Below are positions 1 through 64,000 of a DNA stretch of 64,000 nucleotides, piece by piece. The stretch is from positions 1 to 64,000 of the forward strand of contig JAJFKW010000004.1 in the NCBI GenBank assembly GCA_021773015.1, in the 5' to 3' direction. The notes below the pieces were generated by a model. It was not told the origin of the DNA and did no database searches. It saw nothing but the letters and a program-made list of their open reading frames with translations. The stretch's first letter is position 1. Each line of letters starts with the position of its first letter. The position numbers and the translations under genes are program-made. The DNA is from Woeseia sp. (GTDB lineage Bacteria; Pseudomonadota; Gammaproteobacteria; Steroidobacterales; Woeseiaceae).

Positions 1-13
1 CTTTAGTGAAGTG
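1..13 (-). repeat. Edge of a dispersed repeat element
   Basis: The first 13 bases are the reverse complement of CACTTCACTAAAG, which also occurs inside the repeat at about 56008-56020 and, in a variant form, in the arrays beside the tRNA genes at 7416-8191. The element is cut by the window edge, so its extent is unknown. An inverted pair TGACGGT (44-50) and ACCGTCA (62-68) lies just inside. Confidence 0.5.
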
Positions 14-95
14 AATACAGTCCCTCAATGGCGCTAATCCTCGTGACGGTTTGGATCAGGTACCGTCAGCAACCGCCTGAACATTTGGGTAGCCA

Positions 96-122
96 CAAAA
101 AAGGGGTCCCACCGGGACCCCT
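96..122 (-). terminator. Rho-independent terminator after tRNA-Asp
   Basis: On the minus strand AGGGGTCCC, a 3-base loop and GGGACCCCT form a perfect GC-rich stem, followed directly by a run of T (A run at about 97-102 on the plus strand). It lies 12 bases past the CCA end of tRNA-Asp and would end the tRNA-Val/tRNA-Asp transcript. Confidence 0.85.
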
Positions 123-133
123 AGTCTGTTTTA

Positions 134-210
134 TGGCGGAGTGGACGGGACTCGAACCCGCGACCCCCGGCGTGACAGGCCGGTATTCTAACCAGCTGAA
201 CTACCACTCC
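134..210 (-). tRNA. tRNA-Asp (GTC)
   Basis: A 77-base cloverleaf with encoded CCA end (TGG at 134-136), paired acceptor strands, a GGTTCGAGTCC T-arm and anticodon GTC. It follows tRNA-Val after 6 bases in the same direction, downstream of hupB and upstream of a terminator. Confidence 0.95.
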
Positions 211-216
211 TAATCT

Positions 217-292
217 TGGTGGGTGCTGACGGGATCGAACCGCCGACCCTCGCCTTGTAAGGGCGATGCTCTACCAGCTGAGCTAAGCACCC
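217..292 (-). tRNA. tRNA-Val (TAC)
   Basis: A 76-base cloverleaf with encoded CCA (TGG at 217-219), acceptor GGGTGCT pairing with AGCACCC, a GGTTCGATCCC T-arm and anticodon TAC. It lies 113 bases beyond the hupB stop on the same strand and is probably cotranscribed with tRNA-Asp. Confidence 0.95.
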
Positions 293-405
293 GGGTTCAG
301 GAGTGCGCTAGTTCAGCAACGCACACCCTAAAACGACCCCACTACCGACGCCGAAAAATCTGCGCCGATACGGCCGATTCCCCGACCCCCAGCAGCGAGG
401 GCGCG

Positions 406-678
406 CTAGTTTACGGCATCCTTTAGGGCTTTGCCAGCCTTGAATCCTGGCACATTACTGGCCTTAATTTGAATGGCTTCACCGGTTCTAGGATTGCGTC
501 CCATTCGGGCCGCACGTGCCTTCACAGAGAAAGTACCGAACCCGACCAACGACACTGATCCGCCGTCTTTCAGAGTACCCGTCACGCTATCCAGTACCGC
601 GTCAACCGCTTTCGTTGCATCTGCCCGTGACAATCCAGCCGCGCCCGCAACTGCTTCAATAAGTTCACCCTTATTCAT
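406..678 (-). CDS. hupB: DNA-binding protein HU, beta-type
   Basis: Ninety-residue HU-family protein, the normal family length. HU dimers bend and compact DNA in the nucleoid without strong sequence preference. The N-terminal [11 protein letters not shown] helix, the [18 protein letters not shown] core and the [19 protein letters not shown] beta-arm and C-terminal region are all present; the arm carries the RNPRTG segment with the intercalating proline. The start has GAAGG seven bases upstream. It follows lon on the same strand, the order found in most gammaproteobacteria (lon-hupB), where ppiD often comes next; here two tRNA genes follow instead. The alternative IHF assignment is unlikely because the sequence matches HU at the arm and termini. 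Confidence 0.96.
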
Positions 679-964
679 GCATTCACCTTCAAGTATTGAT
701 GTTGGAATTAATCAATGCGGACTCGCCGCATCCCCGTGACATTCCGAAGTATTTCGGAGGACCCTAGTTTGGTCTCGCCATGATTTTCACCAGGGATCGA
801 CCGCATCGAAGAAAGGCCACACTTTTCTTCTTTGTCGAGCTATTGATCTTTAGATTTACCCAGCCGGACCACAAATTAAAACCCCAATTGATCCAAGCAC
901 GCGTAGCTTATACAAGCGACGTCGATAAGGTCAACAATCCCTTTGTTTTCGCGGGTTTCAGATG

Positions 965-3415
965 CTAATGCGGTCGCGCGGCATCGGGCTCTTTTTGCTC
1001 AGATGTGGTCGATTTCGACTCCGCTTTTTTGTCGGCGGATTCGGCATCGGGCAGCGGCATATGTTGCAGTGCATGCTCGAATACCTGATCTATCCACTTT
1101 ACCGGAAGAATATTCAGCTTGTCCTTGATGTTCTTCGGAATTTCGACGAGGTCTTTCTCATTCTCATGGGGAATTAGCACCGTCGCAATGCCCCCTCGAT
1201 GGGCCGCAAGCAGCTTCTCTTTGAGGCCCCCAATCGGCAGTACTTCGCCACGCAGGGTGATCTCGCCCGTCATCGCAACTTCGCTTCTTACTGGCACGTT
1301 TGTTAGTGCGGACACCAGAGCCGTTACCATGCCAACTCCCGCACTTGGGCCATCTTTTGGCGTCGCCCCCTCGGGCACGTGAACGTGCACATCGAGCGTT
1401 TGATGGAAGTCCGGATCAATCGAAAGCACCTTCGCACGACTGCGAACCACCGTCATTGCAGCTTGGATCGATTCTGTCATGACCTCGCCCAACTGACCGG
1501 TATGGGTAAGTTTGCCCTTGCCCGGGACAACCGCCGCTTCAATGGTCAACAACTCGCCGCCAGCTTCCGTCCAGGCCAGTCCTGTGACTTGACCGACTTG
1601 ATCGTTGTCCTCCGCCTTGCCATAGCGGAATTGGCGGACACCAAGGTATTTCTCCATGCTTTTTGGAGAGACCTTGATCGTTTTGTCACTAGGCTTCAGC
1701 AGCAATATTTTGACTATCTTGCGGCAAATTTTCGATATCTCGCGTTCGAGGTTACGCACGCCCGACTCTCGCGTGTAGTGCTGAATAATGTCCAATACAG
1801 CGGTACGCGTAATGTGTAGTTCGCTGTCCTCGAGACCGTTCTCTTTCATTTGCTTTGGAATTAAGTAGCGCTGTGCAATATTGAGCTTTTCATCTTCCGT
1901 ATAGCCGGGAATTCGGATGACTTCCATGCGGTCCAGAAGTGGCGCTGGAATGTTCAAACTGTTGGCGGTACACACAAACATTACGTCGGACAGATCAAAA
2001 TCAACTTCCAGGTAATGGTCGTTAAACGCAGAGTTCTGTTCTGGATCCAAAACCTCAAGCAACGCAGACGACGGATCGCCACGAAAATCCATTGCCATCT
2101 TGTCAACTTCGTCCAACAGGAACAGTGGATTGCGCACGGTGGTCTTCGCTAGATTCTGAATAATCTTGCCCGGCATAGACCCAATGTAGGTTCTGCGATG
2201 ACCGCGAATCTCGGCCTCATCGCGCACGCCACCCAGGGACATACGTACAAATTTTCGATTGGTTGCACGGGCGATACTTTGCCCGAGCGAAGTCTTGCCA
2301 ACACCCGGAGGTCCTACCAGGCAGAGAATTGGACCTTTCAAGCGCTTCACTCGTTGCTGTACGGCAAGGTACTCAAGAATTCTTTCTTTGACTTTGTCGA
2401 GACCGAAGTGATCTTCCTCAAGAACTTCCTCTGCACGCGTCAAATTGCGCAATATCTTGCTGCGCTTTTTCCATGGTGCCTTCAAAAGCCAATCAACGTA
2501 ATTACGAACAACAGTGGCCTCCGCTGACATCGGTGACATTAGCTTGAGCTTGTTAAGTTCGGAGGTAGCTTTTTCCTTCGCCTCTGTCGGCATACCAGCT
2601 TTTTCGATTTTGTTTTCTAGATCGGCAAGCTCGTTAGGCGCGTCTTCCATTTCCCCGAGTTCTTTCTGAATCGCCTTCATTTGCTCGTTCAGATAGTACT
2701 CGCGCTGACTTTTCTCCATCTGTTGCTTAACGCGTCCGCGAATTCGTTTCTCGATTTGCAGAACGTCGATCTCGCCCTCGATGATGCCGAGAATTTGTTC
2801 CAATCGTTCTTTCACATCGCGAATTTCCAAAATTCGCTGCTTCTCGGACAGCTTCAATGCCATGTGAGCGGCAACGGTGTCAGCCAACCGACCGGCTTCA
2901 TCAATGCCCGCAAGCGAGGTCAATATTTCCGGCGGCACTTTCTTGTTCAGCTTCACGTATTGTTCGAATTGCGCGATGATCGAGCGCAGCAAGACGTCCA
3001 TCTCGCGCTCGTCGAATTGATCCTCTTCAGCAAGCGCCGTTGTCTCTGCCGAGAAATGGTCGCCCACATGCAACCGGTCAACTTGCGCTCGCTCGCCACC
3101 CTCAACCAACACTTTGACCGTGCCATCTGGCAATTTCAGGAGCTGCAAGATTGTTGCCAGCGTGCCGACTTCATAAAGATCTTCTGCGCCGGGATCATCA
3201 AGATCCGCTTTTTGCTGCGCGATCAACAAGATTTTTTTGTCGCCATTCATCGACCGATCTAAGGCGACAATTGATTTCTCCCTGCCAACAAATAAGGGTA
3301 TTACCATGTGTGGATAGACGACCACATCGCGCAACGGCAGCACAGGAATGCCCGGTAATGACGGCGACTCTTCGCTTATTGTTTCGTTCTTGATGGTCGG
3401 ATCTTCCTCAGACAC
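965..3415 (-). CDS. lon: ATP-dependent protease La (Lon)
   Basis: Cytosolic AAA+ serine protease that degrades misfolded and regulatory proteins. Order: N-terminal substrate domain ([21 protein letters not shown]), coiled middle region, AAA+ module with Walker [10 protein letters not shown] near residue 366 and Walker [10 protein letters not shown], then the Lon protease domain with catalytic Ser in KDGPSAGVG near residue 688 and the dyad Lys in [10 protein letters not shown]. The chosen GTG start at 3415 has GAGGA eight bases upstream and gives 816 residues; an in-frame GTG at 3430 (821 residues) would place that site inside the gene. The C-terminal tail is rich in Lys, Glu and Ser and poorly conserved. 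It lies between clpX and hupB, the standard order. Confidence 0.96.
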
Positions 3416-3691
3416 AAATACATTCCTCACGTAGTCTTTATGCGGGTAGTGGCCGCACTATGCGCGCTATTTGCTGGTTTATGGGCGATTGAACGGACGT
3501 GAGATGTGTCCGCACCATCGAAAATCAAGCGGTCATTCAGTTCCACACGCAAAATTTTTGCATTAGCGCGTTTGACCACAATCGATCCCAGATTTCTAAG
3601 CAGCCGACCCCAAGCAAAAATCGGACTACCGGTCGATCGTCAATCTGTTATGTCCGCCCGAGCGCTGCGGTAATTCGTAAAACGTCTTGTG

Positions 3692-5005
3692 CTAACCGTC
3701 CGATCCCGCTTGTCGTGCCGGTTGTTCGATGTTAACGGTCGGCGGCTCTTCCGATTCATAGATGATATAAGGCTGTGTTTCGCCCGTAACCACCGCTTCG
3801 TCCAATACGACCTTTTTCGCATTGGTAGACGATGGGAGTTCGTACATCGTGTCCAGCAAAACGCTTTCCAAAATTGTTCGCAAACCACGTGCGCCGGTCT
3901 TGCGCTGCATAGCGCGTTTTGCGACTGCGCGTAGCGCATCGTCACGAAACTCCAATTCAACGCCTTCCATATCAAACAATTTCTTGTACTGTTTGGTAAG
4001 CGCGTTTTTTGGTTCGAGAAGAATACTAACGAGTGCATCCTCATCAAGTTCCTCAAGCGTCGCGACGACCGGCAGCCTGCCGACAAACTCGGGAATCAAG
4101 CCGTACTTGATTAAATCTTCCGGCTCGCAACCGTGCAGCAGTTCGCCGATACTTTGCTCCTGGTCAACCGTCTTCACATCTGCGACAAATCCAATGCCGC
4201 TCTTGGATGAACGATCCATGATGACTTTTTCCAGCCCGGCAAAAGCGCCACCGCAAATAAATAGGATATTGCCAGTGTCGACCTGCAGAAATTCCTGCTG
4301 CGGATGTTTCCGGCCACCTTGTGGCGGAACTGAGGCAACCGTGCCCTCGATCAATTTGAGCAATGCCTGCTGAACACCTTCGCCAGACACGTCACGGGTA
4401 ATAGATGGGTTGTCGGACTTGCGTGATATCTTGTCGATCTCATCGATGTAGACGATACCGGTTTGTGCTTTTTCGACGTCGTAATCGCATTTCTGCAATA
4501 ACTTTTGAATGATGTTCTCGACGTCCTCGCCGACATAGCCTGCTTCGGTCAAGGTTGTCGCATCCGCAATCGTAAATGGGACATTCAAAAGTCGTGCAAG
4601 GGTCTCGGCAAGCAAGGTCTTGCCGCAGCCAGTTGGGCCTATGAGCAAAATATTGCTCTTGGCCAATTCTATGTCTTCCTTGCCACGTTCGCCCGCTCGA
4701 TCATCGAGCCGCTTGTAGTGGTTGTAAACTGCGACCGAAAGAACTTTCTTGGCGCGTTGCTGGCCAATCACATACTCGTCCAGAACCGCTTTGATTTCCT
4801 GCGGTTTCGGCAGTTTGTCGTGACCTGTCTCGCCAGCATCCTCAAGCTCTTCGCGGATGATGTCATTACAGAGCTCTACGCATTCGTCACAAATAAACAC
4901 GGACGGGCCCGCGATTAACTTGCGTACCTCGTGCTGGCTTTTGCCGCAAAAAGAACAATAGAGGAGTTTGCCGTCCTCGTTCTTGCCGCGGGATTCATCG
5001 CTCAT
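3692..5005 (-). CDS. clpX: ClpX, ATP-binding subunit of ClpXP
   Basis: AAA+ unfoldase that recognises tagged substrates and feeds them to ClpP. The N-terminal zinc-binding domain has Cys17-x2-Cys20 and Cys39-x2-Cys42; Walker A GPTGCGKT is at about 123-130; Walker B is [13 protein letters not shown]-type ClpP contacts correspond to the SGIGFVADV segment. Its 437 residues are slightly longer than the usual ~424 because of a polar C-terminal tail. It follows clpP by 132 bases and precedes lon on the same strand. Confidence 0.97.
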
Positions 5006-5137
5006 GTGGTCCGGCCTCTGTTGTGGAAAATCAGTCTGTTACGACTAAATGTGTATATAACACGCGACTATCGAGGGTGCAAAGCACGGCGTCTCATTAG
5101 CCGAGCATTATTCGTCAACCTGTTGATAGTTAAGAAC

Positions 5138-5761
5138 TTATTTCTCGGCGTCGTCGCGTATTTCAGCGCGCTGTGCGAGCACCGTATCAATTAGCCCATA
5201 TTCCACAGCCGCCTCAGCACTTAGGAAGTTGTCACGCTCAAGATCTTTCTCTACCTGTTCCACACTCTGACCCGTATGGCGGGACATAATTTCATTAAGT
5301 CGCCGTTTTAAATCAAGGACTTCCTGCGCATGAATACTAATATCCGTCGCCTGTCCAGAATAGCCCGCGCTCGGCTGGTGGACCATCACGCGAGAGTGCG
5401 GCAAGGCAAATCGCTTGCCTTTGGTGCCGCCTGCCAATAACAAAGCGCCCATGCTGGCCGCCTGGCCCATGCAAATCGTACTAATGTCGCAGTTGACGAA
5501 CTGCATGGTGTCGTAAATGGATAGGCCGGCCGTCACCACACCGCCAGGCGAGTTGATATACAGGTGAATGTCTTTGTCTGGATTCTCTGATTCCAGGTAC
5601 AACAATTGTGCGACCACTAGATTCGCCATGTAATCCTCAACTGGGCCGACAATAAACACCAATCGCTCTTTCAAGAGCCGTGAATATATGTCGTATGCCC
5701 GTTCGCCGCGCGCCGTCTGTTCGACAACCATCGGCACCAAATTCAATGCTGTTGCGCTCAT
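5138..5761 (-). CDS. clpP: ClpP, proteolytic subunit of ClpXP/ClpAP
   Basis: Serine peptidase that forms the two-ring chamber served by ClpX. The triad is Ser103 (GQAASMGA), His128 (VMVHQP) and Asp177 (ERDNF). Length is 207 residues, as for the E. coli precursor, with a short N-terminal leader before [23 protein letters not shown]. The start has AGGA six bases upstream. It lies 31 bases downstream of tig and upstream of clpX, the classical tig-clpP-clpX-lon run. Confidence 0.97.
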
Positions 5762-5792
5762 ATCGTTTCCTGTATTCCTGCCGCTTAAATCG

Positions 5793-7082
5793 TTATGGGT
5801 TCATATACTCTTTGAACGAAATCGACTCTGTGGTGCAGATACCATTTTCGGTAATCCAGTCGACAGCCTGCTCTTCCAGCACCATTGGCTCGAATTGCGC
5901 CATGATCTGGGGATTGCTCATGTAGTTTGCAACCATCTCGTCAGCATTTTCGTAACCGCTGCACAGCTCTTCGACTTTAGATCGCAGTTTTTCCTGATCT
6001 AGCACGATATTGTTGTCTTCAATCAGTTGGCGTATCAATAGACTCAGCTGAACCCTTCGATCCGCGCCCTCTGCAAAATTTTCAATGGGCGGCGCCTGAT
6101 CATGATCCTCCGTGCCCATACGACGCATCGCTTCGTGCTGCATAGCATGCATTTCCTGCTGCTTCAGCGAATTTGGCACTTCAATGGAGTTGGTTTCCAA
6201 GAGGCCGGTTAGCGCTTGGTCTTTTATGTCGTTGACCGTTTTTTGATTTGCCTCGCGCCGCATGTTGTCCAATACATCGGAACGAAGCTGCTCGAGACCG
6301 CCCTCGGTTACGCCATAGAGCTCCGCGAGTGAATCGTCCAGCGGCGGCAATTCCTCTTCTTCAACCCGATGTACTTTGATTGAAAAATCGACCTTTTTCC
6401 CCTTTAGGTCTTCCGCTTGATAGTCCTTAGGAAACTTCACCTTGAACGACTTCTCTTGCTCCGCCTTGACGCCAAAGAGCGCCTTTTCAAAGTCGGGTAA
6501 CATCGAACCCTGGCCAAGTATGACTGGCACTTCAGTTCCCTGTCCTCCAGAAATCGGTTCATCTTTGATGCGACCATCAAAATCTACGATTACTCGATCG
6601 CCTTTCGCACTCTCCCGAGCAACGGCATTCCAGGTGGCTCGCTGCTTACGCAAATTCATAATCATGTCTTCGCTGTCTTCGTCGCCGATCTCAACTTCAG
6701 GTTTCTTGACCTTAATTTTCTCGAGATTCTTGAGCTGCACCTCAGGTAAAACGTCGAAGGTCGCGACAAACGCAAAGTCGCTACCATTTTCGGCAACTTC
6801 GGGCTCGATCGTGGGCTGCGCCACCGGCTGCAAATTTTCTTGCGCGATGGCGTCGCTGTAGCTCTTGCTCATCAACTCGGACAACACTTCCTGGCGAACT
6901 TGAACGCCATAGTGCTTGCGGACCACCGTCGGTGGTACCTTGCCAGGCCGAAATCCCTTAATTTTGACCGTCCGGCCAACGGACTTCAGCCGAGTGTCGA
7001 CTTCTTTTTCTACTCGTTCGGCCGGCAGTTCAACTCGCATCTTGCGCTCGAGTTTCCCGGTCGATTCCACTTTGACCAACAT
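5793..7082 (-). CDS. tig: Trigger factor
   Basis: Ribosome-associated chaperone with peptidyl-prolyl isomerase activity that meets nascent chains at the exit tunnel. The ribosome-binding signature GFRPGKVP is near residue 45, followed by an FKBP-type domain ([12 protein letters not shown]) and a long helical C-terminal chaperone domain. An ATG at 7082 preceded by GAGGGG gives 429 residues starting [15 protein letters not shown], matching family N-termini; an upstream in-frame start would add 12 unrelated residues. It is the first gene of the proteostasis run, just downstream of tRNA-Leu. Confidence 0.95.
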
Positions 7083-7178
7083 TCTATTGTTCCCCTCAGC
7101 GTCGACACACGCGATCACGGCCTATCGACAACGTCTAAATGCTTTTATATTTCAATCAATTATATGTCCAGTGAATAC

Positions 7179-7264
<86 letters not shown>

Positions 7265-7415
7265 ATTGAGATCGACTCTTTGTTCAACCGGCAATTATAG
7301 CGCGATTTATACGCTTGCTAACAAGAAAAGATTTGCTAATGTTGGGCAGCAACGCTGATCGTTGGGAGGCAGGAATTGAACTAGTGAGCCCGTTAGATAC
7401 GCAAATTTGTCATAC

Positions 7416-7763
7416 AATCAAAGATAAATCCGCACCCAATTCGCCTCTGTTCTTAATTCTCAGCGTGCCAGTCTCATGCGAATTGATCTTTAGTAGGCTA
7501 GGTGGAAGTGCATATCTGCCAATCCACTAAAGATAAATCCGCACCCAATTCGCCCAAGTTCTTAGTTATCAATGTGCCAGCCCGATGCGTATTGATCTTT
7601 AGTGACTCAGGTGGAAGTGCAAATCTGCTAATCCACTAAAGATAAATCCGCACCCAATTCGCCCAAGTTCTTAGTTATCAATGTGCCAGCCCGATGCGAA
7701 TTGATCTTTAGTGACTCAGGTGGAAGTGCAAATCTGCCAATCCACTAAAGATAAATCCGCACC
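7416..7763 (-). repeat. 109-bp tandem repeat array A between tRNA-Leu and tRNA-Lys
   Basis: Units begin at 7416, 7525, 7634 and 7743, exactly 109 bases apart. The second and third are almost identical; the first has diverged; the fourth is only the first ~21 bases. Each junction holds an imperfect inverted repeat: GCGAATTGATCTTTAGTG, a 29-base loop with GGTGGAAGTGCAAATCTGCC, then CACTAAAGATAAATCCGC, for example 7587-7604 against 7634-7651. These could fold as hairpins in the tRNA precursor. No open reading frame fits. Related copies lie at 7953-8191, 55818-56034 and 1-13. Confidence 0.9.
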
Positions 7764-7799
7764 TGACTATTGCAAGGTCTTCGTCGATGCGGGCGGATT
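7743..7799 (-). repeat. 57-bp array tail next to tRNA-Lys
   Basis: From the last CACTAAAG of array A to the tRNA-Lys CCA end is exactly 57 bases, the same distance as from 8171 to tRNA-His. Both tails end in GATGCGGGCGGATTTGG, whose GCGGATTT pairs with AAATCCGC at the start of the tail. The middle bases differ between the two copies, which suggests that the ends and the spacing are what is conserved. Confidence 0.7.
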
Positions 7800-7875
7800 T
7801 GGTGGGCCCTCGGGGGCTCGAACCCCGGACCAAGAGATTAAGAGTCTCCTGCTCTACCAACTGAGCTAAAGGCCC
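7800..7875 (-). tRNA. tRNA-Lys (CTT)
   Basis: A 76-base cloverleaf with CCA encoded (TGG at 7800-7802), acceptor GGGCCTT/GAGGGCCC-type pairing with one mismatch-like wobble, loop CTCTTAA giving anticodon CTT, and a GGTTCGAGCCC T-arm. It lies between the two 109-bp arrays. Confidence 0.93.
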
Positions 7876-7889
7876 AATCCGTCATATTT

Positions 7890-7952
7890 AATTCCAATTC
7901 GCCTCTGCAATTAATAGATGCAGCGTCGGCATTTGCGCATCGATATTCATCG
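7890..7952 (-). repeat. Diverged partial 109-bp unit
   Basis: Just upstream of array B, CCAATTCGCCTCTG matches the first unit of array A exactly and the following ~50 bases align loosely (CAGCGT, CAT, ATTCATCGCACTAAAG). It reads as a shortened, decayed unit between tRNA-Lys and the first clear unit at 7953. Confidence 0.45.
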
Positions 7953-8227
7953 CACTAAAGATAAGTCCGCACCCAATTCGCCCAAGTTCTTAAATATCAA
8001 CGTATCAGTCTGATGCGAATTGATCTTTAGTGGGCTAGGTGGAAGCGCATATCTGCCAATCCACTAAGGATAAATCCGCGTCCAATTTGCCCAAGTTCTC
8101 AACTATCAATGTGCCAGTCCGATGCGAATTGATCTTTAGTCGGCTAGGTGGAAGCGCTAACCAGCTAATCCACTAAAGATAAATCCGCTCCCACCCATGT
8201 CGCGATTACCAGCGATGCGGGCGGATT
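7953..8227 (-). repeat. 109-bp tandem repeat array B between tRNA-Lys and tRNA-His
   Basis: Units begin at 7953, 8062 and 8171, again exactly 109 bases apart, with more base changes between units than in array A (loop GGTGGAAGCGCATATCTGCC in the first, GGTGGAAGCGCTAACCAGCT in the second). The third is only the opening 18 bases, followed by a tail that ends GATGCGGGCGGATTTGG at the tRNA-His CCA end. The same inverted arms as in array A are present at each junction. Confidence 0.88.
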
Positions 8228-8304
8228 TGGGGTGGACGATGGGACTCGAACCCACGACGACCGGGATCACAACCCGGGGCTCTACCAACTGAGCTACGCC
8301 CACC
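8228..8304 (-). tRNA. tRNA-His (GTG)
   Basis: Cloverleaf with CCA encoded (TGG at 8228-8230), discriminator C73 opposite an encoded G-1 (position 8304), anticodon GTG in the loop TTGTGAT, and a GGTTCGAGTCC T-arm. The G-1:C73 pair is the histidine identity mark. Its 5' flank is duplicated in the three 68-bp units that follow. Confidence 0.94.
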
Positions 8305-8504
8305 ATTTTATTCGATTTCTAGTTCTCAACCCGAGGCCTACCCTGTCGCTTCGCGACCCCGCTGCGCCCACCATTTTGTTCGATTTCTAGTTCACAACCC
8401 GGGACCTACCCTGTCGCTTCGCGACCCCGCTACGCCCACCATTTTGTTCGATTTCTAGTTCTCAACCCGAGGCCTACCCTGTCGCTTCGCGACCCCGCTA
8501 CGCC
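8301..8504 (-). repeat. Three 68-bp tandem units resembling a tRNA-His 5' half
   Basis: Units start at 8301, 8369 and 8437, exactly 68 bases each. On the minus strand each (with the preceding bases) begins GTGGGCGTAGC, identical to the tRNA-His 5' end. Then comes a small perfect hairpin GTCGC-GAA-GCGAC where the D-loop should be, then GTAG..CCCGGGTTGTGA or the variant CTCGGGTTGAGA, matching the tRNA through the anticodon, then about 20 bases equal to the 5' flank of tRNA-His. The 3' half of the tRNA is absent. They look like copies made by duplication of the tRNA 5' region. Confidence 0.8.
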
Positions 8505-8648
8505 CAACATTTTTTTACAATCTATTTCATATCCTGACGAACATTGGTTCATCAGGACCGCGTTCATCAACCACCGTGTAACCGCTACCGAATAATAACT
8601 AGAGCGCGTTGCGATGGCCTTTCCTGCCGTCAATACGGGACCCGATAT

Positions 8649-8725
<77 letters not shown>

Positions 8726-8753
8726 ACTGATTAAATCCTGCAAACCCCGAATT

Positions 8754-8830
8754 TGGTCGGGGCAGAGAGATTCGAACTCCCGACCCTCTGCTCCCAAAGC
8801 AGATGCGCTACCAGACTGCGCCATGCCCCG
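8754..8830 (-). tRNA. tRNA-Pro (TGG)
   Basis: A 77-base cloverleaf with CCA encoded (TGG at 8754-8756), acceptor CGGGGCA/TGCCCCG, loop TTTGGGA giving anticodon TGG, and T-arm AGTTCGAATCT. It is the first tRNA of the operon, 28 bases from tRNA-Arg. Confidence 0.95.
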
Positions 8831-8875
8831 ATTTCAAACCCTAAACTCACGCGACCCAGGTCCCGCGGGGGCACG

Positions 8876-8904
8876 ATGATACGGGCCGCCCACAAGGCAG
8901 TCAA
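8876..8904 (-). promoter_or_regulatory. Sigma-70 promoter of the tRNA operon
   Basis: On the minus strand TTGACT (8899-8904), a 17-base spacer and TATCAT (8876-8881), followed by the GC-rich stretch CGTGCCCCCGCGGG. A GC-rich discriminator is typical of stable-RNA promoters under stringent control. The predicted start near 8869 leaves a leader of about 38 bases before tRNA-Pro. The site lies in the divergent gap shared with the cyclophilin gene. Confidence 0.7.
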
Positions 8905-8992
8905 TCAAGATTATCGCTTTCGCCGCTTTACTCCGCTGTCGGCTTTGGTATCGTCCCCAAACTACACACTTTCAATGAGGACTAAGCCAATC

Positions 8993-9568
8993 ATGAAGGC
9001 CAATTTCTTTTTGTTGCTATGGGTATTCGCGACCTCAATTGCCTTAGCCGACGACAAGGTACCTGCTCACCCATATATCCTATTCGAGACCACCGAAGGC
9101 AACATCGTGCTTGAACTAGATGGTGCACGAGCACCAATTACGGTGAAAAACTTCCTCGAATTGGTCGATTCCGGATTTTACGATGGCACCGTTTTTCACC
9201 GTGTCATTCCGGATTTCATGATCCAAGGCGGTGGTCACACGCCGAATTTGAAAGGCAAGGAGACAGACGGCTCAATTATCAATGAATCGGGTAACGGTTT
9301 GGAAAATGTCCGGGGCAGCATCGCGATGGCGCGTGAAACTGACCCACATTCAGCCAATGCGCAATTCTTCATTAACGTGGTAGACAATATTGCGCTGGAC
9401 CCGCGGCCTGACAGATGGGGCTACGCGGTATTCGGCAATGTCATTCAAGGCATGGAAGTGGTCGATATGATCGTTTCTGCACGCGCCGGTCCGGGCGGTC
9501 AATTCGAAAAGAATGTACCCATCGTTCCCATCGTTCTAAAGAAGGCGTCGCGACATAACTTTGAGTAG
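8993..9568 (+). CDS. Periplasmic peptidyl-prolyl cis-trans isomerase, cyclophilin type
   Basis: Cyclophilin that isomerises X-Pro bonds in exported proteins. The N-terminus MKANFFLLLWVFATSIALA is a signal peptide with an ALA cleavage site. The mature domain carries FHRVIPDFMIQGG and AMAR...SANAQFFINV, the catalytic Arg, Phe and Gln positions of the family. At 191 residues it matches E. coli PpiA-type proteins. The ATG at 8993 has TGAGGA about ten bases upstream; an in-frame ATG at 8975 would add six residues before the signal peptide. It is a lone plus-strand gene, divergent from the tRNA operon and convergent with miaE. PpiA is the likely counterpart, but PpiB-like exported paralogues exist. 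Confidence 0.9.
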   Translation: MKANFFLLLWVFATSIALADDKVPAHPYILFETTEGNIVLELDGARAPITVKNFLELVDSGFYDGTVFHRVIPDFMIQGGGHTPNLKGKETDGSIINESGNGLENVRGSIAMARETDPHSANAQFFINVVDNIALDPRPDRWGYAVFGNVIQGMEVVDMIVSARAGPGGQFEKNVPIVPIVLKKASRHNFE

Positions 9569-9586
9569 CGATCGACCGGTCGCCTG

Positions 9587-10210
9587 CTACCGCGGGACAC
9601 CAGAGTGAAACCGAAAATCGTCATCGGTCTCGGAAATTAGATTCGCCTCACAGTGCGTCAGTTCAGTTAACCGCACCTCAAATTCGGTTTGTGTATCACC
9701 GCTTTGGGAACGTGCAAATTGCAGGTAGTGCTCGAAGTGTCGCGCTTCGGAGGCCAAAAGCCCTGCATAAAATTGCTGCAGGTCTTCCGGCAGGTTTGGC
9801 AGCAACGCCGCGAATCGTTCGCACGACCGTGCCTCGATGAGAGCACCAATAATCAAACTGTCCACGAGCCGCCCCGGTTCGGCGGAACGGACTGAATCAT
9901 GCAAGCGTCCTGCGTAACGAGACGCCGATAGTCGTTTGAAGGGAATTGAACGGGCGCGCATGATCTTCCGAACTTGCTCAAAATGGCGCAGCTCTTCACG
10001 GGCTAATCTCGACATCTGGTGCACCAACTCGTCAATATGCGAGTAGCGATAAATCGTCGACAACGCGGTCGATGCCGCTTTTAGTTCGCAATTAGCGTGA
10101 TCGAGCAGTAGCTCCGGTATCCTGCGGCAAGCCTCCACTACCCAGGCTTGCGGTGTCTTGACAGTAAGAAAATCATTGATCGACGAAGGCAATTGTCCTG
10201 CTAAAGCCAT
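9587..10210 (-). CDS. miaE: tRNA-(ms2io6A37) hydroxylase MiaE
   Basis: Non-heme diiron enzyme that hydroxylates the isopentenyl side chain of 2-methylthio-N6-isopentenyladenosine at tRNA position 37. Ferritin-like ligands are visible as Glu42 (HANCELKA), Glu73-x2-His76 (EELRH), Glu126/Glu131 (IEARSCERF) and Glu155-x2-His158 (SEARH). Its 207 residues are the usual length. The start overlaps the end of the upstream kinase gene by 10 bases, so the two are probably translationally coupled. miaA and miaB are outside the window. Confidence 0.92.
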   Translation of the reverse strand: MALAGQLPSSINDFLTVKTPQAWVVEACRRIPELLLDHANCELKAASTALSTIYRYSHIDELVHQMSRLAREELRHFEQVRKIMRARSIPFKRLSASRYAGRLHDSVRSAEPGRLVDSLIIGALIEARSCERFAALLPNLPEDLQQFYAGLLASEARHFEHYLQFARSQSGDTQTEFEVRLTELTHCEANLISETDDDFRFHSGVPR

Positions 10211-11409
10211 TCGAGGACCTCCTCGGCGGTTTGCAGCCGGTCATCCGGTTTTTTAGCCAGCAGCATATTCAGTAAAGCCTGATATTTCGCGTGCTTCGGT
10301 GGCAGTAGCGGCACCGGCGCTTTGCTGTGCTTAAATATTATCCCCATAGCATTGCTAGCGGTGTACGGCTTATCGCCGGTTAGCAACTCGTAAAAAATCA
10401 CGCCTAGGCTGTATATGTCGCTTCGTGCGTCCACTTCATTCGCGTGACCTTGTTCAGGACTCATGTAATAGGGTGTGCCAAAAATTTGCCCGCTGTCCGT
10501 AATTTCCTGCTGCAGACGCATTCTCTTTGCAAGGCCGAAATCGATAAGCGCGACAGTATCGTCGGATCGCATCATCACGTTGCCTGGTTTCAGATCGCGA
10601 TGCAGAATGCCGACAGAGTGTATGCAAGCCAGCGCGCTCGCAATTTCTTTCGTCAAGCGCACTGCCTCGGGCCCGCTTACCTTCTTCTCAAGCTTCCGTC
10701 GTAGTGTTCCACCCTCAAGATATTCCATAGCGATATGCGCGTGATTATCGCCGACGCCAAGGTCGTAAATCTTCACCACGTTAGGATGGTCCAGCTCGGC
10801 TATCATTTCGTATTCTTGAAGGAATCGATCGAACGCACCGATACCCTCGGACAAGTCTGGAGCTTGCCGCAATACCTTAAGGACAATCTTCATGTCAGCA
10901 GACGTTTTCTCCGCTAAATAAACGGCAGAATGCTCACTCATCGCCAGTTTGCTAATCAGTCGATAACCGCGAATGATTGGGTACACGCCGGTGCCGATAT
11001 CGCCGACAAATAGTGATGCCGTGGACGCTAGCCGCCGCTGCGAAAGCAAAATTTCTCTGAGTCCTTCGATGAATGGTCCATGCGGCACCTTTTCACGAGC
11101 AAAATAACCATCGGCGCCGAAGCGTCTGGCACGATCATGGTCTTCCAGCTCGCTGCCAAAAAATACAACCGGCGGGAACCCGGCTACGCGGGTAAATTGG
11201 GCTAGTGTTTTCATTGGGTCCACCTGCCCCTGTTTGTCACCCAACAAGATGATGTCATTACCGGCGCCGGAGAACTCCTCAGGAAGACGACCGGCAACAA
11301 TGGGATCATAGGCAGATATTATGGCGTCGGGCCAGTGCGCGGTGACGTGATGCATCAAAAGGCTGCGAAATTCAGCCTGCCCGTCGACGATCATCACCTT
11401 TATGCTCAT
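10201..11409 (-). CDS. Receiver-like domain fused to a Ser/Thr protein kinase
   Basis: A soluble 402-residue protein. Residues 1-125 resemble a response-regulator receiver (MIVDG with Asp9, ILLGDKQ with Asp58, FFGSE with Ser86, FAREK with Lys107). Residues ~146-402 are an intact Hanks-type kinase: VLKVL with Lys178, HRDLKPGN at 270-277, DFG at 290-292, and GTPYYMSPEQ plus ARSDIYSLGVIFYELLTG. No membrane segment or PASTA repeat is present. Asp58 is preceded by Gly where receivers usually have Asp, so phosphorylation at that site is uncertain. The arrangement suggests a histidine kinase signal feeding a Ser/Thr kinase. It lies downstream of purF and overlaps miaE. Its substrate is unknown. Confidence 0.85.
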   Translation of the reverse strand: MSIKVMIVDGQAEFRSLLMHHVTAHWPDAIISAYDPIVAGRLPEEFSGAGNDIILLGDKQGQVDPMKTLAQFTRVAGFPPVVFFGSELEDHDRARRFGADGYFAREKVPHGPFIEGLREILLSQRRLASTASLFVGDIGTGVYPIIRGYRLISKLAMSEHSAVYLAEKTSADMKIVLKVLRQAPDLSEGIGAFDRFLQEYEMIAELDHPNVVKIYDLGVGDNHAHIAMEYLEGGTLRRKLEKKVSGPEAVRLTKEIASALACIHSVGILHRDLKPGNVMMRSDDTVALIDFGLAKRMRLQQEITDSGQIFGTPYYMSPEQGHANEVDARSDIYSLGVIFYELLTGDKPYTASNAMGIIFKHSKAPVPLLPPKHAKYQALLNMLLAKKPDDRLQTAEEVLEWL

Positions 11410-11506
11410 GCTGCTAGTGTAATACTTACCGACAAAAACAATCGATTCAATTACATATCGCGAAACGACCCAGCGTAGTCACTCAAAGAAGCGCCGTTGG
11501 CATTCG

Positions 11507-13069
11507 CTACATATTGATTGCAGCATCCGCATCATCTTCAACCACAGAGGCAAATACGACACGATCAGCACTATCGTCATCATCGTTGTCGTCGCTTTGA
11601 TCACGTTGACTCTTTGCTGCATCGCTGCGCTGTCGTTCAAGTGCCTGCAGGTATTCGGTCGACACATCTTCCGTGACGTATTCGCCGGAAAAACACGATG
11701 TGTCAAACTCACGAATCTCAGAATCATTGTGTCGAACGGATCTGATGAGGCCGCGAAGGTCCTGAAAAATCAGTCTATCGGCCCCAATAATTTCCCTAAT
11801 TTCCTCAACGCTGCGTCCATTCGCGATCAACTCGGATGCCGCCGGCATGTCGATGCCGTAGACGTTTGGATAACGTACTGGAGGAGCTGCAGAAGCAAAA
11901 TAGACTTTTCTCGCACCGGCCTCACGCGCAAGTCGTATGATTTGTTTGGACGTTGTTCCGCGCACAATTGAATCATCAACCAACAGTACATTCTTGCCGC
12001 GAAACTCAAGATCAATTGCATTCAGTTTTCGTCTCACTGAATGCGCCCGCTCTGCTTGCCCGGGCATAATAAAAGTACGCCCAATGTAACGGTTCTTAAT
12101 AAAGCCTTCTCTGTATTTAGCGCCAAGATGATAGGCCACTTGCACCGCTGCCGTGCGGCTCGTATCCGGAATTGGAATAACCACATCGATGTCGTGATCA
12201 GGCCACTCGCGTACTATCTGTCCTGCAAGCTGTTCGCCCATACGCAGGCGAGATTTATAAACCGACAAACCATCAACAATCGAATCAGGTCGCGCAAAAT
12301 AGACGAACTCAAATATGCACGGCGCGTAGCGGGTCTTACCCGAATATTCGCGGCTATGCATAGCGCCGCTGTTTTCAAAGAAAATCGCTTCACCGGGAAG
12401 CACATCGCGAAGTAGCTCGAATTGCAGCGCGTCCAGCGCAACGCTTTCCGACGCCACGGCGAACTCATCGCCGTCCTCAGCGTGACGACGGCCGATAACC
12501 AATGGACGAATACCGTTCGGATCACGAAATGCAACAATTCCGTAGCCGATGATCATCGCGACGACCGCGTAACCACCCTTACAGCGCCGGTGGACTGCCT
12601 CAATAGCATCGAATATTTGCTCAGGACTCGGTTGCCCATTGCAACGATGCTGTAACTCATGCGCAAAAACGTTCAGCAGCACTTCGGAATCCGATCCCGT
12701 ACTTAAGTGTCGTCGGTCCTCGCGAATTAACAATCCAGCAAGCTCATCATGATTTGTCAGGTTACCGTTGTGCGCCAGACAAATACCATATGGGGAATTG
12801 ACGTAAAACGGTTGCGCCTCGGCGGACTGTGCGCTACCTGCCGTCGGATACCGGATGTGGCCCATGCCGACATTGCCTTTTAGCCGCAGCATGTGACGTT
12901 GATGAAACACGTCTCGTACCAGACCATTGCTTTTACGTACGTGGAGCCCGTCATCACTCCAGGTGACGATACCCGCAGCGTCTTGCCCGCGATGCTGCAG
13001 CACAGTCAACGCATCGTAAAGCGCTTGATTGACCGGTCGTTGAGCAACAATTCCGACTATCCCACACAT
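11507..13069 (-). CDS. purF: Amidophosphoribosyltransferase
   Basis: First committed step of purine synthesis: PRPP plus glutamine give phosphoribosylamine. The ATG at 13069 gives MCGIVGIV, so Met removal exposes the catalytic N-terminal Cys; an ATG four codons upstream would bury it and was rejected. Other signs are [11 protein letters not shown] for glutamine binding and the PRPP loop [13 protein letters not shown]. Its 520 residues are close to E. coli's 505, with an acidic C-terminal tail of D and S. It follows cvpA, as in E. coli. Confidence 0.96.
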
Positions 13070-13114
13070 ATTAGTCCGCACATCCCTTTGTCGTCCGTCC
13101 CGCTTTCGCGTCGC

Positions 13115-13627
13115 TCACCCGGTAACACTCTTGATCAAATCGCTTGGCGTGAATAGCTCGAGCCCTTTCGGCGCCATAACGCCAATCCACTGCGCAATTG
13201 CTTCGCCATAAGGAATAAGCACCGAATCCTGCCACCATTTATCATTATCGAAGCCGGCGAATTGCCCGCCGATCACCAGCACGCCGACCAGCAGAGCAGC
13301 CCGGCAAAAGCCGAACGCCATCCCAAGAACGCGGTCCATCCCGCTCAAAATTGAGAGTCTAACCAATTTGGAAACGCCCCAGCCGAGCAAGCCGCCGATC
13401 GCCAGCACTACGGCAAATACGAGGATGCGTCCAAACCATATTTGTAGCTCGGCTGAACTGACCCAGTCATCGGCAATAGTGCCAACGCGGGGTCCAAGAA
13501 ACAGCGCCGCCCAAATGGCGATCAGTAGGGATGCGATTGATATTGCTTCTTTAACAAAACCGCGAGCGAAGCCAACAATCACAGATAGGACCACAATGAC
13601 TGCGATAAGAATGTCTGCAAATGGCAT
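13115..13627 (-). CDS. cvpA: CvpA family inner-membrane protein
   Basis: A 170-residue membrane protein with four hydrophobic helices (LIAVIVVLSVIVGFARGFV, ISIASLLIAIWAALFLG, ILVFAVVLAIGGLLGWG, ALLVGVLVIGGQFAGF). Named for colicin V production; the molecular role is still unclear but it affects envelope integrity and biofilm in several species. It sits between dedD and purF, its usual position. Confidence 0.93.
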   Translation of the reverse strand: MPFADILIAVIVVLSVIVGFARGFVKEAISIASLLIAIWAALFLGPRVGTIADDWVSSAELQIWFGRILVFAVVLAIGGLLGWGVSKLVRLSILSGMDRVLGMAFGFCRAALLVGVLVIGGQFAGFDNDKWWQDSVLIPYGEAIAQWIGVMAPKGLELFTPSDLIKSVTG

Positions 13628-13734
13628 CGTTATCAGTTTATGAGTTCGCGAGGAATTTCAGTACTGCGGATGGCGGCATTCTAGCAGATGCAATCGCCGC
13701 CGCGAACACAGATTGCAGAGCCGACGACGCTTTT

Positions 13735-14385
13735 TCAAGGATGTGGCACCACGCGACCCGTGTGACCAGATTTGACGAGGCTAGCGGCAACCGCCTCCGC
13801 GCTTTGCCGATCTTTCTGCGGGCCGATGCGCACGCGATGCAGCGCCGAACCACCGGCAGTGTGCCGACTCAGAAACGCAGCATAGCCGTCGGCTCGCAAC
13901 TTGGCGGCCAATCTACGAGCATTGTCCTCGTTCGAGAAACTACCGAGCTGGACTGCCCACATTCCGCTGCTTGAAGCAACATCCGGTTGTGCGGCTGATG
14001 CCCGGCTCTCGGCCTCACCCGGTGTTGGACCTGCGCTCTCATCGACAGAAGGGAGGTCCACCGCGGCCTGTTCGGCCGGTTTCGTATTGGAGACGACAGG
14101 GGAATTCTCCAGTGACTCGCCGGCAGTGGCTAAAGCAGATGTGTCTGCCGACGGACTCGCTGCTTGAGGGACCGGTTGGGCAACGGGAACCGGCTCATTT
14201 CTATCTCGATTCAGAACGATCGTCTTATTTTGAGCCGACTCCGAGCTCTGTCCCGGCAGGGATATGCGCTCCTGTACAGTCGCCGGCTCTTGCGACGGAC
14301 CGTCCAGAAATACTGGAACCACCAGCACCGCAAACAAAACCAAGACAATTGCACCAACAATCCGTTCTTTCAGCGCCCTATCCAT
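13735..14385 (-). CDS. dedD: SPOR-domain cell division protein, DedD-like
   Basis: A bitopic inner-membrane protein: short cytoplasmic start MDRALKERIVGA, one membrane helix (IVLVLFAVLVVPVFL), a Ser/Ala/Pro/Glu-rich periplasmic linker and a C-terminal SPOR domain (MWAVQLGSFSNEDNARRLAAKLRADGYAAF..RVRIGP) that binds denuded septal glycan. The 216-residue size and its position between folC and cvpA match DedD. The ATG at 14385 gives the conserved N-terminus; a GTG at 14397 would add four residues, and neither has an ideally spaced ribosome site. Confidence 0.88.
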   Translation of the reverse strand: MDRALKERIVGAIVLVLFAVLVVPVFLDGPSQEPATVQERISLPGQSSESAQNKTIVLNRDRNEPVPVAQPVPQAASPSADTSALATAGESLENSPVVSNTKPAEQAAVDLPSVDESAGPTPGEAESRASAAQPDVASSSGMWAVQLGSFSNEDNARRLAAKLRADGYAAFLSRHTAGGSALHRVRIGPQKDRQSAEAVAASLVKSGHTGRVVPHP

Positions 14386-14437
14386 AACTCCGACCACTCT
14401 AATTCAACTTGCGAATTATATCGCAATTAGCGATTTC

Positions 14438-15745
14438 CTAATTGGCGTTTTGTGCTAACCACTCAAGCGCTGGCCCGACGGTGAGAAATGAACCGGTAAC
14501 CAGAATAGGGCTGACCAGATCCGCGTTTTGCGCGAGCTCAAGGGCATCAACAAATGATGGCGCTACCCGGCACGGACTGCCCGTCTGATTAGCAATTATC
14601 TGCGCAGCACTCAGCGACGGTATCGAACGAGGTCCGGCCGCTTCTACCGCAATCCACTGCCCAATATGTGGCACAAGTTTTTCGACCATGCCAACGACAT
14701 CCTTATCCTGCAAAGCGCCGAAAACACAAGTGGCCTTGCTGCCTGGAAAATACGCTTGCAGGTTTGACGCGAGCACCTGAGCAGCGTGCGGGTTATGCGC
14801 CACATCGAGAATCCACATTCGCTTTCGCGAAATACGTTGAAATCGACCAGGCAACGACACACCAGCCAACGCGCTGTTAATTTCATCCGTACTCAAGTCA
14901 GTAAGGTCACCAACAGACTCCAACAACGCGAGGCAGGCTGCCGCATTCTGTAGCTGCTGGTCCCCGGCGAGCGCGGGGCGCGCGAGTGAATTGAGCGTTA
15001 CGGCCGCACCGAAAAAATCCCAGGCCTGTGCACTGGACTGCTTAAACCGAAAATCGGTACCGATTACGTGCAATTCGGCAGACGTTGCCTGGGCTTGCGT
15101 AACCACGGACGCCGGCACGTCCTTTTCCGCAAAAATACACGGCTTTCCGCTGCGCATAATGCCGGCCTTTTCTCTCCCAATGGATTCCACGTCATCGCCT
15201 AGCCAATCACAATGATCCAATGCAATATTGGTAATCAGAGCACCGTCAGCCGCAACCGCATTGACCGCATCGAGCCGGCCCCCCAGACCAATCTCCAGAA
15301 TGGAGTGCGAGACCGACGCCTCGTCAAAGACACATAACGCACCCAGCGTCCCAAACTCGAAATAGGTGAGCGGCACACCTTGCCGAACGGTCTCGACCCG
15401 CTCAAACGCACGCACAATTTGAGCGTCGCTCACGGCGCTACCGGACACGCGAACCCGTTCGTTGTAGCGAATGATATGCGGCGACGTGTAACAGCCAACA
15501 GACGTGGTCGACTGCAAATACATCGCTTCGAGCATGGCCGCGCATGAGCCCTTACCGTTGGTGCCAGCAATGTGCAGCACGCGCTGTGGCTGCTGCAAAC
15601 TCAAGCGTTGCAATACCTCACTTACCCGCTCCAGCCCAAGGTCAATTTCATTCGGAGAAAGTGTTTCCAGCCAAGCGAGCCACTGTGCAAGCGAACTAGC
15701 CGAATCTGATGGACTAGTTGCACTCGTCGCACTAGGCGGGCGCAT
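14438..15745 (-). CDS. folC: Dihydrofolate synthase / folylpolyglutamate synthase
   Basis: ATP-dependent Mur-ligase-family enzyme that makes dihydrofolate from dihydropteroate and adds glutamates to folates. The P-loop HIAGTNGKGSCAAMLEAM, the YTSPH motif and ITNIALDH[C]DWLG metal/ATP segment are present; VLDVAHNPHA is in the C-terminal domain. Its 435 residues fit the family. The first ~15 residues are Ser/Ala/Thr-rich and may not all be translated. It follows accD by 18 bases, as in Pseudomonas and E. coli. Confidence 0.94.
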   Translation of the reverse strand: MRPPSATSATSPSDSASSLAQWLAWLETLSPNEIDLGLERVSEVLQRLSLQQPQRVLHIAGTNGKGSCAAMLEAMYLQSTTSVGCYTSPHIIRYNERVRVSGSAVSDAQIVRAFERVETVRQGVPLTYFEFGTLGALCVFDEASVSHSILEIGLGGRLDAVNAVAADGALITNIALDHCDWLGDDVESIGREKAGIMRSGKPCIFAEKDVPASVVTQAQATSAELHVIGTDFRFKQSSAQAWDFFGAAVTLNSLARPALAGDQQLQNAAACLALLESVGDLTDLSTDEINSALAGVSLPGRFQRISRKRMWILDVAHNPHAAQVLASNLQAYFPGSKATCVFGALQDKDVVGMVEKLVPHIGQWIAVEAAGPRSIPSLSAAQIIANQTGSPCRVAPSFVDALELAQNADLVSPILVTGSFLTVGPALEWLAQNAN

Positions 15746-15763
15746 ACCAACAAACCATAGATT

Positions 15764-16630
15764 TTAGTCGGTTGGCGGCGCTGGCATTGGAACCAATTTA
15801 TCTAGCAGGCTCGCAATTTGCTCGCGCAACTGTCGGCGATCAATCAACATATCGATGGCCCCATGATCAAGTAGGAATTCGCTTCTTTGGAAACCGTCTG
15901 GCAGTTTCTGCCGCACGGTTTGTTCTATGACGCGAGGCCCGGCAAAGCCGATTAAGGCTTTCGGCTCCGCGATATTGACATCCCCCAGCATCGCAAGGCT
16001 CGCCGATACACCACCGGTGGTTGGATCTGTCAGTACCGATACGTAGGGAATTTTCAGCTCACCGAGATTTGCCAACGCCGCCGAGGTTTTCGCCATTTGC
16101 AGAAGTGAAAACAATGCTTCCTGCATGCGTGCCCCACCACTTGCCGAAAATGAGATGAGCGGCGCTGCGGTTTTCGCACTGTGCTCTGCCGCACGCGAGA
16201 ACTTCTCACCGACTACCGAACCCATGGACCCCCCCATGAATGCGAATTCAAAAGCGCAAACCACGACGGGTCGGCCCATTAGATTGCCCGACACCGTGAT
16301 CAATGCATCCTTTTCACCCGTCTTCTTTTGCGCTTGCACGATTCTGTCGCGGTATCGCTTGCTGTCACGAAACTTCAACGGATCTTCGGGCTCTAGCGAC
16401 GCGTTTAATTCGGTTAGCGAATCTGCATCGAGAAAATACTCAATGCGGCGCCGTGCACCGATACGCATGTGATGATCGCATTTCGGGCAAACATACAAAT
16501 TTCGTTCGAGTTCGGTTCGATACAGCTGCGCATCGCATTTAGGGCATTTTATCCAAACGCCTTGGGGCACCGATCTTGTGCGCTTCTCAGTGCTTATGCG
16601 CGAAGGCATTAATTTTTCGAACCAACTCAT
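15764..16630 (-). CDS. accD: Acetyl-CoA carboxylase, carboxyltransferase beta subunit
   Basis: Pairs with AccA to transfer CO2 from biotin to acetyl-CoA. The N-terminal zinc ribbon is CPKC...CPKC (near residues 29-51), followed by a crotonase-fold carboxyltransferase domain with [11 protein letters not shown] and [14 protein letters not shown]. Its 288 residues are standard. It lies between truA and folC on one strand. Confidence 0.96.
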
Positions 16631-16658
16631 TGTTCAACAATCTCCTGTGACGAGCGCT

Positions 16659-17444
16659 CTAAGAATCCGCTCTCACGGCTGATTTGTCCAGGGCTGCAAG
16701 CCCGAATTTCTCCGGATACTCTACGTGTATCAATGTAAGCCCGTGCGCCGGTGCGGCAATGCCGCCGTTGCGTCGGTCACGGCTGTCCAACAGGTCCTTT
16801 AGCCATGTCGCAGGCCGTTCGCCAAATCCTATAGACGCCAGCGATCCGACAATATTGCGCACCATATGCTGAAGGAATGCGTTGGCGACGATAGTCACGT
16901 GCAACCACTCGTCATCGCGCACAATATTCAGTAACTGCATGTTTCTATTTGGCGTCGACGCATGACAGCCTGCAGCACGAAATGCGGAAAAGTCATGCTC
17001 ACCTAATAAAGCGTTCGCCGCTACCTGCATTTCAGCCTCATCAAGCCACCGGCGAACCCACCAAGCGCGATCCCGATACAGCGATGATCTCGTGGACCGA
17101 TTAAGAATCTTGTATTGATATCGCCTGCTAATTGCAGAAAAGCGCGCGTGAAAGTCGCTCGATACTTCTTGCGCCCAAACAGCGTTAACATCAATTGGCA
17201 GCAGGCTGTTGATACCCAATAGCCAACCGTGATCGGGGCGCCTGGCGGCAGTATCGAAGTGTACTACCTGCCCAATCGCATGCACTCCAGTATCCGTTCG
17301 TCCCGCACAGACGATCTCAATGCCCTCGTTCGCCACACCGCTAAGCGCGGCTTCAACTTTTTCTTGAACGCCGGTACCGTTACGTTGGCGCTGCCAGCCA
17401 TTGTAGGCAGTACCATCGTATTCGATTCCGAGGGCTATACGCAT
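16659..17444 (-). CDS. truA: tRNA pseudouridine synthase A (positions 38-40)
   Basis: Isomerises uridines 38-40 in the anticodon stem. Catalytic Asp lies in CAGRTDTGVHAIGQV; other family segments are YDGTAYNGWQRQ and FLQHMVRNIVG. Its 261 residues are normal. It follows fimV by 47 bases; in Pseudomonas trpF comes next but here accD does. Confidence 0.95.
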   Translation of the reverse strand: MRIALGIEYDGTAYNGWQRQRNGTGVQEKVEAALSGVANEGIEIVCAGRTDTGVHAIGQVVHFDTAARRPDHGWLLGINSLLPIDVNAVWAQEVSSDFHARFSAISRRYQYKILNRSTRSSLYRDRAWWVRRWLDEAEMQVAANALLGEHDFSAFRAAGCHASTPNRNMQLLNIVRDDEWLHVTIVANAFLQHMVRNIVGSLASIGFGERPATWLKDLLDSRDRRNGGIAAPAHGLTLIHVEYPEKFGLAALDKSAVRADS

Positions 17445-17491
17445 GGCATTCGGTGGTTGCCGATACGTATGTCTAGTCGCGAATTATTGAA

Positions 17492-20400
17492 CTAGGAGGG
17501 AAGCGAATCCAACAGCTGCTGGGCCTGCTGACGCTGGCCATCGTCGCCCTCATCAAGAACTTCCTCCAAGATACTACGTGCACCGCCCGGATCGCCCATA
17601 TCGACATAGGCGCGCGCTAGATCGAGCTTCGTGCCAACCTCAGTCATCGTCCGTGCGTCATGCAAATCATCGGGGATTTGATCACCGGACAACGCTTGCG
17701 TCGGCTCGTTGTCTTCTTCTGCACTCAATCCAACGTCCAAGTCTAAGTTTTGATCTGGCCGGATTCGCGGTTGCTCAACAGTAGCCTCGTCACGCATCTG
17801 ATTGACGGTATCGCCAACCTCGCTAACTTTAAGAGCTGCCGTTAGATCGTCGAGATCAAGGTCAACATCGGTGCTTCCCGCTATCCCAGGTAGCTCACCT
17901 GTTTCGTCTGTAGAAGCAACGCCAGTAAATACGTCCTTCGGTAGCGCCTCAGTTTTTGCGAAATCGAAATCGCCATCATCGTCGTCACTATCAAGTGGCG
18001 CTAGCAGCGTTTCCGCGTCGTCTGGCAGCGCCTGTGTCGGTTCATCAGCATAGTCCGACGCGAGCTGCGTCTGATCCGCGTCGCCAAGTAACGCGTCGAC
18101 GTCACTTGCTGTCGCGACTGCCAAATCGTCGCTGAGAATTTGTGTTTGGCCCGTTGCGTCCAGCAAGCTGGTTTCGCCTGCTGCCGCTTCATCAAAAATA
18201 TCGTCAAGTACCGGGTTCTTACCTGTCGCGTCTTCATCGACGGTGGGGTTTCTTCCGGTTGCCGCCAGCGATTCGGATGATTCATCCAGCGCCAAATTTT
18301 TACCGGTCGCAACCAGATCGTCCTCACCGATGGCCAGATTTTGGCCCGTCGCATCTAAGTCGTCTAGATTTATTGCCTCAAGCTCTCCAGTTGCGGCCAA
18401 ATCATCAAGATCATGCGCGAGACCTGAATCGGACAGCCCATCCAAATCTAACCCGAGATCATCTAAATTGATCTCAGCGGTATGGTCTCCAGCCGATACG
18501 CCGCCACTTGCATCGTCTGCTGCAAATGCGTCATCTAGAGAAGTTGACTCGGTTTGATCATCGTCAAGCGATGCGAGTGTCGTTGCCTCATTGTCGGAAA
18601 GACCGACTGCAGCCACTTCGCCTGTTGCATCGAGATCGGCAAATTGTTCTTCGATCGTCGGTGTCTCAACCGTATTATCGTCCGGCCCAACTTCTAGCGT
18701 CGGTGATTCTAAGGTTTCCTCATCTCGAGGCGGCATTTCGCGCGTTATTGATGCGGACGTGTCGTCCTCTTCAAATGGAAAATCGATCGACGAAGCATCA
18801 TTTGCGTCGTCACCGCCAAATTCGGCCCCGAGATCGATCACGTCGCTGACCGCACTGTCAGGTCCGCCCGCTAAATCCATATCCAAGACGCCGGAATCGC
18901 CCATTGCGCCGTCGAATGACAGGTCGACCGCTTTGGTCGCCTCACCGGTCGTTTTTCCGGAGAACAGCTGATGATCGGCCGCAATCTGTTGGCCCATGAT
19001 GACAATCTTATCCCACTCGGCGCTGGAAGAATCGCCCACCACGCCGTTCATACGACTGGCGGCATCGACAAACGCGTCTCGATTGCCCCAGACGAAGTAA
19101 ACCTCGCACAACTTGGCTAGCAAATCGCGCCTTTCCGGCTCCACTTCTAATGCGCCATTGATCAGGTCGGCCGCTTGATCGTGTAGACCATAAGCCATGT
19201 GGAAATCAGCTTCCGCGATAGGATCAGACTGATCCAAATTGATCGCCGTTTCGCTGCTAAACGTATCTTCAAGTGTCGGGCTCGCGCTTGTTTCGTCTAG
19301 CGACGCGGCCGTCTCACTGACATCTTGCGCCGCTGATATCTGATCACCGTCACTTCGGTCGGCTGCCATCTCTGCAGCCATCGCTGCCTTGGATTCCTGT
19401 TCAACGACAACGATCGCAGTGTCTTCGTCTCTGGCGAGCGCCCGCAGACGCTCGGTTGATGCCATCGACTCACTTTCTAAATTTTCGCCTGCGTCTAGCG
19501 TTTCCCAAACACCGCTCGCGTCGTCGTCGTCGCGGCCGGCTCTTCTTGCAAACCAAATCAATATACCCAAGACTAATAAAACGGCGCCGGCGATCATTCC
19601 CCAAATGCCGGTAACGTATCCGAGGATGGTGTCAACCAACGACTCCTTTGGCTTCGCGGCGGTTGTCACCGGTGTTTCGGCGGTTGCATCGTCAGCCGGG
19701 ACGGCGGCATCGTCGACGGCCGTTTCTACGTCATCATCAACGCCAATTTCAGACGTATCGTCATCGACAAATAACTCATCGTCGTCGATAGCATTGTCAT
19801 CGAGCAGAGTCTCGTCGTCCGCAAGCGTTTCGTCGTCAGCTAATTCATCGTCCAACGGGTCTGCGGGTGGCGTCTCATCGACTGGTGGTATGTATTCTTC
19901 GCCGCGCATGCGCGCAAGTTCGGTACGCAGTTGAGCAAGTTCGTTGTCGCGAATTTCCAGCAGCGACGATTGGTCGGGCACGTAGGCTTCGAGTTCAGAA
20001 ATGCGATCTTCGATTTCTAGCTCTCGGCTATATCCGCCACCGGACGATGCATCTGTATCTTCGTAATCGCCGAAATCGTCGTCGGGTGGCACCAGCGTTA
20101 GGTCCGGACCAGATTCCACTGCCGCCGCCGCACCGCCCCATTCGGAATATTGTCGCTGCACTTCGCTCAGTGCGTCACCGCGACTAATGCGAAATACCTC
20201 ATCTGCACTCGGCACGCGAAGTTCGGCGCCGGCCCTTAGCCTGTTGATGTTGCCGTCAAATGCGCCACGATTCGCCTCATAAATTGCGATCATCGTCTGA
20301 TTCATGGTCAACCGACTGTCTGGGCGCATGCGTTGCGCTATGCCCCAAAGCGTATCGCCGCGTTGCACCACGACGTCGCCTCCAGGGACAGTCTCAAATG

Positions 20401-21007
20401 CGGCCTGAGAGCTGTTTTGTGGCTGCGACGATTGCGCCGCTGGCGCAGGTCGACTACGCGTACGCGCTGTTGGTGTCGGTGTTGGTGTCTCTGGACGACT
20501 CTGGGCAGGCGTTGCTGCTGATGACCTTTGAATTTGCCCGGCATCAGACTGTGTTGATCGAGTAGGTGCCGTTACCGCTTCGTTCGACTGCGAGGTCGGT
20601 GGTGGTGCAAAGGTCGGCGGATCGAGGAGTACCGTATATTCACGCAACAGGCGACCGCGCGACCAAATCGCTTCCACCAGCACGGTTACAAACGGCTCTG
20701 TGATCGGTAACGCTGATGTCACACGGATAAGATTGCCGTTTACCGTCCCGGTTTTGAAAATATCGAAATTGATTCGCGTCAAAAATAGCGGGCGATCAAG
20801 TCCATAGCGTTCGAATGTTTCCGCCGAAGCGAGCTGCACGCTAAGATTAGTAAGTTCTTCTGGCGTTGCCGCCAATAAATCGATTTCGGCTCTAAGTGGC
20901 TCATTCAGTGCCGAACTCAATCGTATTTCTCCTAGCCCGAGTGCCCAAGTTTGCCCTCCAATGAGGAGCAATGGCAGTAGCCATATACGAGTGAGTTTTC
21001 GCGACAT
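17492..21007 (-). CDS. fimV: FimV, LysM-containing polar motility hub protein
   Basis: Large inner-membrane protein that places type IV pili and polar proteins. Order: signal peptide (residues 1-22, LLPLLLIGGQTWA), FimV N-domain (LGLGEIRLSSALNEPLRAEI), LysM (VVQRGDTLWGIAQ, ~205-260) that binds glycan, coiled acidic region, membrane helix (~465-488), a long Asp/Ala/Thr/Glu-rich cytoplasmic region with an ATG-x-N(L/P) repeat at ~860-955, and a C-terminal TPR-like cap (LDLARAYVDMGDPGGARSILEEVL). The ATG at 21007 has GGAGAAG six bases upstream; an earlier GTG at 21025 does not. Its 1171 residues exceed the 919 of P. aeruginosa. The asd-fimV-truA order matches Pseudomonas. Confidence 0.93.
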   Translation of the reverse strand: MSRKLTRIWLLPLLLIGGQTWALGLGEIRLSSALNEPLRAEIDLLAATPEELTNLSVQLASAETFERYGLDRPLFLTRINFDIFKTGTVNGNLIRVTSALPITEPFVTVLVEAIWSRGRLLREYTVLLDPPTFAPPPTSQSNEAVTAPTRSTQSDAGQIQRSSAATPAQSRPETPTPTPTARTRSRPAPAAQSSQPQNSSQAAFETVPGGDVVVQRGDTLWGIAQRMRPDSRLTMNQTMIAIYEANRGAFDGNINRLRAGAELRVPSADEVFRISRGDALSEVQRQYSEWGGAAAAVESGPDLTLVPPDDDFGDYEDTDASSGGGYSRELEIEDRISELEAYVPDQSSLLEIRDNELAQLRTELARMRGEEYIPPVDETPPADPLDDELADDETLADDETLLDDNAIDDDELFVDDDTSEIGVDDDVETAVDDAAVPADDATAETPVTTAAKPKESLVDTILGYVTGIWGMIAGAVLLVLGILIWFARRAGRDDDDASGVWETLDAGENLESESMASTERLRALARDEDTAIVVVEQESKAAMAAEMAADRSDGDQISAAQDVSETAASLDETSASPTLEDTFSSETAINLDQSDPIAEADFHMAYGLHDQAADLINGALEVEPERRDLLAKLCEVYFVWGNRDAFVDAASRMNGVVGDSSSAEWDKIVIMGQQIAADHQLFSGKTTGEATKAVDLSFDGAMGDSGVLDMDLAGGPDSAVSDVIDLGAEFGGDDANDASSIDFPFEEDDTSASITREMPPRDEETLESPTLEVGPDDNTVETPTIEEQFADLDATGEVAAVGLSDNEATTLASLDDDQTESTSLDDAFAADDASGGVSAGDHTAEINLDDLGLDLDGLSDSGLAHDLDDLAATGELEAINLDDLDATGQNLAIGEDDLVATGKNLALDESSESLAATGRNPTVDEDATGKNPVLDDIFDEAAAGETSLLDATGQTQILSDDLAVATASDVDALLGDADQTQLASDYADEPTQALPDDAETLLAPLDSDDDDGDFDFAKTEALPKDVFTGVASTDETGELPGIAGSTDVDLDLDDLTAALKVSEVGDTVNQMRDEATVEQPRIRPDQNLDLDVGLSAEEDNEPTQALSGDQIPDDLHDARTMTEVGTKLDLARAYVDMGDPGGARSILEEVLDEGDDGQRQQAQQLLDSLPS

Positions 21008-21106
21008 AATATTCTTCTCCAGCACCCCAAAATGCGGACGGACACAGCGCCCGGAGACATTTTCCTGGTGGTTAATCGCCCGGTGCGTTTGGTGGTGAAC
21101 TATAGC

Positions 21107-22129
21107 TTATAAATAGTTTTTCGCCAATATTTCAGCTATTTGGACACTATTTAGAGCAGCGCCCTTACGTATGTTATCGGACACAATCCACAAATTTATG
21201 CCACGCGGGTGACTAATGTCCTCGCGCACCCTGCCCACAAATACCGGGTCGTTACCGGAAGCGTCGCTGACGGCTGTCGGATAGGCCCCAGACTGTACGC
21301 CGTCGATGAGTTCAACTCCGACCGCATTACGCAGTAATTCGCAGGCTTTTTCCTGTGAAATCTTGTCGCGGGTCTCAATATGCACCGCCTCGGAGTGGCC
21401 AAAGAATACGGGTATTCGCACCGCGGTCGGGTTGACCGCAATCGTGTCGTCGGCAAATATTTTCTGTGTTTCCCACACCAGCTTCATTTCTTCTTTGGTG
21501 TAGCGGTTGTCTTGAAACGCATCGATGTGCGGCACCGCGTTAAAAGCGATTTGGCGCACATCCTCCTCGAGTTCCACCGCTCGGCCATTCAGCAGCAGGG
21601 CCGTCTGTCGGACCAGCTCCTCCACCGCCGAGCGCCCAGCACCGGACACGGATTGGTAGGTCGCCACGTTGATCCGCTCAATACCGACTGCGTCGTAAAT
21701 CGGTTTTAGCGCAACCACCATTTGCATCGTTGAGCAATTTGGATTCGCAATTATGCCGCGATTTACGTGGTCCGAAATCTTTTCTGGATTGACCTCCGCA
21801 ACGACCAGCGGTATGTCATCATCGAAGCGGAAACGCGATGTATTGTCTACAACGACGCAATCGGCTGCTGCCGCTTGCGGTGCATAAATCTCCGATACGG
21901 ACGCACCAGCCGAAAACAGCCCGATTTGCACCGATGAAAAGTCAAAACCCTCAAGATTTTGAACTTTTAAAGTACGGTTGCCGAAACTGACGTCCTTTCC
22001 GACCGACCGTTCGCTCGCCAGCGCATGCACTTTGTTAATGGGGAATTTCCGCTCTGCGAGTAACTCAAGCATTGTCTCGCCAACAACGCCAGTCGCGCCT
22101 ACTACGGCGACATCGAAAGAATCGGTCAT
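21107..22129 (-). CDS. asd: Aspartate-semialdehyde dehydrogenase
   Basis: NADPH-dependent reduction of aspartyl phosphate to aspartate semialdehyde, on the way to Lys, Met, Thr and diaminopimelate. It has GATGVVGETMLELL for nucleotide binding and the catalytic Cys in NPNCSTMQMVVALKPI; the His/Arg substrate region is VRIPVFFGHSEAVHIET. At 340 residues it is the shorter form typical of Pseudomonas Asd2 and many other bacteria, unlike the ~370-residue E. coli form. It is upstream of fimV. Confidence 0.95.
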   Translation of the reverse strand: MTDSFDVAVVGATGVVGETMLELLAERKFPINKVHALASERSVGKDVSFGNRTLKVQNLEGFDFSSVQIGLFSAGASVSEIYAPQAAAADCVVVDNTSRFRFDDDIPLVVAEVNPEKISDHVNRGIIANPNCSTMQMVVALKPIYDAVGIERINVATYQSVSGAGRSAVEELVRQTALLLNGRAVELEEDVRQIAFNAVPHIDAFQDNRYTKEEMKLVWETQKIFADDTIAVNPTAVRIPVFFGHSEAVHIETRDKISQEKACELLRNAVGVELIDGVQSGAYPTAVSDASGNDPVFVGRVREDISHPRGINLWIVSDNIRKGAALNSVQIAEILAKNYL

Positions 22130-22249
22130 GATGGTGGTGTAAGTCCTTGTCGGTATCCGTTAACGCATTGCTAGGGCAGCGATAGGTTGCAGATTGTAAC
22201 TAACGAATATGCTTTCTGGCAGTAATCGATTGTCAATTCGTGAAGCTGT

Positions 22250-23350
22250 TCAAGCTTCACTGGCAGGCACAATCGGAGTCAATGACTCGACATCCGCATT
22301 CTGACCGCGATGGCGAAGGTAATGGTCCATAAGCACCAATGCAACCATGGCTTCGGCAATAGGTGTCGCCCTAAGCCCCACACAGGGGTCGTGCCGCCCT
22401 TTGGTGACAATTTCGGCAATCTGACCTTGTTTATCGATGGTGCTGCCGGCCACAGAAATGCTCGACGTCGGCTTCAATGCAATGCTCGCCAAAATATCCT
22501 GTCCCGAGGAGATGCCGCCCAATGTGCCGCCAGCATCATTCTTGCTAAAGCCGCTGGGCGATAATTCGTCGCGGTGCTCACTGCCGCGCTGCGATATGGC
22601 CGCGAAGCCAGCGCCAATTTCAACGCCTTTCACTGCATTGATGCTCATCAGGCCTTTGGCAATGTCCGCTTCGAGTTTGTCAAAGACCGGCTCGCCCAGC
22701 CCCGGGGGCACCGCACGCGCCAAGACACTGATTTTGGCACCGATTGAATCGCCCGCTTCGCGCAGCTCATCCATAAAGACTTCCAACTCATCAAGCTTGC
22801 CAGGTTCGGCACAAAAGAACGGGTTACTGTTGACGATCGTCAAGTCTTCCGCCGCAAGTTTCATGGGGCCAAGCTGCGAAACATAGCCGATGATTTGGAC
22901 GTCTAGGCGTTCGCTGAGAAACTTGCGTGCAATTGCGCCAGCAGCGACGCGCATTGTTGTCTCGCGAGCGGATGACCGTCCGCCACCCCGATAATCGCGA
23001 ATCCCGTATTTTTGCTGGTACGTATAGTCGGCGTGCCCCGGCCGAAACTTATCCTTAATATCCGAGTAGTCGCGAGAACGCTGATCCTGGTTCTCAATCA
23101 CGAGACCAATCGGCGTTCCGGTCGTCACCCCCTCGAACACACCGGACAAAATTTGCACTTGGTCATCTTCCTGACGCTGCGTTGTGTGCCGGGACTTGCC
23201 GGGCCGTCGTCGCTCAAGATCGCCTTGAATATCCGCCTCAACGAGAGGCAGCCCCGGCGGACACCCATCAACAATACAACCCAGCGCACGACCGTGGCTC
23301 TCCCCAAATGTCGTTACCGTAAATAGACGTCCGAAACTGTTACCCGACAT
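22250..23350 (-). CDS. aroC: Chorismate synthase
   Basis: FMN-dependent last step of the shikimate pathway, EPSP to chorismate. The signatures [39 protein letters not shown] and the C-terminal [17 protein letters not shown] are all visible. The ATG at 23350 gives [10 protein letters not shown], the family start and 366 residues; an upstream in-frame ATG lies inside prmB. The gene overlaps the end of prmB by 11 bases. A near-perfect inverted repeat (GTGAAGCT/AGCTTCAC, 22240-22260) covers the stop codon but lacks a T run. Confidence 0.95.
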
Positions 23351-24263
23351 TTGATTGTTCCAGTCTTGTTGCCGCATCGGCAAATTTGTTCATATGACGG
23401 TGCAGTTGTTCGAAGGTCAGCAAAAAAATCCCACTTCCGCCATGTGTAAATTCTAACCAGAGAAAATCGATATCCGGATACAGTTTCTGCAATGCAGGCT
23501 GACTGTTGCCAACTTCAACGACCAATATGCCACCTTCATTGAGGAAGCGGGGTGCATCATGCAGGATCATCGTAACCGAATCCAGACCATCGTCGCCTGA
23601 TGCCAGACCGATTTGCGGTTCGTGAAGAAACTCTGTCGCTAATTCGGACATATCGTCAGCATCGACATAGGGCGGATTGCTGACGATGAGATCGTATCGT
23701 CGATCCAGGGGCTCGAAGAAACTACCGCGGCAAAGACGAACTTGGTTCATGCAGCCATGCCGCACAATGTTGATGTCCGCGACCGCCAACGCATCCGCGG
23801 ACAAATCTACAGCGTCTACGTGAGCCTTCGGAAATGCTTTGGCTAACGCGATTGCGATACAACCACTGCCGGTGCCTAAATCCAATATTTCACTGACATA
23901 AGCGTCGTCTAACCAGGGAGAAAACCCACCCTGGATGAGTTCGGCTAGCGGCGATCGCGGGACCAAAACACGCTCGTCAACAAAAAAGCTCAGTCCGGCA
24001 AACCATGCTTCGTTTATCAAATATGCCACCGGCAGACGATCTTCGATTCTGCGCGTGGCTAATTCATCGATGCGTTCGGCATCGCCGGCAGAAACGCGCC
24101 GCGCATATTCTTTCTGTGCCCGCGAGTGATCGAGATGCAAAACACCAAAAACCAGATATGCGGCTTCATCAACGGCATTGTCCGTCCCATGGCCGAATAC
24201 CAGTTCAGCTTTTTCAAATCGATTCGCGATCGTCTGTATGATTTCGGCAACGCTGGTTGGCAT
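23340..24263 (-). CDS. prmB: Ribosomal protein uL3 glutamine methyltransferase
   Basis: SAM-dependent methyltransferase that N5-methylates a glutamine of ribosomal protein L3. Motif I is [18 protein letters not shown] and the catalytic NPPY is in [14 protein letters not shown]. It is PrmB rather than PrmC because of the [19 protein letters not shown] segment and the prmB-aroC order seen in E. coli. The ATG at 24263 ([12 protein letters not shown], 307 residues) fits the family; an upstream ATG would add 21 poorly conserved residues. No strong ribosome site is visible at either. Confidence 0.93.
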
Positions 24264-24410
24264 GATGACAGTCACAAGGTTGAATTGGCCCGCAAATTCT
24301 ACACTACGCCCTACTAACACAGGCAAGGTGCGGCTTGTTTCGCCTCAAACCCGTCTAACAGCCGCAAACGTGTTACTACGCCGCCAAGTCACAGGTAGAA
24401 TGCCGCAACT

Positions 24411-25043
24411 ATGATGCATCGAAAGACTCTAGTGACACTGGCTGTGTTTGCGCTTGCCATTGTGGGCGCGGGCATACTGTGGTTTAAACCGCAGAGTGGA
24501 CATTCTCCGGCACACCTCCCAGCACATGCATTGGTCTTGCCGAGTTCGCTGGAATTACCTAACGTGAGTCTTTTGGACGACTACGGAAGACCCTTTACGC
24601 GCGACTGGTTTGTCGGCAAATCGACCTTGGTGTTTTTCGGATTTACGAATTGTCCAGATATTTGTCCAGCAACACTGCAAATCCTGGCGTCGGCCCGCAA
24701 GCAACTAATAGCCAGCAATCCTCAACAATCGGCGATCCACATATTGTTGGTTAGCGTCGATCCGCAGCGCGATACGCCAAACCAACTGCACCAATACATT
24801 GGTCATTTCGGAGACGGGATTACCGCGATTTCCGGACCACTCGACGAATTACAAAAATTAGCAGAACGATTCGGTATTTTCTTCGCACGAGAACCCGGTG
24901 ATTCCGAGCACTACAATGTGAGCCATTCGGCGCACGTCTTGTACGTAAATCAGCAGGGGCGTTACAAAGCCGTTTTCAGCGCGCCACACAAGGCGGAATA
25001 TTTCGTCATCGATTTGCCAGCTCTATTTGAACTGGCTAACTAA
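24411..25043 (+). CDS. SCO1/SenC family copper-chaperone / thioredoxin-like protein
   Basis: Membrane-anchored thioredoxin-fold protein that delivers copper to, or keeps reduced, the CuA site of cytochrome c oxidase. The N-terminal helix (LVTLAVFALAIVGAGILWF) anchors it to the periplasmic face. The metal-binding Cys81 and Cys85 lie in FTNCPDICP and the partner His171 in VSHSAHVLYV. Its 210 residues fit. It starts a plus-strand run SCO-psd-epmA-msrC; 26 bases separate it from psd. No oxidase genes are nearby. Confidence 0.9.
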   Translation: MMHRKTLVTLAVFALAIVGAGILWFKPQSGHSPAHLPAHALVLPSSLELPNVSLLDDYGRPFTRDWFVGKSTLVFFGFTNCPDICPATLQILASARKQLIASNPQQSAIHILLVSVDPQRDTPNQLHQYIGHFGDGITAISGPLDELQKLAERFGIFFAREPGDSEHYNVSHSAHVLYVNQQGRYKAVFSAPHKAEYFVIDLPALFELAN

Positions 25044-25069
25044 GACATAAAAACCAAGGAATCAATTTC

Positions 25070-25945
25070 TTGCGCAAAATTTTTGAAAAGGTGCTGGTGG
25101 GAGTTCAATTCGTCACACCCAAATACCTGCTGACAGCTTGTGTATTTAGGATTGCCAGAATTCGACAAAAGGCCGTCAAAGACTTGCTGATTCGCTGCTT
25201 CATAAAAGCATACAAAGTCAATGTCGATGAAATCGCAGCTAGCTCCCCTAGCGACTATGTGTCTTTTGATGATTTCTTCACGCGCGCACTTGCCGATAAC
25301 GCGCGCCCGATTGACAGCAATCGGCGATCGATTGTTTCCCCAGTCGACGGTACGGTTAGCGCCGCAGGATCTATCGATGACAATATGCTTTTTCAGGCGA
25401 AGGGCTACCACTACAGCATCGAAGATTTGCTCGCTACCGATCTGCGCGATACCGATATTTATCGTGACGGCGAATTTGCCACGATATATCTTGCACCCTA
25501 CAACTACCATCGGGTTCACGCGCCAATGGACGGCTATTTACGGGCTCTGCGCCACGTACCGGGAACACTGTTCAGTGTCAACGCTGCCACCGCCGGCAAC
25601 GTACAAAATCTTTTTGCTCGCAATGAAAGACTCATATGCCACTTCGATTCAGACGTAGGCCCGTACTCGCTTATTTTTGTGGGCGCGCTGAATGTTGGTA
25701 GCATTAGCACGCCCTGGAGCGGAACAATTCGCCCGAGAAAAACCGGTGTCGTTAGCGAACTAGACTTAAGTGTTGCAACCGTTCCCAGAAACATTGAGAA
25801 AGGTGCAACGTTAGGTTGGTTCAATATGGGGTCGACGGTGATTATTCTACTGCCGAAGGGCAGCGCCGAAATGTCAACGCAGTTGACGCCAAATTCAATG
25901 GTCCGCATGGGTGCCGCGATCGGCCGGCTAATTGACAACAAGTGA
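25070..25945 (+). CDS. psd: Phosphatidylserine decarboxylase
   Basis: Pyruvoyl-dependent inner-membrane enzyme that makes phosphatidylethanolamine. Self-cleavage occurs before the Ser of the C-terminal GST motif (FNMGSTVIIL, ~260-270); the Asp and His of SPVDGTVSAAG and YNYHRVHAP are the processing residues. Its 291 residues are usual. It begins with TTG, with AAGGA nine bases upstream. Its stop overlaps the GTG start of epmA (GTGA), a pairing also seen in E. coli, where epmA is near psd. Confidence 0.94.
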   Translation: MRKIFEKVLVGVQFVTPKYLLTACVFRIARIRQKAVKDLLIRCFIKAYKVNVDEIAASSPSDYVSFDDFFTRALADNARPIDSNRRSIVSPVDGTVSAAGSIDDNMLFQAKGYHYSIEDLLATDLRDTDIYRDGEFATIYLAPYNYHRVHAPMDGYLRALRHVPGTLFSVNAATAGNVQNLFARNERLICHFDSDVGPYSLIFVGALNVGSISTPWSGTIRPRKTGVVSELDLSVATVPRNIEKGATLGWFNMGSTVIILLPKGSAEMSTQLTPNSMVRMGAAIGRLIDNK

Positions 25946-26916
25946 CATCCGAGAAACCTCACTGGCGCCCAAACGCTGATATCGAAATTGCCAAGCAAAG
26001 AGCTCAGATACTGGCTCGCGCACGAAACTATTTTGCAAAAACAAACTCGCTCGAAGTCGACACCCCGGCGTTGTCAACAAATGCGACGAGTGACCCACAT
26101 ATCGAATCAATCGAAGCCGTACTGCAACTAAGAAAAAAACAAAATTTCTATCTGCACACGTCACCCGAATTCTGCATGAAACGACTGCTCTGCGCTGGCT
26201 ATCTGGACATCCACCAGATCTGCAAGGTCTTTCGTGACGGAGAATCGGGCCGCTACCACCAACCGGAATTCACGATGCTGGAGTGGTACCGAATAAGTTT
26301 CGACCTGCAACGAATAATCCAGGATACCAAAGCGCTTATCTCAACGTTGCTTGACGATCATAAATTGCTGGATAGTGCCAGCCATTACTCTTATCAGGAT
26401 GTATTTCGTCTGCATACTGGTCTAGATCCACTCGACGCTAATTTATCAGAGCTACAGGAATGTGCAGGAGCAGATGCGAGCCTACGATCGGCGTTGGAAG
26501 ACAATAGGGACGATTGGTTAGATCTATTGTTAGATCAGAAAGTTATTCCTAGTTTCGAAGCAGATCGGTTGACTATTATCAGTCACTATCCCATTTCGCA
26601 AGCGGCGCTTGCACGAGCATGTCCAAAGGACTCAAATGTTGCCGATCGATTCGAAGTGTTTCTTGGGACACATGAATTGGCAAACGGATTTGTCGAGCTC
26701 ACCGAAGCGGCAACCCAGCGTAAACGATTTCAGGCCGAACAAATTATGCGAAAAAAACAGGCAAAAGCCACTCGCCCAGTTGACATGAATCTAATAGCCG
26801 CTCTCGAATCGGGCATGCCGCAGTGTGCAGGTGTCGCTGTTGGCATCGATCGTATACTCATGATTGCATGCGGCGTTGATAGCATAGAAGATGTACAGTC
26901 ATTCGCGTTTAACTAG
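25942..26916 (+). CDS. epmA: EF-P-lysine lysyltransferase EpmA (GenX/PoxA)
   Basis: A class II lysyl-tRNA-synthetase-like enzyme without an anticodon-binding domain that adds (R)-beta-lysine to Lys34 of EF-P. Motif 2 is FRDGESGRYHQPEFTMLEWYR; motif 3 is GMPQCAGVAVGIDRILMIACG; HTSPEFCMKRLL is also present. Its 324 residues match. The start GTG at 25942 overlaps the psd stop by four bases, implying translational coupling. efp lies 500 bases downstream on the other strand. No epmB is visible in the window. Confidence 0.94.
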   Translation: MTSEKPHWRPNADIEIAKQRAQILARARNYFAKTNSLEVDTPALSTNATSDPHIESIEAVLQLRKKQNFYLHTSPEFCMKRLLCAGYLDIHQICKVFRDGESGRYHQPEFTMLEWYRISFDLQRIIQDTKALISTLLDDHKLLDSASHYSYQDVFRLHTGLDPLDANLSELQECAGADASLRSALEDNRDDWLDLLLDQKVIPSFEADRLTIISHYPISQAALARACPKDSNVADRFEVFLGTHELANGFVELTEAATQRKRFQAEQIMRKKQAKATRPVDMNLIAALESGMPQCAGVAVGIDRILMIACGVDSIEDVQSFAFN

Positions 26917-26932
26917 AATCGCCAATCAATCA

Positions 26933-27409
26933 ATGGAAAATACAGATTACAAACTCCTCGACTCGCAATTAGAGTCGTTGACAGCGGGTGAGCCCGATGC
27001 ATTGGCGAATAGTGCAAATTTTGTCGCACTATTATTCAATGCGATGCCAAAAACGAACTGGGTCGGAATATATGTTTTGCGTGGCGAAGAATTGGTCCTA
27101 GGCCCTTTTCAAGGACAGCCAGCATGCGTCCGCATTGCCGTTGGACAAGGTGTGTGCGGTACTGCCGTAGAGCAAGAAGCTACTTTACGTGTGAAGGATG
27201 TCTACGAATTTTCAGGACACATTGCTTGCGACCCAGAGTCGATGTCCGAAATCGTGATACCGCTTTATGTTGGTAAGCAGTTGTGCGGTGTACTTGATAT
27301 AGACAGTCCGATTGTCGATCGTTTTTCGGAAGATGATCAAACTGCCCTCGAAAATTTGTGCGGCAGATTTTCTGCAATTATTTCTACGGACAATGGCGGA
27401 TTTATTTAA
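26933..27409 (+). CDS. msrC: Free methionine-(R)-sulfoxide reductase (GAF domain)
   Basis: Cytosolic GAF-domain enzyme that reduces free Met-R-sulfoxide. The three conserved Cys are in [13 protein letters not shown] and GHIACDPES, and SEIVIPL follows. The ATG at 26933 gives 158 residues ([14 protein letters not shown]), the family start; an upstream in-frame ATG lies inside epmA. It is the last gene of the plus-strand run and faces efp. Confidence 0.93.
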
Positions 27410-27968
27410 CTCTTGAGACGTACTCACCTGATCGTGTATCGGCCTTGATTATTTCGCCTTGCTCGATAAATAACGGTACCCGTACAACGGCACCGGTCGA
27501 AAGCGTCGCTGGCTTGACGCCACCGCTTGCCGTATCGCCGCGAACCCCTGGATCTGTCTCGACTATCTCCAGTTCTACAAAGTTTGGCGGCAGAACAATT
27601 AGTGGCGAATTGTTCCACAAGGTTATCTGACAAATATCCTGCTCTTTCAGCCATTGTTTTGCGTCAGCAACCGCCGCTTCATCCGCAGCATATTGTTCGA
27701 ATGTATCGGCGACCATAAAATGCCAAAACTCCCCGTCCGTGTAGAGGTACTGCATATCGGTGTCGACGACGTCTGCCGCCTCAACGCTATCACCCGACTT
27801 AAAGGTCTTATCGACTGTCTTGCCAGTTTTTAGATTCTTGATGCGAACACGACTAAACGCCTGACCCTTACCCGGTTTTACGAATTCGTTTTCGACGATG
27901 ATGCATGGATGGCCATCGATAATAATTCGCAGACCTGACCTAAATTCGTTTGTATTGTAGTTCGCCAT
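27402..27968 (-). CDS. efp: Translation elongation factor P
   Basis: Rescues ribosomes stalled at polyproline. The N-terminal KOW-like domain carries Lys34 in KPGKGQ, the site of beta-lysylation by EpmA, whose gene is close by; two OB domains follow. The ATG at 27968 gives 188 residues ([16 protein letters not shown]), the family length; an in-frame ATG 102 bases upstream would add unrelated sequence. It overlaps msrC by 8 bases tail to tail. Confidence 0.95.
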
Positions 27969-28289
27969 CACCAACTTCCGATTATGTAAATTCAACCCTG
28001 CGCTGTACTTCCAATCGCCGAGTTCCAGAGGACCCTCGCTGAGGTCGGCCATCATACCCGTACGCGCCACGCATCGTAAGCCACAATGCCACTACGTCGC
28101 TGAATTTCACAGCTTTTTTGGCCACTGCAGATGGCATATTCAGCAGCCGCATGGGGTCATTAGTTTCCATAACTAGAGGCCCGTCACGGTATACAATCCA
28201 CGCAAAGACTAGTCTGACTTCTTGGTGCACCCCGCGACGAATCAGGATGATTTGATCGTAGCCGTCGATTTCCTGCCAGGGATAGCAAT
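27969..28289. other. Gap between efp and the FimX-like gene
   Basis: This 321-base divergent region should hold promoters of both genes. A minus-strand frame of 110 codons (27982-28314) crosses it but has no ribosome site or recognisable family, so no gene is called. A CATAAT hexamer on the minus strand at 27981-27986 is a weak -10 candidate for efp. epmB, which is beside efp in many gammaproteobacteria, is not here. Confidence 0.5.
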
Positions 28290-30389
28290 TTGAATCACAA
28301 TTCAGGCATCTCAATTGCCGTTTTGACGAGCGAGCAAGATGACGTTGAACTCGTTAATCGGTGTTTGCGCGAGGCCGGACACGCTGCCCATTGCCAGTGG
28401 ATTCAAAGACCTGATCAGTTTGATGAAGCGATGAGCGATCAAACCTTAGAGATGGTTATTCTGGTACGCGACACCTACTCTGATTCTGTCCGGCAGGTAA
28501 TCAAGCAAAAAGACATTTATCTGCCCGAAATTCCGGTTATCGCAATCCAACAAGATGTTGAAGAATCACACATACTCGAAGCGATGAAAGACGGCGCGTG
28601 CGACCTCGTCTCCACACGACAAATTGAGCGGCTACAAGCTGTAGCAACGCGCGAGTTGCGAGCGCTACGTGCCGAGCGGGCTCTGAACTCAACCTTAAGT
28701 TCAGCGACGGAGTATCGTCGGCAACTGCAAGATTATATGCAGAGTTCGAGCAATGCGATAGCCAGTGTTCAAGAAGGAATCATCACCGAGGCGAACAGCG
28801 CATGGCTGCAACTCTTCGGCATCAATTCTATGGACGATGTCGTTGGCTCTCCATTGATGGATAGCTTTGAATCGGAAAGTCAGGCCGCTGTTAAAGGTGC
28901 TCTGATTGCGACAACAAAAGGCAAGTGGCAGGCAAGCGAGAAATTATTCGCAAAATCAGCATCGAATCGGAACCAGGCGGTCGAATTGGAGTTGAGATTC
29001 AGCCTAAATGAATTCGAAGACGGTCCTTATGTGCAAATTCGCATTGCTCCACCCGAGAAAGCGCCGGAAGAACCAACCAAGCTCGTGCATGAGGCCCTGA
29101 AGCGCGATCCAACCACGTTGTTTTTTCACCGCGCGCAATATCTGGAGCGAATGACCAAGCGAATCTCTCGGAAACCGAAATCCGGTTTGCATGCCGTTGC
29201 GTTGTTAAAACCGGACGACTTCTCCGACGTGCGTAACAAGGTGGGTCACATAGCATCTGAAGAAGTCATTGCACAATTCGCTGAGGAAGTCAGGAAACGC
29301 ATGCACCCGCGCGACGTTGCCGGGCGCTTTGAAGGCACTTCCCTGATGGTCTTGTTGGAGCGCGGTAACGAACGTGACGCAGAAGTCTGGGGCCAGCAAT
29401 TGGTCGATCACATGCAAGCGCATGAATTTAGAGTTGGTGACCAGTCTGTTCGGCTGACTTGTACCGTCGGGGTATGCGCTGTTAGTGGCGTGTTTTCCAG
29501 CCTGGACGAACTCTTGGCAGCCGTCGCTGAAGCACACAAGAAGGGCAAGGATGGCGGCGGCAACAGCGTTTTCCTAAGCGAATCCACGGATGAGGACACC
29601 AGGCTCAAGAGATACGATGCCATGTGGGTTAAGCGAATTAAGGCAGCATTCGCAGAAAATCGTTTTCGGCTTGCACATCTCCCCATAGCTGGATTGCGCA
29701 GCGACTCCATACATATGTATGACATGCTCATTCGCATGATAGACGAGCAAGGCGAGGCTGTGCTGCCGTCGGAATTTTTGCCTGCGGCCGAACGCAATAA
29801 TCTCATGAAGAGCATTGACCGTTGGATATTCTCGGCAGCTATCGACTATTGCGCAGAAAATTCGGTAGATGGCGCCTTCGTAAGACTATCCCGTCAATCG
29901 ATGCAGGACACCTCTCTGCCACAGTGGATTGCAGAACAAATTGAGAAGCGAAACATTGATCCGTCGAAGTTATGTGTGCAAATTCCGGAGCAGGAGGCGG
30001 CGAAGTTCATAAAACAAACGAAAATCGCTGTTGACGCGCTACGCAAAATTGGCGTGATGTTTGCGTTGGAGCACTACGGAGTGGACAAGAATCGCTTCCA
30101 AATTTTGGATATTTTGAAACCAAACTTCATCAAAATCGACGGCGAGCTGATGCATACGTTGACGACCGACACGACGATGCAAGAAAGCGTACGTCAGGTA
30201 ACTGCTGCCGCTGAGCAGCGAAACATCAAGACGATTGCAGAGCGCGTAGAAAATGCAAACGCGATGGCCGTACTATTTCAACTCGGCATTCATTTCATGC
30301 AAGGACATTATGTTCACGAGCCAGAGGTCGTATTGCAAGAGGCCTCAGACGTTGTCCAAACGACCCTTGAGGCGATTGCCAGCAATTAG
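28290..30389 (+). CDS. FimX-like degenerate GGDEF/EAL regulator with receiver and PAS domains
   Basis: A 699-residue soluble protein ordered receiver-like (1-125), PAS (~140-260), GGDEF-like (~270-440), EAL-like (~450-690). The cyclase signature GGDEF is replaced by RFEGTSLM and the phosphodiesterase EAL by YDMLIRM; downstream metal and catalytic residues are mostly gone too. This is the layout and decay pattern of FimX, a cyclic-di-GMP effector that drives type IV pilus assembly in Pseudomonas and Xanthomonas; binding, not catalysis, is inferred. The second FimV-like gene follows 250 bases later. A plain catalytic dual-domain enzyme is unlikely given the missing residues. Confidence 0.82.
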   Translation: MNHNSGISIAVLTSEQDDVELVNRCLREAGHAAHCQWIQRPDQFDEAMSDQTLEMVILVRDTYSDSVRQVIKQKDIYLPEIPVIAIQQDVEESHILEAMKDGACDLVSTRQIERLQAVATRELRALRAERALNSTLSSATEYRRQLQDYMQSSSNAIASVQEGIITEANSAWLQLFGINSMDDVVGSPLMDSFESESQAAVKGALIATTKGKWQASEKLFAKSASNRNQAVELELRFSLNEFEDGPYVQIRIAPPEKAPEEPTKLVHEALKRDPTTLFFHRAQYLERMTKRISRKPKSGLHAVALLKPDDFSDVRNKVGHIASEEVIAQFAEEVRKRMHPRDVAGRFEGTSLMVLLERGNERDAEVWGQQLVDHMQAHEFRVGDQSVRLTCTVGVCAVSGVFSSLDELLAAVAEAHKKGKDGGGNSVFLSESTDEDTRLKRYDAMWVKRIKAAFAENRFRLAHLPIAGLRSDSIHMYDMLIRMIDEQGEAVLPSEFLPAAERNNLMKSIDRWIFSAAIDYCAENSVDGAFVRLSRQSMQDTSLPQWIAEQIEKRNIDPSKLCVQIPEQEAAKFIKQTKIAVDALRKIGVMFALEHYGVDKNRFQILDILKPNFIKIDGELMHTLTTDTTMQESVRQVTAAAEQRNIKTIAERVENANAMAVLFQLGIHFMQGHYVHEPEVVLQEASDVVQTTLEAIASN

Positions 30390-30638
30390 GATTTCGCGCA
30401 CGCCAAATAAGCGATACGTTAAGTCAAATTTAGGATAAACGAAACTGTGAGCATGGTCACAGTTATAAGGCCTAACCCGAACACAGAACAATTCGTTGAT
30501 GAAACATAGAATAGCGACATAGTCAGAATCGTCTCGGAAATCTATTCTAGACCTCAGACATCGTGCACAACGATGCAAGAAGCGCACGGGGCCAAATGGA
30601 TATTGCGCGCTCGAACTAACAATATGGAGAAGTTGCTA

Positions 30639-32840
30639 GTGATCGCATCAAGCAAAAATACAAATAAGTCCCGACCACAGCGCACTGTGGCGAAGCGCAA
30701 AACTATTAATCAGTTGTTGCCCGCCCTGGTCGCGGTTGGAAGCGCTGCAACGTTGGTGCCAGCACCGGCGGAAGCGCTAGAGCTTGGCGATATTCAGGTT
30801 AATTCGGCGCTTGGTCACCCGTTGCAGGCAAGTATTGCTTATGCGTTGAATCCCAATGAAGCGCTGTACGACTATTGCGTCTTCATCAACAAAGGCGCGG
30901 TAAATACGGGGCTTCCGGCAGTTACACGGGCCAGAGTGTCGATAATCAACAATCAAATCATCTTGTCTGGCGCGGTCCCGATTAAGGAACCTTTACTGTC
31001 GGTCCGCGTTACTGTCGATTGTCCATATACCGCAAACCTGGCGCGTGACTACATGCTCATGGTGAATCCGCCATCGGCGCTTGAAGCGAAAAGTCAGGTC
31101 GCCGTGGCTGAATCGATCTTACCTTCAGCTGCCAATCGGCCGACCGCAAGCAGTACGCCTGCAGCTACAAAACCGAGCGCAATACGGCAGCAAGCAGCAG
31201 CACCAATTCAGTCTGCCAAGCGTTATCGTGTGCGAACGGGTGACACGCTGTCGGGTATCGCCAGTCGGCTAATAGACCGGCCAATTGGATTATGGCCCGC
31301 CGCTGAAGCGATTTTTGCTGCCAATCCAGAAGCATTCTTGAATGGCGATATGAACCAGCTGAGAGCTGGCAGCCTGCTGACAATACCGTTTATGCAAAAC
31401 GCGCAAGCCGACGTCGTCTCGCCGGTGACGGCGATTAGCGATACGCCAGCGAAATCCGCCTACGCGGACAACGAGGCGAGCAGCTATAGCGGCTATGAGT
31501 CAGCCTCGCTGGATAGTCAAGCGACACAGAATACGCTACAGCAGTCAGATGATCTCACGCAAATTGCTGACGCGCCCGTTACGACAGCACAGTTCGCCGC
31601 TGATGCTATCGATGACACCGGCGTCCTTGAGAGCGGTAACGCCGGTACGCTACGAAGTAGCGACACTGTAATTTCATCGAACGTAAACGACATCGAATCA
31701 GCGAAACCCGGTGATGTCTTCGTTGGTGGTACATTACCTGAGGACACAGCCGCCGCGGCTGCCTACGCTCCTAAAGATTTTCTCAGCACTGACGCAAGCG
31801 ACGTTGACGATCAACCCGCTGATATCGGCAGTCAAACTTCCTCCTGGTCTTGGCTCGCCTGGCTTAGCGGCAGCGGTATCGCGCTAATTATTGGTCTCGC
31901 ACTATTCGGGCGTCGCCTCAGAGACTATTTTGGTGGCGGAGCCGCCGCGAATGTTATGTCTGATTACAGTCGGCGTAGTTCCGATGCTGATATCACTCAA
32001 AAGTCAAAGGGCCTTGCCGAAATCGACGTTCAGATGGGCGACGATGCAAGTGTCGATCAGTCATTTGAGTTGGATGCTGATTTAGGTGCAGGTACTGGAC
32101 TGAAAGACAACGCCGATGTCGATTTGGCACAAGATTTCGGTTTCACCGCAACTCACGTCGGCGATGAAGTCGGTAAGGCACTAGACCTCGAACTGCCCGA
32201 AGACAATGCGACCGGGACCTTTGAGTCACTCCCAACGGACATAATTGCCGCAACCCCGATTCCGCGTGAGACTATTCTGGACAGCGAAATTCCACCAAAT
32301 GCCGACGACGATGGCGAATACGATCTATCAATGATCGTCGATGCAACAAAGCAAGCGCTTGGAGATATGGATGCGACCGCTAAGGATCTAATGGCGATTC
32401 AAGTGGACAAGGGCAAGAATGCCGACGACGAAAGCAGCTATACGTTGAGCAAAGAGGTCGACTATAAAATTCTTGAACAGGACTACGAGGAAGAATTGAC
32501 GGCGACGCAAGCGTTGAACCACGAAATCGCCAGAGCAGCCTTGGAACTAGCTGAACGAATGGATGCTGAAGACATTACCGCAGAAATGCCGTCAGCGGAC
32601 GAGACTGCAATTATCGATCCGACAAGCAAGTTAAGGAAGTCGCAGGATCCGGAGATTACGGCTGAGCTAACTGCGGAATTGCCTACAGATACGCTTGCGG
32701 AAAACGAAGAGTTTATTAGCGATCTAGACGACACTGGCGTCAACGAAGAACTCACAGCCGAAATGATTACCGGCTCCGACGAAACGGTTGAAATGATTGT
32801 CGAGTCCGGCACCGTGGATACTAAAAAAGCCGCTGGCTAG
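30639..32840 (+). CDS. Second FimV-like LysM protein, short form
   Basis: A 733-residue protein with a long N-terminus, a hydrophobic stretch (LLPALVAVGSAATLVPAPAEA), a FimV N-domain (LELGDIQVNSALGHPLQASI), LysM (RVRTGDTLSGIASRLI), an acidic Ser/Thr/Asp linker, one membrane helix (~402-430, WLAWLSGSGIALIIGLALF) and an acidic cytoplasmic tail with repeated TAEM/TAEL. It lacks the C-terminal TPR cap of FimV. The GTG at 30639 has GGAGAAG six bases before it, the same site and spacing as fimV at 21007; ATGs at 30624 and 30573 lack one. It ends at a strong terminator. Pairing with the FimX-like gene suggests a pilus or polar role. Confidence 0.82.
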   Translation: MIASSKNTNKSRPQRTVAKRKTINQLLPALVAVGSAATLVPAPAEALELGDIQVNSALGHPLQASIAYALNPNEALYDYCVFINKGAVNTGLPAVTRARVSIINNQIILSGAVPIKEPLLSVRVTVDCPYTANLARDYMLMVNPPSALEAKSQVAVAESILPSAANRPTASSTPAATKPSAIRQQAAAPIQSAKRYRVRTGDTLSGIASRLIDRPIGLWPAAEAIFAANPEAFLNGDMNQLRAGSLLTIPFMQNAQADVVSPVTAISDTPAKSAYADNEASSYSGYESASLDSQATQNTLQQSDDLTQIADAPVTTAQFAADAIDDTGVLESGNAGTLRSSDTVISSNVNDIESAKPGDVFVGGTLPEDTAAAAAYAPKDFLSTDASDVDDQPADIGSQTSSWSWLAWLSGSGIALIIGLALFGRRLRDYFGGGAAANVMSDYSRRSSDADITQKSKGLAEIDVQMGDDASVDQSFELDADLGAGTGLKDNADVDLAQDFGFTATHVGDEVGKALDLELPEDNATGTFESLPTDIIAATPIPRETILDSEIPPNADDDGEYDLSMIVDATKQALGDMDATAKDLMAIQVDKGKNADDESSYTLSKEVDYKILEQDYEEELTATQALNHEIARAALELAERMDAEDITAEMPSADETAIIDPTSKLRKSQDPEITAELTAELPTDTLAENEEFISDLDDTGVNEELTAEMITGSDETVEMIVESGTVDTKKAAG

Positions 32841-32865
32841 CCCGAACATAGGTTAGGCCGAATGA

Positions 32866-32890
32866 GCCGCTCGTTGAGCGGCTTTTTTTT
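32866..32890 (+). terminator. Rho-independent terminator after the FimV-like gene
   Basis: GCCGCTC (32866-32872), loop GTT and GAGCGGC (32876-32882) form a perfect 7-bp stem followed by eight T. It ends the FimX-like/FimV-like run. Confidence 0.92.
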
Positions 32891-33217
32891 GGTCTGCAAA
32901 ATCCGCCAACCACAGAAGGCGCGTGCTAGCGTCACTCATTCGTATGGCGCGCAATATCGAGGCCATGATGGCCTTGTACATGTTTCCCAACACGCAGGGA
33001 CGTGACGCGGACTGCGAGTTTTACGTCCGACGAACCAATTATTGCATGTGTAACCCGTACGCTGGAGGTGAAGAAACCGCAGGAGGAATTCCGCTAGCGG
33101 ATGCCGATAACCCCGCCGACATACCACGAACGCAGGACATACGAGAACCTTGCCCGCGATAAGTGAAAAAGCAAACTGGGCAATTAGATCCTGCCCGGCA
33201 GGAGCTAAGTGGATGAA
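32891..33217. other. Intergenic region before parC
   Basis: No gene supported. A 79-codon plus frame at 32923 has no ribosome site or family resemblance. A perfect 13-base palindrome GGCCATGATGGCC is at 32961-32973. parC and the FimV-like gene converge here. Confidence 0.4.
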
Positions 33218-35479
33218 CTACACTTCTTCCACTTCCCAATCGGCCGACAGTCGCACCACTTTGCGCCAGCCCTTGGGTAGCAGACTGCCGCGCAATGCGC
33301 GCTCGCCGTAGTAATCGTCTACATCGTCCCATTTGATAGTCATCGTTCGCGTCGCGGTACTAATGAGCAAGTTCCCACCTTCCGGTACAACTGCCGCTGC
33401 TATCAACTTTTCATCTCCCGCTTGATACTTTTTGCCTGGAATGTTGATCAGCTTGTTGCCCTTGCCCTTCGCCAACTCCGGCAATTCTTCCATTTCAAAC
33501 AAGAGTAATCGGCCGATCGAACTAACCGCCGCAATTAGACACTCAACGTCACTGGGTACTGGCGCAGGGACCACCGCTCTACCCCCGGTTGGAATTCGCA
33601 ATATAGATTTCCCAGCTTTGTTTCTGGACACGAGATCTTCGAGCGTTGCGACAAATCCGTAGCCTGCATCGCTGGCCAGCAACCAGCGATCCGTAGTCTC
33701 GCCAATCATCGTGCCACAAAATTCGGCTCCGTCGGGGGGCTTGAAGCGACCAGACAATGGCTCGCCCTGCCCCCTGGCCGACGGCAACGCTTGTGCAATG
33801 ATGCTGTACACACGGCCACTGCTATCGATAAACATCGCCAGCTGATTGCTGCGCCCTCTGGCCGACGCCAAGTATTCGTCACCTGCTTTATAGCTCAGCG
33901 CGAATGGATCTATTTCATGTCCTTTGGCAGCTCGCGCATACCCGCGATGCGACAGGACGACGGTCACCGGTTCACTCGCAACCAACTGCGTCTCATCCAT
34001 CGCCTGCGCAGCTTCCCGCTCAACAAGCAGCGTCCTCCGTGCATCGCCGTATGCTTCCGCATCTTCCAATAATTCGCTCTTGATTAGCGTCTTAAGGCGG
34101 ACTGCGCTTTTCAGCGTCTTATCAAGGTCAGCGCGCTCCAAGCTCAATTCGTCTTGCTCACCGCGAATCTTGAACTCCTCCAATTTCGCAAGATTCCGCA
34201 AGCGCAAATTGAGAATCGACTCGGCTTGTATGTCGCTCAATTTAAAGCGCTTCATTAACACCGGCTTCGGCTCGTCTTCGGTACGAATGATCTTGATCAC
34301 GGCATCAATACTGAGATAGGCGACCAGCAGACCATCAAGAATATGCAGACGATCAAGGACAATTTGCAGTCGATGATTGAGACGGCGTTTGACGGTTTGT
34401 TTGCGAAACGATATCCACTCGCTCAGCATTTCCACAAGACTAAAAGCGCGCGGCCTGCCATCAAGTCCAATGACATTCATATTGACCCGCACAGTTCGTT
34501 CCAACGACGTGGTGGAAAACAAGTGCGACATCAGCTCATCGGTATCCACCTTCTTTGATTTTGGTGTAATCACCAATCGGATCGGTTCTTCATGGTCCGA
34601 CTCGTCCCGCAGGTCCTCGACCAGGGGTAGCTTTTTGTTACGCATCTGCGATGCAATTTGTTCGAGAACCTTGCTCCCGGATATCTGGTATGGCAGTGCA
34701 CAAATAACGATGTCGTCGTTTTCGATCTTGTAGGAGGCACGCAGTCGCAGCGTGCCGTTGCCGCTCTTGTAAATATCCCGGATATCCGACGCCGGTGAAA
34801 CCAGCTCGCCGCCCGTCGGAAAGTCTGGTCCCTTAATGTGCTTCATGATTTGCGCAATCGTCGCGCTGGGGTTGTCAATCATGTGAATGACAGCGCTAGT
34901 GACTTCGCGCAGATTGTTCGGTGGAACATCCGTCGACAAGCCAACTGCAATGCCAGTGGTGCCGTTCAATAGGATATTCGGAAGCCGTGCCGGAAGCACG
35001 ACGGGCTCTTCCATCGTGCCGTCGAAATTAGCGGTCCAGTCAACCGTTCCATGACCGAGTTCTGCCAATAGCGATTTGGCATAGGCGCGCAATCGCGATT
35101 CGGTATAGCGCATCGCGGCGAACGATTTGGGATCATCGGTTGAACCCCAATTGCCTTGACCGTCAACAATTGCGTAGCGGTATGAGAACTCCTGCGCCAT
35201 GAGGACCATCGCCTCGTAGCAGGCGGAATCGCCGTGCGGATGGTATTTACCGATGACGTCACCGACTGTTCTAGCCGACTTCTTGTGCTTTTGGCCAGCC
35301 GACAGTCCAAGTTCGCTCATCGCGTAAATAATTCGACGCTGCACTGGCTTGAGACCGTCACCAATCTGCGGCAATGCACGATCCATGATCACGTACATCG
35401 AATAATCTAGATACGCTTTCTCGGTGTAATCTTTGAGCGCAAGCTGCTCAACGCCTTCTAAGTTCAATTGATTTTGCAT
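33218..35479 (-). CDS. parC: DNA topoisomerase IV subunit A
   Basis: Breakage-reunion subunit that decatenates chromosomes. The catalytic Tyr is in [13 protein letters not shown] near residue 124; the quinolone-determining region reads [17 protein letters not shown], with the usual Ser. ParC rather than GyrA: it has 753 residues, no GyrA box in the C-terminal pinwheel, and parE directly upstream (38 bases). It is on the minus strand. Confidence 0.95.
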
Positions 35480-35517
35480 CGACTTATGCTCTGTTCATTC
35501 CGTGATGAAAATAACCT

Positions 35518-37404
35518 TCATACTTCCGCCAAGTTGCCCTTGGTTTCCAACCATTTACGCCTGTCCGCCGAGCGCTTTTTCGCCAACAACATATCCATCA
35601 GCTGATCTGTATCATCCTTCGCATCGATTGTCAGCTGGATCAGGCGCCGCGTGTCGCGATTCATCGTGGTCTCGCGTAGCTGCGGCGGGCTCATCTCTCC
35701 CAGTCCTTTAAATCGTGTTACGGAAACTTTACCTTTGATTTTCTCTGCCGCAATTCGATCTAATATTCCTTGTCTTTCTCCATCGTCCAATGCGTAGAAA
35801 ACCTGCTTACCAACATCGATGCGGTAAAGCGGTGGCATCGCGACATACACGTGTCCTGCCAGCACCAATTCACGGAAATGCCGCAAGAATAAAGCGCAGA
35901 TCAGCGTCGCTATATGTGCGCCGTCAGAATCGGCATCCGCAAGGATGCAAACTTTATGATATCGCAGGCCGCCGATATCTGGTGTTGCTGGGTCAACCCC
36001 AAGAGCCACAGATATGTCATGTACCTCTTGGGAGGCCAGAATTTCCCCTGTATCCACCTCCCAGGTATTTAAGATCTTGCCGCGCAATGGCATGATCGCC
36101 TGCGTATTACGGTCGCGCGCTTGTTTGGCGGAGCCCCCGGCGGAGTCCCCTTCGACCAAAAATATTTCGCACAGCTCAGGTTCTTGAGAGGTGCAATCCG
36201 CTAGTTTTCCCGGCAATGCGGGGCCAGACACAATTTTCTTACGAACAACCTTTTTTGCAGCTTTCATTCGCCGCTGCGCTTTTACTATTGCCAGTTGTGC
36301 GATCTGGTCACCCGTTTCGGGATGCTGATTTAGCCACAGCGCAAAGCTGTCTTTGATAACACCGGTGACGAAAGCCGCTGACTCGCGCGATGACAGTCTC
36401 TCTTTGGTCTGGCCGGAAAACTGTGGATCCTCCAATTTGGCGCTCAACACGAAATTGATGCCATCCCACACATCTTCTGGCGCAAGCGTCACGCCTCTGG
36501 GCAGCAGGCTGCGAAAATCGCAAAACTCCCGCAACCCGTTGGTCAGACCGGTCCGTAGACCATTTACATGTGTCCCGCCCTGCGGCGTTGGCACCAAGTT
36601 GACGTAACTCTCGGCAACCGTTTGACCGTCTCCAATGTCCCAAGCCAACGCCCAATCGACGGCCTCATGATTCCCAGCCATAGCGCCAAAAAATGGTTCG
36701 GCCGGCAATATCTCAGTCTTACCGATTGCTTCGAGCAGGTACTCTTCTAATCCACCGCTGTAACACCACTCGACTTTTTCTTTGGGTTTTTCGACTTTCA
36801 GTTTTACGGTAAGCCCTGGACACAGAACCGCTTTTGCGCGCAATGCGTGCTTCAGTCTTGATACGGAAATTTTTGCGGAGTCGAAATATTTTGGATCTGG
36901 CCAAAAGCGAATCGTTGTACCGGTATTTGCTTTTCCAACGGGCCCGACAACATCTAACTTGCCGCGTTTTTTGCCGCCAGCAAAGCTCAAATTATATTCT
37001 TTGCCGCCACGCCGAATCCAAACTTCGAGATTCTTGGACAATGCGTTGACAACCGATACGCCAACGCCATGCAGACCACCAGAATACTGATAGTTGTCCT
37101 TATTGAATTTGCCGCCGGCGTGAAGACGCGTAAGAATCAGCTCGACACCCGGAACTTTTTCCTTCGGGTGCTTATCGACCGGCATGCCGCGCCCATCGTC
37201 GCTGACTTCCAGTGAGCCATCCTTAAAAAGTGTGACTTCAATTTTCTTGCAATGACCGGCAAGTGCCTCGTCGACACTGTTATCCACGACTTCGTGCGCC
37301 AAATGATTTGGACGCGTGGTGTCTGTGTACATACCGGGTCTGCGGCGCACAGGCTCAAGGCCGCTCAAGACCTCGATGTCGGCCGCATCGTATCGTTTAC
37401 TCAT
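35518..37404 (-). CDS. parE: DNA topoisomerase IV subunit B
   Basis: ATPase subunit of topoisomerase IV. GHKL motifs are VVDNSVDEALAG, DDGRGMPVD and GGLHGVGVSVVNALS; the TOPRIM acidic residues lie in EGDSAGG and DADSDGAH; PLRGKILN is the family box. Its 628 residues match ParE (GyrB is longer). It is upstream of parC and probably shares its transcript. Confidence 0.96.
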   Translation of the reverse strand: MSKRYDAADIEVLSGLEPVRRRPGMYTDTTRPNHLAHEVVDNSVDEALAGHCKKIEVTLFKDGSLEVSDDGRGMPVDKHPKEKVPGVELILTRLHAGGKFNKDNYQYSGGLHGVGVSVVNALSKNLEVWIRRGGKEYNLSFAGGKKRGKLDVVGPVGKANTGTTIRFWPDPKYFDSAKISVSRLKHALRAKAVLCPGLTVKLKVEKPKEKVEWCYSGGLEEYLLEAIGKTEILPAEPFFGAMAGNHEAVDWALAWDIGDGQTVAESYVNLVPTPQGGTHVNGLRTGLTNGLREFCDFRSLLPRGVTLAPEDVWDGINFVLSAKLEDPQFSGQTKERLSSRESAAFVTGVIKDSFALWLNQHPETGDQIAQLAIVKAQRRMKAAKKVVRKKIVSGPALPGKLADCTSQEPELCEIFLVEGDSAGGSAKQARDRNTQAIMPLRGKILNTWEVDTGEILASQEVHDISVALGVDPATPDIGGLRYHKVCILADADSDGAHIATLICALFLRHFRELVLAGHVYVAMPPLYRIDVGKQVFYALDDGERQGILDRIAAEKIKGKVSVTRFKGLGEMSPPQLRETTMNRDTRRLIQLTIDAKDDTDQLMDMLLAKKRSADRRKWLETKGNLAEV

Positions 37405-37468
37405 CTACTTGTGCCCCAAGCGAAAGCAGAAGATTCTGGTTGCTGCGAATTCTAGCGCAATCGAGAGT

Positions 37469-38053
37469 TTAGTCGAGGTCTTTAAGCAGCGAATTGCGAA
37501 CTTTATTATCCACCGGGCGAATTTCTACCTGACAATTGGCGTGATCAATACCGCCGGCTAGTTCCGCGCCATCTTTTAGCGCCCCAATTTGCTGGGGTGA
37601 CAACTCGAAGCGTAAGAAATGTACTGCGGAGGTTTTCTCGCCGTCTGAGCGCTCAAGATCTTCATCTGCGATCGGCCGCAACAACGGTAGATCACCGATT
37701 TGCATCCAAACATGGTTCTCGATATGTAAAAGTTGTTTCAGCATCGCGGCACGTTCTTCAGCGTCGGGAAATTCGATCATGAACGTGGCTTTCCAGTTTG
37801 TACCGTCCGGAATCAACGGATTATAGGCCGCGATTTCTTCGGCAATCCCTGCAGGCTCAAATATACGCTCGATGCGCAACATCTCCTGCACTTGGTACTG
37901 CATCGTCATGCTGTCCTCAAAGTACAGCGTCGCGTTCGTCCCTAAGGGAAGACGGCGGCTACGCTTGTGCCGCATCACGTCTGCACGAAATGTCTGCCGA
38001 ATCTCAGCGTATTTTTCCAGCGTATATAGATTGTCACGGGTCAGTTTTTGCAT
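37469..38053 (-). CDS. DUF3501 family protein
   Basis: A 194-residue soluble protein of unknown function matching DUF3501: MQKLTRDNLYTLEKYAEIR, LPLGTNATLYFEDSMTMQYQVQEMLRIERIFE and a conserved DGTNWKATFMIEFPD. No metal motif stands out. GAAGG eight bases upstream supports the start. It follows the CCG iron-sulfur gene by 24 bases and rubrerythrin beyond it, a set seen together in many proteobacteria; function is inferred only from that company (peroxide or redox stress). Confidence 0.88.
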   Translation of the reverse strand: MQKLTRDNLYTLEKYAEIRQTFRADVMRHKRSRRLPLGTNATLYFEDSMTMQYQVQEMLRIERIFEPAGIAEEIAAYNPLIPDGTNWKATFMIEFPDAEERAAMLKQLLHIENHVWMQIGDLPLLRPIADEDLERSDGEKTSAVHFLRFELSPQQIGALKDGAELAGGIDHANCQVEIRPVDNKVRNSLLKDLD

Positions 38054-38077
38054 GATTGTTATTGCCTTCGCGGCACG

Positions 38078-39421
38078 CTAGATACCGTAGGCTTTGCGCA
38101 GCAGAGCCATAGGATGTCCGGCGTCGTGGTTATCAAGACCTTGTGCGATTTGTTCTGCTGCCATCGGACAATCACTGACAAAATGTTCCGCGTCGCCCTT
38201 TTTGACTTTGTTAATCACTGGGCGCGCTATTTTTTTGGAGACAGCGTGAAACTCTTTTTTGACAGCATAGGTACCGTCGTGGCCAGAACAACGCTCGATA
38301 ACATCAATCGCAGTGTTGGGAATCAGCTGCAATACGTCGCGCGTCTTCAAACCAATATTTTGCACCCTCAGGTGACAAGGCACCTGGTAGGCCACCTTGC
38401 CGAGTATTGTCTCGAATGTTGTGTTCAGCAAACCTGCTTTATGACGCAGCATCAGATACTCAAACGGATCGAACATCGCGTCGCGTACCTTTATCACGTC
38501 AGCATCGTCGGCAAATATCAGTGGCAGCTCTTGCTTAAACATCAACGAGCATGACGGAATGGGCGCAACAATATCCCAACCTCGATTTACCCAATCCACA
38601 AGCTCCGGGATATTTTTGTCCTTAGCCTTTTTGACGGATTCTAGGTCGCCCAATTCCAGTTTCGGCATACCACAGCACGCCTCCTTGGCAGCCAGCGCGA
38701 CGGCAATACCGTTGTGCTCGAAAACAGAGACCAGATCTTCCGCTAGTGATGGTAAGTTCCGGTTGCCATAGCAAGTAGTAAACAAAACCACCTTGCCAGT
38801 CGTATTCGCTGTCGCTTTAGCGTCCGCACCATTCGCGTTGGTCAATCGACGTAGCCGCTTGCGTGCGGACTTCGAGTGGTAAGCGGGAACTGGCGCGTCG
38901 CGATGCACGCCTATTGTACGCTCCAGTAATTTTCGGCCAGCGACACTTCGGTTCGTCGCATTGACGGCTTTGACGACCACCGGAATTCCGGCTAATCGGC
39001 CGACCGTATCGGTTGAGCTCAGCAAACGATCACGTTTGCTCGCACCGTTTTCTTTGAATTTTGCCGCCTTTGCCCGCAACATCAGGTGTGGAAAGTCTAC
39101 GTTCCATTCGTGAGGAGGCACATACGGACATTTGCTCATGTAGCACATATCACATAGGTAACAATGGTCGACGACGTCCCAATAGACCGTCTTCGGTACC
39201 GTATCGAGCTCCATACTTTCCGATCCGTCTACAGCATCGAATAGCGTCGGAAATGCGTTGCATAGATTGAAACACCTTCGACATCCATGACAGATGTCAA
39301 AGACCCGCTCCAATTCCGTGTCAAGCGCCCCTGCGTCATAGTACTCCGCAGATTGCCAGTCTATGGCGTGCCGGGTCGGGGCATCGAGGCTACCCTCCCG
39401 ATTATTATCGGCTTCACTCAT
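38078..39421 (-). CDS. Iron-sulfur oxidoreductase with CCG domains (GlpC/HdrD-like)
   Basis: A 447-residue protein. Two ferredoxin-like clusters lie near the N-terminus: CHGCRRCFNLC and CYLCDMCYMSKCP. The C-terminal half has two cysteine-rich CCG-type motifs (FTTCYGN...ACCGMPKLE and YQVPCHLRVQNIG...ERCSGHDGTY), as in GlpC, LutA and the heterodisulfide reductase D subunit. The sequence shows no flavin or membrane domain, so it probably relays electrons. It lies between rubrerythrin and DUF3501. The electron donor and acceptor are not evident; rubrerythrin is the natural guess. A CCG protein of a glycolate or lactate oxidase is less likely without those partners. Confidence 0.85.
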   Translation of the reverse strand: MSEADNNREGSLDAPTRHAIDWQSAEYYDAGALDTELERVFDICHGCRRCFNLCNAFPTLFDAVDGSESMELDTVPKTVYWDVVDHCYLCDMCYMSKCPYVPPHEWNVDFPHLMLRAKAAKFKENGASKRDRLLSSTDTVGRLAGIPVVVKAVNATNRSVAGRKLLERTIGVHRDAPVPAYHSKSARKRLRRLTNANGADAKATANTTGKVVLFTTCYGNRNLPSLAEDLVSVFEHNGIAVALAAKEACCGMPKLELGDLESVKKAKDKNIPELVDWVNRGWDIVAPIPSCSLMFKQELPLIFADDADVIKVRDAMFDPFEYLMLRHKAGLLNTTFETILGKVAYQVPCHLRVQNIGLKTRDVLQLIPNTAIDVIERCSGHDGTYAVKKEFHAVSKKIARPVINKVKKGDAEHFVSDCPMAAEQIAQGLDNHDAGHPMALLRKAYGI

Positions 39422-39450
39422 GGTGCGGTGTTATAAATATTGGAACAAAA

Positions 39451-39480
39451 AGAGCCGGGCAAAAGCCCGGCTCTTTTCTG
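39451..39480 (-). terminator. Hairpin terminator or attenuator between rubrerythrin and the FeS gene
   Basis: AGAGCCGGGC (39451-39460), loop AAAA and GCCCGGCTCT (39465-39474) form a perfect 10-bp stem. On the minus strand the stem is followed by TTTTT. It lies in the 69-base gap after rubrerythrin, so it should make rubrerythrin mRNA abundant and let only some transcripts continue into the FeS gene and DUF3501. Confidence 0.85.
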
Positions 39481-39490
39481 TGCCCAAATA

Positions 39491-39910
39491 CTAGTCATCC
39501 AGTGTATCAAGTGCTTTCTGGAAACGATTCGCGTGTGAGCGCTCAGCCTTTGCGAGCGTTTCGAACCAATCGGCAATTTCCTCAAAGTCTTCGTCGCGCG
39601 CTTCTTTCGCCATACCCGGATACATATCGGTGTATTCGTGTGTCTCACCGGCAATTGCGGCGGCTAGATTGGCCGACGTTGGCCCGATCGGTAGTCCGGT
39701 CGCAGGGTCACCAACCTCTTCCAGATACTCAAGATGACCGTGCGCATGACCTGTCTCACCTTCCGCTGTCGAGCGAAATACGGCAGCAACGTCGTTATAG
39801 CCTTCAACATCCGCCTTCGCAGCGAAATATAGATAGCGTCGGTTTGCCTGTGATTCGCCGGCGAACGCGTCTTTCAGATTTCCCTCGGTCTTGCTGCCTT
39901 TCAGTGACAT
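39491..39910 (-). CDS. Rubrerythrin, short form without rubredoxin
   Basis: A 139-residue ferritin-like diiron protein that reduces hydrogen peroxide. Ligands appear in [27 protein letters not shown] and the second half in [18 protein letters not shown] and [14 protein letters not shown]. The rubredoxin domain found in classical rubrerythrin is missing, so electrons must come from another protein, perhaps the next gene. AGAGGAAAAG precedes the ATG. It is the first gene of the minus-strand run, with a palindrome at its promoter and a terminator after it. Confidence 0.93.
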
Positions 39911-39942
39911 GTCTTTTCCTCTCTAGTATGCAGGTTGCTGGT

Positions 39943-39980
39943 TTAGACTGAGTCTAATGGTAGCAGAACAGCAGTGCCAA
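39943..39980 (-). promoter_or_regulatory. Rubrerythrin promoter with overlapping palindromic operator
   Basis: On the minus strand TTGGCA (39975-39980), an 18-base spacer and TAGACT (39951-39956). The -10 lies wholly inside the perfect 15-base palindrome TTAGACT-C-AGTCTAA (39943-39957). A 7-1-7 palindrome is the shape bound by Fur/PerR-family and some Rrf2-type repressors, though this sequence is not a standard Fur or PerR box. A repressor there would block RNA polymerase. Confidence 0.6.
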
Positions 39981-40035
39981 AAGAATGGGTCTGCACATTT
40001 GCCCGCTGCCGAATTCGCGATCAAAATTGAACGAC

Positions 40036-40065
40036 TTGCCAAGAGATCAGGCGCGGAGTGATACT
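40036..40065 (+). promoter_or_regulatory. Likely promoter of xseB
   Basis: TTGCCA (40036-40041), an 18-base spacer and GATACT (40060-40065). It would start transcription near 40072, about 70 bases before xseB. Five of six and four of six bases match consensus. Confidence 0.45.
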
Positions 40066-40143
40066 CTGCCCCCACACGCGCATTGTGCGTTTAATCAGGG
40101 GGCATTTGCGAGTGCGAGCCCTATTTATCGGAGCGAAAATCCA

Positions 40144-40377
40144 ATGCCAGACAAAAAACCGGTCAACCTGGAAAAATCTCTCGCCGACCTGGAGTCACTG
40201 GTTGAGGAATTGGAAAACGGCGATCTGCCGCTGGAAAAGGCAATGAAAAAGTTCGAAGAGGGCATAAAATTGACAAGAAGTTGTCAATCAGCACTAAAAG
40301 ACGCCGAACAAAAAGTTGAAATCTTGCTGAAAAGTGCAGGCGGCGAGGAGAGTCTGCAAAATTTTGACGAGCCTTAG
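40144..40377 (+). CDS. xseB: Exodeoxyribonuclease VII small subunit
   Basis: A 77-residue helical subunit: LEKSLADLESLVEELENGDLPLEKAMKKFEEGIKLTRSCQSALKDAEQKVE is the family core. The ATG at 40144 has GGAG ten bases upstream. In most gammaproteobacteria xseB is followed by ispA and dxs; here it stands alone, followed by a gap and a small membrane protein, and xseA is elsewhere. Confidence 0.95.
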   Translation: MPDKKPVNLEKSLADLESLVEELENGDLPLEKAMKKFEEGIKLTRSCQSALKDAEQKVEILLKSAGGEESLQNFDEP

Positions 40378-40566
40378 AAGCGCTAATATGACAACAATCA
40401 CAAAGCTGAATTAGTCGGTATCTGATCAACCAAACAGTGTCGGCTGGACTCAGGACCAAAGACCGCCAAACAGGCACAAGCAGGATTTCAAATGCGATGA
40501 TTTTGGAAATTGAAATATCGCCTTCTGACTCGAAGCTGACAATCGGGTAAAGCGAGGAATTACTCT

Positions 40567-40713
40567 ATGTTTTTGCAAATCGCGATCGTAATTCTCGGAC
40601 TGTTTCTCGTTGTAATGGGATTCCGGGAAGGTGATTTTTTGAACGTCGGACTAGGTGCTTTGGTTGGAGTGTTCGCAGCACATACACTCTACAAACTCAA
40701 AAACGGTTCGTAG
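40567..40713 (+). CDS. 48-residue membrane protein
   Basis: ATG at 40567, preceded by GAGGA with about nine bases of spacing, opens a 48-codon frame: a hydrophobic helix (FLQIAIVILGLFLVVMGF), a polar turn (REGDFLNVG) and a second hydrophobic stretch (LGALVGVFAAHTLY) ending KLKNGS. Two short helices with a positively charged end suggest an inner-membrane hairpin with both ends in the cytoplasm. No family recognised; function unknown. Confidence 0.65.
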   Translation: MFLQIAIVILGLFLVVMGFREGDFLNVGLGALVGVFAAHTLYKLKNGS

Positions 40714-40851
40714 ACAAGACGAGTCGTATACCGTATCGATGTAAAACGGACGACGGCCGGGAAGCGACTGGCTCAATCGCAAGCTCGTCTGACGCTGTTA
40801 GTGCGGTCAAGTCCTAGCTGCCACTTCTAGCTCAATACGTAATTCACAATG

Positions 40852-42156
40852 CTAAGTTTGTGCGCTACCGTCGCCCTGCAGGCGCGTAATTAACGAACGA
40901 AGGAAGACCTTGTTGAAGCGAAGCTGACACGCTGACGAGACCTGCTCCATCAGAGTAGAACTGACGCGCAGAATTGTAACCGGCCCCTGGGCCTTGATCG
41001 ACGCCGTTCGTTTCGCGCCTCGGACGTAACTGGTTTCCCCGAAACAGTCGCCATTTTCCAACACGCCCAACGCATTCCCGTTGGCTTCAACCGCTGCTTT
41101 TCCCGAAACGATAATATAGAAACGATCGTCCATCTCGCCCTCGCGAACGATATCTTCAGCATCCTTGTATTCGTGCCAATCGCTCGCACGCAAAACTTCC
41201 CAAATTTCCGCATGCGAAAATTCGTGGAAGAAAGTTAAATTGCGTAGCAGATCGAAGTGCTCCTGATTGTCCAGACTGTCGTATTTTGTTCGCAGATCTT
41301 GATAGACACGCGTGAGATCTGCCGCCATGGAGGTGCCACTTGGGCAACGTTTGGCCGGGTCCTTCTGCATAGCCATTGCAACAACTTCTTCAAGTTCTTC
41401 TGGCAAATCGCTACGATAGGTAAGAATGGGTGGTGGCGTCGCGTACACAATCTGGTGCAGCAATTTAGAAAGATTATCTGCGCGGAATGGTCGAAAACCC
41501 GTTAGCAATTCGTACAAGACTGCGCCGAGTGAGTACAAATCCGAGCGCGGCGTCAAGTCTTCAGACTGCACTTGCTCAGGCGACATATAGCTTGGGCTGC
41601 CGGCAATACCTTCGATACGAGACACTTCCGAGTCGTTCACTATCGCAATACCGAAGTCGATAATACGCACATCGTTGTCGACGGTGAGCATGACGTTGCT
41701 CGGCTTAATATCGCGGTGGATCACGCCGCGACCGTGAGCGTAGTGCAATGCCTTTGCACACTTGTAAATTATCTCTACGACATCGTCGACGCGAAGCAAA
41801 TTGTCTGGCCTGCAGTAGGCACCTAAGGTTCGGGCACCTTGAACATGCTCAGTGACGACATAGTATTTGCCGTTTTCCTCGCCAGCGTCGTAAATCGGCA
41901 TGATATTCGGATGTTGCAGCATGCCGACCATATGCGCTTCGTTAAAAAACATTTTGCGCGAGACTCGCGCTCGGTCGGCGTCAGAGTCTTCTTCGATATT
42001 GTAGACCTTGATGGCCACATCGCGACGGTAGTATGGGTCGTGAGAAAGGTACACGTTGCCGGTACTGCCCTTGCCCACTTTGTTGATAATTACATACTTA
42101 CCAATTTTTGCTGGGACGTCGGCTGCACTCTGCAACTCACTGACGTTACTAGCCAT
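40852..42156 (-). CDS. Ser/Thr protein kinase with C-terminal cyclic-nucleotide-binding-like domain
   Basis: A 434-residue soluble protein. The Hanks kinase core is intact: glycine loop VGKGSTGNVY, Lys50 (VAIK), HRDIKPSN at 147-154, DFG at 167-169, SPSYMSPEQ. Residues ~315-430 resemble a cNMP-binding domain (VREGEMDDRFYIIVSGKAAVE, GVLENGDCFGETSYVRGAKRTASI), with a GE and RTA that recall the phosphate-binding cassette. Whether it binds cAMP, cGMP or nothing is not shown by the sequence. This looks like a cytosolic kinase gated by a small ligand. It lies upstream of the 48-residue membrane protein on the opposite strand and downstream of pgpA. Confidence 0.87.
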   Translation of the reverse strand: MASNVSELQSAADVPAKIGKYVIINKVGKGSTGNVYLSHDPYYRRDVAIKVYNIEEDSDADRARVSRKMFFNEAHMVGMLQHPNIMPIYDAGEENGKYYVVTEHVQGARTLGAYCRPDNLLRVDDVVEIIYKCAKALHYAHGRGVIHRDIKPSNVMLTVDNDVRIIDFGIAIVNDSEVSRIEGIAGSPSYMSPEQVQSEDLTPRSDLYSLGAVLYELLTGFRPFRADNLSKLLHQIVYATPPPILTYRSDLPEELEEVVAMAMQKDPAKRCPSGTSMAADLTRVYQDLRTKYDSLDNQEHFDLLRNLTFFHEFSHAEIWEVLRASDWHEYKDAEDIVREGEMDDRFYIIVSGKAAVEANGNALGVLENGDCFGETSYVRGAKRTASIKAQGPVTILRVSSTLMEQVSSACQLRFNKVFLRSLITRLQGDGSAQT

Positions 42157-42169
42157 TTTTAAAATCCGT

Positions 42170-42649
42170 TTAGACCATGAACCACCTGTAAAAACCTAGC
42201 AATAATGCGGCATACAGAGCGGCTACGAGGTCATCCAGCATAATTCCCGCGCCTCCGCCCAGTCTGTGATCCAGGTCCCGAATCGGCCACGGTTTCCAAA
42301 TATCGAAAAGCCTGAAAAGCCCAAACGCCAAGGCCCACGCCCAAATTGTTGGGGGTGCAACGAGCAACACGAGATACATGGCTGCTATTTCGTCCCAAAC
42401 GATGCCCGGGTGGTCGTGAACGCCGCTCCGTTTTGCTGCAATGCCGCATATTGGGAATCCAACGGCGACCAACAGCAGACCGATGGCAAGGCGCCACTCG
42501 AGGACCAACGGCAGCGTGAGCCAACTGATCACCAATGCCGGGAGGGTCCCAAAGGTGCCCGGTGCGACCGGAGCCAAACCACTGCCAAATCCAAATGCGA
42601 GGAACATTACTGGATCTCGAATGGTTTGCTTCGCCGTAATTTTAGACAC
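42170..42649 (-). CDS. pgpA: Phosphatidylglycerophosphatase A
   Basis: Inner-membrane lipid phosphatase that makes phosphatidylglycerol. Family signatures are FGSGLAPVAPGTFGTLPAL, HDHPGIVWDEIAAMY and RLFDIWKPWPIRDLDHRLGGGAGIMLDDLVAAL, with several helices. Its 159 residues are usual. It lies 5 bases after thiL. Confidence 0.95.
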   Translation of the reverse strand: MSKITAKQTIRDPVMFLAFGFGSGLAPVAPGTFGTLPALVISWLTLPLVLEWRLAIGLLLVAVGFPICGIAAKRSGVHDHPGIVWDEIAAMYLVLLVAPPTIWAWALAFGLFRLFDIWKPWPIRDLDHRLGGGAGIMLDDLVAALYAALLLGFYRWFMV

Positions 42650-42654
42650 GTCAA

Positions 42655-43629
42655 CTAGACTGCGAAGTGCAGATACCCCGTATGTCGATAATCAAATTCT
42701 TTGCCGTTTCGCGTGCATTTCAAAGCGTTGCCTTCAGCAACGGTTCCTACACATGACACGGCAACGCGGCATTCGCTCGCTATTCGCTGTACCACGTCGT
42801 GATCTGCTGCGGCAGCCGTGAAACAGAGTTCATAATCGTCGCCGCCAGCAAGCGCCGATTCAATCGCCTCATCGTAGGTCATTACCGCCAGCAATTCCTC
42901 AGACAACGGTAGCTGCATAACCTCAATGACGCCACCGACACGGCTAGCCTGAAGCAATTTATGCAAATCTGCGAATAACCCGTCCGAAACATCAATCGCA
43001 GCGGTAGCTATGCCCGCCAAGCGCATGCCCAGCCCAACTCTTGCATCCGGTCGGCAAAACCGCCTGCGCAGATATTCCTGCTGGCCACTCATCAGCGGAT
43101 ACGGCTTGCCAGCGTCTGCTTGCAGCAGCGCAAGCCCGGCCACCGCATCTCCGATTGTGCCGCTAACGAATATCAAATCACCCGCCGATGCGCCGGCGCG
43201 TGTCGTGGCAGTGCCGGCAACTATATCGCCGATTATCTGGACTGTGACTGTCGTTGTTGGCCCACTTGTTGTATCGCCACCGATCAACCTAAGTCCGTAT
43301 TTTTCTGCGGCATCGTATAAGCCGTTCGCAAAACCACCGACCCATTCTTCGTCAGCATTGGTCAGCGTCAAAGCCAACGTCATCCATCGGGGTGTTGCGG
43401 ACATGGCGGCAATATCGGACAAATTAACCGCGACGCTTCGATAGCCAAGATCAGCTGGCGCCAATCCTGTGGGGAAATGTACCGCTGCAACCAGCGTATC
43501 CATGACGACGACAAGCTCACGTCCGTCTGCGGGCACCACCACCGCACCATCATCGCCGACGCCCACGGAGATACTGCTGTCATCGCTTGGACGGCTGAAG
43601 AATTTTCGGATCAACTCAAATTCGTGCAC
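42655..43629 (-). CDS. thiL: Thiamine-monophosphate kinase
   Basis: Phosphorylates thiamine phosphate to thiamine pyrophosphate. It has the PurM-like fold with GVGDDGAVV near the start, VAVNLSDIAAMSATPRW, GGDTTSGP and DVSDGLFADLHKLL. Its 324 residues are usual. It follows nusB by 14 bases and precedes pgpA, the E. coli order. Confidence 0.95.
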   Translation of the reverse strand: MHEFELIRKFFSRPSDDSSISVGVGDDGAVVVPADGRELVVVMDTLVAAVHFPTGLAPADLGYRSVAVNLSDIAAMSATPRWMTLALTLTNADEEWVGGFANGLYDAAEKYGLRLIGGDTTSGPTTTVTVQIIGDIVAGTATTRAGASAGDLIFVSGTIGDAVAGLALLQADAGKPYPLMSGQQEYLRRRFCRPDARVGLGMRLAGIATAAIDVSDGLFADLHKLLQASRVGGVIEVMQLPLSEELLAVMTYDEAIESALAGGDDYELCFTAAAADHDVVQRIASECRVAVSCVGTVAEGNALKCTRNGKEFDYRHTGYLHFAV

Positions 43630-43643
43630 AGGGTTGCATTCCG

Positions 43644-44078
43644 CTATTTTCTCTCGGCGACCCGCAAAGTCTCGCTGGCGCGATCAAGGAGCGCATTGAT
43701 ATATTTATGCCCTTCCTCGGCACCAAATCGACGCGCCAAATTAACCGCCTCATTGATCACAACCCGATACGGAATTTCAGGCAACGACTGCAACTCATGA
43801 TACCCAAGTAACAACACCGCCTTTTCGACAGGATCGAGGTGCCCAATCGGACGGTCCGCTATCTGGTCAAGCTTCTGCTCTATCTGCGCGACGTCCGCGA
43901 GAATTGCCTGCAACGCGCCATCAAAATATTCTTGATCAACGCTTTCGTATTCGCCGCGACTCTTGAATTGGGCAACCAGTTCGGCCGTTTCATGCCCGGT
44001 AATCTGGACCTGGTATAGTGCCTGCACTAACAACTCACGCGCGCGAATTCGGGCGCCTTTTGCGGCAGCTTTACTCAT
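43644..44078 (-). CDS. nusB: Transcription antitermination protein NusB
   Basis: All-helical protein that binds boxA RNA with NusE for rRNA antitermination. ARELLVQALYQVQITG, EKAVLLLGYHELQ and IPYRVVINEAVNLARRFGAEEGHKYINALLD are family segments. Its 144 residues fit. It follows ribBA; ribH, normally between them, is absent. Confidence 0.95.
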   Translation of the reverse strand: MSKAAAKGARIRARELLVQALYQVQITGHETAELVAQFKSRGEYESVDQEYFDGALQAILADVAQIEQKLDQIADRPIGHLDPVEKAVLLLGYHELQSLPEIPYRVVINEAVNLARRFGAEEGHKYINALLDRASETLRVAERK

Positions 44079-44138
44079 TTGGACAACTCCGTCTCGAAAA
44101 TATGAGGGCCTAGATTGGTCGCGGCAGCCAGTGCATCT

Positions 44139-45281
44139 CTAGCTATCGACATATTCCGAAATTTCCAGATCAAAACCAGAAATCGCATGCAGTTGTTTTG
44201 GTGCGGACAAAACTCGCATTCGCCGAATACCAAGGTCGCTCAAAATCTGCGCACCGATGCCATATGTTCTGAGTACGGCGTCAGCAGATCGCCGCTCTTG
44301 TAGGTCATCGCGATTTCGGCCAAGTAATTCGATAGATTCCATCAAATCTCGCGACGATTCCTGCTCTCTGAGCACGACAACGACACCCGATTGTTCTGCA
44401 GATATACGTTCAATCGCCGTATCAACCGGCCAGCCCAAATTTGCATCCTGAACACCCAGGACATCGCCTAGCGTGTCCTGAATATGCACTCTCACCAAAG
44501 GGTCTTCATCGTCGTTCAGCTCACCTTTGACTAATGCGATGTGCACGGATTGGCTAACGCTGTCGTCGTAACAATACATCGTAAATTCACCATGCCGGGT
44601 CTGCACGGATCTCGTCGATATACGATCAACGGATCGTTCGTTTTGCATTCGGTATGCAATCAGATCAGCAATCGTGCCGATGCGAATTCCATGTTCTTTT
44701 GCAAACTTCTCGAGATCCGGTCGCCGTGCCATGCTGCCATCTTCATTCAGTACCTCGACGATAGTGGCCGCCGGCTCAAAACCGGCTAGACGCGCAAGAT
44801 CGCAGCCTGCTTCAGTATGACCCGCGCGCGTCAACACTCCGCCCGGTTGCGCCATGATCGGAAAAATGTGGCCGGGCTGAATTAGATCGTCTGGCCGCGC
44901 ACCTGCCGCCACCGCCACTTGGACGGTGCGCGCTCGATCGTGTGCCGAAATACCGGTGGTGACGCCTCTCGCAGCCTCGATAGTTAGCGTGAAGTTTGTC
45001 GCTTGCCGCTGGTCTGTATCGTCGACCATGAGGGGCAATCTTAGCTGCGCACATCGTTCACGTGTCATTGTCAAACAGATCAAGCCACGTCCGTAGCGCG
45101 CCATGTAGTTAATATCCGCGGGCCGCACTTTTTCGGCAGCCATCATCAAGTCGCCTTCGTTCTCGCGGTCTTCATCGTCGACCATAATCACCATCTTGCC
45201 GTCGCGAAAATCTTCAACGATGTCATTTATGTCGCTTGCGAATATGTCGCCGGAATCTGGGTGAATACTTGTGCTAGGCAT
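44139..45281 (-). CDS. ribB: DHBP synthase fused to a degenerate GTP cyclohydrolase II domain
   Basis: The first ~205 residues are intact 3,4-dihydroxy-2-butanone-4-phosphate synthase: [58 protein letters not shown]. The rest (~210-380) aligns to RibA but has lost the zinc cysteines (the site reads [18 protein letters not shown] instead of the Cys-x9-Cys-x-Cys pattern) and the catalytic Tyr/Arg loop ([12 protein letters not shown]). GTP cyclohydrolase II activity is therefore unlikely, as in several gammaproteobacterial RibBA-like proteins; another ribA should exist. It lies between nrdR and nusB without ribD, ribE or ribH. No FMN riboswitch is visible upstream. Confidence 0.88.
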
Positions 45282-45507
45282 AACCTCGTTCTCTAGGGAA
45301 TTTTATAGATGTCGGTAGCAAGTCAATTGACAGTCTAACTGAGCAGGCGGCTATACCGTGAGCGGTTATTTGCAGCTCTTGCCAAGCAAGTCCGTAGTCA
45401 CGATGCACCCGTTGTGGCCCTGTTACCGTTACTCGCCGCAATCTGGTGTCCTTTTGATTTAGCGGTGCTGGTAAATACTCTCGCGCTACCGACTTACGAA
45501 ATAGGCG

Positions 45508-46023
45508 TTAACTCTTTTTATCAACGATTTCAGGTAACAGCGACATCTGTTCGCGGCTCGCAGCCGCCTGCGATATATCCTGCAAGCGTTTAATCTCATC
45601 CTGAAATTCCGTAACGTCTTGGAAGCTTCTATAGACAGAAGCAAAACGGACATACGCGACTTCGTCGAGTCCGCGCAATTCCTCCATGACAAATTCACCG
45701 ATCAACCGCGATGGCAGTTCTCTTTCACCCATGGTCCTCAGTTTATGCAACAAGCGCCCCACCGCTTGTTCAAACGCATCCGACGGCACCGGCCGTTTTT
45801 CAAGCGCGCGTACCATCGAACTACGTAATTTGGATTCGTCGAACGGTTGCCTGGTATTGTCACTTTTGACCAATCTCGGCATCACCAACTCTGCGCTTTC
45901 GAATGTTGTGAAGCGTTCATTGCAATCTAGACATTGGCGCCGCCTACGAATTTGACGGCCTTCGCCGGCAAGCCGCGAATCAATGACTTTGGTTTCTTCA
46001 TGACTGCAAAAAGGGCAATGCAT
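45508..46023 (-). CDS. nrdR: Ribonucleotide reductase repressor NrdR
   Basis: Zinc-ribbon and ATP-cone repressor of nrd genes. [17 protein letters not shown]...[17 protein letters not shown] is the ribbon; [26 protein letters not shown] is the ATP cone. Its 171 residues fit. It heads the minus-strand run into ribBA, 226 bases away, and follows glyA at a distance of 57 bases beyond its start. Confidence 0.95.
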
Positions 46024-46080
46024 ATTTGCCTACCAGGACTCTAGTCCAGACATTGTAGCGCTCTGACCCGCTGCCGTGAA

Positions 46081-47334
46081 TCAGCCATAGACCGGAAATC
46101 GGCTGCACAATTCGACAACTTGCGCGCGTACGCGGTCGCGAACATTTTTGTTGTCAAGATCGTCCAGAATGTCACATATCCAGTTTGTCAGCTCACGTGT
46201 TTCGTCGTCACCAAATCCTCGGGTCGTTATTGCCGGCGTTCCGAGTCGCAACCCGCTGGTCACAAACGGCGATCGCGGATCATTCGGCACCGTATTCTTG
46301 TTGACAGTAATATTCGCGTCGCCGAGCGCCGCATCTGCGTCTTTGCCCGTAATATCCTTATCAATGAGACTTAGCAATACCAGGTGATTGTCGGTGCCGC
46401 CGGAAACAATCTTATACTCCCGGCTGGCAAATACTTCAGCCATCGCGCGCGCGTTGTCGACGACCTTCTTTTGATAGTCCCTAAATTCCGGTGCCAACGC
46501 CTCCAAGAAAGCTACAGCCTTTGCGGCAATCACATGCATTAGAGGCCCACCTTGGGTTCCCGGAAACACCAAGGAATTAAACTTTTTCGCTAATTCGTCG
46601 TTCGTGCGCGCAAGGATCATACCGCCCCGCGGACCCCGTAGCGTTTTGTGTGTGGTTGTCGTGACAACATCTGCAAATGGCAATGGACTCGGGTAGTGAC
46701 CAGCCGCTACCAGACCGGCGACGTGTGCCATATCGACCATAAGATAAGCCCCACAGCTATCCGCAATATCGCGAAACCGCTGCCAATCGAGCACGCGTGA
46801 GTGCGCAGAGAAACCGGCGATCAGCATTTTTGGTTGGTGCTCGTCACATAGTGCCTGCACCTCGTCGTAGTCCACCAACCCCGTTTCGGCTACCACGCCA
46901 TATTGAAGTGCATTAAATAACTTGCCGGAAAAATTTACCGGTGAACCGTGCGTGAGGTGACCGCCATCGGTCAAACTCATACCCACAATTGTGTCGCCCG
47001 GTTGCAACAATGCAAAACAGGCAGCCGCATTCGCTTGCGACCCGGAGTGTGGTTGAACATTAACGTAGTCGGCCGCAAACAGCTGCTTGGCTCTGTCGAT
47101 TGCCAATTGCTCAGCTATATCGACGTGTTCGCATCCGCCATAATAGCGCTTCCCTGGATAGCCCTCGGCGTACTTGTTCGTCAACACTGAGCCCTGTGCC
47201 TCCATTACACGGGGGCTTGCATAGTTTTCGGACGCGATTAGCTCAATATGCTCTTCCTGACGACGAGCTTCACTATCGATTGCGGCCTGTAACTCTGGAT
47301 CGAACACGTCCAATGATGACGAATTGACAAACAT
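46081..47334 (-). CDS. glyA: Serine hydroxymethyltransferase
   Basis: PLP enzyme that converts serine and tetrahydrofolate to glycine and methylene-tetrahydrofolate. The PLP lysine is in [15 protein letters not shown]; substrate segments are [15 protein letters not shown] and [20 protein letters not shown]. The ATG at 47334 (GGAGA eight bases upstream) gives 417 residues, the family length; a longer frame upstream has Arg-rich sequence with no match. Confidence 0.96.
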
Positions 47335-47468
47335 TCTTGCGGTCTCCCGGCGGGCTAAAAATGGCGATTGTATAGAAGCACGCATGATGACACAGAATAA
47401 TTTGCCAGCGCGCCGCAATTGAGGCGGTCTACGGGCCACGCGGCTCGATGGAGCTGACGGATCGCAGA

Positions 47469-48428
47469 CTAGTCGGTCGTAGCTGCGGCTGCGAAGGACT
47501 CTACAACGCGCGTCCACGCCCGCGCCAAATTATCGCGATTGTAACCGCCGCCACCTGTGGCTACCACACGCCCATTGCAAAACTCGTCGGCTATTTTGCA
47601 TAGCCTGGATGCGGCCTTCGCATGTGCTTCTTCGGAGTAGCTGAGGTGCGTAATGGGATCGCCGGCAAGACTGTCCGCACCACATTGAAAAATGATGAAC
47701 TCCGGCCTCGCTGCCACTAAATAGGCTTCGACCCGCTCCCATGCAACGTCAAATTCGTCATCCCCGGCACCGGGCTGCATCGGAATGTTCAGCTTGGTAC
47801 CTTTCGCCTTGCCACGCCCTGTTTCGTCTTCTGCGCCAGTACCGGGATACAAGTAGCGCCCATCTTCGTGAACGTCCGCAAAGATCAAGTTGGGATCGTT
47901 TTCGAAGCCGTAAAAGACGCCGTCGCCATGATGCGCGTCGATGTCCACATACGCGATTCTTTGTATGCCGTAATTTTTGCGCAAATATTCCACTGCAACG
48001 CCGCAGTCGTTGAAAACGCAAAAACCTGCTGCTGCATCGCGCGCCGCGTGGTGCAATCCTGCAATCGGAATGAATGCACGGTTTGTCTTGCCGCTCATTA
48101 CCGCATCCACGGCCGCCAAAGTCGTTCCAACTACGTCAGAGGTCACTTCAAACACGCCTGGGAACGCCGGTGTATCACCGCCATCCAGAAAGCCACTCCC
48201 CTCGTGAGACAACTTCGAAACTTGATCGATGTAGTCAGGCGTGTGAAACAAAGCCAACTCATCGACTGTTGCGCGTCGTGTTCCCTGATATTCGACAAGA
48301 CCGTTCAGGCCTGCTCGATCCAATTCCGCATAGAACACATCGTGTCTATCGGGACCAAACGGGTGGCCTTCGCCAAAGCCGTAATGCGCAATCGCGTCAC
48401 CTCTATACACAAAAACCGGATTGCTCAT
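47469..48428 (-). CDS. AcuC/histone-deacetylase-like zinc hydrolase
   Basis: A 319-residue arginase/deacetylase-fold protein. [38 protein letters not shown] and [16 protein letters not shown] hold the zinc ligands (Asp, His, Asp) and catalytic His pair. In Bacillus AcuC deacetylates acetyl-CoA synthetase; an acs gene lies at 57944-59887, but not next to this one. The ATG at 48428 gives [13 protein letters not shown]. It is divergent from ettA. Acetylpolyamine hydrolase is an alternative. Confidence 0.87.
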
Positions 48429-48529
48429 GATCGAATTCCGTGAGTGGACTACCACTGGCGTTTTCTATTTCTCGCCGCTTACCGGATAATGCGCCCATCC
48501 TTTCAACACCGCAAAGAATTCGCATAGTT

Positions 48530-50203
48530 ATGGCGCAATATATCTACACCATGAATCGCGTGGCCAAAATGGTTCCACCGAAGCGATTCATCATAAGAGA
48601 TATCTCACTCAGTTTTTTTCCTGGCGCAAAAATCGGCGTTCTTGGATTGAATGGTTCGGGCAAATCGTCGCTGCTGCGAATAATGGCCGGACTTGATAAC
48701 GAGTTCGAAGGTGAAGCGCGACCGCAGCCGGGAATTAATATCGGCTACCTGCCACAGGAACCCGAATTGAACGTTTCGAAAGACGTACGTGGCAATGTTG
48801 AAGAAGGCGTTGCGGAAACCAAGGCTTTGTTGGATCGCTTCAACGAAATCAGCGATCGCTTTGCCGAGCCAATGGACGACGAGGAAATGAACGCGCTGCT
48901 TGAAGAACAAGGCAAATTACAAGACGCGATCGACTCGGCGAGTGGCTGGGAATTGAATCGCAAGCTCGATGTTGCGGCTGACGCACTGCGCTTGCCCCCA
49001 TGGGATGCCGATGTAAACAAACTATCGGGTGGTGAAAAGCGCCGAGTCGCGCTCTGTCGGCTCTTGCTGAGCGAACCAGACATGCTACTGCTGGACGAAC
49101 CAACCAACCATCTTGATGCTGAATCCGTCGCTTGGTTGGAGAGATTTCTTGAGGAATATCCCGGCACCGTAATCGCGGTAACGCATGATCGATACTTTCT
49201 GGACAATGTAGCCGGATGGATTCTCGAGCTCGATCGCGGCCATGGCATTCCTTGGGAGGGTAATTATTCGTCGTGGTTGTCGCAGAAAGAACAACGTCTC
49301 GCGCAAGAGGAGTCTTCGGAAAAAGCGCGGCGCAAGGCGATGCAATCAGAGCTCGAATGGGTCCGAGCAAACCCGAAAGGCAGACAAGCGAAATCGAAGG
49401 CGCGCCTCCGACAATTCGAGGAAATCTCCTCGCCGAGTTACCAAAAGCGCAACGAAACAAATGAGATATACATTCCGCCCGGACCACGCCTCGGTGACCT
49501 CGTCATAGAAGCAACTGATATCAAGAAGGCGTTCGGTGAAAAAGTGCTACTCGACGGTTTGAGCTTCACATTGCCCGCCGGCGGCATCGTGGGCATCATC
49601 GGCCCCAACGGTGCGGGTAAGACCACCTTATTTAGGATGATCACAGGAAGCGAAAAACCAGATGCCGGAAAAATCCGCCTAGGTGAAAGTGTTGAAATCG
49701 CCAGTGTTGATCAATCGCGTGACAGTCTTGCCGACAGCAAGACTATTTGGGAAGAGATTTCCGGCGGCCAAGATCTAATTCAAGTAGGGAAATTTGAAAC
49801 ACCATCGCGTGCATACGTTGGTCGTTTTAATTTCCGCGGTAGCGAACAGCAAAAGAAAATAGGCCTTTTATCGGGCGGCGAACGGAATCGTGTTCATCTG
49901 GCAAAAATGCTTCGGTCCGGCGGCAACGTGTTGCTCCTCGATGAACCGACCAATGATCTTGACGTTGAGACACTGCGCGCCCTTGAAGAAGCGCTCCTCG
50001 AATTTCCAGGATCTGTGATTGTGATCTCCCATGATCGGTGGTTCCTCGATAGAATTGCGACGCACATTCTTGCGTTTGAAGGCGATAGCCAGGCAACGTG
50101 GTTCTCTGGAAACTATGCCGACTACGAAGAAGATCGAAAACGCAGACTTGGCAATGATGCCGCACAGCCGCACCGAATTAAGTACAAACGCATCGATGCT
50201 TGA
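48530..50203 (+). CDS. ettA: Energy-dependent translational throttle protein EttA
   Basis: ABC-F ATPase that gates the ribosome E site according to ATP/ADP ratio. Walker A motifs GLNGSGKSS and GPNGAGKTT, signatures [11 protein letters not shown] and [11 protein letters not shown], and the arm segment between sheets ([25 protein letters not shown]) are present. EttA rather than Uup or YheS because it starts [18 protein letters not shown] and has no long C-terminal coiled coil. The ATG at 48530 gives 557 residues. Confidence 0.94.
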
Positions 50204-50233
50204 GGCCAGAAAAACACTAAAGGCAGCCCAGAT

Positions 50234-50893
50234 ATGCAAATACTTATCGCTGCAGGAATAATATCTGCAATACTTACGCTGTTTTTTTTCGGTCGCAGCA
50301 TTCGCTGCACTCGGCGCGGTAAATTGCTACGTGCATGCGGCTCCAGCTTTGGCGGAATTTCGTCGCTTGGCATAACGCTGTTGGCCGGCCTTTTGCTGTT
50401 CAACTATCTCACGTACAGCCGCTTGACCGCAGAGCAAGTCGTATCACGAGTCGAATTTCAACAAGTCGGCACGGAGCGTTTCGAAGCCAGGCTGATGATC
50501 GATGGCGAACGTGATCGTTTTTTCACGATCAGCGGCAACGAATGGCAGTTAGATGCCCGAGTTGTGAGTTGGAAGCCGCCAGCAACAATTTTGGGACTAG
50601 AACCGATTTACAAACTCGAGCGATTGAGCGGCCGCTATGCGGACATTGACCGCGAAAAAACCGCGGTTCGAACGGTATATGGATTGGCGGACACCAACAC
50701 TGTTGACGTTTGGGAAATTGCGCGCCGATATCCGTTCTTGCTACCGGGCGTCGATGCGTACTACGGTACTGCGACGTATGTGCCGATGGCGGATGGCGCG
50801 AAATTTGATGTCAGCCTTAGCAGGGACGCGCTCATCGCGCGACCGAGCAACATGGCAGCCAAACAAGCTGTCGGAGCTTGGGACGCCAATTAG
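50234..50893 (+). CDS. Two-helix membrane protein of unknown function
   Basis: A 219-residue protein with helices at ~3-20 and ~44-62, a basic linker (RCTRRGKLLRACG), then a soluble region with EFQQVGTERFEARLMIDGERDRFFTISGNEWQLDARVV and RRYPFLLPGVDAYYGTATYVPMADGAKFDV. It resembles uncharacterised gammaproteobacterial proteins sometimes labelled cation/multidrug efflux; nothing here supports transport. It follows ettA by 30 bases, probably cotranscribed. Confidence 0.8.
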   Translation: MQILIAAGIISAILTLFFFGRSIRCTRRGKLLRACGSSFGGISSLGITLLAGLLLFNYLTYSRLTAEQVVSRVEFQQVGTERFEARLMIDGERDRFFTISGNEWQLDARVVSWKPPATILGLEPIYKLERLSGRYADIDREKTAVRTVYGLADTNTVDVWEIARRYPFLLPGVDAYYGTATYVPMADGAKFDVSLSRDALIARPSNMAAKQAVGAWDAN

Positions 50894-51050
50894 GCCACAC
50901 GCGACGTCACTTCAATGTCGCTTGCGCCGATAATCTCGTGCACTACGTTGCTTCATTATGTTCAACCAATCTTAGTACGTAGCCCGCAAGCTATATACTG
51001 TAGCGGCACTGCGAATACTCATAACAATGCAGTGTGAGACCAACAAAAAT

Positions 51051-51743
51051 ATGCCAATTACGTTAGATCGACATCAGGGGCTATGCCAGGCAACGGACGA
51101 ACAATTCGGCCTTGAATGTCCGTATTGCGGCGTTTACGCACATCTTTCTCCGCAATCAATCCCAGACGCCTCTACCCTGCTGAAAAGTAAACCGAAGCAC
51201 ATCGGATTGGTTTACCAATGCGATGCCTGCAACGCCCCTATATTTTTACGTTTCGCCGTAAAGCAATACACGGAGAATGCCATCGAGCTGTATCAAAATT
51301 TTATCGAATTAGAACGCCCGAAAGAACGTTTTCCGTTTTCCTATCTGCCAAAGCCGACGGAAGTTTTGTTTCGTGAGGCGTTGTCCTGCTATTCCAACAA
51401 CAGTTTCAATGCTTTCGCATCAATGTGTCGTCGCTGTGCGAAAAGTGCGTTTTCTGCCATGGGCGAGGGAGGCAAATTGCGCGCATTTGACGATGTCATG
51501 GTGGCCCAGGGTATTGCTGAGATCGACGACGATAGTTTTGAACCCATTAAGAGAGTGCTGTTCGACACTGGCGAAGACGAATCATTAGCAATTCTGAACC
51601 GTGCCCAAGCCGGCGTTCTATTAGAGGTTCTCAAGGATATGTTTTACCAGTCCTTCGTCCGGCGTGGAAAACTTACGCGCGCAATCAAAGTTCGGCGCCT
51701 ATTCGTGCAGGACGGCAATGGGAGTCTCCGTCCTTCCGCATAA
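51051..51743 (+). CDS. Zinc-ribbon protein with DUF4145-like domain
   Basis: A 230-residue soluble protein. The N-terminal zinc ribbon has Cys23-PY-Cys26 and Cys57-DA-Cys60. The helical remainder (LPKPTEVLFREALSCYSNNSFNAFASMCRRCAKSAF and RAQAGVLLEVLKDMFYQSFVRRGKLTRAI) resembles DUF4145, found in some restriction and stress proteins. Function unknown. The ATG at 51051 is preferred over 51027; neither has a clear ribosome site. It lies alone between the membrane protein and purL. Confidence 0.78.
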   Translation: MPITLDRHQGLCQATDEQFGLECPYCGVYAHLSPQSIPDASTLLKSKPKHIGLVYQCDACNAPIFLRFAVKQYTENAIELYQNFIELERPKERFPFSYLPKPTEVLFREALSCYSNNSFNAFASMCRRCAKSAFSAMGEGGKLRAFDDVMVAQGIAEIDDDSFEPIKRVLFDTGEDESLAILNRAQAGVLLEVLKDMFYQSFVRRGKLTRAIKVRRLFVQDGNGSLRPSA

Positions 51744-51769
51744 ATCTATACTGAGCGGCACTACCGCAA

Positions 51770-54700
51770 TTAGAGTAATTCCATTCGCGCGTTGTGAAAC
51801 ATGCGCATCCACGGGCCCTCCTCGCCCCAGTCTTCTGGATGCCAGGAATTTTGCATGGTTAGCGCGACTCGTTCTGGGTGCGGCATCATTATCGTAACGC
51901 TCCCATCGTCGGTCGTCAGACCGCAGATGCCATCGCCAGAACCATTTGGATTTGCTGGATAGGTATTTGCAACGGCGCCGTAGTTATCAACATAGCGAAG
52001 CGCGACTGCCGCAGAATTCTGATCCGCAAGATTACGAAATACTGCACGACCCTCGCCATGCGATGTCGCGATTGGAATCCAGGAACCCTCCATACCGCGA
52101 AGCAAAATCGACGGGCTCCGGGCCACTTTGACCAAACCAAAACGCGCTTCGAATTGCTCCGATTCGTTACGCAAGAACGCCGGCCAATGTTCGGCCCCGG
52201 GAATTAGCGAACGTAGGTGCGACATCATCTGGCAACCGTTACACACACCCAGTGCAAAGCTATCGCTGCGCTCAAAAAATTTGGCAAATTCATCGCTCAA
52301 TGCTGCGTTGTATAGAATAGATTTCGCCCAACCCCCTCCAGCGCCAAGTACATCTCCAAACGAAAAACCGCCGCAAGCAACTAGACCTTGATAATCGGCG
52401 AGAGATTCTCGCTTCTCAACAAGGTCGCTCATGTGCACGTCGTAAGTGTCAAAACCCGCCCGCATGAATGCCGCAGCCATTTCGTATTGACTGTTAACCC
52501 CCTGTTCTCTGAGAACAGCAATCTTCGGCTTGGTAGCGCCGATAGCCGGGCTAGCGACTTCATTAGTGTCGAACGTTAGCTTGACCTGAATCCCAGGGTC
52601 GTCAGCATCCAATATTGCATCAAATTGTTGCTTGGCTGTAGCCGGGTTATCGCGCAGCGATTGCAATTTCCAACTGGTCTCCGACCACGCACGTTGCATA
52701 TCGATTCGATCAAGCCGCAATATGACTTCGTCATCATTGCAAATGCTCAGTTGTTCCGCAGCATCGACCTCACCTATGTCAATCCACGCGACTTCGCAAT
52801 GTTCCAAAATTCGCTGCGCACTAACAAGGTTCTCTTGCTGAATTTGCAGCACTGCACCGAGCTCTTCATTAAATAACTGCGCCAATACATCTTTTTCCGA
52901 TCCGGCAAGCCGCAAACGCGCGCCACAATGTCCGGCGAACATCATTTCGGCGATCGTTGCAAACAGGCCACCATCCGAGCGGTCGTGGTAAGCAGAAACG
53001 AAACCTTCGGCGCTCAATTTTTGAATCGCCGCAAAAAAGTTTTTCAAGAGGTTGGGATTGTCTAAGTCCGGCGTGGGCCCGCCGGACCGCGAGAAAACCT
53101 GCGCCAAAACAGATGCACCGAGCCTATTCGCGCCGTCTGAAAGATCGAGTAGCAATAGGTGTCCAACACCCGTCGCAGAAACAAGTTGCGGCGTCAGATG
53201 CTTTCTTACGTCGCTCACCGGTGCGAATGCCGAAACAATTAACGAAAGCGGTGCAACGACTTGGTACTCACTGTCGTCCTCTGTCCAGGTCGTTTTTAGC
53301 GACATCGAATCTTTACCAACTGGAATCGCAATTCCCAACGACCGGCACAATTCGGCACCGACCGCTCTCACCGTGTCGAACAGATTCGCATCTTCGCCAG
53401 GATGGCCCGCAGCAGCCATCCAATTGGCAGACAAACGAATTTGTTTGAGGTCGTTGACCGGCGCGGCCGCCATATTCGTGATGGCCTCGCCTACTGCCAT
53501 GCGACCCGATGCGGGCGCATTGAGGGTCGCCAAAGGCGTTCGCTCGCCCATTGCCATTGCCTCGCCCGTCGTATTGGAAAATCCGCTCGCGGTTATTGCG
53601 ACATCGCTAACCGGTACTTGCCACGGCCCAATGAGTTGGTCCCGTACCGTTAACCCGCCGACAGTCCGGTCGCCAATGTGAATAAGAAACGACTTGTCAG
53701 CAACTGCCGGCAGTTGCAGTACGCGCAGTGCAGCCTCTTCTAACTCGATATCGTCAAGGTCTAGCGAGGATTCGGCTACGCTAACCCGCTTGACGTCCCG
53801 AGTCAGTTGCGGCGTTTTACCAAGTAGCATATCCATTGGCATGTCGACAACGATATTGGAGAAATCTCGGTCATGAACAACCAGCCGCTGCGTTTCAGTC
53901 AACGTACCAATTACCGCCTGCGGACAGCGCTCGCGCGCACAAATAGCCGCAAATTCTTCCGTTCGATCCGCCGAAATAATTAGCACATAGCGCTCCTGCG
54001 CTTCGTTACACCAAATTCCCATCGGCGACATTGTGCTTTCGGCATTCGGAATATCGCGAAGTTCGATTTGGGCGCCAAGTTTGCTGTGATCGACTGCTTC
54101 AGGTACCGCATTAGACAATCCACCCGCGCCAACATCGTGAATTAGCAATATTGGGCTGGCGTCACCCATCGCACAGCAACGATCAATGACTTCTTGTGCA
54201 CGGCGTTCAATTTCCGGATTTCCCCGTTGCACTGATGCGAAATCGAGATCTTCAGTACTGCTACCGCTACTCAGACTGGATGCAGCGCCACCGCCGAGAC
54301 CGATCAACATCGCAGGCCCACCCAACACTACAATTTTATCGCCGGCTGCTACATCAATTTTCAGCGCGTGTTGCGCACGGATATTACCCATCCCGCCGGC
54401 AATCATAATTGGCTTGTGATAACCGCGTATTAGATTGTTTGGCCCGCGATCAGGCGCATATTCGTAGCTTCGAAAATAGCCAAGCAGGTTTGGCCGCCCA
54501 AACTCATTGTTAAACGCCGCACCGCCAACAGGCCCATCCAACATGATTTGCAGTGGCGTGGCGACGCGATCTGGATGCGGAAACGACGACTCCCAGGGTT
54601 GCTTGAGACCTGGAATACGCAGGTGCGAAACACTAAAACCCGTTAGCCCCGCCTTAGGCTTGCCACCCAATCCAGTCGCGCCCTCGTCGCGAATCTCGCC

Positions 54701-55666
54701 GCCAGAACCGGTCGCTGCACCGGCAAAGGGCGAAATTGCCGTTGGGTGATTGTGTGTCTCCACCTTCATCAAAATGTGAATCATTTCTTCAGAACAGGCG
54801 AATTTCCGATCATCGCTGGTGGCCATCAAACGATGACCCGACCACCCTTCGATGACAGCAGCATTGTCCGAGTAGGCCGAAATTACCCCTTCCGGCGAAG
54901 CGGCCGTTGTAATTTTGATCATCGGGAACAGCTTTTCGCTTTCCATGTTGCCGTCAATCACCCAATCCGCGTTAAAAATTTTGTGTCTGCAATGTTCGGA
55001 ATTTGCCTGGGCGAACATCATGAGCTCGACATCCGTTGGATCGCGCGCCAATAATAAATAGTTTTTGTGCAGATAGCGCAATTCGTCGTTCGACAGCGCC
55101 AGACCGAGTTCTTCGTTGATTTTTGTCAGAGCAGTAATTCCATTCTTCAGCAGCGGCACCGATTGGAAAGTTTCCCCCTCGGCCGATGAGATTTCGAGCT
55201 GCGCCGCACCAAGAATTAGTGTTTCCGTCATTCTGTCATGAAGTTTTGCACCCAACTTCGATAATCGGCGCGTATCGCTTTGCGGGACACCACCGATGGC
55301 ATAGGTAATGCCACGTTCAACTTTGAGTACGTCTTGCAGGCCGCACGCATGAAAAATATCCGTGGCTTTGCTCGACCATGGAGAAATGGTGCCGAATCTC
55401 GGTACCGCGGAGACCGCCGCCCATTCGTGATCGGTGTCCGTGGCAGAAATCTCGCCAACCAGCAGTTCGAGAATCTTTGATCGATCCGTAATCGAGAGCG
55501 TACTAGTTGATTCTATAAAGTATTCGAAACGTGCTGAAAGTCCGCATACTCTTGCATCGATAGCCCGCAGAATATTGACGAGCTGTGCCAGTCTAAATTC
55601 CGACAATGCAGGCTGTCCTGGCAGGCGAACGGTCTTACGCATGGGAGAATGCGGCAAATTTGTCAT
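51770..55666 (-). CDS. purL: Phosphoribosylformylglycinamidine synthase
   Basis: Single-chain large PurL, 1298 residues (E. coli 1295). It converts FGAR and glutamine to FGAM with ATP. Order: PurS-like N-terminus (PALSEFRLAQLVNILRAIDARV), linker, two PurM-like ATP-grasp-type halves (MKVETHNHPTAISPFAGAATGSGGEIRDEGATG and the second with GKDSMSLKT), and a class I glutaminase with Cys in LGVCNGCQMMSHL. The ATG at 55666 is used; an ATG at 55642 is also possible. mltF is 6.8 kb away rather than adjacent. Confidence 0.95.
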   Translation of the reverse strand: MTNLPHSPMRKTVRLPGQPALSEFRLAQLVNILRAIDARVCGLSARFEYFIESTSTLSITDRSKILELLVGEISATDTDHEWAAVSAVPRFGTISPWSSKATDIFHACGLQDVLKVERGITYAIGGVPQSDTRRLSKLGAKLHDRMTETLILGAAQLEISSAEGETFQSVPLLKNGITALTKINEELGLALSNDELRYLHKNYLLLARDPTDVELMMFAQANSEHCRHKIFNADWVIDGNMESEKLFPMIKITTAASPEGVISAYSDNAAVIEGWSGHRLMATSDDRKFACSEEMIHILMKVETHNHPTAISPFAGAATGSGGEIRDEGATGLGGKPKAGLTGFSVSHLRIPGLKQPWESSFPHPDRVATPLQIMLDGPVGGAAFNNEFGRPNLLGYFRSYEYAPDRGPNNLIRGYHKPIMIAGGMGNIRAQHALKIDVAAGDKIVVLGGPAMLIGLGGGAASSLSSGSSTEDLDFASVQRGNPEIERRAQEVIDRCCAMGDASPILLIHDVGAGGLSNAVPEAVDHSKLGAQIELRDIPNAESTMSPMGIWCNEAQERYVLIISADRTEEFAAICARERCPQAVIGTLTETQRLVVHDRDFSNIVVDMPMDMLLGKTPQLTRDVKRVSVAESSLDLDDIELEEAALRVLQLPAVADKSFLIHIGDRTVGGLTVRDQLIGPWQVPVSDVAITASGFSNTTGEAMAMGERTPLATLNAPASGRMAVGEAITNMAAAPVNDLKQIRLSANWMAAAGHPGEDANLFDTVRAVGAELCRSLGIAIPVGKDSMSLKTTWTEDDSEYQVVAPLSLIVSAFAPVSDVRKHLTPQLVSATGVGHLLLLDLSDGANRLGASVLAQVFSRSGGPTPDLDNPNLLKNFFAAIQKLSAEGFVSAYHDRSDGGLFATIAEMMFAGHCGARLRLAGSEKDVLAQLFNEELGAVLQIQQENLVSAQRILEHCEVAWIDIGEVDAAEQLSICNDDEVILRLDRIDMQRAWSETSWKLQSLRDNPATAKQQFDAILDADDPGIQVKLTFDTNEVASPAIGATKPKIAVLREQGVNSQYEMAAAFMRAGFDTYDVHMSDLVEKRESLADYQGLVACGGFSFGDVLGAGGGWAKSILYNAALSDEFAKFFERSDSFALGVCNGCQMMSHLRSLIPGAEHWPAFLRNESEQFEARFGLVKVARSPSILLRGMEGSWIPIATSHGEGRAVFRNLADQNSAAVALRYVDNYGAVANTYPANPNGSGDGICGLTTDDGSVTIMMPHPERVALTMQNSWHPEDWGEEGPWMRMFHNARMELL

Positions 55667-55817
55667 AAGCGACGACAAAAACGTAGGCCCTCTATAGTCG
55701 ATTGCGTGACCGTGAAAAAAATGCTGCGGCGCGTTGGTACCGTGTAACAACAGCAAACGGGTCGCCGCTGATAACCGGCGAGTTTTGCACAATCACGAAA
55801 ATTTTTGAGGCAATTAT
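55667..55817. other. Upstream region of purL
   Basis: No gene supported. The region between purL and the repeat copies should hold the purL promoter; no clear PurR box or sigma-70 pair was recognised by eye. Confidence 0.3.
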
Positions 55818-56034
55818 CCGAACTGCACTAGACCGTACGATGAATAACATTTGTATAAGTTTTGACTCTGATGAAAGCGCAAATTCTTCACTCAACTAAT
55901 GGTCAATTCGCACCTTGAGGCCCCAGTATTAATTGTCCGTGCTGCAATAGTCCGTAAGATGAACGCCATCTATTTTTAATTTAATTCAGGTGGAAGCGCA
56001 ATTTTTGCACTTCACTAAAGATCAATTCGCACCT
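55818..56034 (+). repeat. Two diverged copies of the dispersed repeat
   Basis: Two direct copies of about 97 bases, 119 bases apart: 55818-55915 and 55937-56033. Both run from CCG..CTGCA.TAG.CCGTA.GATGAA to TCAATTCGCACC. The second contains TCAGGTGGAAGCGCAA and CACTTCACTAAAGATC, matching the loop and arm of the tRNA-array units (TCAGGTGGAAGTGCAA; CACTAAAGAT). The element ends 18 bases before the DUF1820 stop. Confidence 0.75.
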
Positions 56035-56051
56035 GGCAATCGCTCTCATGT

Positions 56052-56381
56052 CTATTTTGAGGGCGAATTGGGGGTGTACATCGGGACAGGAAATTGCGTC
56101 ACGTTGCCCTCAATTTTGGAGATTTTGCTGGTGCCCTCCTTATCGACCTCGTCGATTCGTAAAATTGAGTGCATCGGCAAATAGGTGCGTTTAACGCCTT
56201 CGAACTCTGATTTTATTTTTTCCTCCGAAGGATCTACAACGACTGATGTCCGCTCGCCGAAAACTAACTGTTCGACTTCCACAAAACCAAAAAGCGAGCC
56301 ATGACCAACCGATCTAGCATAAATCTCGTAAATTTGGCCCTGATTCATAAAGGCCACTTTGTATAATTTCTTTGCGCTCAT
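56052..56381 (-). CDS. DUF1820 family protein
   Basis: A 109-residue small soluble protein: LYKVAFMNQGQIYEIYARSVGHGSLFGFVEVEQLVFGE...FEGVKRTYLPMHSILRIDEVDKEG. It is a conserved gammaproteobacterial family of unknown function. The ATG at 56381 has GGAA seven bases upstream. It lies between the repeat pair and a TagH-like gene on the other strand. Confidence 0.88.
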   Translation of the reverse strand: MSAKKLYKVAFMNQGQIYEIYARSVGHGSLFGFVEVEQLVFGERTSVVVDPSEEKIKSEFEGVKRTYLPMHSILRIDEVDKEGTSKISKIEGNVTQFPVPMYTPNSPSK

Positions 56382-56655
56382 GCTGCGTTCCAAGAGTTTC
56401 AGTTGGGTCGCTCGAACAGAGGAGTCCGCCGAGCAGTCGGTCGCTAGTGTAACCAAAATTCGAGCGTCGAACCGTATAAATACTTGTGTTGATCTTATCC
56501 TTATATGGTCAATCTATCACGAAACTCGTAATGATAAGTTATCCAACAGTGGTGATTTATGTGAACTACTCGGCAGCGGAAAAACGCCCTAAATTCGACA
56601 ATTTGCACTGGAAAATTCGACTGGAATCATCGAAAGGCTACGGGCGACTTAAGGT

Positions 56656-57921
56656 ATGTCACTGCAATTACAGATAGTAAGCGATCACAGGGAAATTCTC
56701 GGTGATGACGACGTTCGATTATTCCGCGAAGACGGCGGAACGATCGGTCGATCTTTGGAGAATGACTGGATCTTGCCTGATCCTGATCGATTCATATCAG
56801 GCAGGCACGCGACCGTAGATTTTCAGAGCGGGGCGTACTATTTGGCCGACGTCAGCACCAACGGTGTTTACGTGAACGACGAGCACGAGCCGTTGGGCAA
56901 GGGAAATCCTCGAAGACTATTTGACGGCGACAAGCTTCGCATGGGCGACATCGAGTTTCAGGTAACGCTCGATGAAGGCGAAGGCCTGGAAATGCCACCA
57001 CCGGCACCAATGAGCGTCGTACCGGATCACATTGAGCAGTTGGTAGCCGAAGAGCCGCTAAAAACCGGAATTCAGTTGCTCGACGAAGAAGCCCTGACCG
57101 GCGACGAGGAATTTCAGGCTGCGCTTTTCGGTGGTTCAGCCAAAGACTCGAGTACGAAACCGGCCAAGGCGAAGGTGTCTAATGCACGTAATCCGTTCGA
57201 TGCTAGCGAAGCGGAAAGTGGCCCTGGCGTAGAGGAACTGATGGACGCATTCCTTGGCGGACTAGGGATTCAACGTTCGGAATTGCACCCGTCGACCGAC
57301 CCGTTTGAGGTGATGGCGAATGCTGGCCACGTGCTCAAGGAATTTGTCGAAGGTATAAGCGATTTATTGTTGGCGAGATCGAGCGTCAAGAGCATGTTCC
57401 GACTGGATCAGACAACGGTCCTGCCACGCCACAATAACCCGCTAAAGTTGGCTGAGAACACACAAGACTCCATCAAGCAACTACTAGTCGGTCGAGAGGG
57501 CGAATATTTGGGACCGTTGGACAGCGTGCGTGAAGTTTGCCGTGACTTAAGATTTCATCATGACGCGGTCCTGCAAGGTATGACTCAAGCATTCTTGGAA
57601 TTTAGTGATCGATTTGACCCAGACGAGTTAAAGGATAACTTTGATCGCACGCTTAACAAAAAACCCGTGTTCAGTGCGATGAATCAGCTCAAGTATTGGC
57701 AGTTGTATTGCGACCTGTATCCGATCATGACTCAACAGGGGTCCGGCCAGTTGCCGCACCATTTTGGCGAAGATTTTGTGCGTGCCTACGAGCGGCAAAT
57801 AGCGGAGTACAAACGCCTTGACCGCGGTGACAGTACGTCGACGCAGCTAGCTGAACCCAACGTTGCAGCTCAAAATGACGAGGAATTAGCTGATCAGGTT
57901 GATCATAACAACGACTGGTAG
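56656..57921 (+). CDS. tagH: TagH-like FHA-domain protein
   Basis: A 421-residue soluble protein. The N-terminal FHA domain (~1-105) has GTIGRSLENDWILPDPDRFISGRHATV and STNGVYVN, the phosphothreonine-binding loop. The C-terminal ~200 residues (ANAGHVLKEFVEGISDLLLARSSVKSMFRLDQTTV..NNPLKLAENTQDSIKQLL) match the TagH family of type VI secretion. No other T6SS gene is in the window, so this is either an orphan or a reused module. With two Hanks kinases elsewhere in the window, a phospho-signalling role is plausible but unproven. Confidence 0.85.
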   Translation: MSLQLQIVSDHREILGDDDVRLFREDGGTIGRSLENDWILPDPDRFISGRHATVDFQSGAYYLADVSTNGVYVNDEHEPLGKGNPRRLFDGDKLRMGDIEFQVTLDEGEGLEMPPPAPMSVVPDHIEQLVAEEPLKTGIQLLDEEALTGDEEFQAALFGGSAKDSSTKPAKAKVSNARNPFDASEAESGPGVEELMDAFLGGLGIQRSELHPSTDPFEVMANAGHVLKEFVEGISDLLLARSSVKSMFRLDQTTVLPRHNNPLKLAENTQDSIKQLLVGREGEYLGPLDSVREVCRDLRFHHDAVLQGMTQAFLEFSDRFDPDELKDNFDRTLNKKPVFSAMNQLKYWQLYCDLYPIMTQQGSGQLPHHFGEDFVRAYERQIAEYKRLDRGDSTSTQLAEPNVAAQNDEELADQVDHNNDW

Positions 57922-57943
57922 TCGTCGTTAAGTGCAAATGACG

Positions 57944-59887
57944 CTAACGGTTCTTTCGGTTCGCCACTAAATCGTCAACTACGGATGGGTCGGCCAATGT
58001 CGACGTATCTCCCAAATTGGCGTAGTCATTTTCCGCAACTTTGCGCAGAATTCGCCGCATAATTTTTCCTGAGCGCGTTTTTGGCAGTCCGGGCGCCCAT
58101 TGGATGAGATCCGGCGTCGCTATCGGCCCGATTTCTTTGCGCACCCATTGTTTCAGCTCTGTTAGCAATTCCTCGGAATGCTCTGCTCCACCCATGAGCG
58201 TCACATAGCAATAAATCCCTTGACCCTTGATTTCGTGCGGATAGCCAACCACGGCCGCCTCTGCCACCTTCGGATGCGATACCAGTGCGCTCTCAACCTC
58301 GGCGGTTCCCATACGATGACCGGAAATATTGAGCACATCATCCACCCGTCCGGTAATCCAATAATACCCATCCTCGTCTCGGCGCACACCGTCGCCCGTA
58401 AAATAGCAGCCCTCGAACGCGGTAAAGTAAGTATCAATAAAGCGTTGGTGGTCGCCGTAAACGGTACGCATTTGTCCAGGCCAGCTATCGGTAATCACGA
58501 GGACACCTTCTGCGGCGCCTTCAAGAACATTTCCATCAGTGTCGACGACGGCAGGTTGAATTCCGTACAGCGGTTTGCTGGCGGAGCCCGGCTTCAACGC
58601 GGTCGCACCAGGCAAAGGACTAATCAAAACACCGCCGGTTTCCGTTTGCCACCAGGTATCGACGATCGGGCAACGCCCTTCGCCCACGACATTGTAGTAC
58701 CACTCCCAAGCTTCCGGGTTTATGGGTTCGCCCACCGACCCCAGTAGTCTTAAGCTTTTGCGGGAGGTACGCGTAACCGGCTCATCACCCTCGCGCATCA
58801 GCGCACGTATCGCGGTCGGTGCCGTATAACAAATATTAACTTCGTGCTTATCACAGACCTCCCAAAATCTAGAAGCAGTAGGGTAATTCGGCAGTCCCTC
58901 GAACATCAATGTAATGGCGCCATTCGATAACGGTCCATATACGATGTAACTATGTCCCGTCACCCAGCCAACGTCCGCTGTACACCAGTACACATCGTCG
59001 CTGTGATAGTCGAAGATCGACTTGAAGGTGGACGTAACATAGACGAGATAGCCACCGGTCGTGTGCAAAACGCCTTTCGGCTTACCTGTCGATCCTGACG
59101 TGTAAAGAATAAATAGAGGATCTTCCGCATTCATCTCCTCGCATGGGCAATCAGCTGCAACCCGGTCCTCAACTTCGTGCAGCCAACAGTCTCGTTCCGG
59201 AAACCAGGCAATGTCGTTGCCGGTATTTCGTACAACCAGTACTTTTTCCAGAGTTTGCACATCGGGATGTGCGGCGGCGGCATCAACGTTAGCCTTAAGC
59301 GGTATCGCTTTCGCGCCGCGCACACCCTCATCCGCCGTAATTACAATATTTGAACTGCAATCGATAATCCTTCCTGCAAGGGCCTCCGGTGAAAAACCGC
59401 CGAACACAACGGAATGGACCGCGCCAATGCGAGCACACGCAAGCATTGCAATTGCTGCCTCGGGGATCATCGGCATATACAGGGTAATTCGATCACCTTT
59501 TTTGGCGCCCAACGACTTTAGTGAATTAGCAAACTTACAGACTCTTGCGTGCAATTCGCCGTAGGTTATCTTCAAGTCGCGCGAAGGATCGTCACCCTCC
59601 CAAATTATCGCTGTTACATCACGTTTTGTTGCTAAGTGTCGATCTACACAGTTGTAGCAAACATTAAGCGAACCATCCGCGTACCAGCGAATATGTAGAT
59701 TGTCTTTTGCGAACGATACATCTTTGACTTCGCTGAATTGCTTGATCCAGTCAACGCTCTGTGCTTGATCGCGCCAAAACCCTTCATTGTCGTCAATCGA
59801 AGTCTGGTAGGTCTTATCGTAGGATTCGCTGTCAATCCATGCGTGTTCGGCTATTGCCGCAGGTACGTCGTATATTTTGCTCATCAA
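57944..59887 (-). CDS. acs: Acetyl-coenzyme A synthetase
   Basis: Two-step adenylation and thioesterification of acetate. The P-loop is [24 protein letters not shown] is the acyl-binding motif; the catalytic Lys is in [15 protein letters not shown], the lysine that AcuC-type enzymes deacetylate. At 647 residues it matches E. coli. It is followed on the same strand upstream by citE-like and maoC-like genes with 26 bases spacing. Confidence 0.96.
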
Positions 59888-59912
59888 GGTTTTCCGTAAT
59901 TTCTTATTTCAG

Positions 59913-60803
59913 TCAGTCGATTTTAGTGCCGCTTTGTTCAGCAACATCATCTATCATGCTTAGGACCTTGCGGGCTTGCAATAAATGTGGTCGATCGAGC
60001 ATTTTCCCATTCAGCGAGACAACACCAACGCCTGGTTGCTCGTCAAGTAACGCAATGATTTGCCGCGCATTTGCGACCTCCTCTGCGGTCGGTGTAAACG
60101 CACTATTTATGATCGCTATCTGATCTGGATGTATGGACAGCATTCCGGAAAAACCGTCGCGTCTAGCGCGCTCGGCATAAAGAGCAAGGCGCTTTGTATT
60201 TCTAAAATCCGCAAAAATTGTATCAATTGCCGGCACTTCCGCAGCGGCGGCGCCAAACAGGCACAGGGAACGTGCCAATTCGTAGGGCGCCAGCCAATTT
60301 CCGTCGACGTCTCGATTCTCGAGCGCACCGACCGCAGCACTTAAGTCTTCAGCTCCCCACGTTAGTGCGGCAATTCGAGCACTTGCTTGCGCATACTCAT
60401 GCATACGAAACAATGCAGCCGGCACCTCCGTCGTTAGCGGGATAATTTTCGTGTGCCCCGTGTCAACGGCGTTTTCTTGTTCTAATACATCTAGCAGCTT
60501 GCCAAGTCGCAAAACATCGCTGGCGCCGTGCACTTTAGGCAAGACGATGCCGTCCGGCGCATCGCGCATGACCTCGCGCAGATCAAGCAGCGAGTCTTTG
60601 GTATACAAAGGATTGATTCTTACCCAGACATCGAATTCTGGCCGGTCTTGGAGGAACTCCCTGATCAGGCTGCGGGCGCGTGGTCGTTCGCCAGCAGATA
60701 CGGAATCTTCCAAATCAAGGATCACTGCGTCAGCAGGCGACGCCAGGCACTTTTTCAATTTGCGCTCATTATCCGCCGGCACAAACAGATAACTTCTATT
60801 CAC
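59913..60803 (-). CDS. CitE/HpcH-family CoA lyase
   Basis: A 296-residue TIM-barrel lyase. [41 protein letters not shown] is the family start; [10 protein letters not shown] and the Glu of [10 protein letters not shown] and WGAEDLSA are metal/acid residues. Members act as citryl-CoA, malyl-CoA, citramalyl-CoA or mesaconyl-CoA-pathway lyases; the sequence alone does not choose. It overlaps the MaoC gene by 8 bases, which favours a hydratase-lyase pair such as mesaconyl-CoA hydratase plus citramalyl-CoA lyase. Confidence 0.82.
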
Positions 60804-61251
60804 TTGGCACCCTGTGCATTAAAGCCGTTCGCTGGCACTCACCAACCAACTCGCTATTTTGATTGAACGCGCGATGCAAAAAAGTGACGATACCGTTTGT
60901 TGGGCGCGACTCACTCTCCCGTAGAGCAACTACTTCGCTTTGTACGCGCAGCGTATCGCCATGAAATAGCGGCTTCGGAAATCGCACCTTGTCCCAGCCT
61001 AGATTGGCAACGGTTGTTCCGACGGTGGTATCGCCAACCGAAATCCCAACCATCAATCCAAGCGTCAAACAACTGTTGACGATCGGCGCGCCATACTCGG
61101 TCTGCTTCATATATTCCGCATCCAGATGCAACGGTGCAGGATTATGCGTCAGCGCGCTAAACCAAACATTGTCTGCTTCCGTAATCGTTCTTCGCAGCGC
61201 ATGGTCGAAAACCTGACCAACCGCAAATTCTTCAAAATAGAGTCCAGGCAT
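60796..61251 (-). CDS. MaoC-like hotdog hydratase
   Basis: A 151-residue hotdog-fold protein: [57 protein letters not shown], with the Asp/His hydratase motif of MaoC (D in ITEAD and H in PLHLD). It likely hydrates an enoyl-CoA or mesaconyl-type CoA for the overlapping CitE-like lyase. An extended -10 (TTGTTATAAT) at 61284-61289 puts the transcript start near 61277, which rules out a longer TTG start at 61284. Confidence 0.83.
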
Positions 61252-61283
61252 TTCAGGGCTCACAATATCGACTTCGATACACA

Positions 61284-61292
61284 ATTATAACA
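61284..61292 (-). promoter_or_regulatory. Extended -10 promoter of the maoC-citE-acs run
   Basis: On the minus strand TTGTTATAAT (TATAAT at 61284-61289). No good -35 is seen at 17 bases; the TG motif suggests extended -10 recognition. Distance to the ATG at 61251 is about 26 bases. Confidence 0.5.
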
Positions 61293-61391
61293 AGGCGACG
61301 CAATGCATATTTCCGTTTTGAGCAATTGCCACCGGATTCCTCGATTTTTGGGACCGCAGAGCTAACAAAGTCCGATCATGCGGATTCAAAT

Positions 61392-61400
61392 TGCTATAAT
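61392..61400 (+). promoter_or_regulatory. Extended -10 promoter of the aldo/keto reductase gene
   Basis: TTGCTATAAT with TATAAT at 61395-61400, a TG one base before it and no clear -35. The predicted start near 61407 leaves about 26 bases of leader, containing AAGAG, before the ATG at 61433. Confidence 0.5.
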
Positions 61401-61432
61401 TTGCAGGTTCCGAACACAAGAGAATTCCAACG

Positions 61433-62347
61433 ATGATATCAAGACGTGATTTTACTTCAGCCATTGGCGCAGGCGTGTTGGTCGCCATGGGACCGAAGTC
61501 AACCTACGCACAAGCCGACGCCTTGCTGCATAGATCAATCCCCTCGTCCGGCGAAAAGCTTCCGATTGTCGGCGTTGGCACAAATCGATACGGCGTTGGC
61601 ACCGATTCACAGCTTCGCGCACCACTCAAAGCGGCACTCAGAAAGTTTCATGAATTGGGCGGAACAGTAATTGACACTGCCCCAGGTTACCGCACATCGG
61701 AGAATGTTTTAGGTGATCTGACGCATGAATTGGGAATCGGCGACGATTTGTTTATTGCGACGAAAGTCGACGTGCAGGGCCGCAATGCCAGTGAACAACG
61801 AATGGAGCAGTCGTTTTCGAAGCTCAACAAGTCGAAAATGGAGTTAATGCAAGTGCACAATCTGTTCGACTGGGAAAACAATTTGGCATTGATCAAAGAA
61901 TGGCAGCAAGCCGGTCGAATTCGCTACATCGGTGTTACGACGTCACGCGAGCGCGACTATGAAACCGTCGAGAAAATAATGTGCAATTACGATTTGGATT
62001 TTATACAAATCAATTATTCACTTGCGAATCAACGAAAATCGGCTGAGCGCATTTTGCCAATGGCCACAGACCGCGGAATGGCCGTTTTGGTAAATCGGCC
62101 GTTTGGTGGCGGCGGCGTATTCAAGAAACTGTCGCAAGCATCGATGCCGGAGTGGGCAGCGGAGTTTGACGCAAATAGTTGGGCGCAGTTTCTTCTAAAG
62201 TACGTCCTATCGAATCCGGCAGTGACATGCGCAATTCCCGGCATGACAAAGGAAAGACATGTTGTGGATAATCTCGCGGCCGCCGCTGGCAGACTGCCTA
62301 ACGAGGACATGCGTCGCCGCCAAGAAGCGTTTTTTGACGGCCTGTAA
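61433..62347 (+). CDS. Tat-exported aldo/keto reductase
   Basis: A 304-residue AKR with a twin-arginine signal (ISRRDFTSAIGAGVLVAM, cleavage near YAQA). The AKR tetrad is Asp81 and Tyr86 (DTAPGYRTSE), Lys111 (ATKVD) and His142 (MQVHNLFD). Tat export of a folded, probably NADPH-bound reductase is uncommon but known. The natural substrate is not indicated. It has its own promoter and lies upstream of mltF. Confidence 0.87.
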   Translation: MISRRDFTSAIGAGVLVAMGPKSTYAQADALLHRSIPSSGEKLPIVGVGTNRYGVGTDSQLRAPLKAALRKFHELGGTVIDTAPGYRTSENVLGDLTHELGIGDDLFIATKVDVQGRNASEQRMEQSFSKLNKSKMELMQVHNLFDWENNLALIKEWQQAGRIRYIGVTTSRERDYETVEKIMCNYDLDFIQINYSLANQRKSAERILPMATDRGMAVLVNRPFGGGGVFKKLSQASMPEWAAEFDANSWAQFLLKYVLSNPAVTCAIPGMTKERHVVDNLAAAAGRLPNEDMRRRQEAFFDGL

Positions 62348-62568
62348 TGGGTTTCGATCTTAGCCCGTCTGCGCTGTCGATTTTCTATACAACATAACCA
62401 ATTCAACTTAATCGTCGAAGCTGCAATTGTGTGCAGCGTACGGTAGCCTATAGTTAAACATTTTGGCCGTCGCCGAATCCAACTGCTGCGAACTGTGCGA
62501 CCCACTCGGTGTCTTAACAATCACAGGCATCGACAGAATGCGACAACTCTTTTAGCGGAGATATTTCA

Positions 62569-63972
62569 ATGCGTTATTTGCTCTACGTTTCGGTAGCAGT
62601 TTTGGTGGGCACGTGCTCATCGGCGCCGCCGTTGGTAGATCAGATTCGTGATTTAGGCGAATTGCGTGTCGTTACGCGTACAACACCGAGCACCTACTTT
62701 GTCGGGCCAGACGGTCCTGCCGGACCGGAATACGATCTCGTAAAAGGTTTAGCAAAAAGGCTCGACGTTGAGCTAGTTATTGAAACCGTCGACAGCGTAT
62801 CCGAAATTGTTCCGCGTGTTGTGTCAGGCGAAGTTCATATGGCGGCTGCGGGGCTGTCTATTACTGATTCTCGGCGACAGCAACTAGACTTTGGTCACCC
62901 CTACAACGCGGTTGACATGCACCTGATTTACAAGCTTGGCACCGGCCGACCGAGAAGTATCGCAGCGGCGGCTGGCCGCAGCATAGAGGTCGTTGCGGGC
63001 AGCAGTCATTCAGACATGATGGCAACACTTGACGAGCTGTATCCGGAGCTGGAGTGGTCAGAAAATGCGGACGTTGAGGTCGTCGATCTGCTTCGCAAAG
63101 TTGCGGAGGGCGAGCTGGATTTCACGGTTGCAGACAGTACTGAGTTCAATATTCAGCGACATTTCTATCCGGACCTTCGGGTCGCACTAGACCTGGAAAT
63201 CGCTGACCCGATCGCTTGGGCGTTCAAAAAGGATGATGGTGACAGTCTTCTTGCACTGGCGGACGAGTATTTGATTTCGTCTGATCGCGGCGGTTTGCTT
63301 GCACAAATACATGACCGTTACTTTGGTCATACAGAGAAATTTGACTACGTCGGAACGCGCGCTTTTATTCGCCATTTCGATAGCCGCTTCCCACGTTATA
63401 GACAGGTATTCGAAGACGCCGGCAGCGCACAGTCTGTCGACTGGCGACTTCTTGCTGCGATTGGTTACCAAGAATCGCATTGGCGGTCCCATGCAGTCTC
63501 ACCGACCGGCGTCCGTGGCATTATGATGTTGACTGAAGCGACCGCAGAATACCTGGATATTGAAGATCGGATGGATCCGCAAAGCAGTATTTATGGCGGT
63601 GCAGAGTTTTTTGCGCGGCAGCTCGAGCGCATTCCCGACAGCGTTAACTACCCAGACCGAACTTGGATGGCGCTTGCCGCGTATAACGTTGGTTTTTATC
63701 ATGTCAAAGACGCACGGCAAATTGTTGAATGGCAAGGCGGTGACCCTGATGCGTGGATTGATATCAGCAAAGCACTTCCGTTACTTGCAAAACAAAAATG
63801 GTACTCAAGAGTTCCGTATGGATATGCAAGAGGCTGGGAACCAGTTCTGTATGTCAATAATGTTCGTAGCTACCTAAATATATTGAACTGGATCACCGGC
63901 AATGATGAAACGCTACCCGAGGCAGATGAATCGGCAGACGAAGATAGCGCGGTCGAGATTGCGACACTCTAG
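62569..63972 (+). CDS. mltF: Membrane-bound lytic transglycosylase F
   Basis: A 467-residue protein: lipoprotein-type start (MRYLLYVSVAVLVGTCSSAPP; the -1 residue is Thr, so the lipobox is imperfect), an SBP_bac_3 domain (~25-260, LGELRVVTRTTPSTYFVG, GLAKRLDVELV), and a C-terminal SLT domain with catalytic Glu in AIGYQESHWRSHAVSPTGVRGIMMLTEATA. It cleaves peptidoglycan at the outer membrane. GGAG eight bases upstream supports the start. Its acidic tail ends just before the window edge. E. coli has mltF beside purL; here ~6.8 kb separate them. Confidence 0.92.
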   Translation: MRYLLYVSVAVLVGTCSSAPPLVDQIRDLGELRVVTRTTPSTYFVGPDGPAGPEYDLVKGLAKRLDVELVIETVDSVSEIVPRVVSGEVHMAAAGLSITDSRRQQLDFGHPYNAVDMHLIYKLGTGRPRSIAAAAGRSIEVVAGSSHSDMMATLDELYPELEWSENADVEVVDLLRKVAEGELDFTVADSTEFNIQRHFYPDLRVALDLEIADPIAWAFKKDDGDSLLALADEYLISSDRGGLLAQIHDRYFGHTEKFDYVGTRAFIRHFDSRFPRYRQVFEDAGSAQSVDWRLLAAIGYQESHWRSHAVSPTGVRGIMMLTEATAEYLDIEDRMDPQSSIYGGAEFFARQLERIPDSVNYPDRTWMALAAYNVGFYHVKDARQIVEWQGGDPDAWIDISKALPLLAKQKWYSRVPYGYARGWEPVLYVNNVRSYLNILNWITGNDETLPEADESADEDSAVEIATL

Positions 63973-64000
63973 CTGTATTGGCCACTCAAGTTTGCGACCT

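Follow-up and report, generated by a model that had tools for sequence, protein, structure and literature searches.

A dispersed palindromic element beside tRNA genes of Woeseia and its part in two exact 109-bp tandem arrays

Small palindromic repeats are common in bacteria, and how families of them spread where no transposase has been recognised is, to our knowledge, an open question. In the rtT repeats of the E. coli tyrT operon, tandem units each carry a tRNA 3' end, and the product is a small RNA or a basic peptide. At att duplications of tRNA-integrating elements a partial tRNA 3' end, beginning in the T-loop, is repeated downstream of the intact gene. REPs are 20–40 bp long and most fall into superfamilies tagged GTAG or CGTC, those tagged CGTC apparently being without a dedicated transposase according to the authors (available part of PMC3733652). 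RAYT enzymes belong to IS200/IS605, the known members of which generate no larger target duplications (available part of PMC2817692). The main text of a 2025 REP survey (PMC12306157) mentions neither Woeseia nor RAYT. Among the literature matches listed for tRNA-linked repeats, rtT, REPs and Woeseia repeats, a coverage with few subscription papers, there was no description of the family reported here.

The window is a stretch of 64,000 nucleotides from a 4.84-Mb Woeseia genome in 6 contigs. Its tRNA-Pro, -Arg, -His, -Lys and -Leu genes form a cluster wholly on the minus strand, followed by ORFs that, from their translations, we take to be tig, clpP, clpX, lon and hupB. The original prediction had placed arrays with an exact 109-bp period, despite base divergence, in this cluster. 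TRF bore this out with two arrays that vary by substitutions (92% matches in array 1, 84% in array 2) and have 0% indels at period 109 (Table 1). Five of the proposed unit starts (7525, 7634, 7743, 7953 and 8171) carry CACTAAAGAT exactly, whereas the start at 8062 differs from it at one position (CACTAAGGAT) and a diverged AATCAAAGAT opens the unit at 7416. The arrays occupy most of both spacers around tRNA-Lys rather than filling them (344 of 536 nt and 241 of 352 nt by TRF). That they were inserted between the tRNA genes fits the comparison with relatives, as 13 of the 22 listed His-Lys loci, the own genome included, have spacers of only 9–66 nt. The inverted arms ATCTTTAGTG and CACTAAAGAT, 29 bases apart, were confirmed. 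Such arms arise where two copies of a shorter element, which we call E, meet head to head in opposite orientation, and the supposed loop is the spacer between the two copies. The 109-bp unit of array 1 is made up of the 58-bp E and 51 bp that hold an orphan stem arm, ATCTTTAGTG, the 29-bp spacer and a junction base.

Table 1. Arrays, tRNA genes and copies of element E in the window.
Feature	Position	Strand	Basis
Array 1, 109-bp units, 3.2 copies, tRNA-Lys/tRNA-Leu spacer	7420..7763	.	TRF, repeat analysis
Array 2, 109-bp units, 2.2 copies, tRNA-His/tRNA-Lys spacer	7953..8193	.	TRF, repeat analysis
tRNA-Leu (TAG)	7179..7263	-	tRNA prediction
tRNA-Lys (CTT)	7800..7875	-	tRNA prediction
tRNA-His (GTG)	8228..8303	-	tRNA prediction
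tRNA-Arg (TCT)	8649..8725	-	tRNA prediction
tRNA-Pro (TGG)	8754..8830	-	tRNA prediction
Element E, diverged, array 1	7438..7495	-	covariance search
Element E, array 1	7547..7604	-	covariance search
Element E, array 1	7656..7713	-	covariance search
Element E, GG end flush with CCA end of minus-strand tRNA-Lys	7743..7799	+	
Element E, array 2	7975..8032	-	covariance search
Element E, array 2	8084..8141	-	covariance search
Element E, GG end flush with CCA end of tRNA-His	8171..8227	+	
Element E, solitary, away from tRNA genes	56013..56069	+	

The parallel drawn earlier with rtT stands insofar as these are tandem repeats inside what would be a single tRNA operon. It is loose for the window arrays, whose 109-bp units hold no tRNA 3' end, and closer for other copies of E, which adjoin duplicated tRNA 3' ends. 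Unlike rtT, with which it shares neither sequence nor period, E is a genome-wide, multi-gene family. We infer that the cluster is transcribed together with the arrays as one operon. On the minus strand of 7000–9000 no terminator-like site was found, and the three promoter-like matches there, one of them just before tRNA-Leu, were not in excess over shuffles. Only the tRNAs reached the Rfam gathering cut-off, and E matched no known Rfam RNA; weak matches to eukaryotic miRNA and scaRNA families and to tmRNA, far below the cut-off, were dismissed.

Two other features of the cluster were noted. A 68-bp array (8293–8513, 3.2 copies), separate from the 109-bp arrays, lies upstream of tRNA-His, its unit combining the opening bases of tRNA-His with a GTCGCGAAGCGAC hairpin and with a segment that resembles the tRNA-His anticodon arm. 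It had no further match in the own genome, and pseudo-tRNA-His pieces with a similar hairpin occur at loci L156 and L169. Between array 1 and tRNA-Leu, at ~7352–7375 on the minus strand, a tRNA-3'-end-like fragment (GTTCAATTCCTGCCTCCCA) was seen by eye, possibly what is left of a further duplicated tRNA end.

A genome search with one 109-bp unit matched many sites through one common motif. In E, the conserved CACTAAAGAT is followed by a 7–8-bp stem arm (e.g., C(or A)AATCCGC), ~38 variable bases, the complementary arm and then GG; the core of a 20-copy alignment has the same order, with CACTAAAGATC and a 7-bp stem (AATCCGC and variants). Length was 56–58 bp in 127 of 131 copies, and the tag CACTAAAGAT was exact in 101 of 140, with 39 variants including CAATAAATGT in five and CAGTAAACGT in three (copies that, as in most of our multi-copy counts, come mostly from loci retrieved because they bear E). 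Like REPs, BIMEs and REPINs, E is a short, dispersed, mostly intergenic imperfect palindrome with no coding capacity, has an unpaired conserved tag at one end and occurs in inverted pairs, and its pairs are intergenic dimers of the kind by which REPs and BIMEs are recognised. It differs from REPs and BIMEs in being 56–58 rather than 20–40 bp long, in its ~38-nt variable interior, in a tag of CACTAAAGAT rather than GTAG or CGTC, in a stem whose sequence is free to vary, in its strong tRNA linkage and in the duplicated host sequence at one end. The CGTC-tagged REPs are likewise palindromic and, according to their authors, apparently lack a dedicated transposase, but in the available part of PMC3733652 their loops are mostly 4–5 and their tag is another.

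The stem of E covaries. In the 20-copy alignment 98.6% of 140 cells were paired and four of the seven pairs had changed on both sides. The covariation score was reached by none of 500 shuffles, versions slid along the sequence gave at most 55.7% pairing, and one of five measures, that of further pair types, was not above shuffles. Our E detectors require a near-perfect stem, except in a set of 113 copies selected without regard to the three central pairs. In compiling it, 130 motif matches that had no suitable second arm, among them redundant loci and half elements, were set aside. In that set 332 of 339 central cells were Watson-Crick, three were G-T and four mismatched, and there were eight fully complementary stem versions. 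The eighth pair, outside the seven, was C-G in 115 of 131 copies and A-T in 12. The small number of G-T cells suggests a constraint acting on the DNA, or the copying of one arm from the other. The original prediction expected compensatory changes in the arms around the 29 bases; those found are in the 7–8-bp stem inside each E and not in these arms, which are the nearly invariant motif in inverse orientation.

The loop of E folded no better than shuffled sequence and had no inner structure. Its complementarity and identity to either flank were within the shuffle range, with one exception: direct identity to the 5' flank was slightly raised (5.38 compared with 5.11 in shuffles, shuffle maximum 5.24). 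The idea of the loop as a target guide was rejected, as it had no general match to the flanks beyond shuffles. Both tRNA spacers of the window folded better than shuffles (z −2.89 and −3.14), which is expected anyway from arrays of inverted elements.

The original prediction implied further copies in the genome, and these are present: the covariance model gave 51 matches at an E-value ≤ 1 and 44 at ≤ 0.01, at 25 loci. Copy counts are lower bounds, with 150 (own genome) or 50 (family) first-look candidates scored per genome. Twelve of the 25 loci were ≤300 bp from a tRNA, tmRNA or 5S gene, where 0.13 was expected, the model (R1) having been built from 20 own-genome copies of which 13 are beside a tRNA or 5S gene and several come from the window cluster. 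By this measure, which took in tRNAs, tmRNA and, of the rRNA genes, a single 5S gene, the other 13 loci were away from stable-RNA genes. Twelve of the genome's 37 tRNA genes have E within 300 bp. A scan of contigs with an exact pattern that contains no tRNA letters gave 69 matches in 63 stretches, and 11 of the matches were ≤300 bp from a tRNA or tmRNA gene, compared with ~2 expected from the 2.8% of the same loci's bases that are near such genes. Many of the 63 stretches are labelled Woeseiaceae or Woeseia; the remainder come from unplaced proteobacterial, gammaproteobacterial and 'Chromatiales' MAGs and from 'Bacterium MnTg02'.

In the family, evidently Woeseiaceae, 39 of 107 genomes had at least one match at threshold. 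Comparative loci were retrieved for the best-matching 30 of 68 genomes, in the second retrieval likewise. By eye, E is present in three of the 22 listed His-Lys spacers (the own genome, L166 and L172). The own genus is a single genome, and movement between close strains was not observed. In three genomes (L034, L075/L145 and L110) E was seen between ORFs inside the S10 operon, the flanking ORFs presumably being rpsJ and rplC. A viral carrier of E was rejected, with 0 matches to two E patterns in IMG/VR and no match in a phage BLAST of array 1. Plasmid BLAST of 7416–8227 returned 201 records, the best 10 of which cover the tRNA-Lys stretch alone.

E meets tRNA genes in a particular way. Among 142 distinct copies there were 15 flush contacts (≤1 nt) with mature tRNA ends, 12 at the 3' CCA and three at 5' ends, and in all 15 it was the GG end, never the motif end, that touched the tRNA. 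At the position of the eighth pair 13 copies have T, and 11 of these read like a tRNA 3' end backwards (one is a partial tRNA copy), so that the last A of the tRNA itself takes part in the pairing of E; the other two, L073 and L128, are outside this tRNA-like set. At L080, L082 and L086 a head-to-head pair occupies the whole His-Lys spacer, from the CCA to the start of tRNA-Lys, and by eye L166 and L172 have a like arrangement.

Neighbouring copies of E formed 16 head-to-head pairs, seven of them with no gap, compared with two tail-to-tail and 20 tandem pairs. Both tail-to-tail pairs span a tRNA gene. At L101 and L104, the flanks of gap-free pairs were seen by eye to be inverted repeats of each other for ~10–20 bp outwards. 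Of 85 copies without a tRNA or tmRNA gene within 500 bp, 34 were between tandem genes, 23 between convergent and three between divergent genes, 16 were in crude ORFs and nine at an edge. Between tandem protein genes there was no strand preference (17 copies in the same orientation, 17 in the opposite).

Host sequence is often duplicated beside the GG end. In 115 copies (16 of 131 were dropped for short flanks) we searched the 600 bases that precede E for matches to the 60 that follow it. At a score ≥36 a match was found in 40 of the 115 and the other 75 were below threshold, whereas controls gave 0 of 100 for the upstream sequence of unrelated copies, 2 of 115 for inverted sequence and 16 of 111 for downstream sequence, the last attributed collectively, rather than one by one, to arrays and partial tRNA copies. 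The match began at the first or second base after the stem in 24 of the 40, at the second base in 22 of these. At least five of the 40 have other causes (L080, L082 and L086 reflect the likeness of two tRNAs, and two at L085 run into a neighbouring E), and in 10 another E is inside the stretch. The duplicated stretch was mostly 20–90 bp long, and unconserved sequence often separated it from the motif. In the window (L001) the 51-bp stretch after one E matches the stretch before E over its full length. Duplicated gene ends included those of tRNA-Lys(TTT) and tRNA-Asn, partial ones of tRNA-Leu(CAG) and tRNA-Met, the tmRNA end at L064 and protein-coding ORF ends at L079, L119 and L087; the tRNA and tmRNA 3' ends begin in the T-loop.

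The end of a gene that looks to us like glnS allowed sites with and without E to be compared at 11 loci (one, L250, on one side only). Genomes G020 and G009 are without E there (in G009 as read from overlapping matches). In G027 the gene end is followed by 14 bases, E and a 43-bp repeat of the gene end (41 of 43 identical). Four congeners of G027 (G022, G024, G026 and G028) also have E at this site, with variously decayed duplicates. The E-less relatives fit, on the sequences compared, an insertion accompanied by duplication, and the presence of E in five species of one genus implies that some copies are of old date or have arisen repeatedly. This site and a tmRNA comparison both disfavour slippage onto a pre-existing E. 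In the latter, what follows the duplicated tmRNA end in G026 looks, by eye, like what directly follows tmRNA in G027, the insert in G026 carrying a different hairpin. Downstream of tmRNA, L193 (G026) and L209 (G028) have a second hairpin family, CTCTCAACTTGCGC ... GGGCGCAAGTG then GTTC, with an E-like layout; it ends at the duplicated tmRNA 3' end in G026 and is absent in G027 of the same genus. Long GC-rich repeats opening with GGTTCACAAAA or GTTCGACAAAACGCG were also seen, at L062 and downstream of tmRNA in several relatives (e.g., L198, L210 and L200), and they look like a tRNA T-arm with a large insert.

At the level of sequence, then, these comparisons establish E as a family with a covarying stem, enrichment at stable-RNA genes, contact by its GG end, head-to-head pairing and, beside many copies, duplications. 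We think it probable, though well short of certain, that the arrays are the local tandem amplification of E, a dispersed, non-coding, palindromic and REP/BIME-like mobile element of Woeseiaceae. E would be, or would once have been, non-autonomous mobile DNA that inserts near gene ends with a preference for tRNA, tmRNA and rRNA genes and leaves a direct target duplication, mostly of 20–90 bp. A locus of the form D-E-D' could then become D-E-D-E-D' by unequal exchange between the D copies, and such exchange would account for the exact 109-bp period (51 bp of D and 58 bp of E) with substitutions and no indels. Among the roles first proposed, the data favour that of a selfish tRNA-linked repeat.

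A bolder version, which we put forward only tentatively and regard as rather doubtful, would make E the hairpin that terminates a miniature mobile element of a new class. Its GG end would dock exactly on mature tRNA ends and on the 3' ends of other genes, and a copying mechanism would leave a long, variable target duplication and restore the host gene end each time. Template switching at the hairpin or tRNA-primed copying might, speculatively, be involved, and either would give a fixed GG junction; we know of no description of such a mechanism in bacteria. Against the reading of E as a mobile element, the presumed insert lacks a conserved left end, which sets it apart from ordinary transposons. 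No recurring gene accompanies E: among 1422 ORFs at 73 loci, each of the 25 largest clusters covered at most four loci and, by eye, included no transposase or integrase look-alike. One neighbour at one locus (L081) is presumably an IS3-type transposase.

It is also conceivable, but unlikely, that E functions as RNA within tRNA, tmRNA and rRNA precursors, with its hairpin, abutting the CCA or the first base, and a long-range AUCUUUAGUG/CACUAAAGAU pairing guiding or protecting 3' and 5' maturation. Such a role would suit the flush position at mature tRNA ends, the covarying stem with the last A of the tRNA included in the CCA cases, the folding of the window spacers beyond shuffles and a transcribed strand without a terminator-like site. 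A required RNA role is made less likely by the presence of E in so few His-Lys spacers, the even split of orientations between tandem genes and a loop whose folding does not exceed that of shuffles, and an essential one in RNA processing by the patchy distribution, with 68 of the 107 family genomes lacking a match at threshold. That 13 of the own genome's 25 loci are away from the stable-RNA genes considered, and that just three of 339 stem cells are G-T, is likewise at odds with a precursor element.

We consider it improbable that E is an ordinary REP, BIME or REPIN moved by a RAYT (Y1) transposase, even though it is dispersed, mostly intergenic, palindromic and found in inverted pairs, and Y1_Tnp matches occur in 66 of the 107 family genomes (29 of 39 with E and 37 of 68 others; Fisher p 0.06). 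The own genome, which has the highest E count in the family search, has no Y1_Tnp match, nor do 10 of the 39 E-bearing genomes, and no E was detected within ~1.5 kb on each side of any of the 30 Y1 loci retrieved, so a RAYT origin is weakened in the own genome, in the family and by proximity. The tag of E is neither of the two that define REPs in the available part of PMC3733652, and the larger duplications beside E are not a product of known IS200/IS605 members as covered in the available part of PMC2817692.

That copies of E are remnants of tRNA-targeting integrative elements (att sites of a phage, island or satellite, with the duplicated tRNA 3' end as attL/attR) is highly improbable: E does share with such elements direct repeats of 3' ends that open in the T-loop (seen for tRNA-Lys, -Asn, -Leu and -Met and for tmRNA), but its insert is only ~70–200 bp, the duplicated cores differ by gene (tRNAs, tmRNA, glnS-like and others), have no common att core and would hardly be usable by one integrase, no recurring integrase was seen nearby in the 25 largest ORF clusters, and neither the IMG/VR pattern search nor, for array 1, the phage search gave a match.

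If the arrays are local amplifications of a mobile E, the family would provide a natural route to rtT-like arrays. The junctions of E, with their exact contact with mature tRNAs and a host duplication that starts from a fixed end, make models of its insertion testable. In a lineage that is common in marine sediment, the E family remodels the spacers of tRNA and tmRNA genes and, in three genomes, that of a ribosomal-protein operon.
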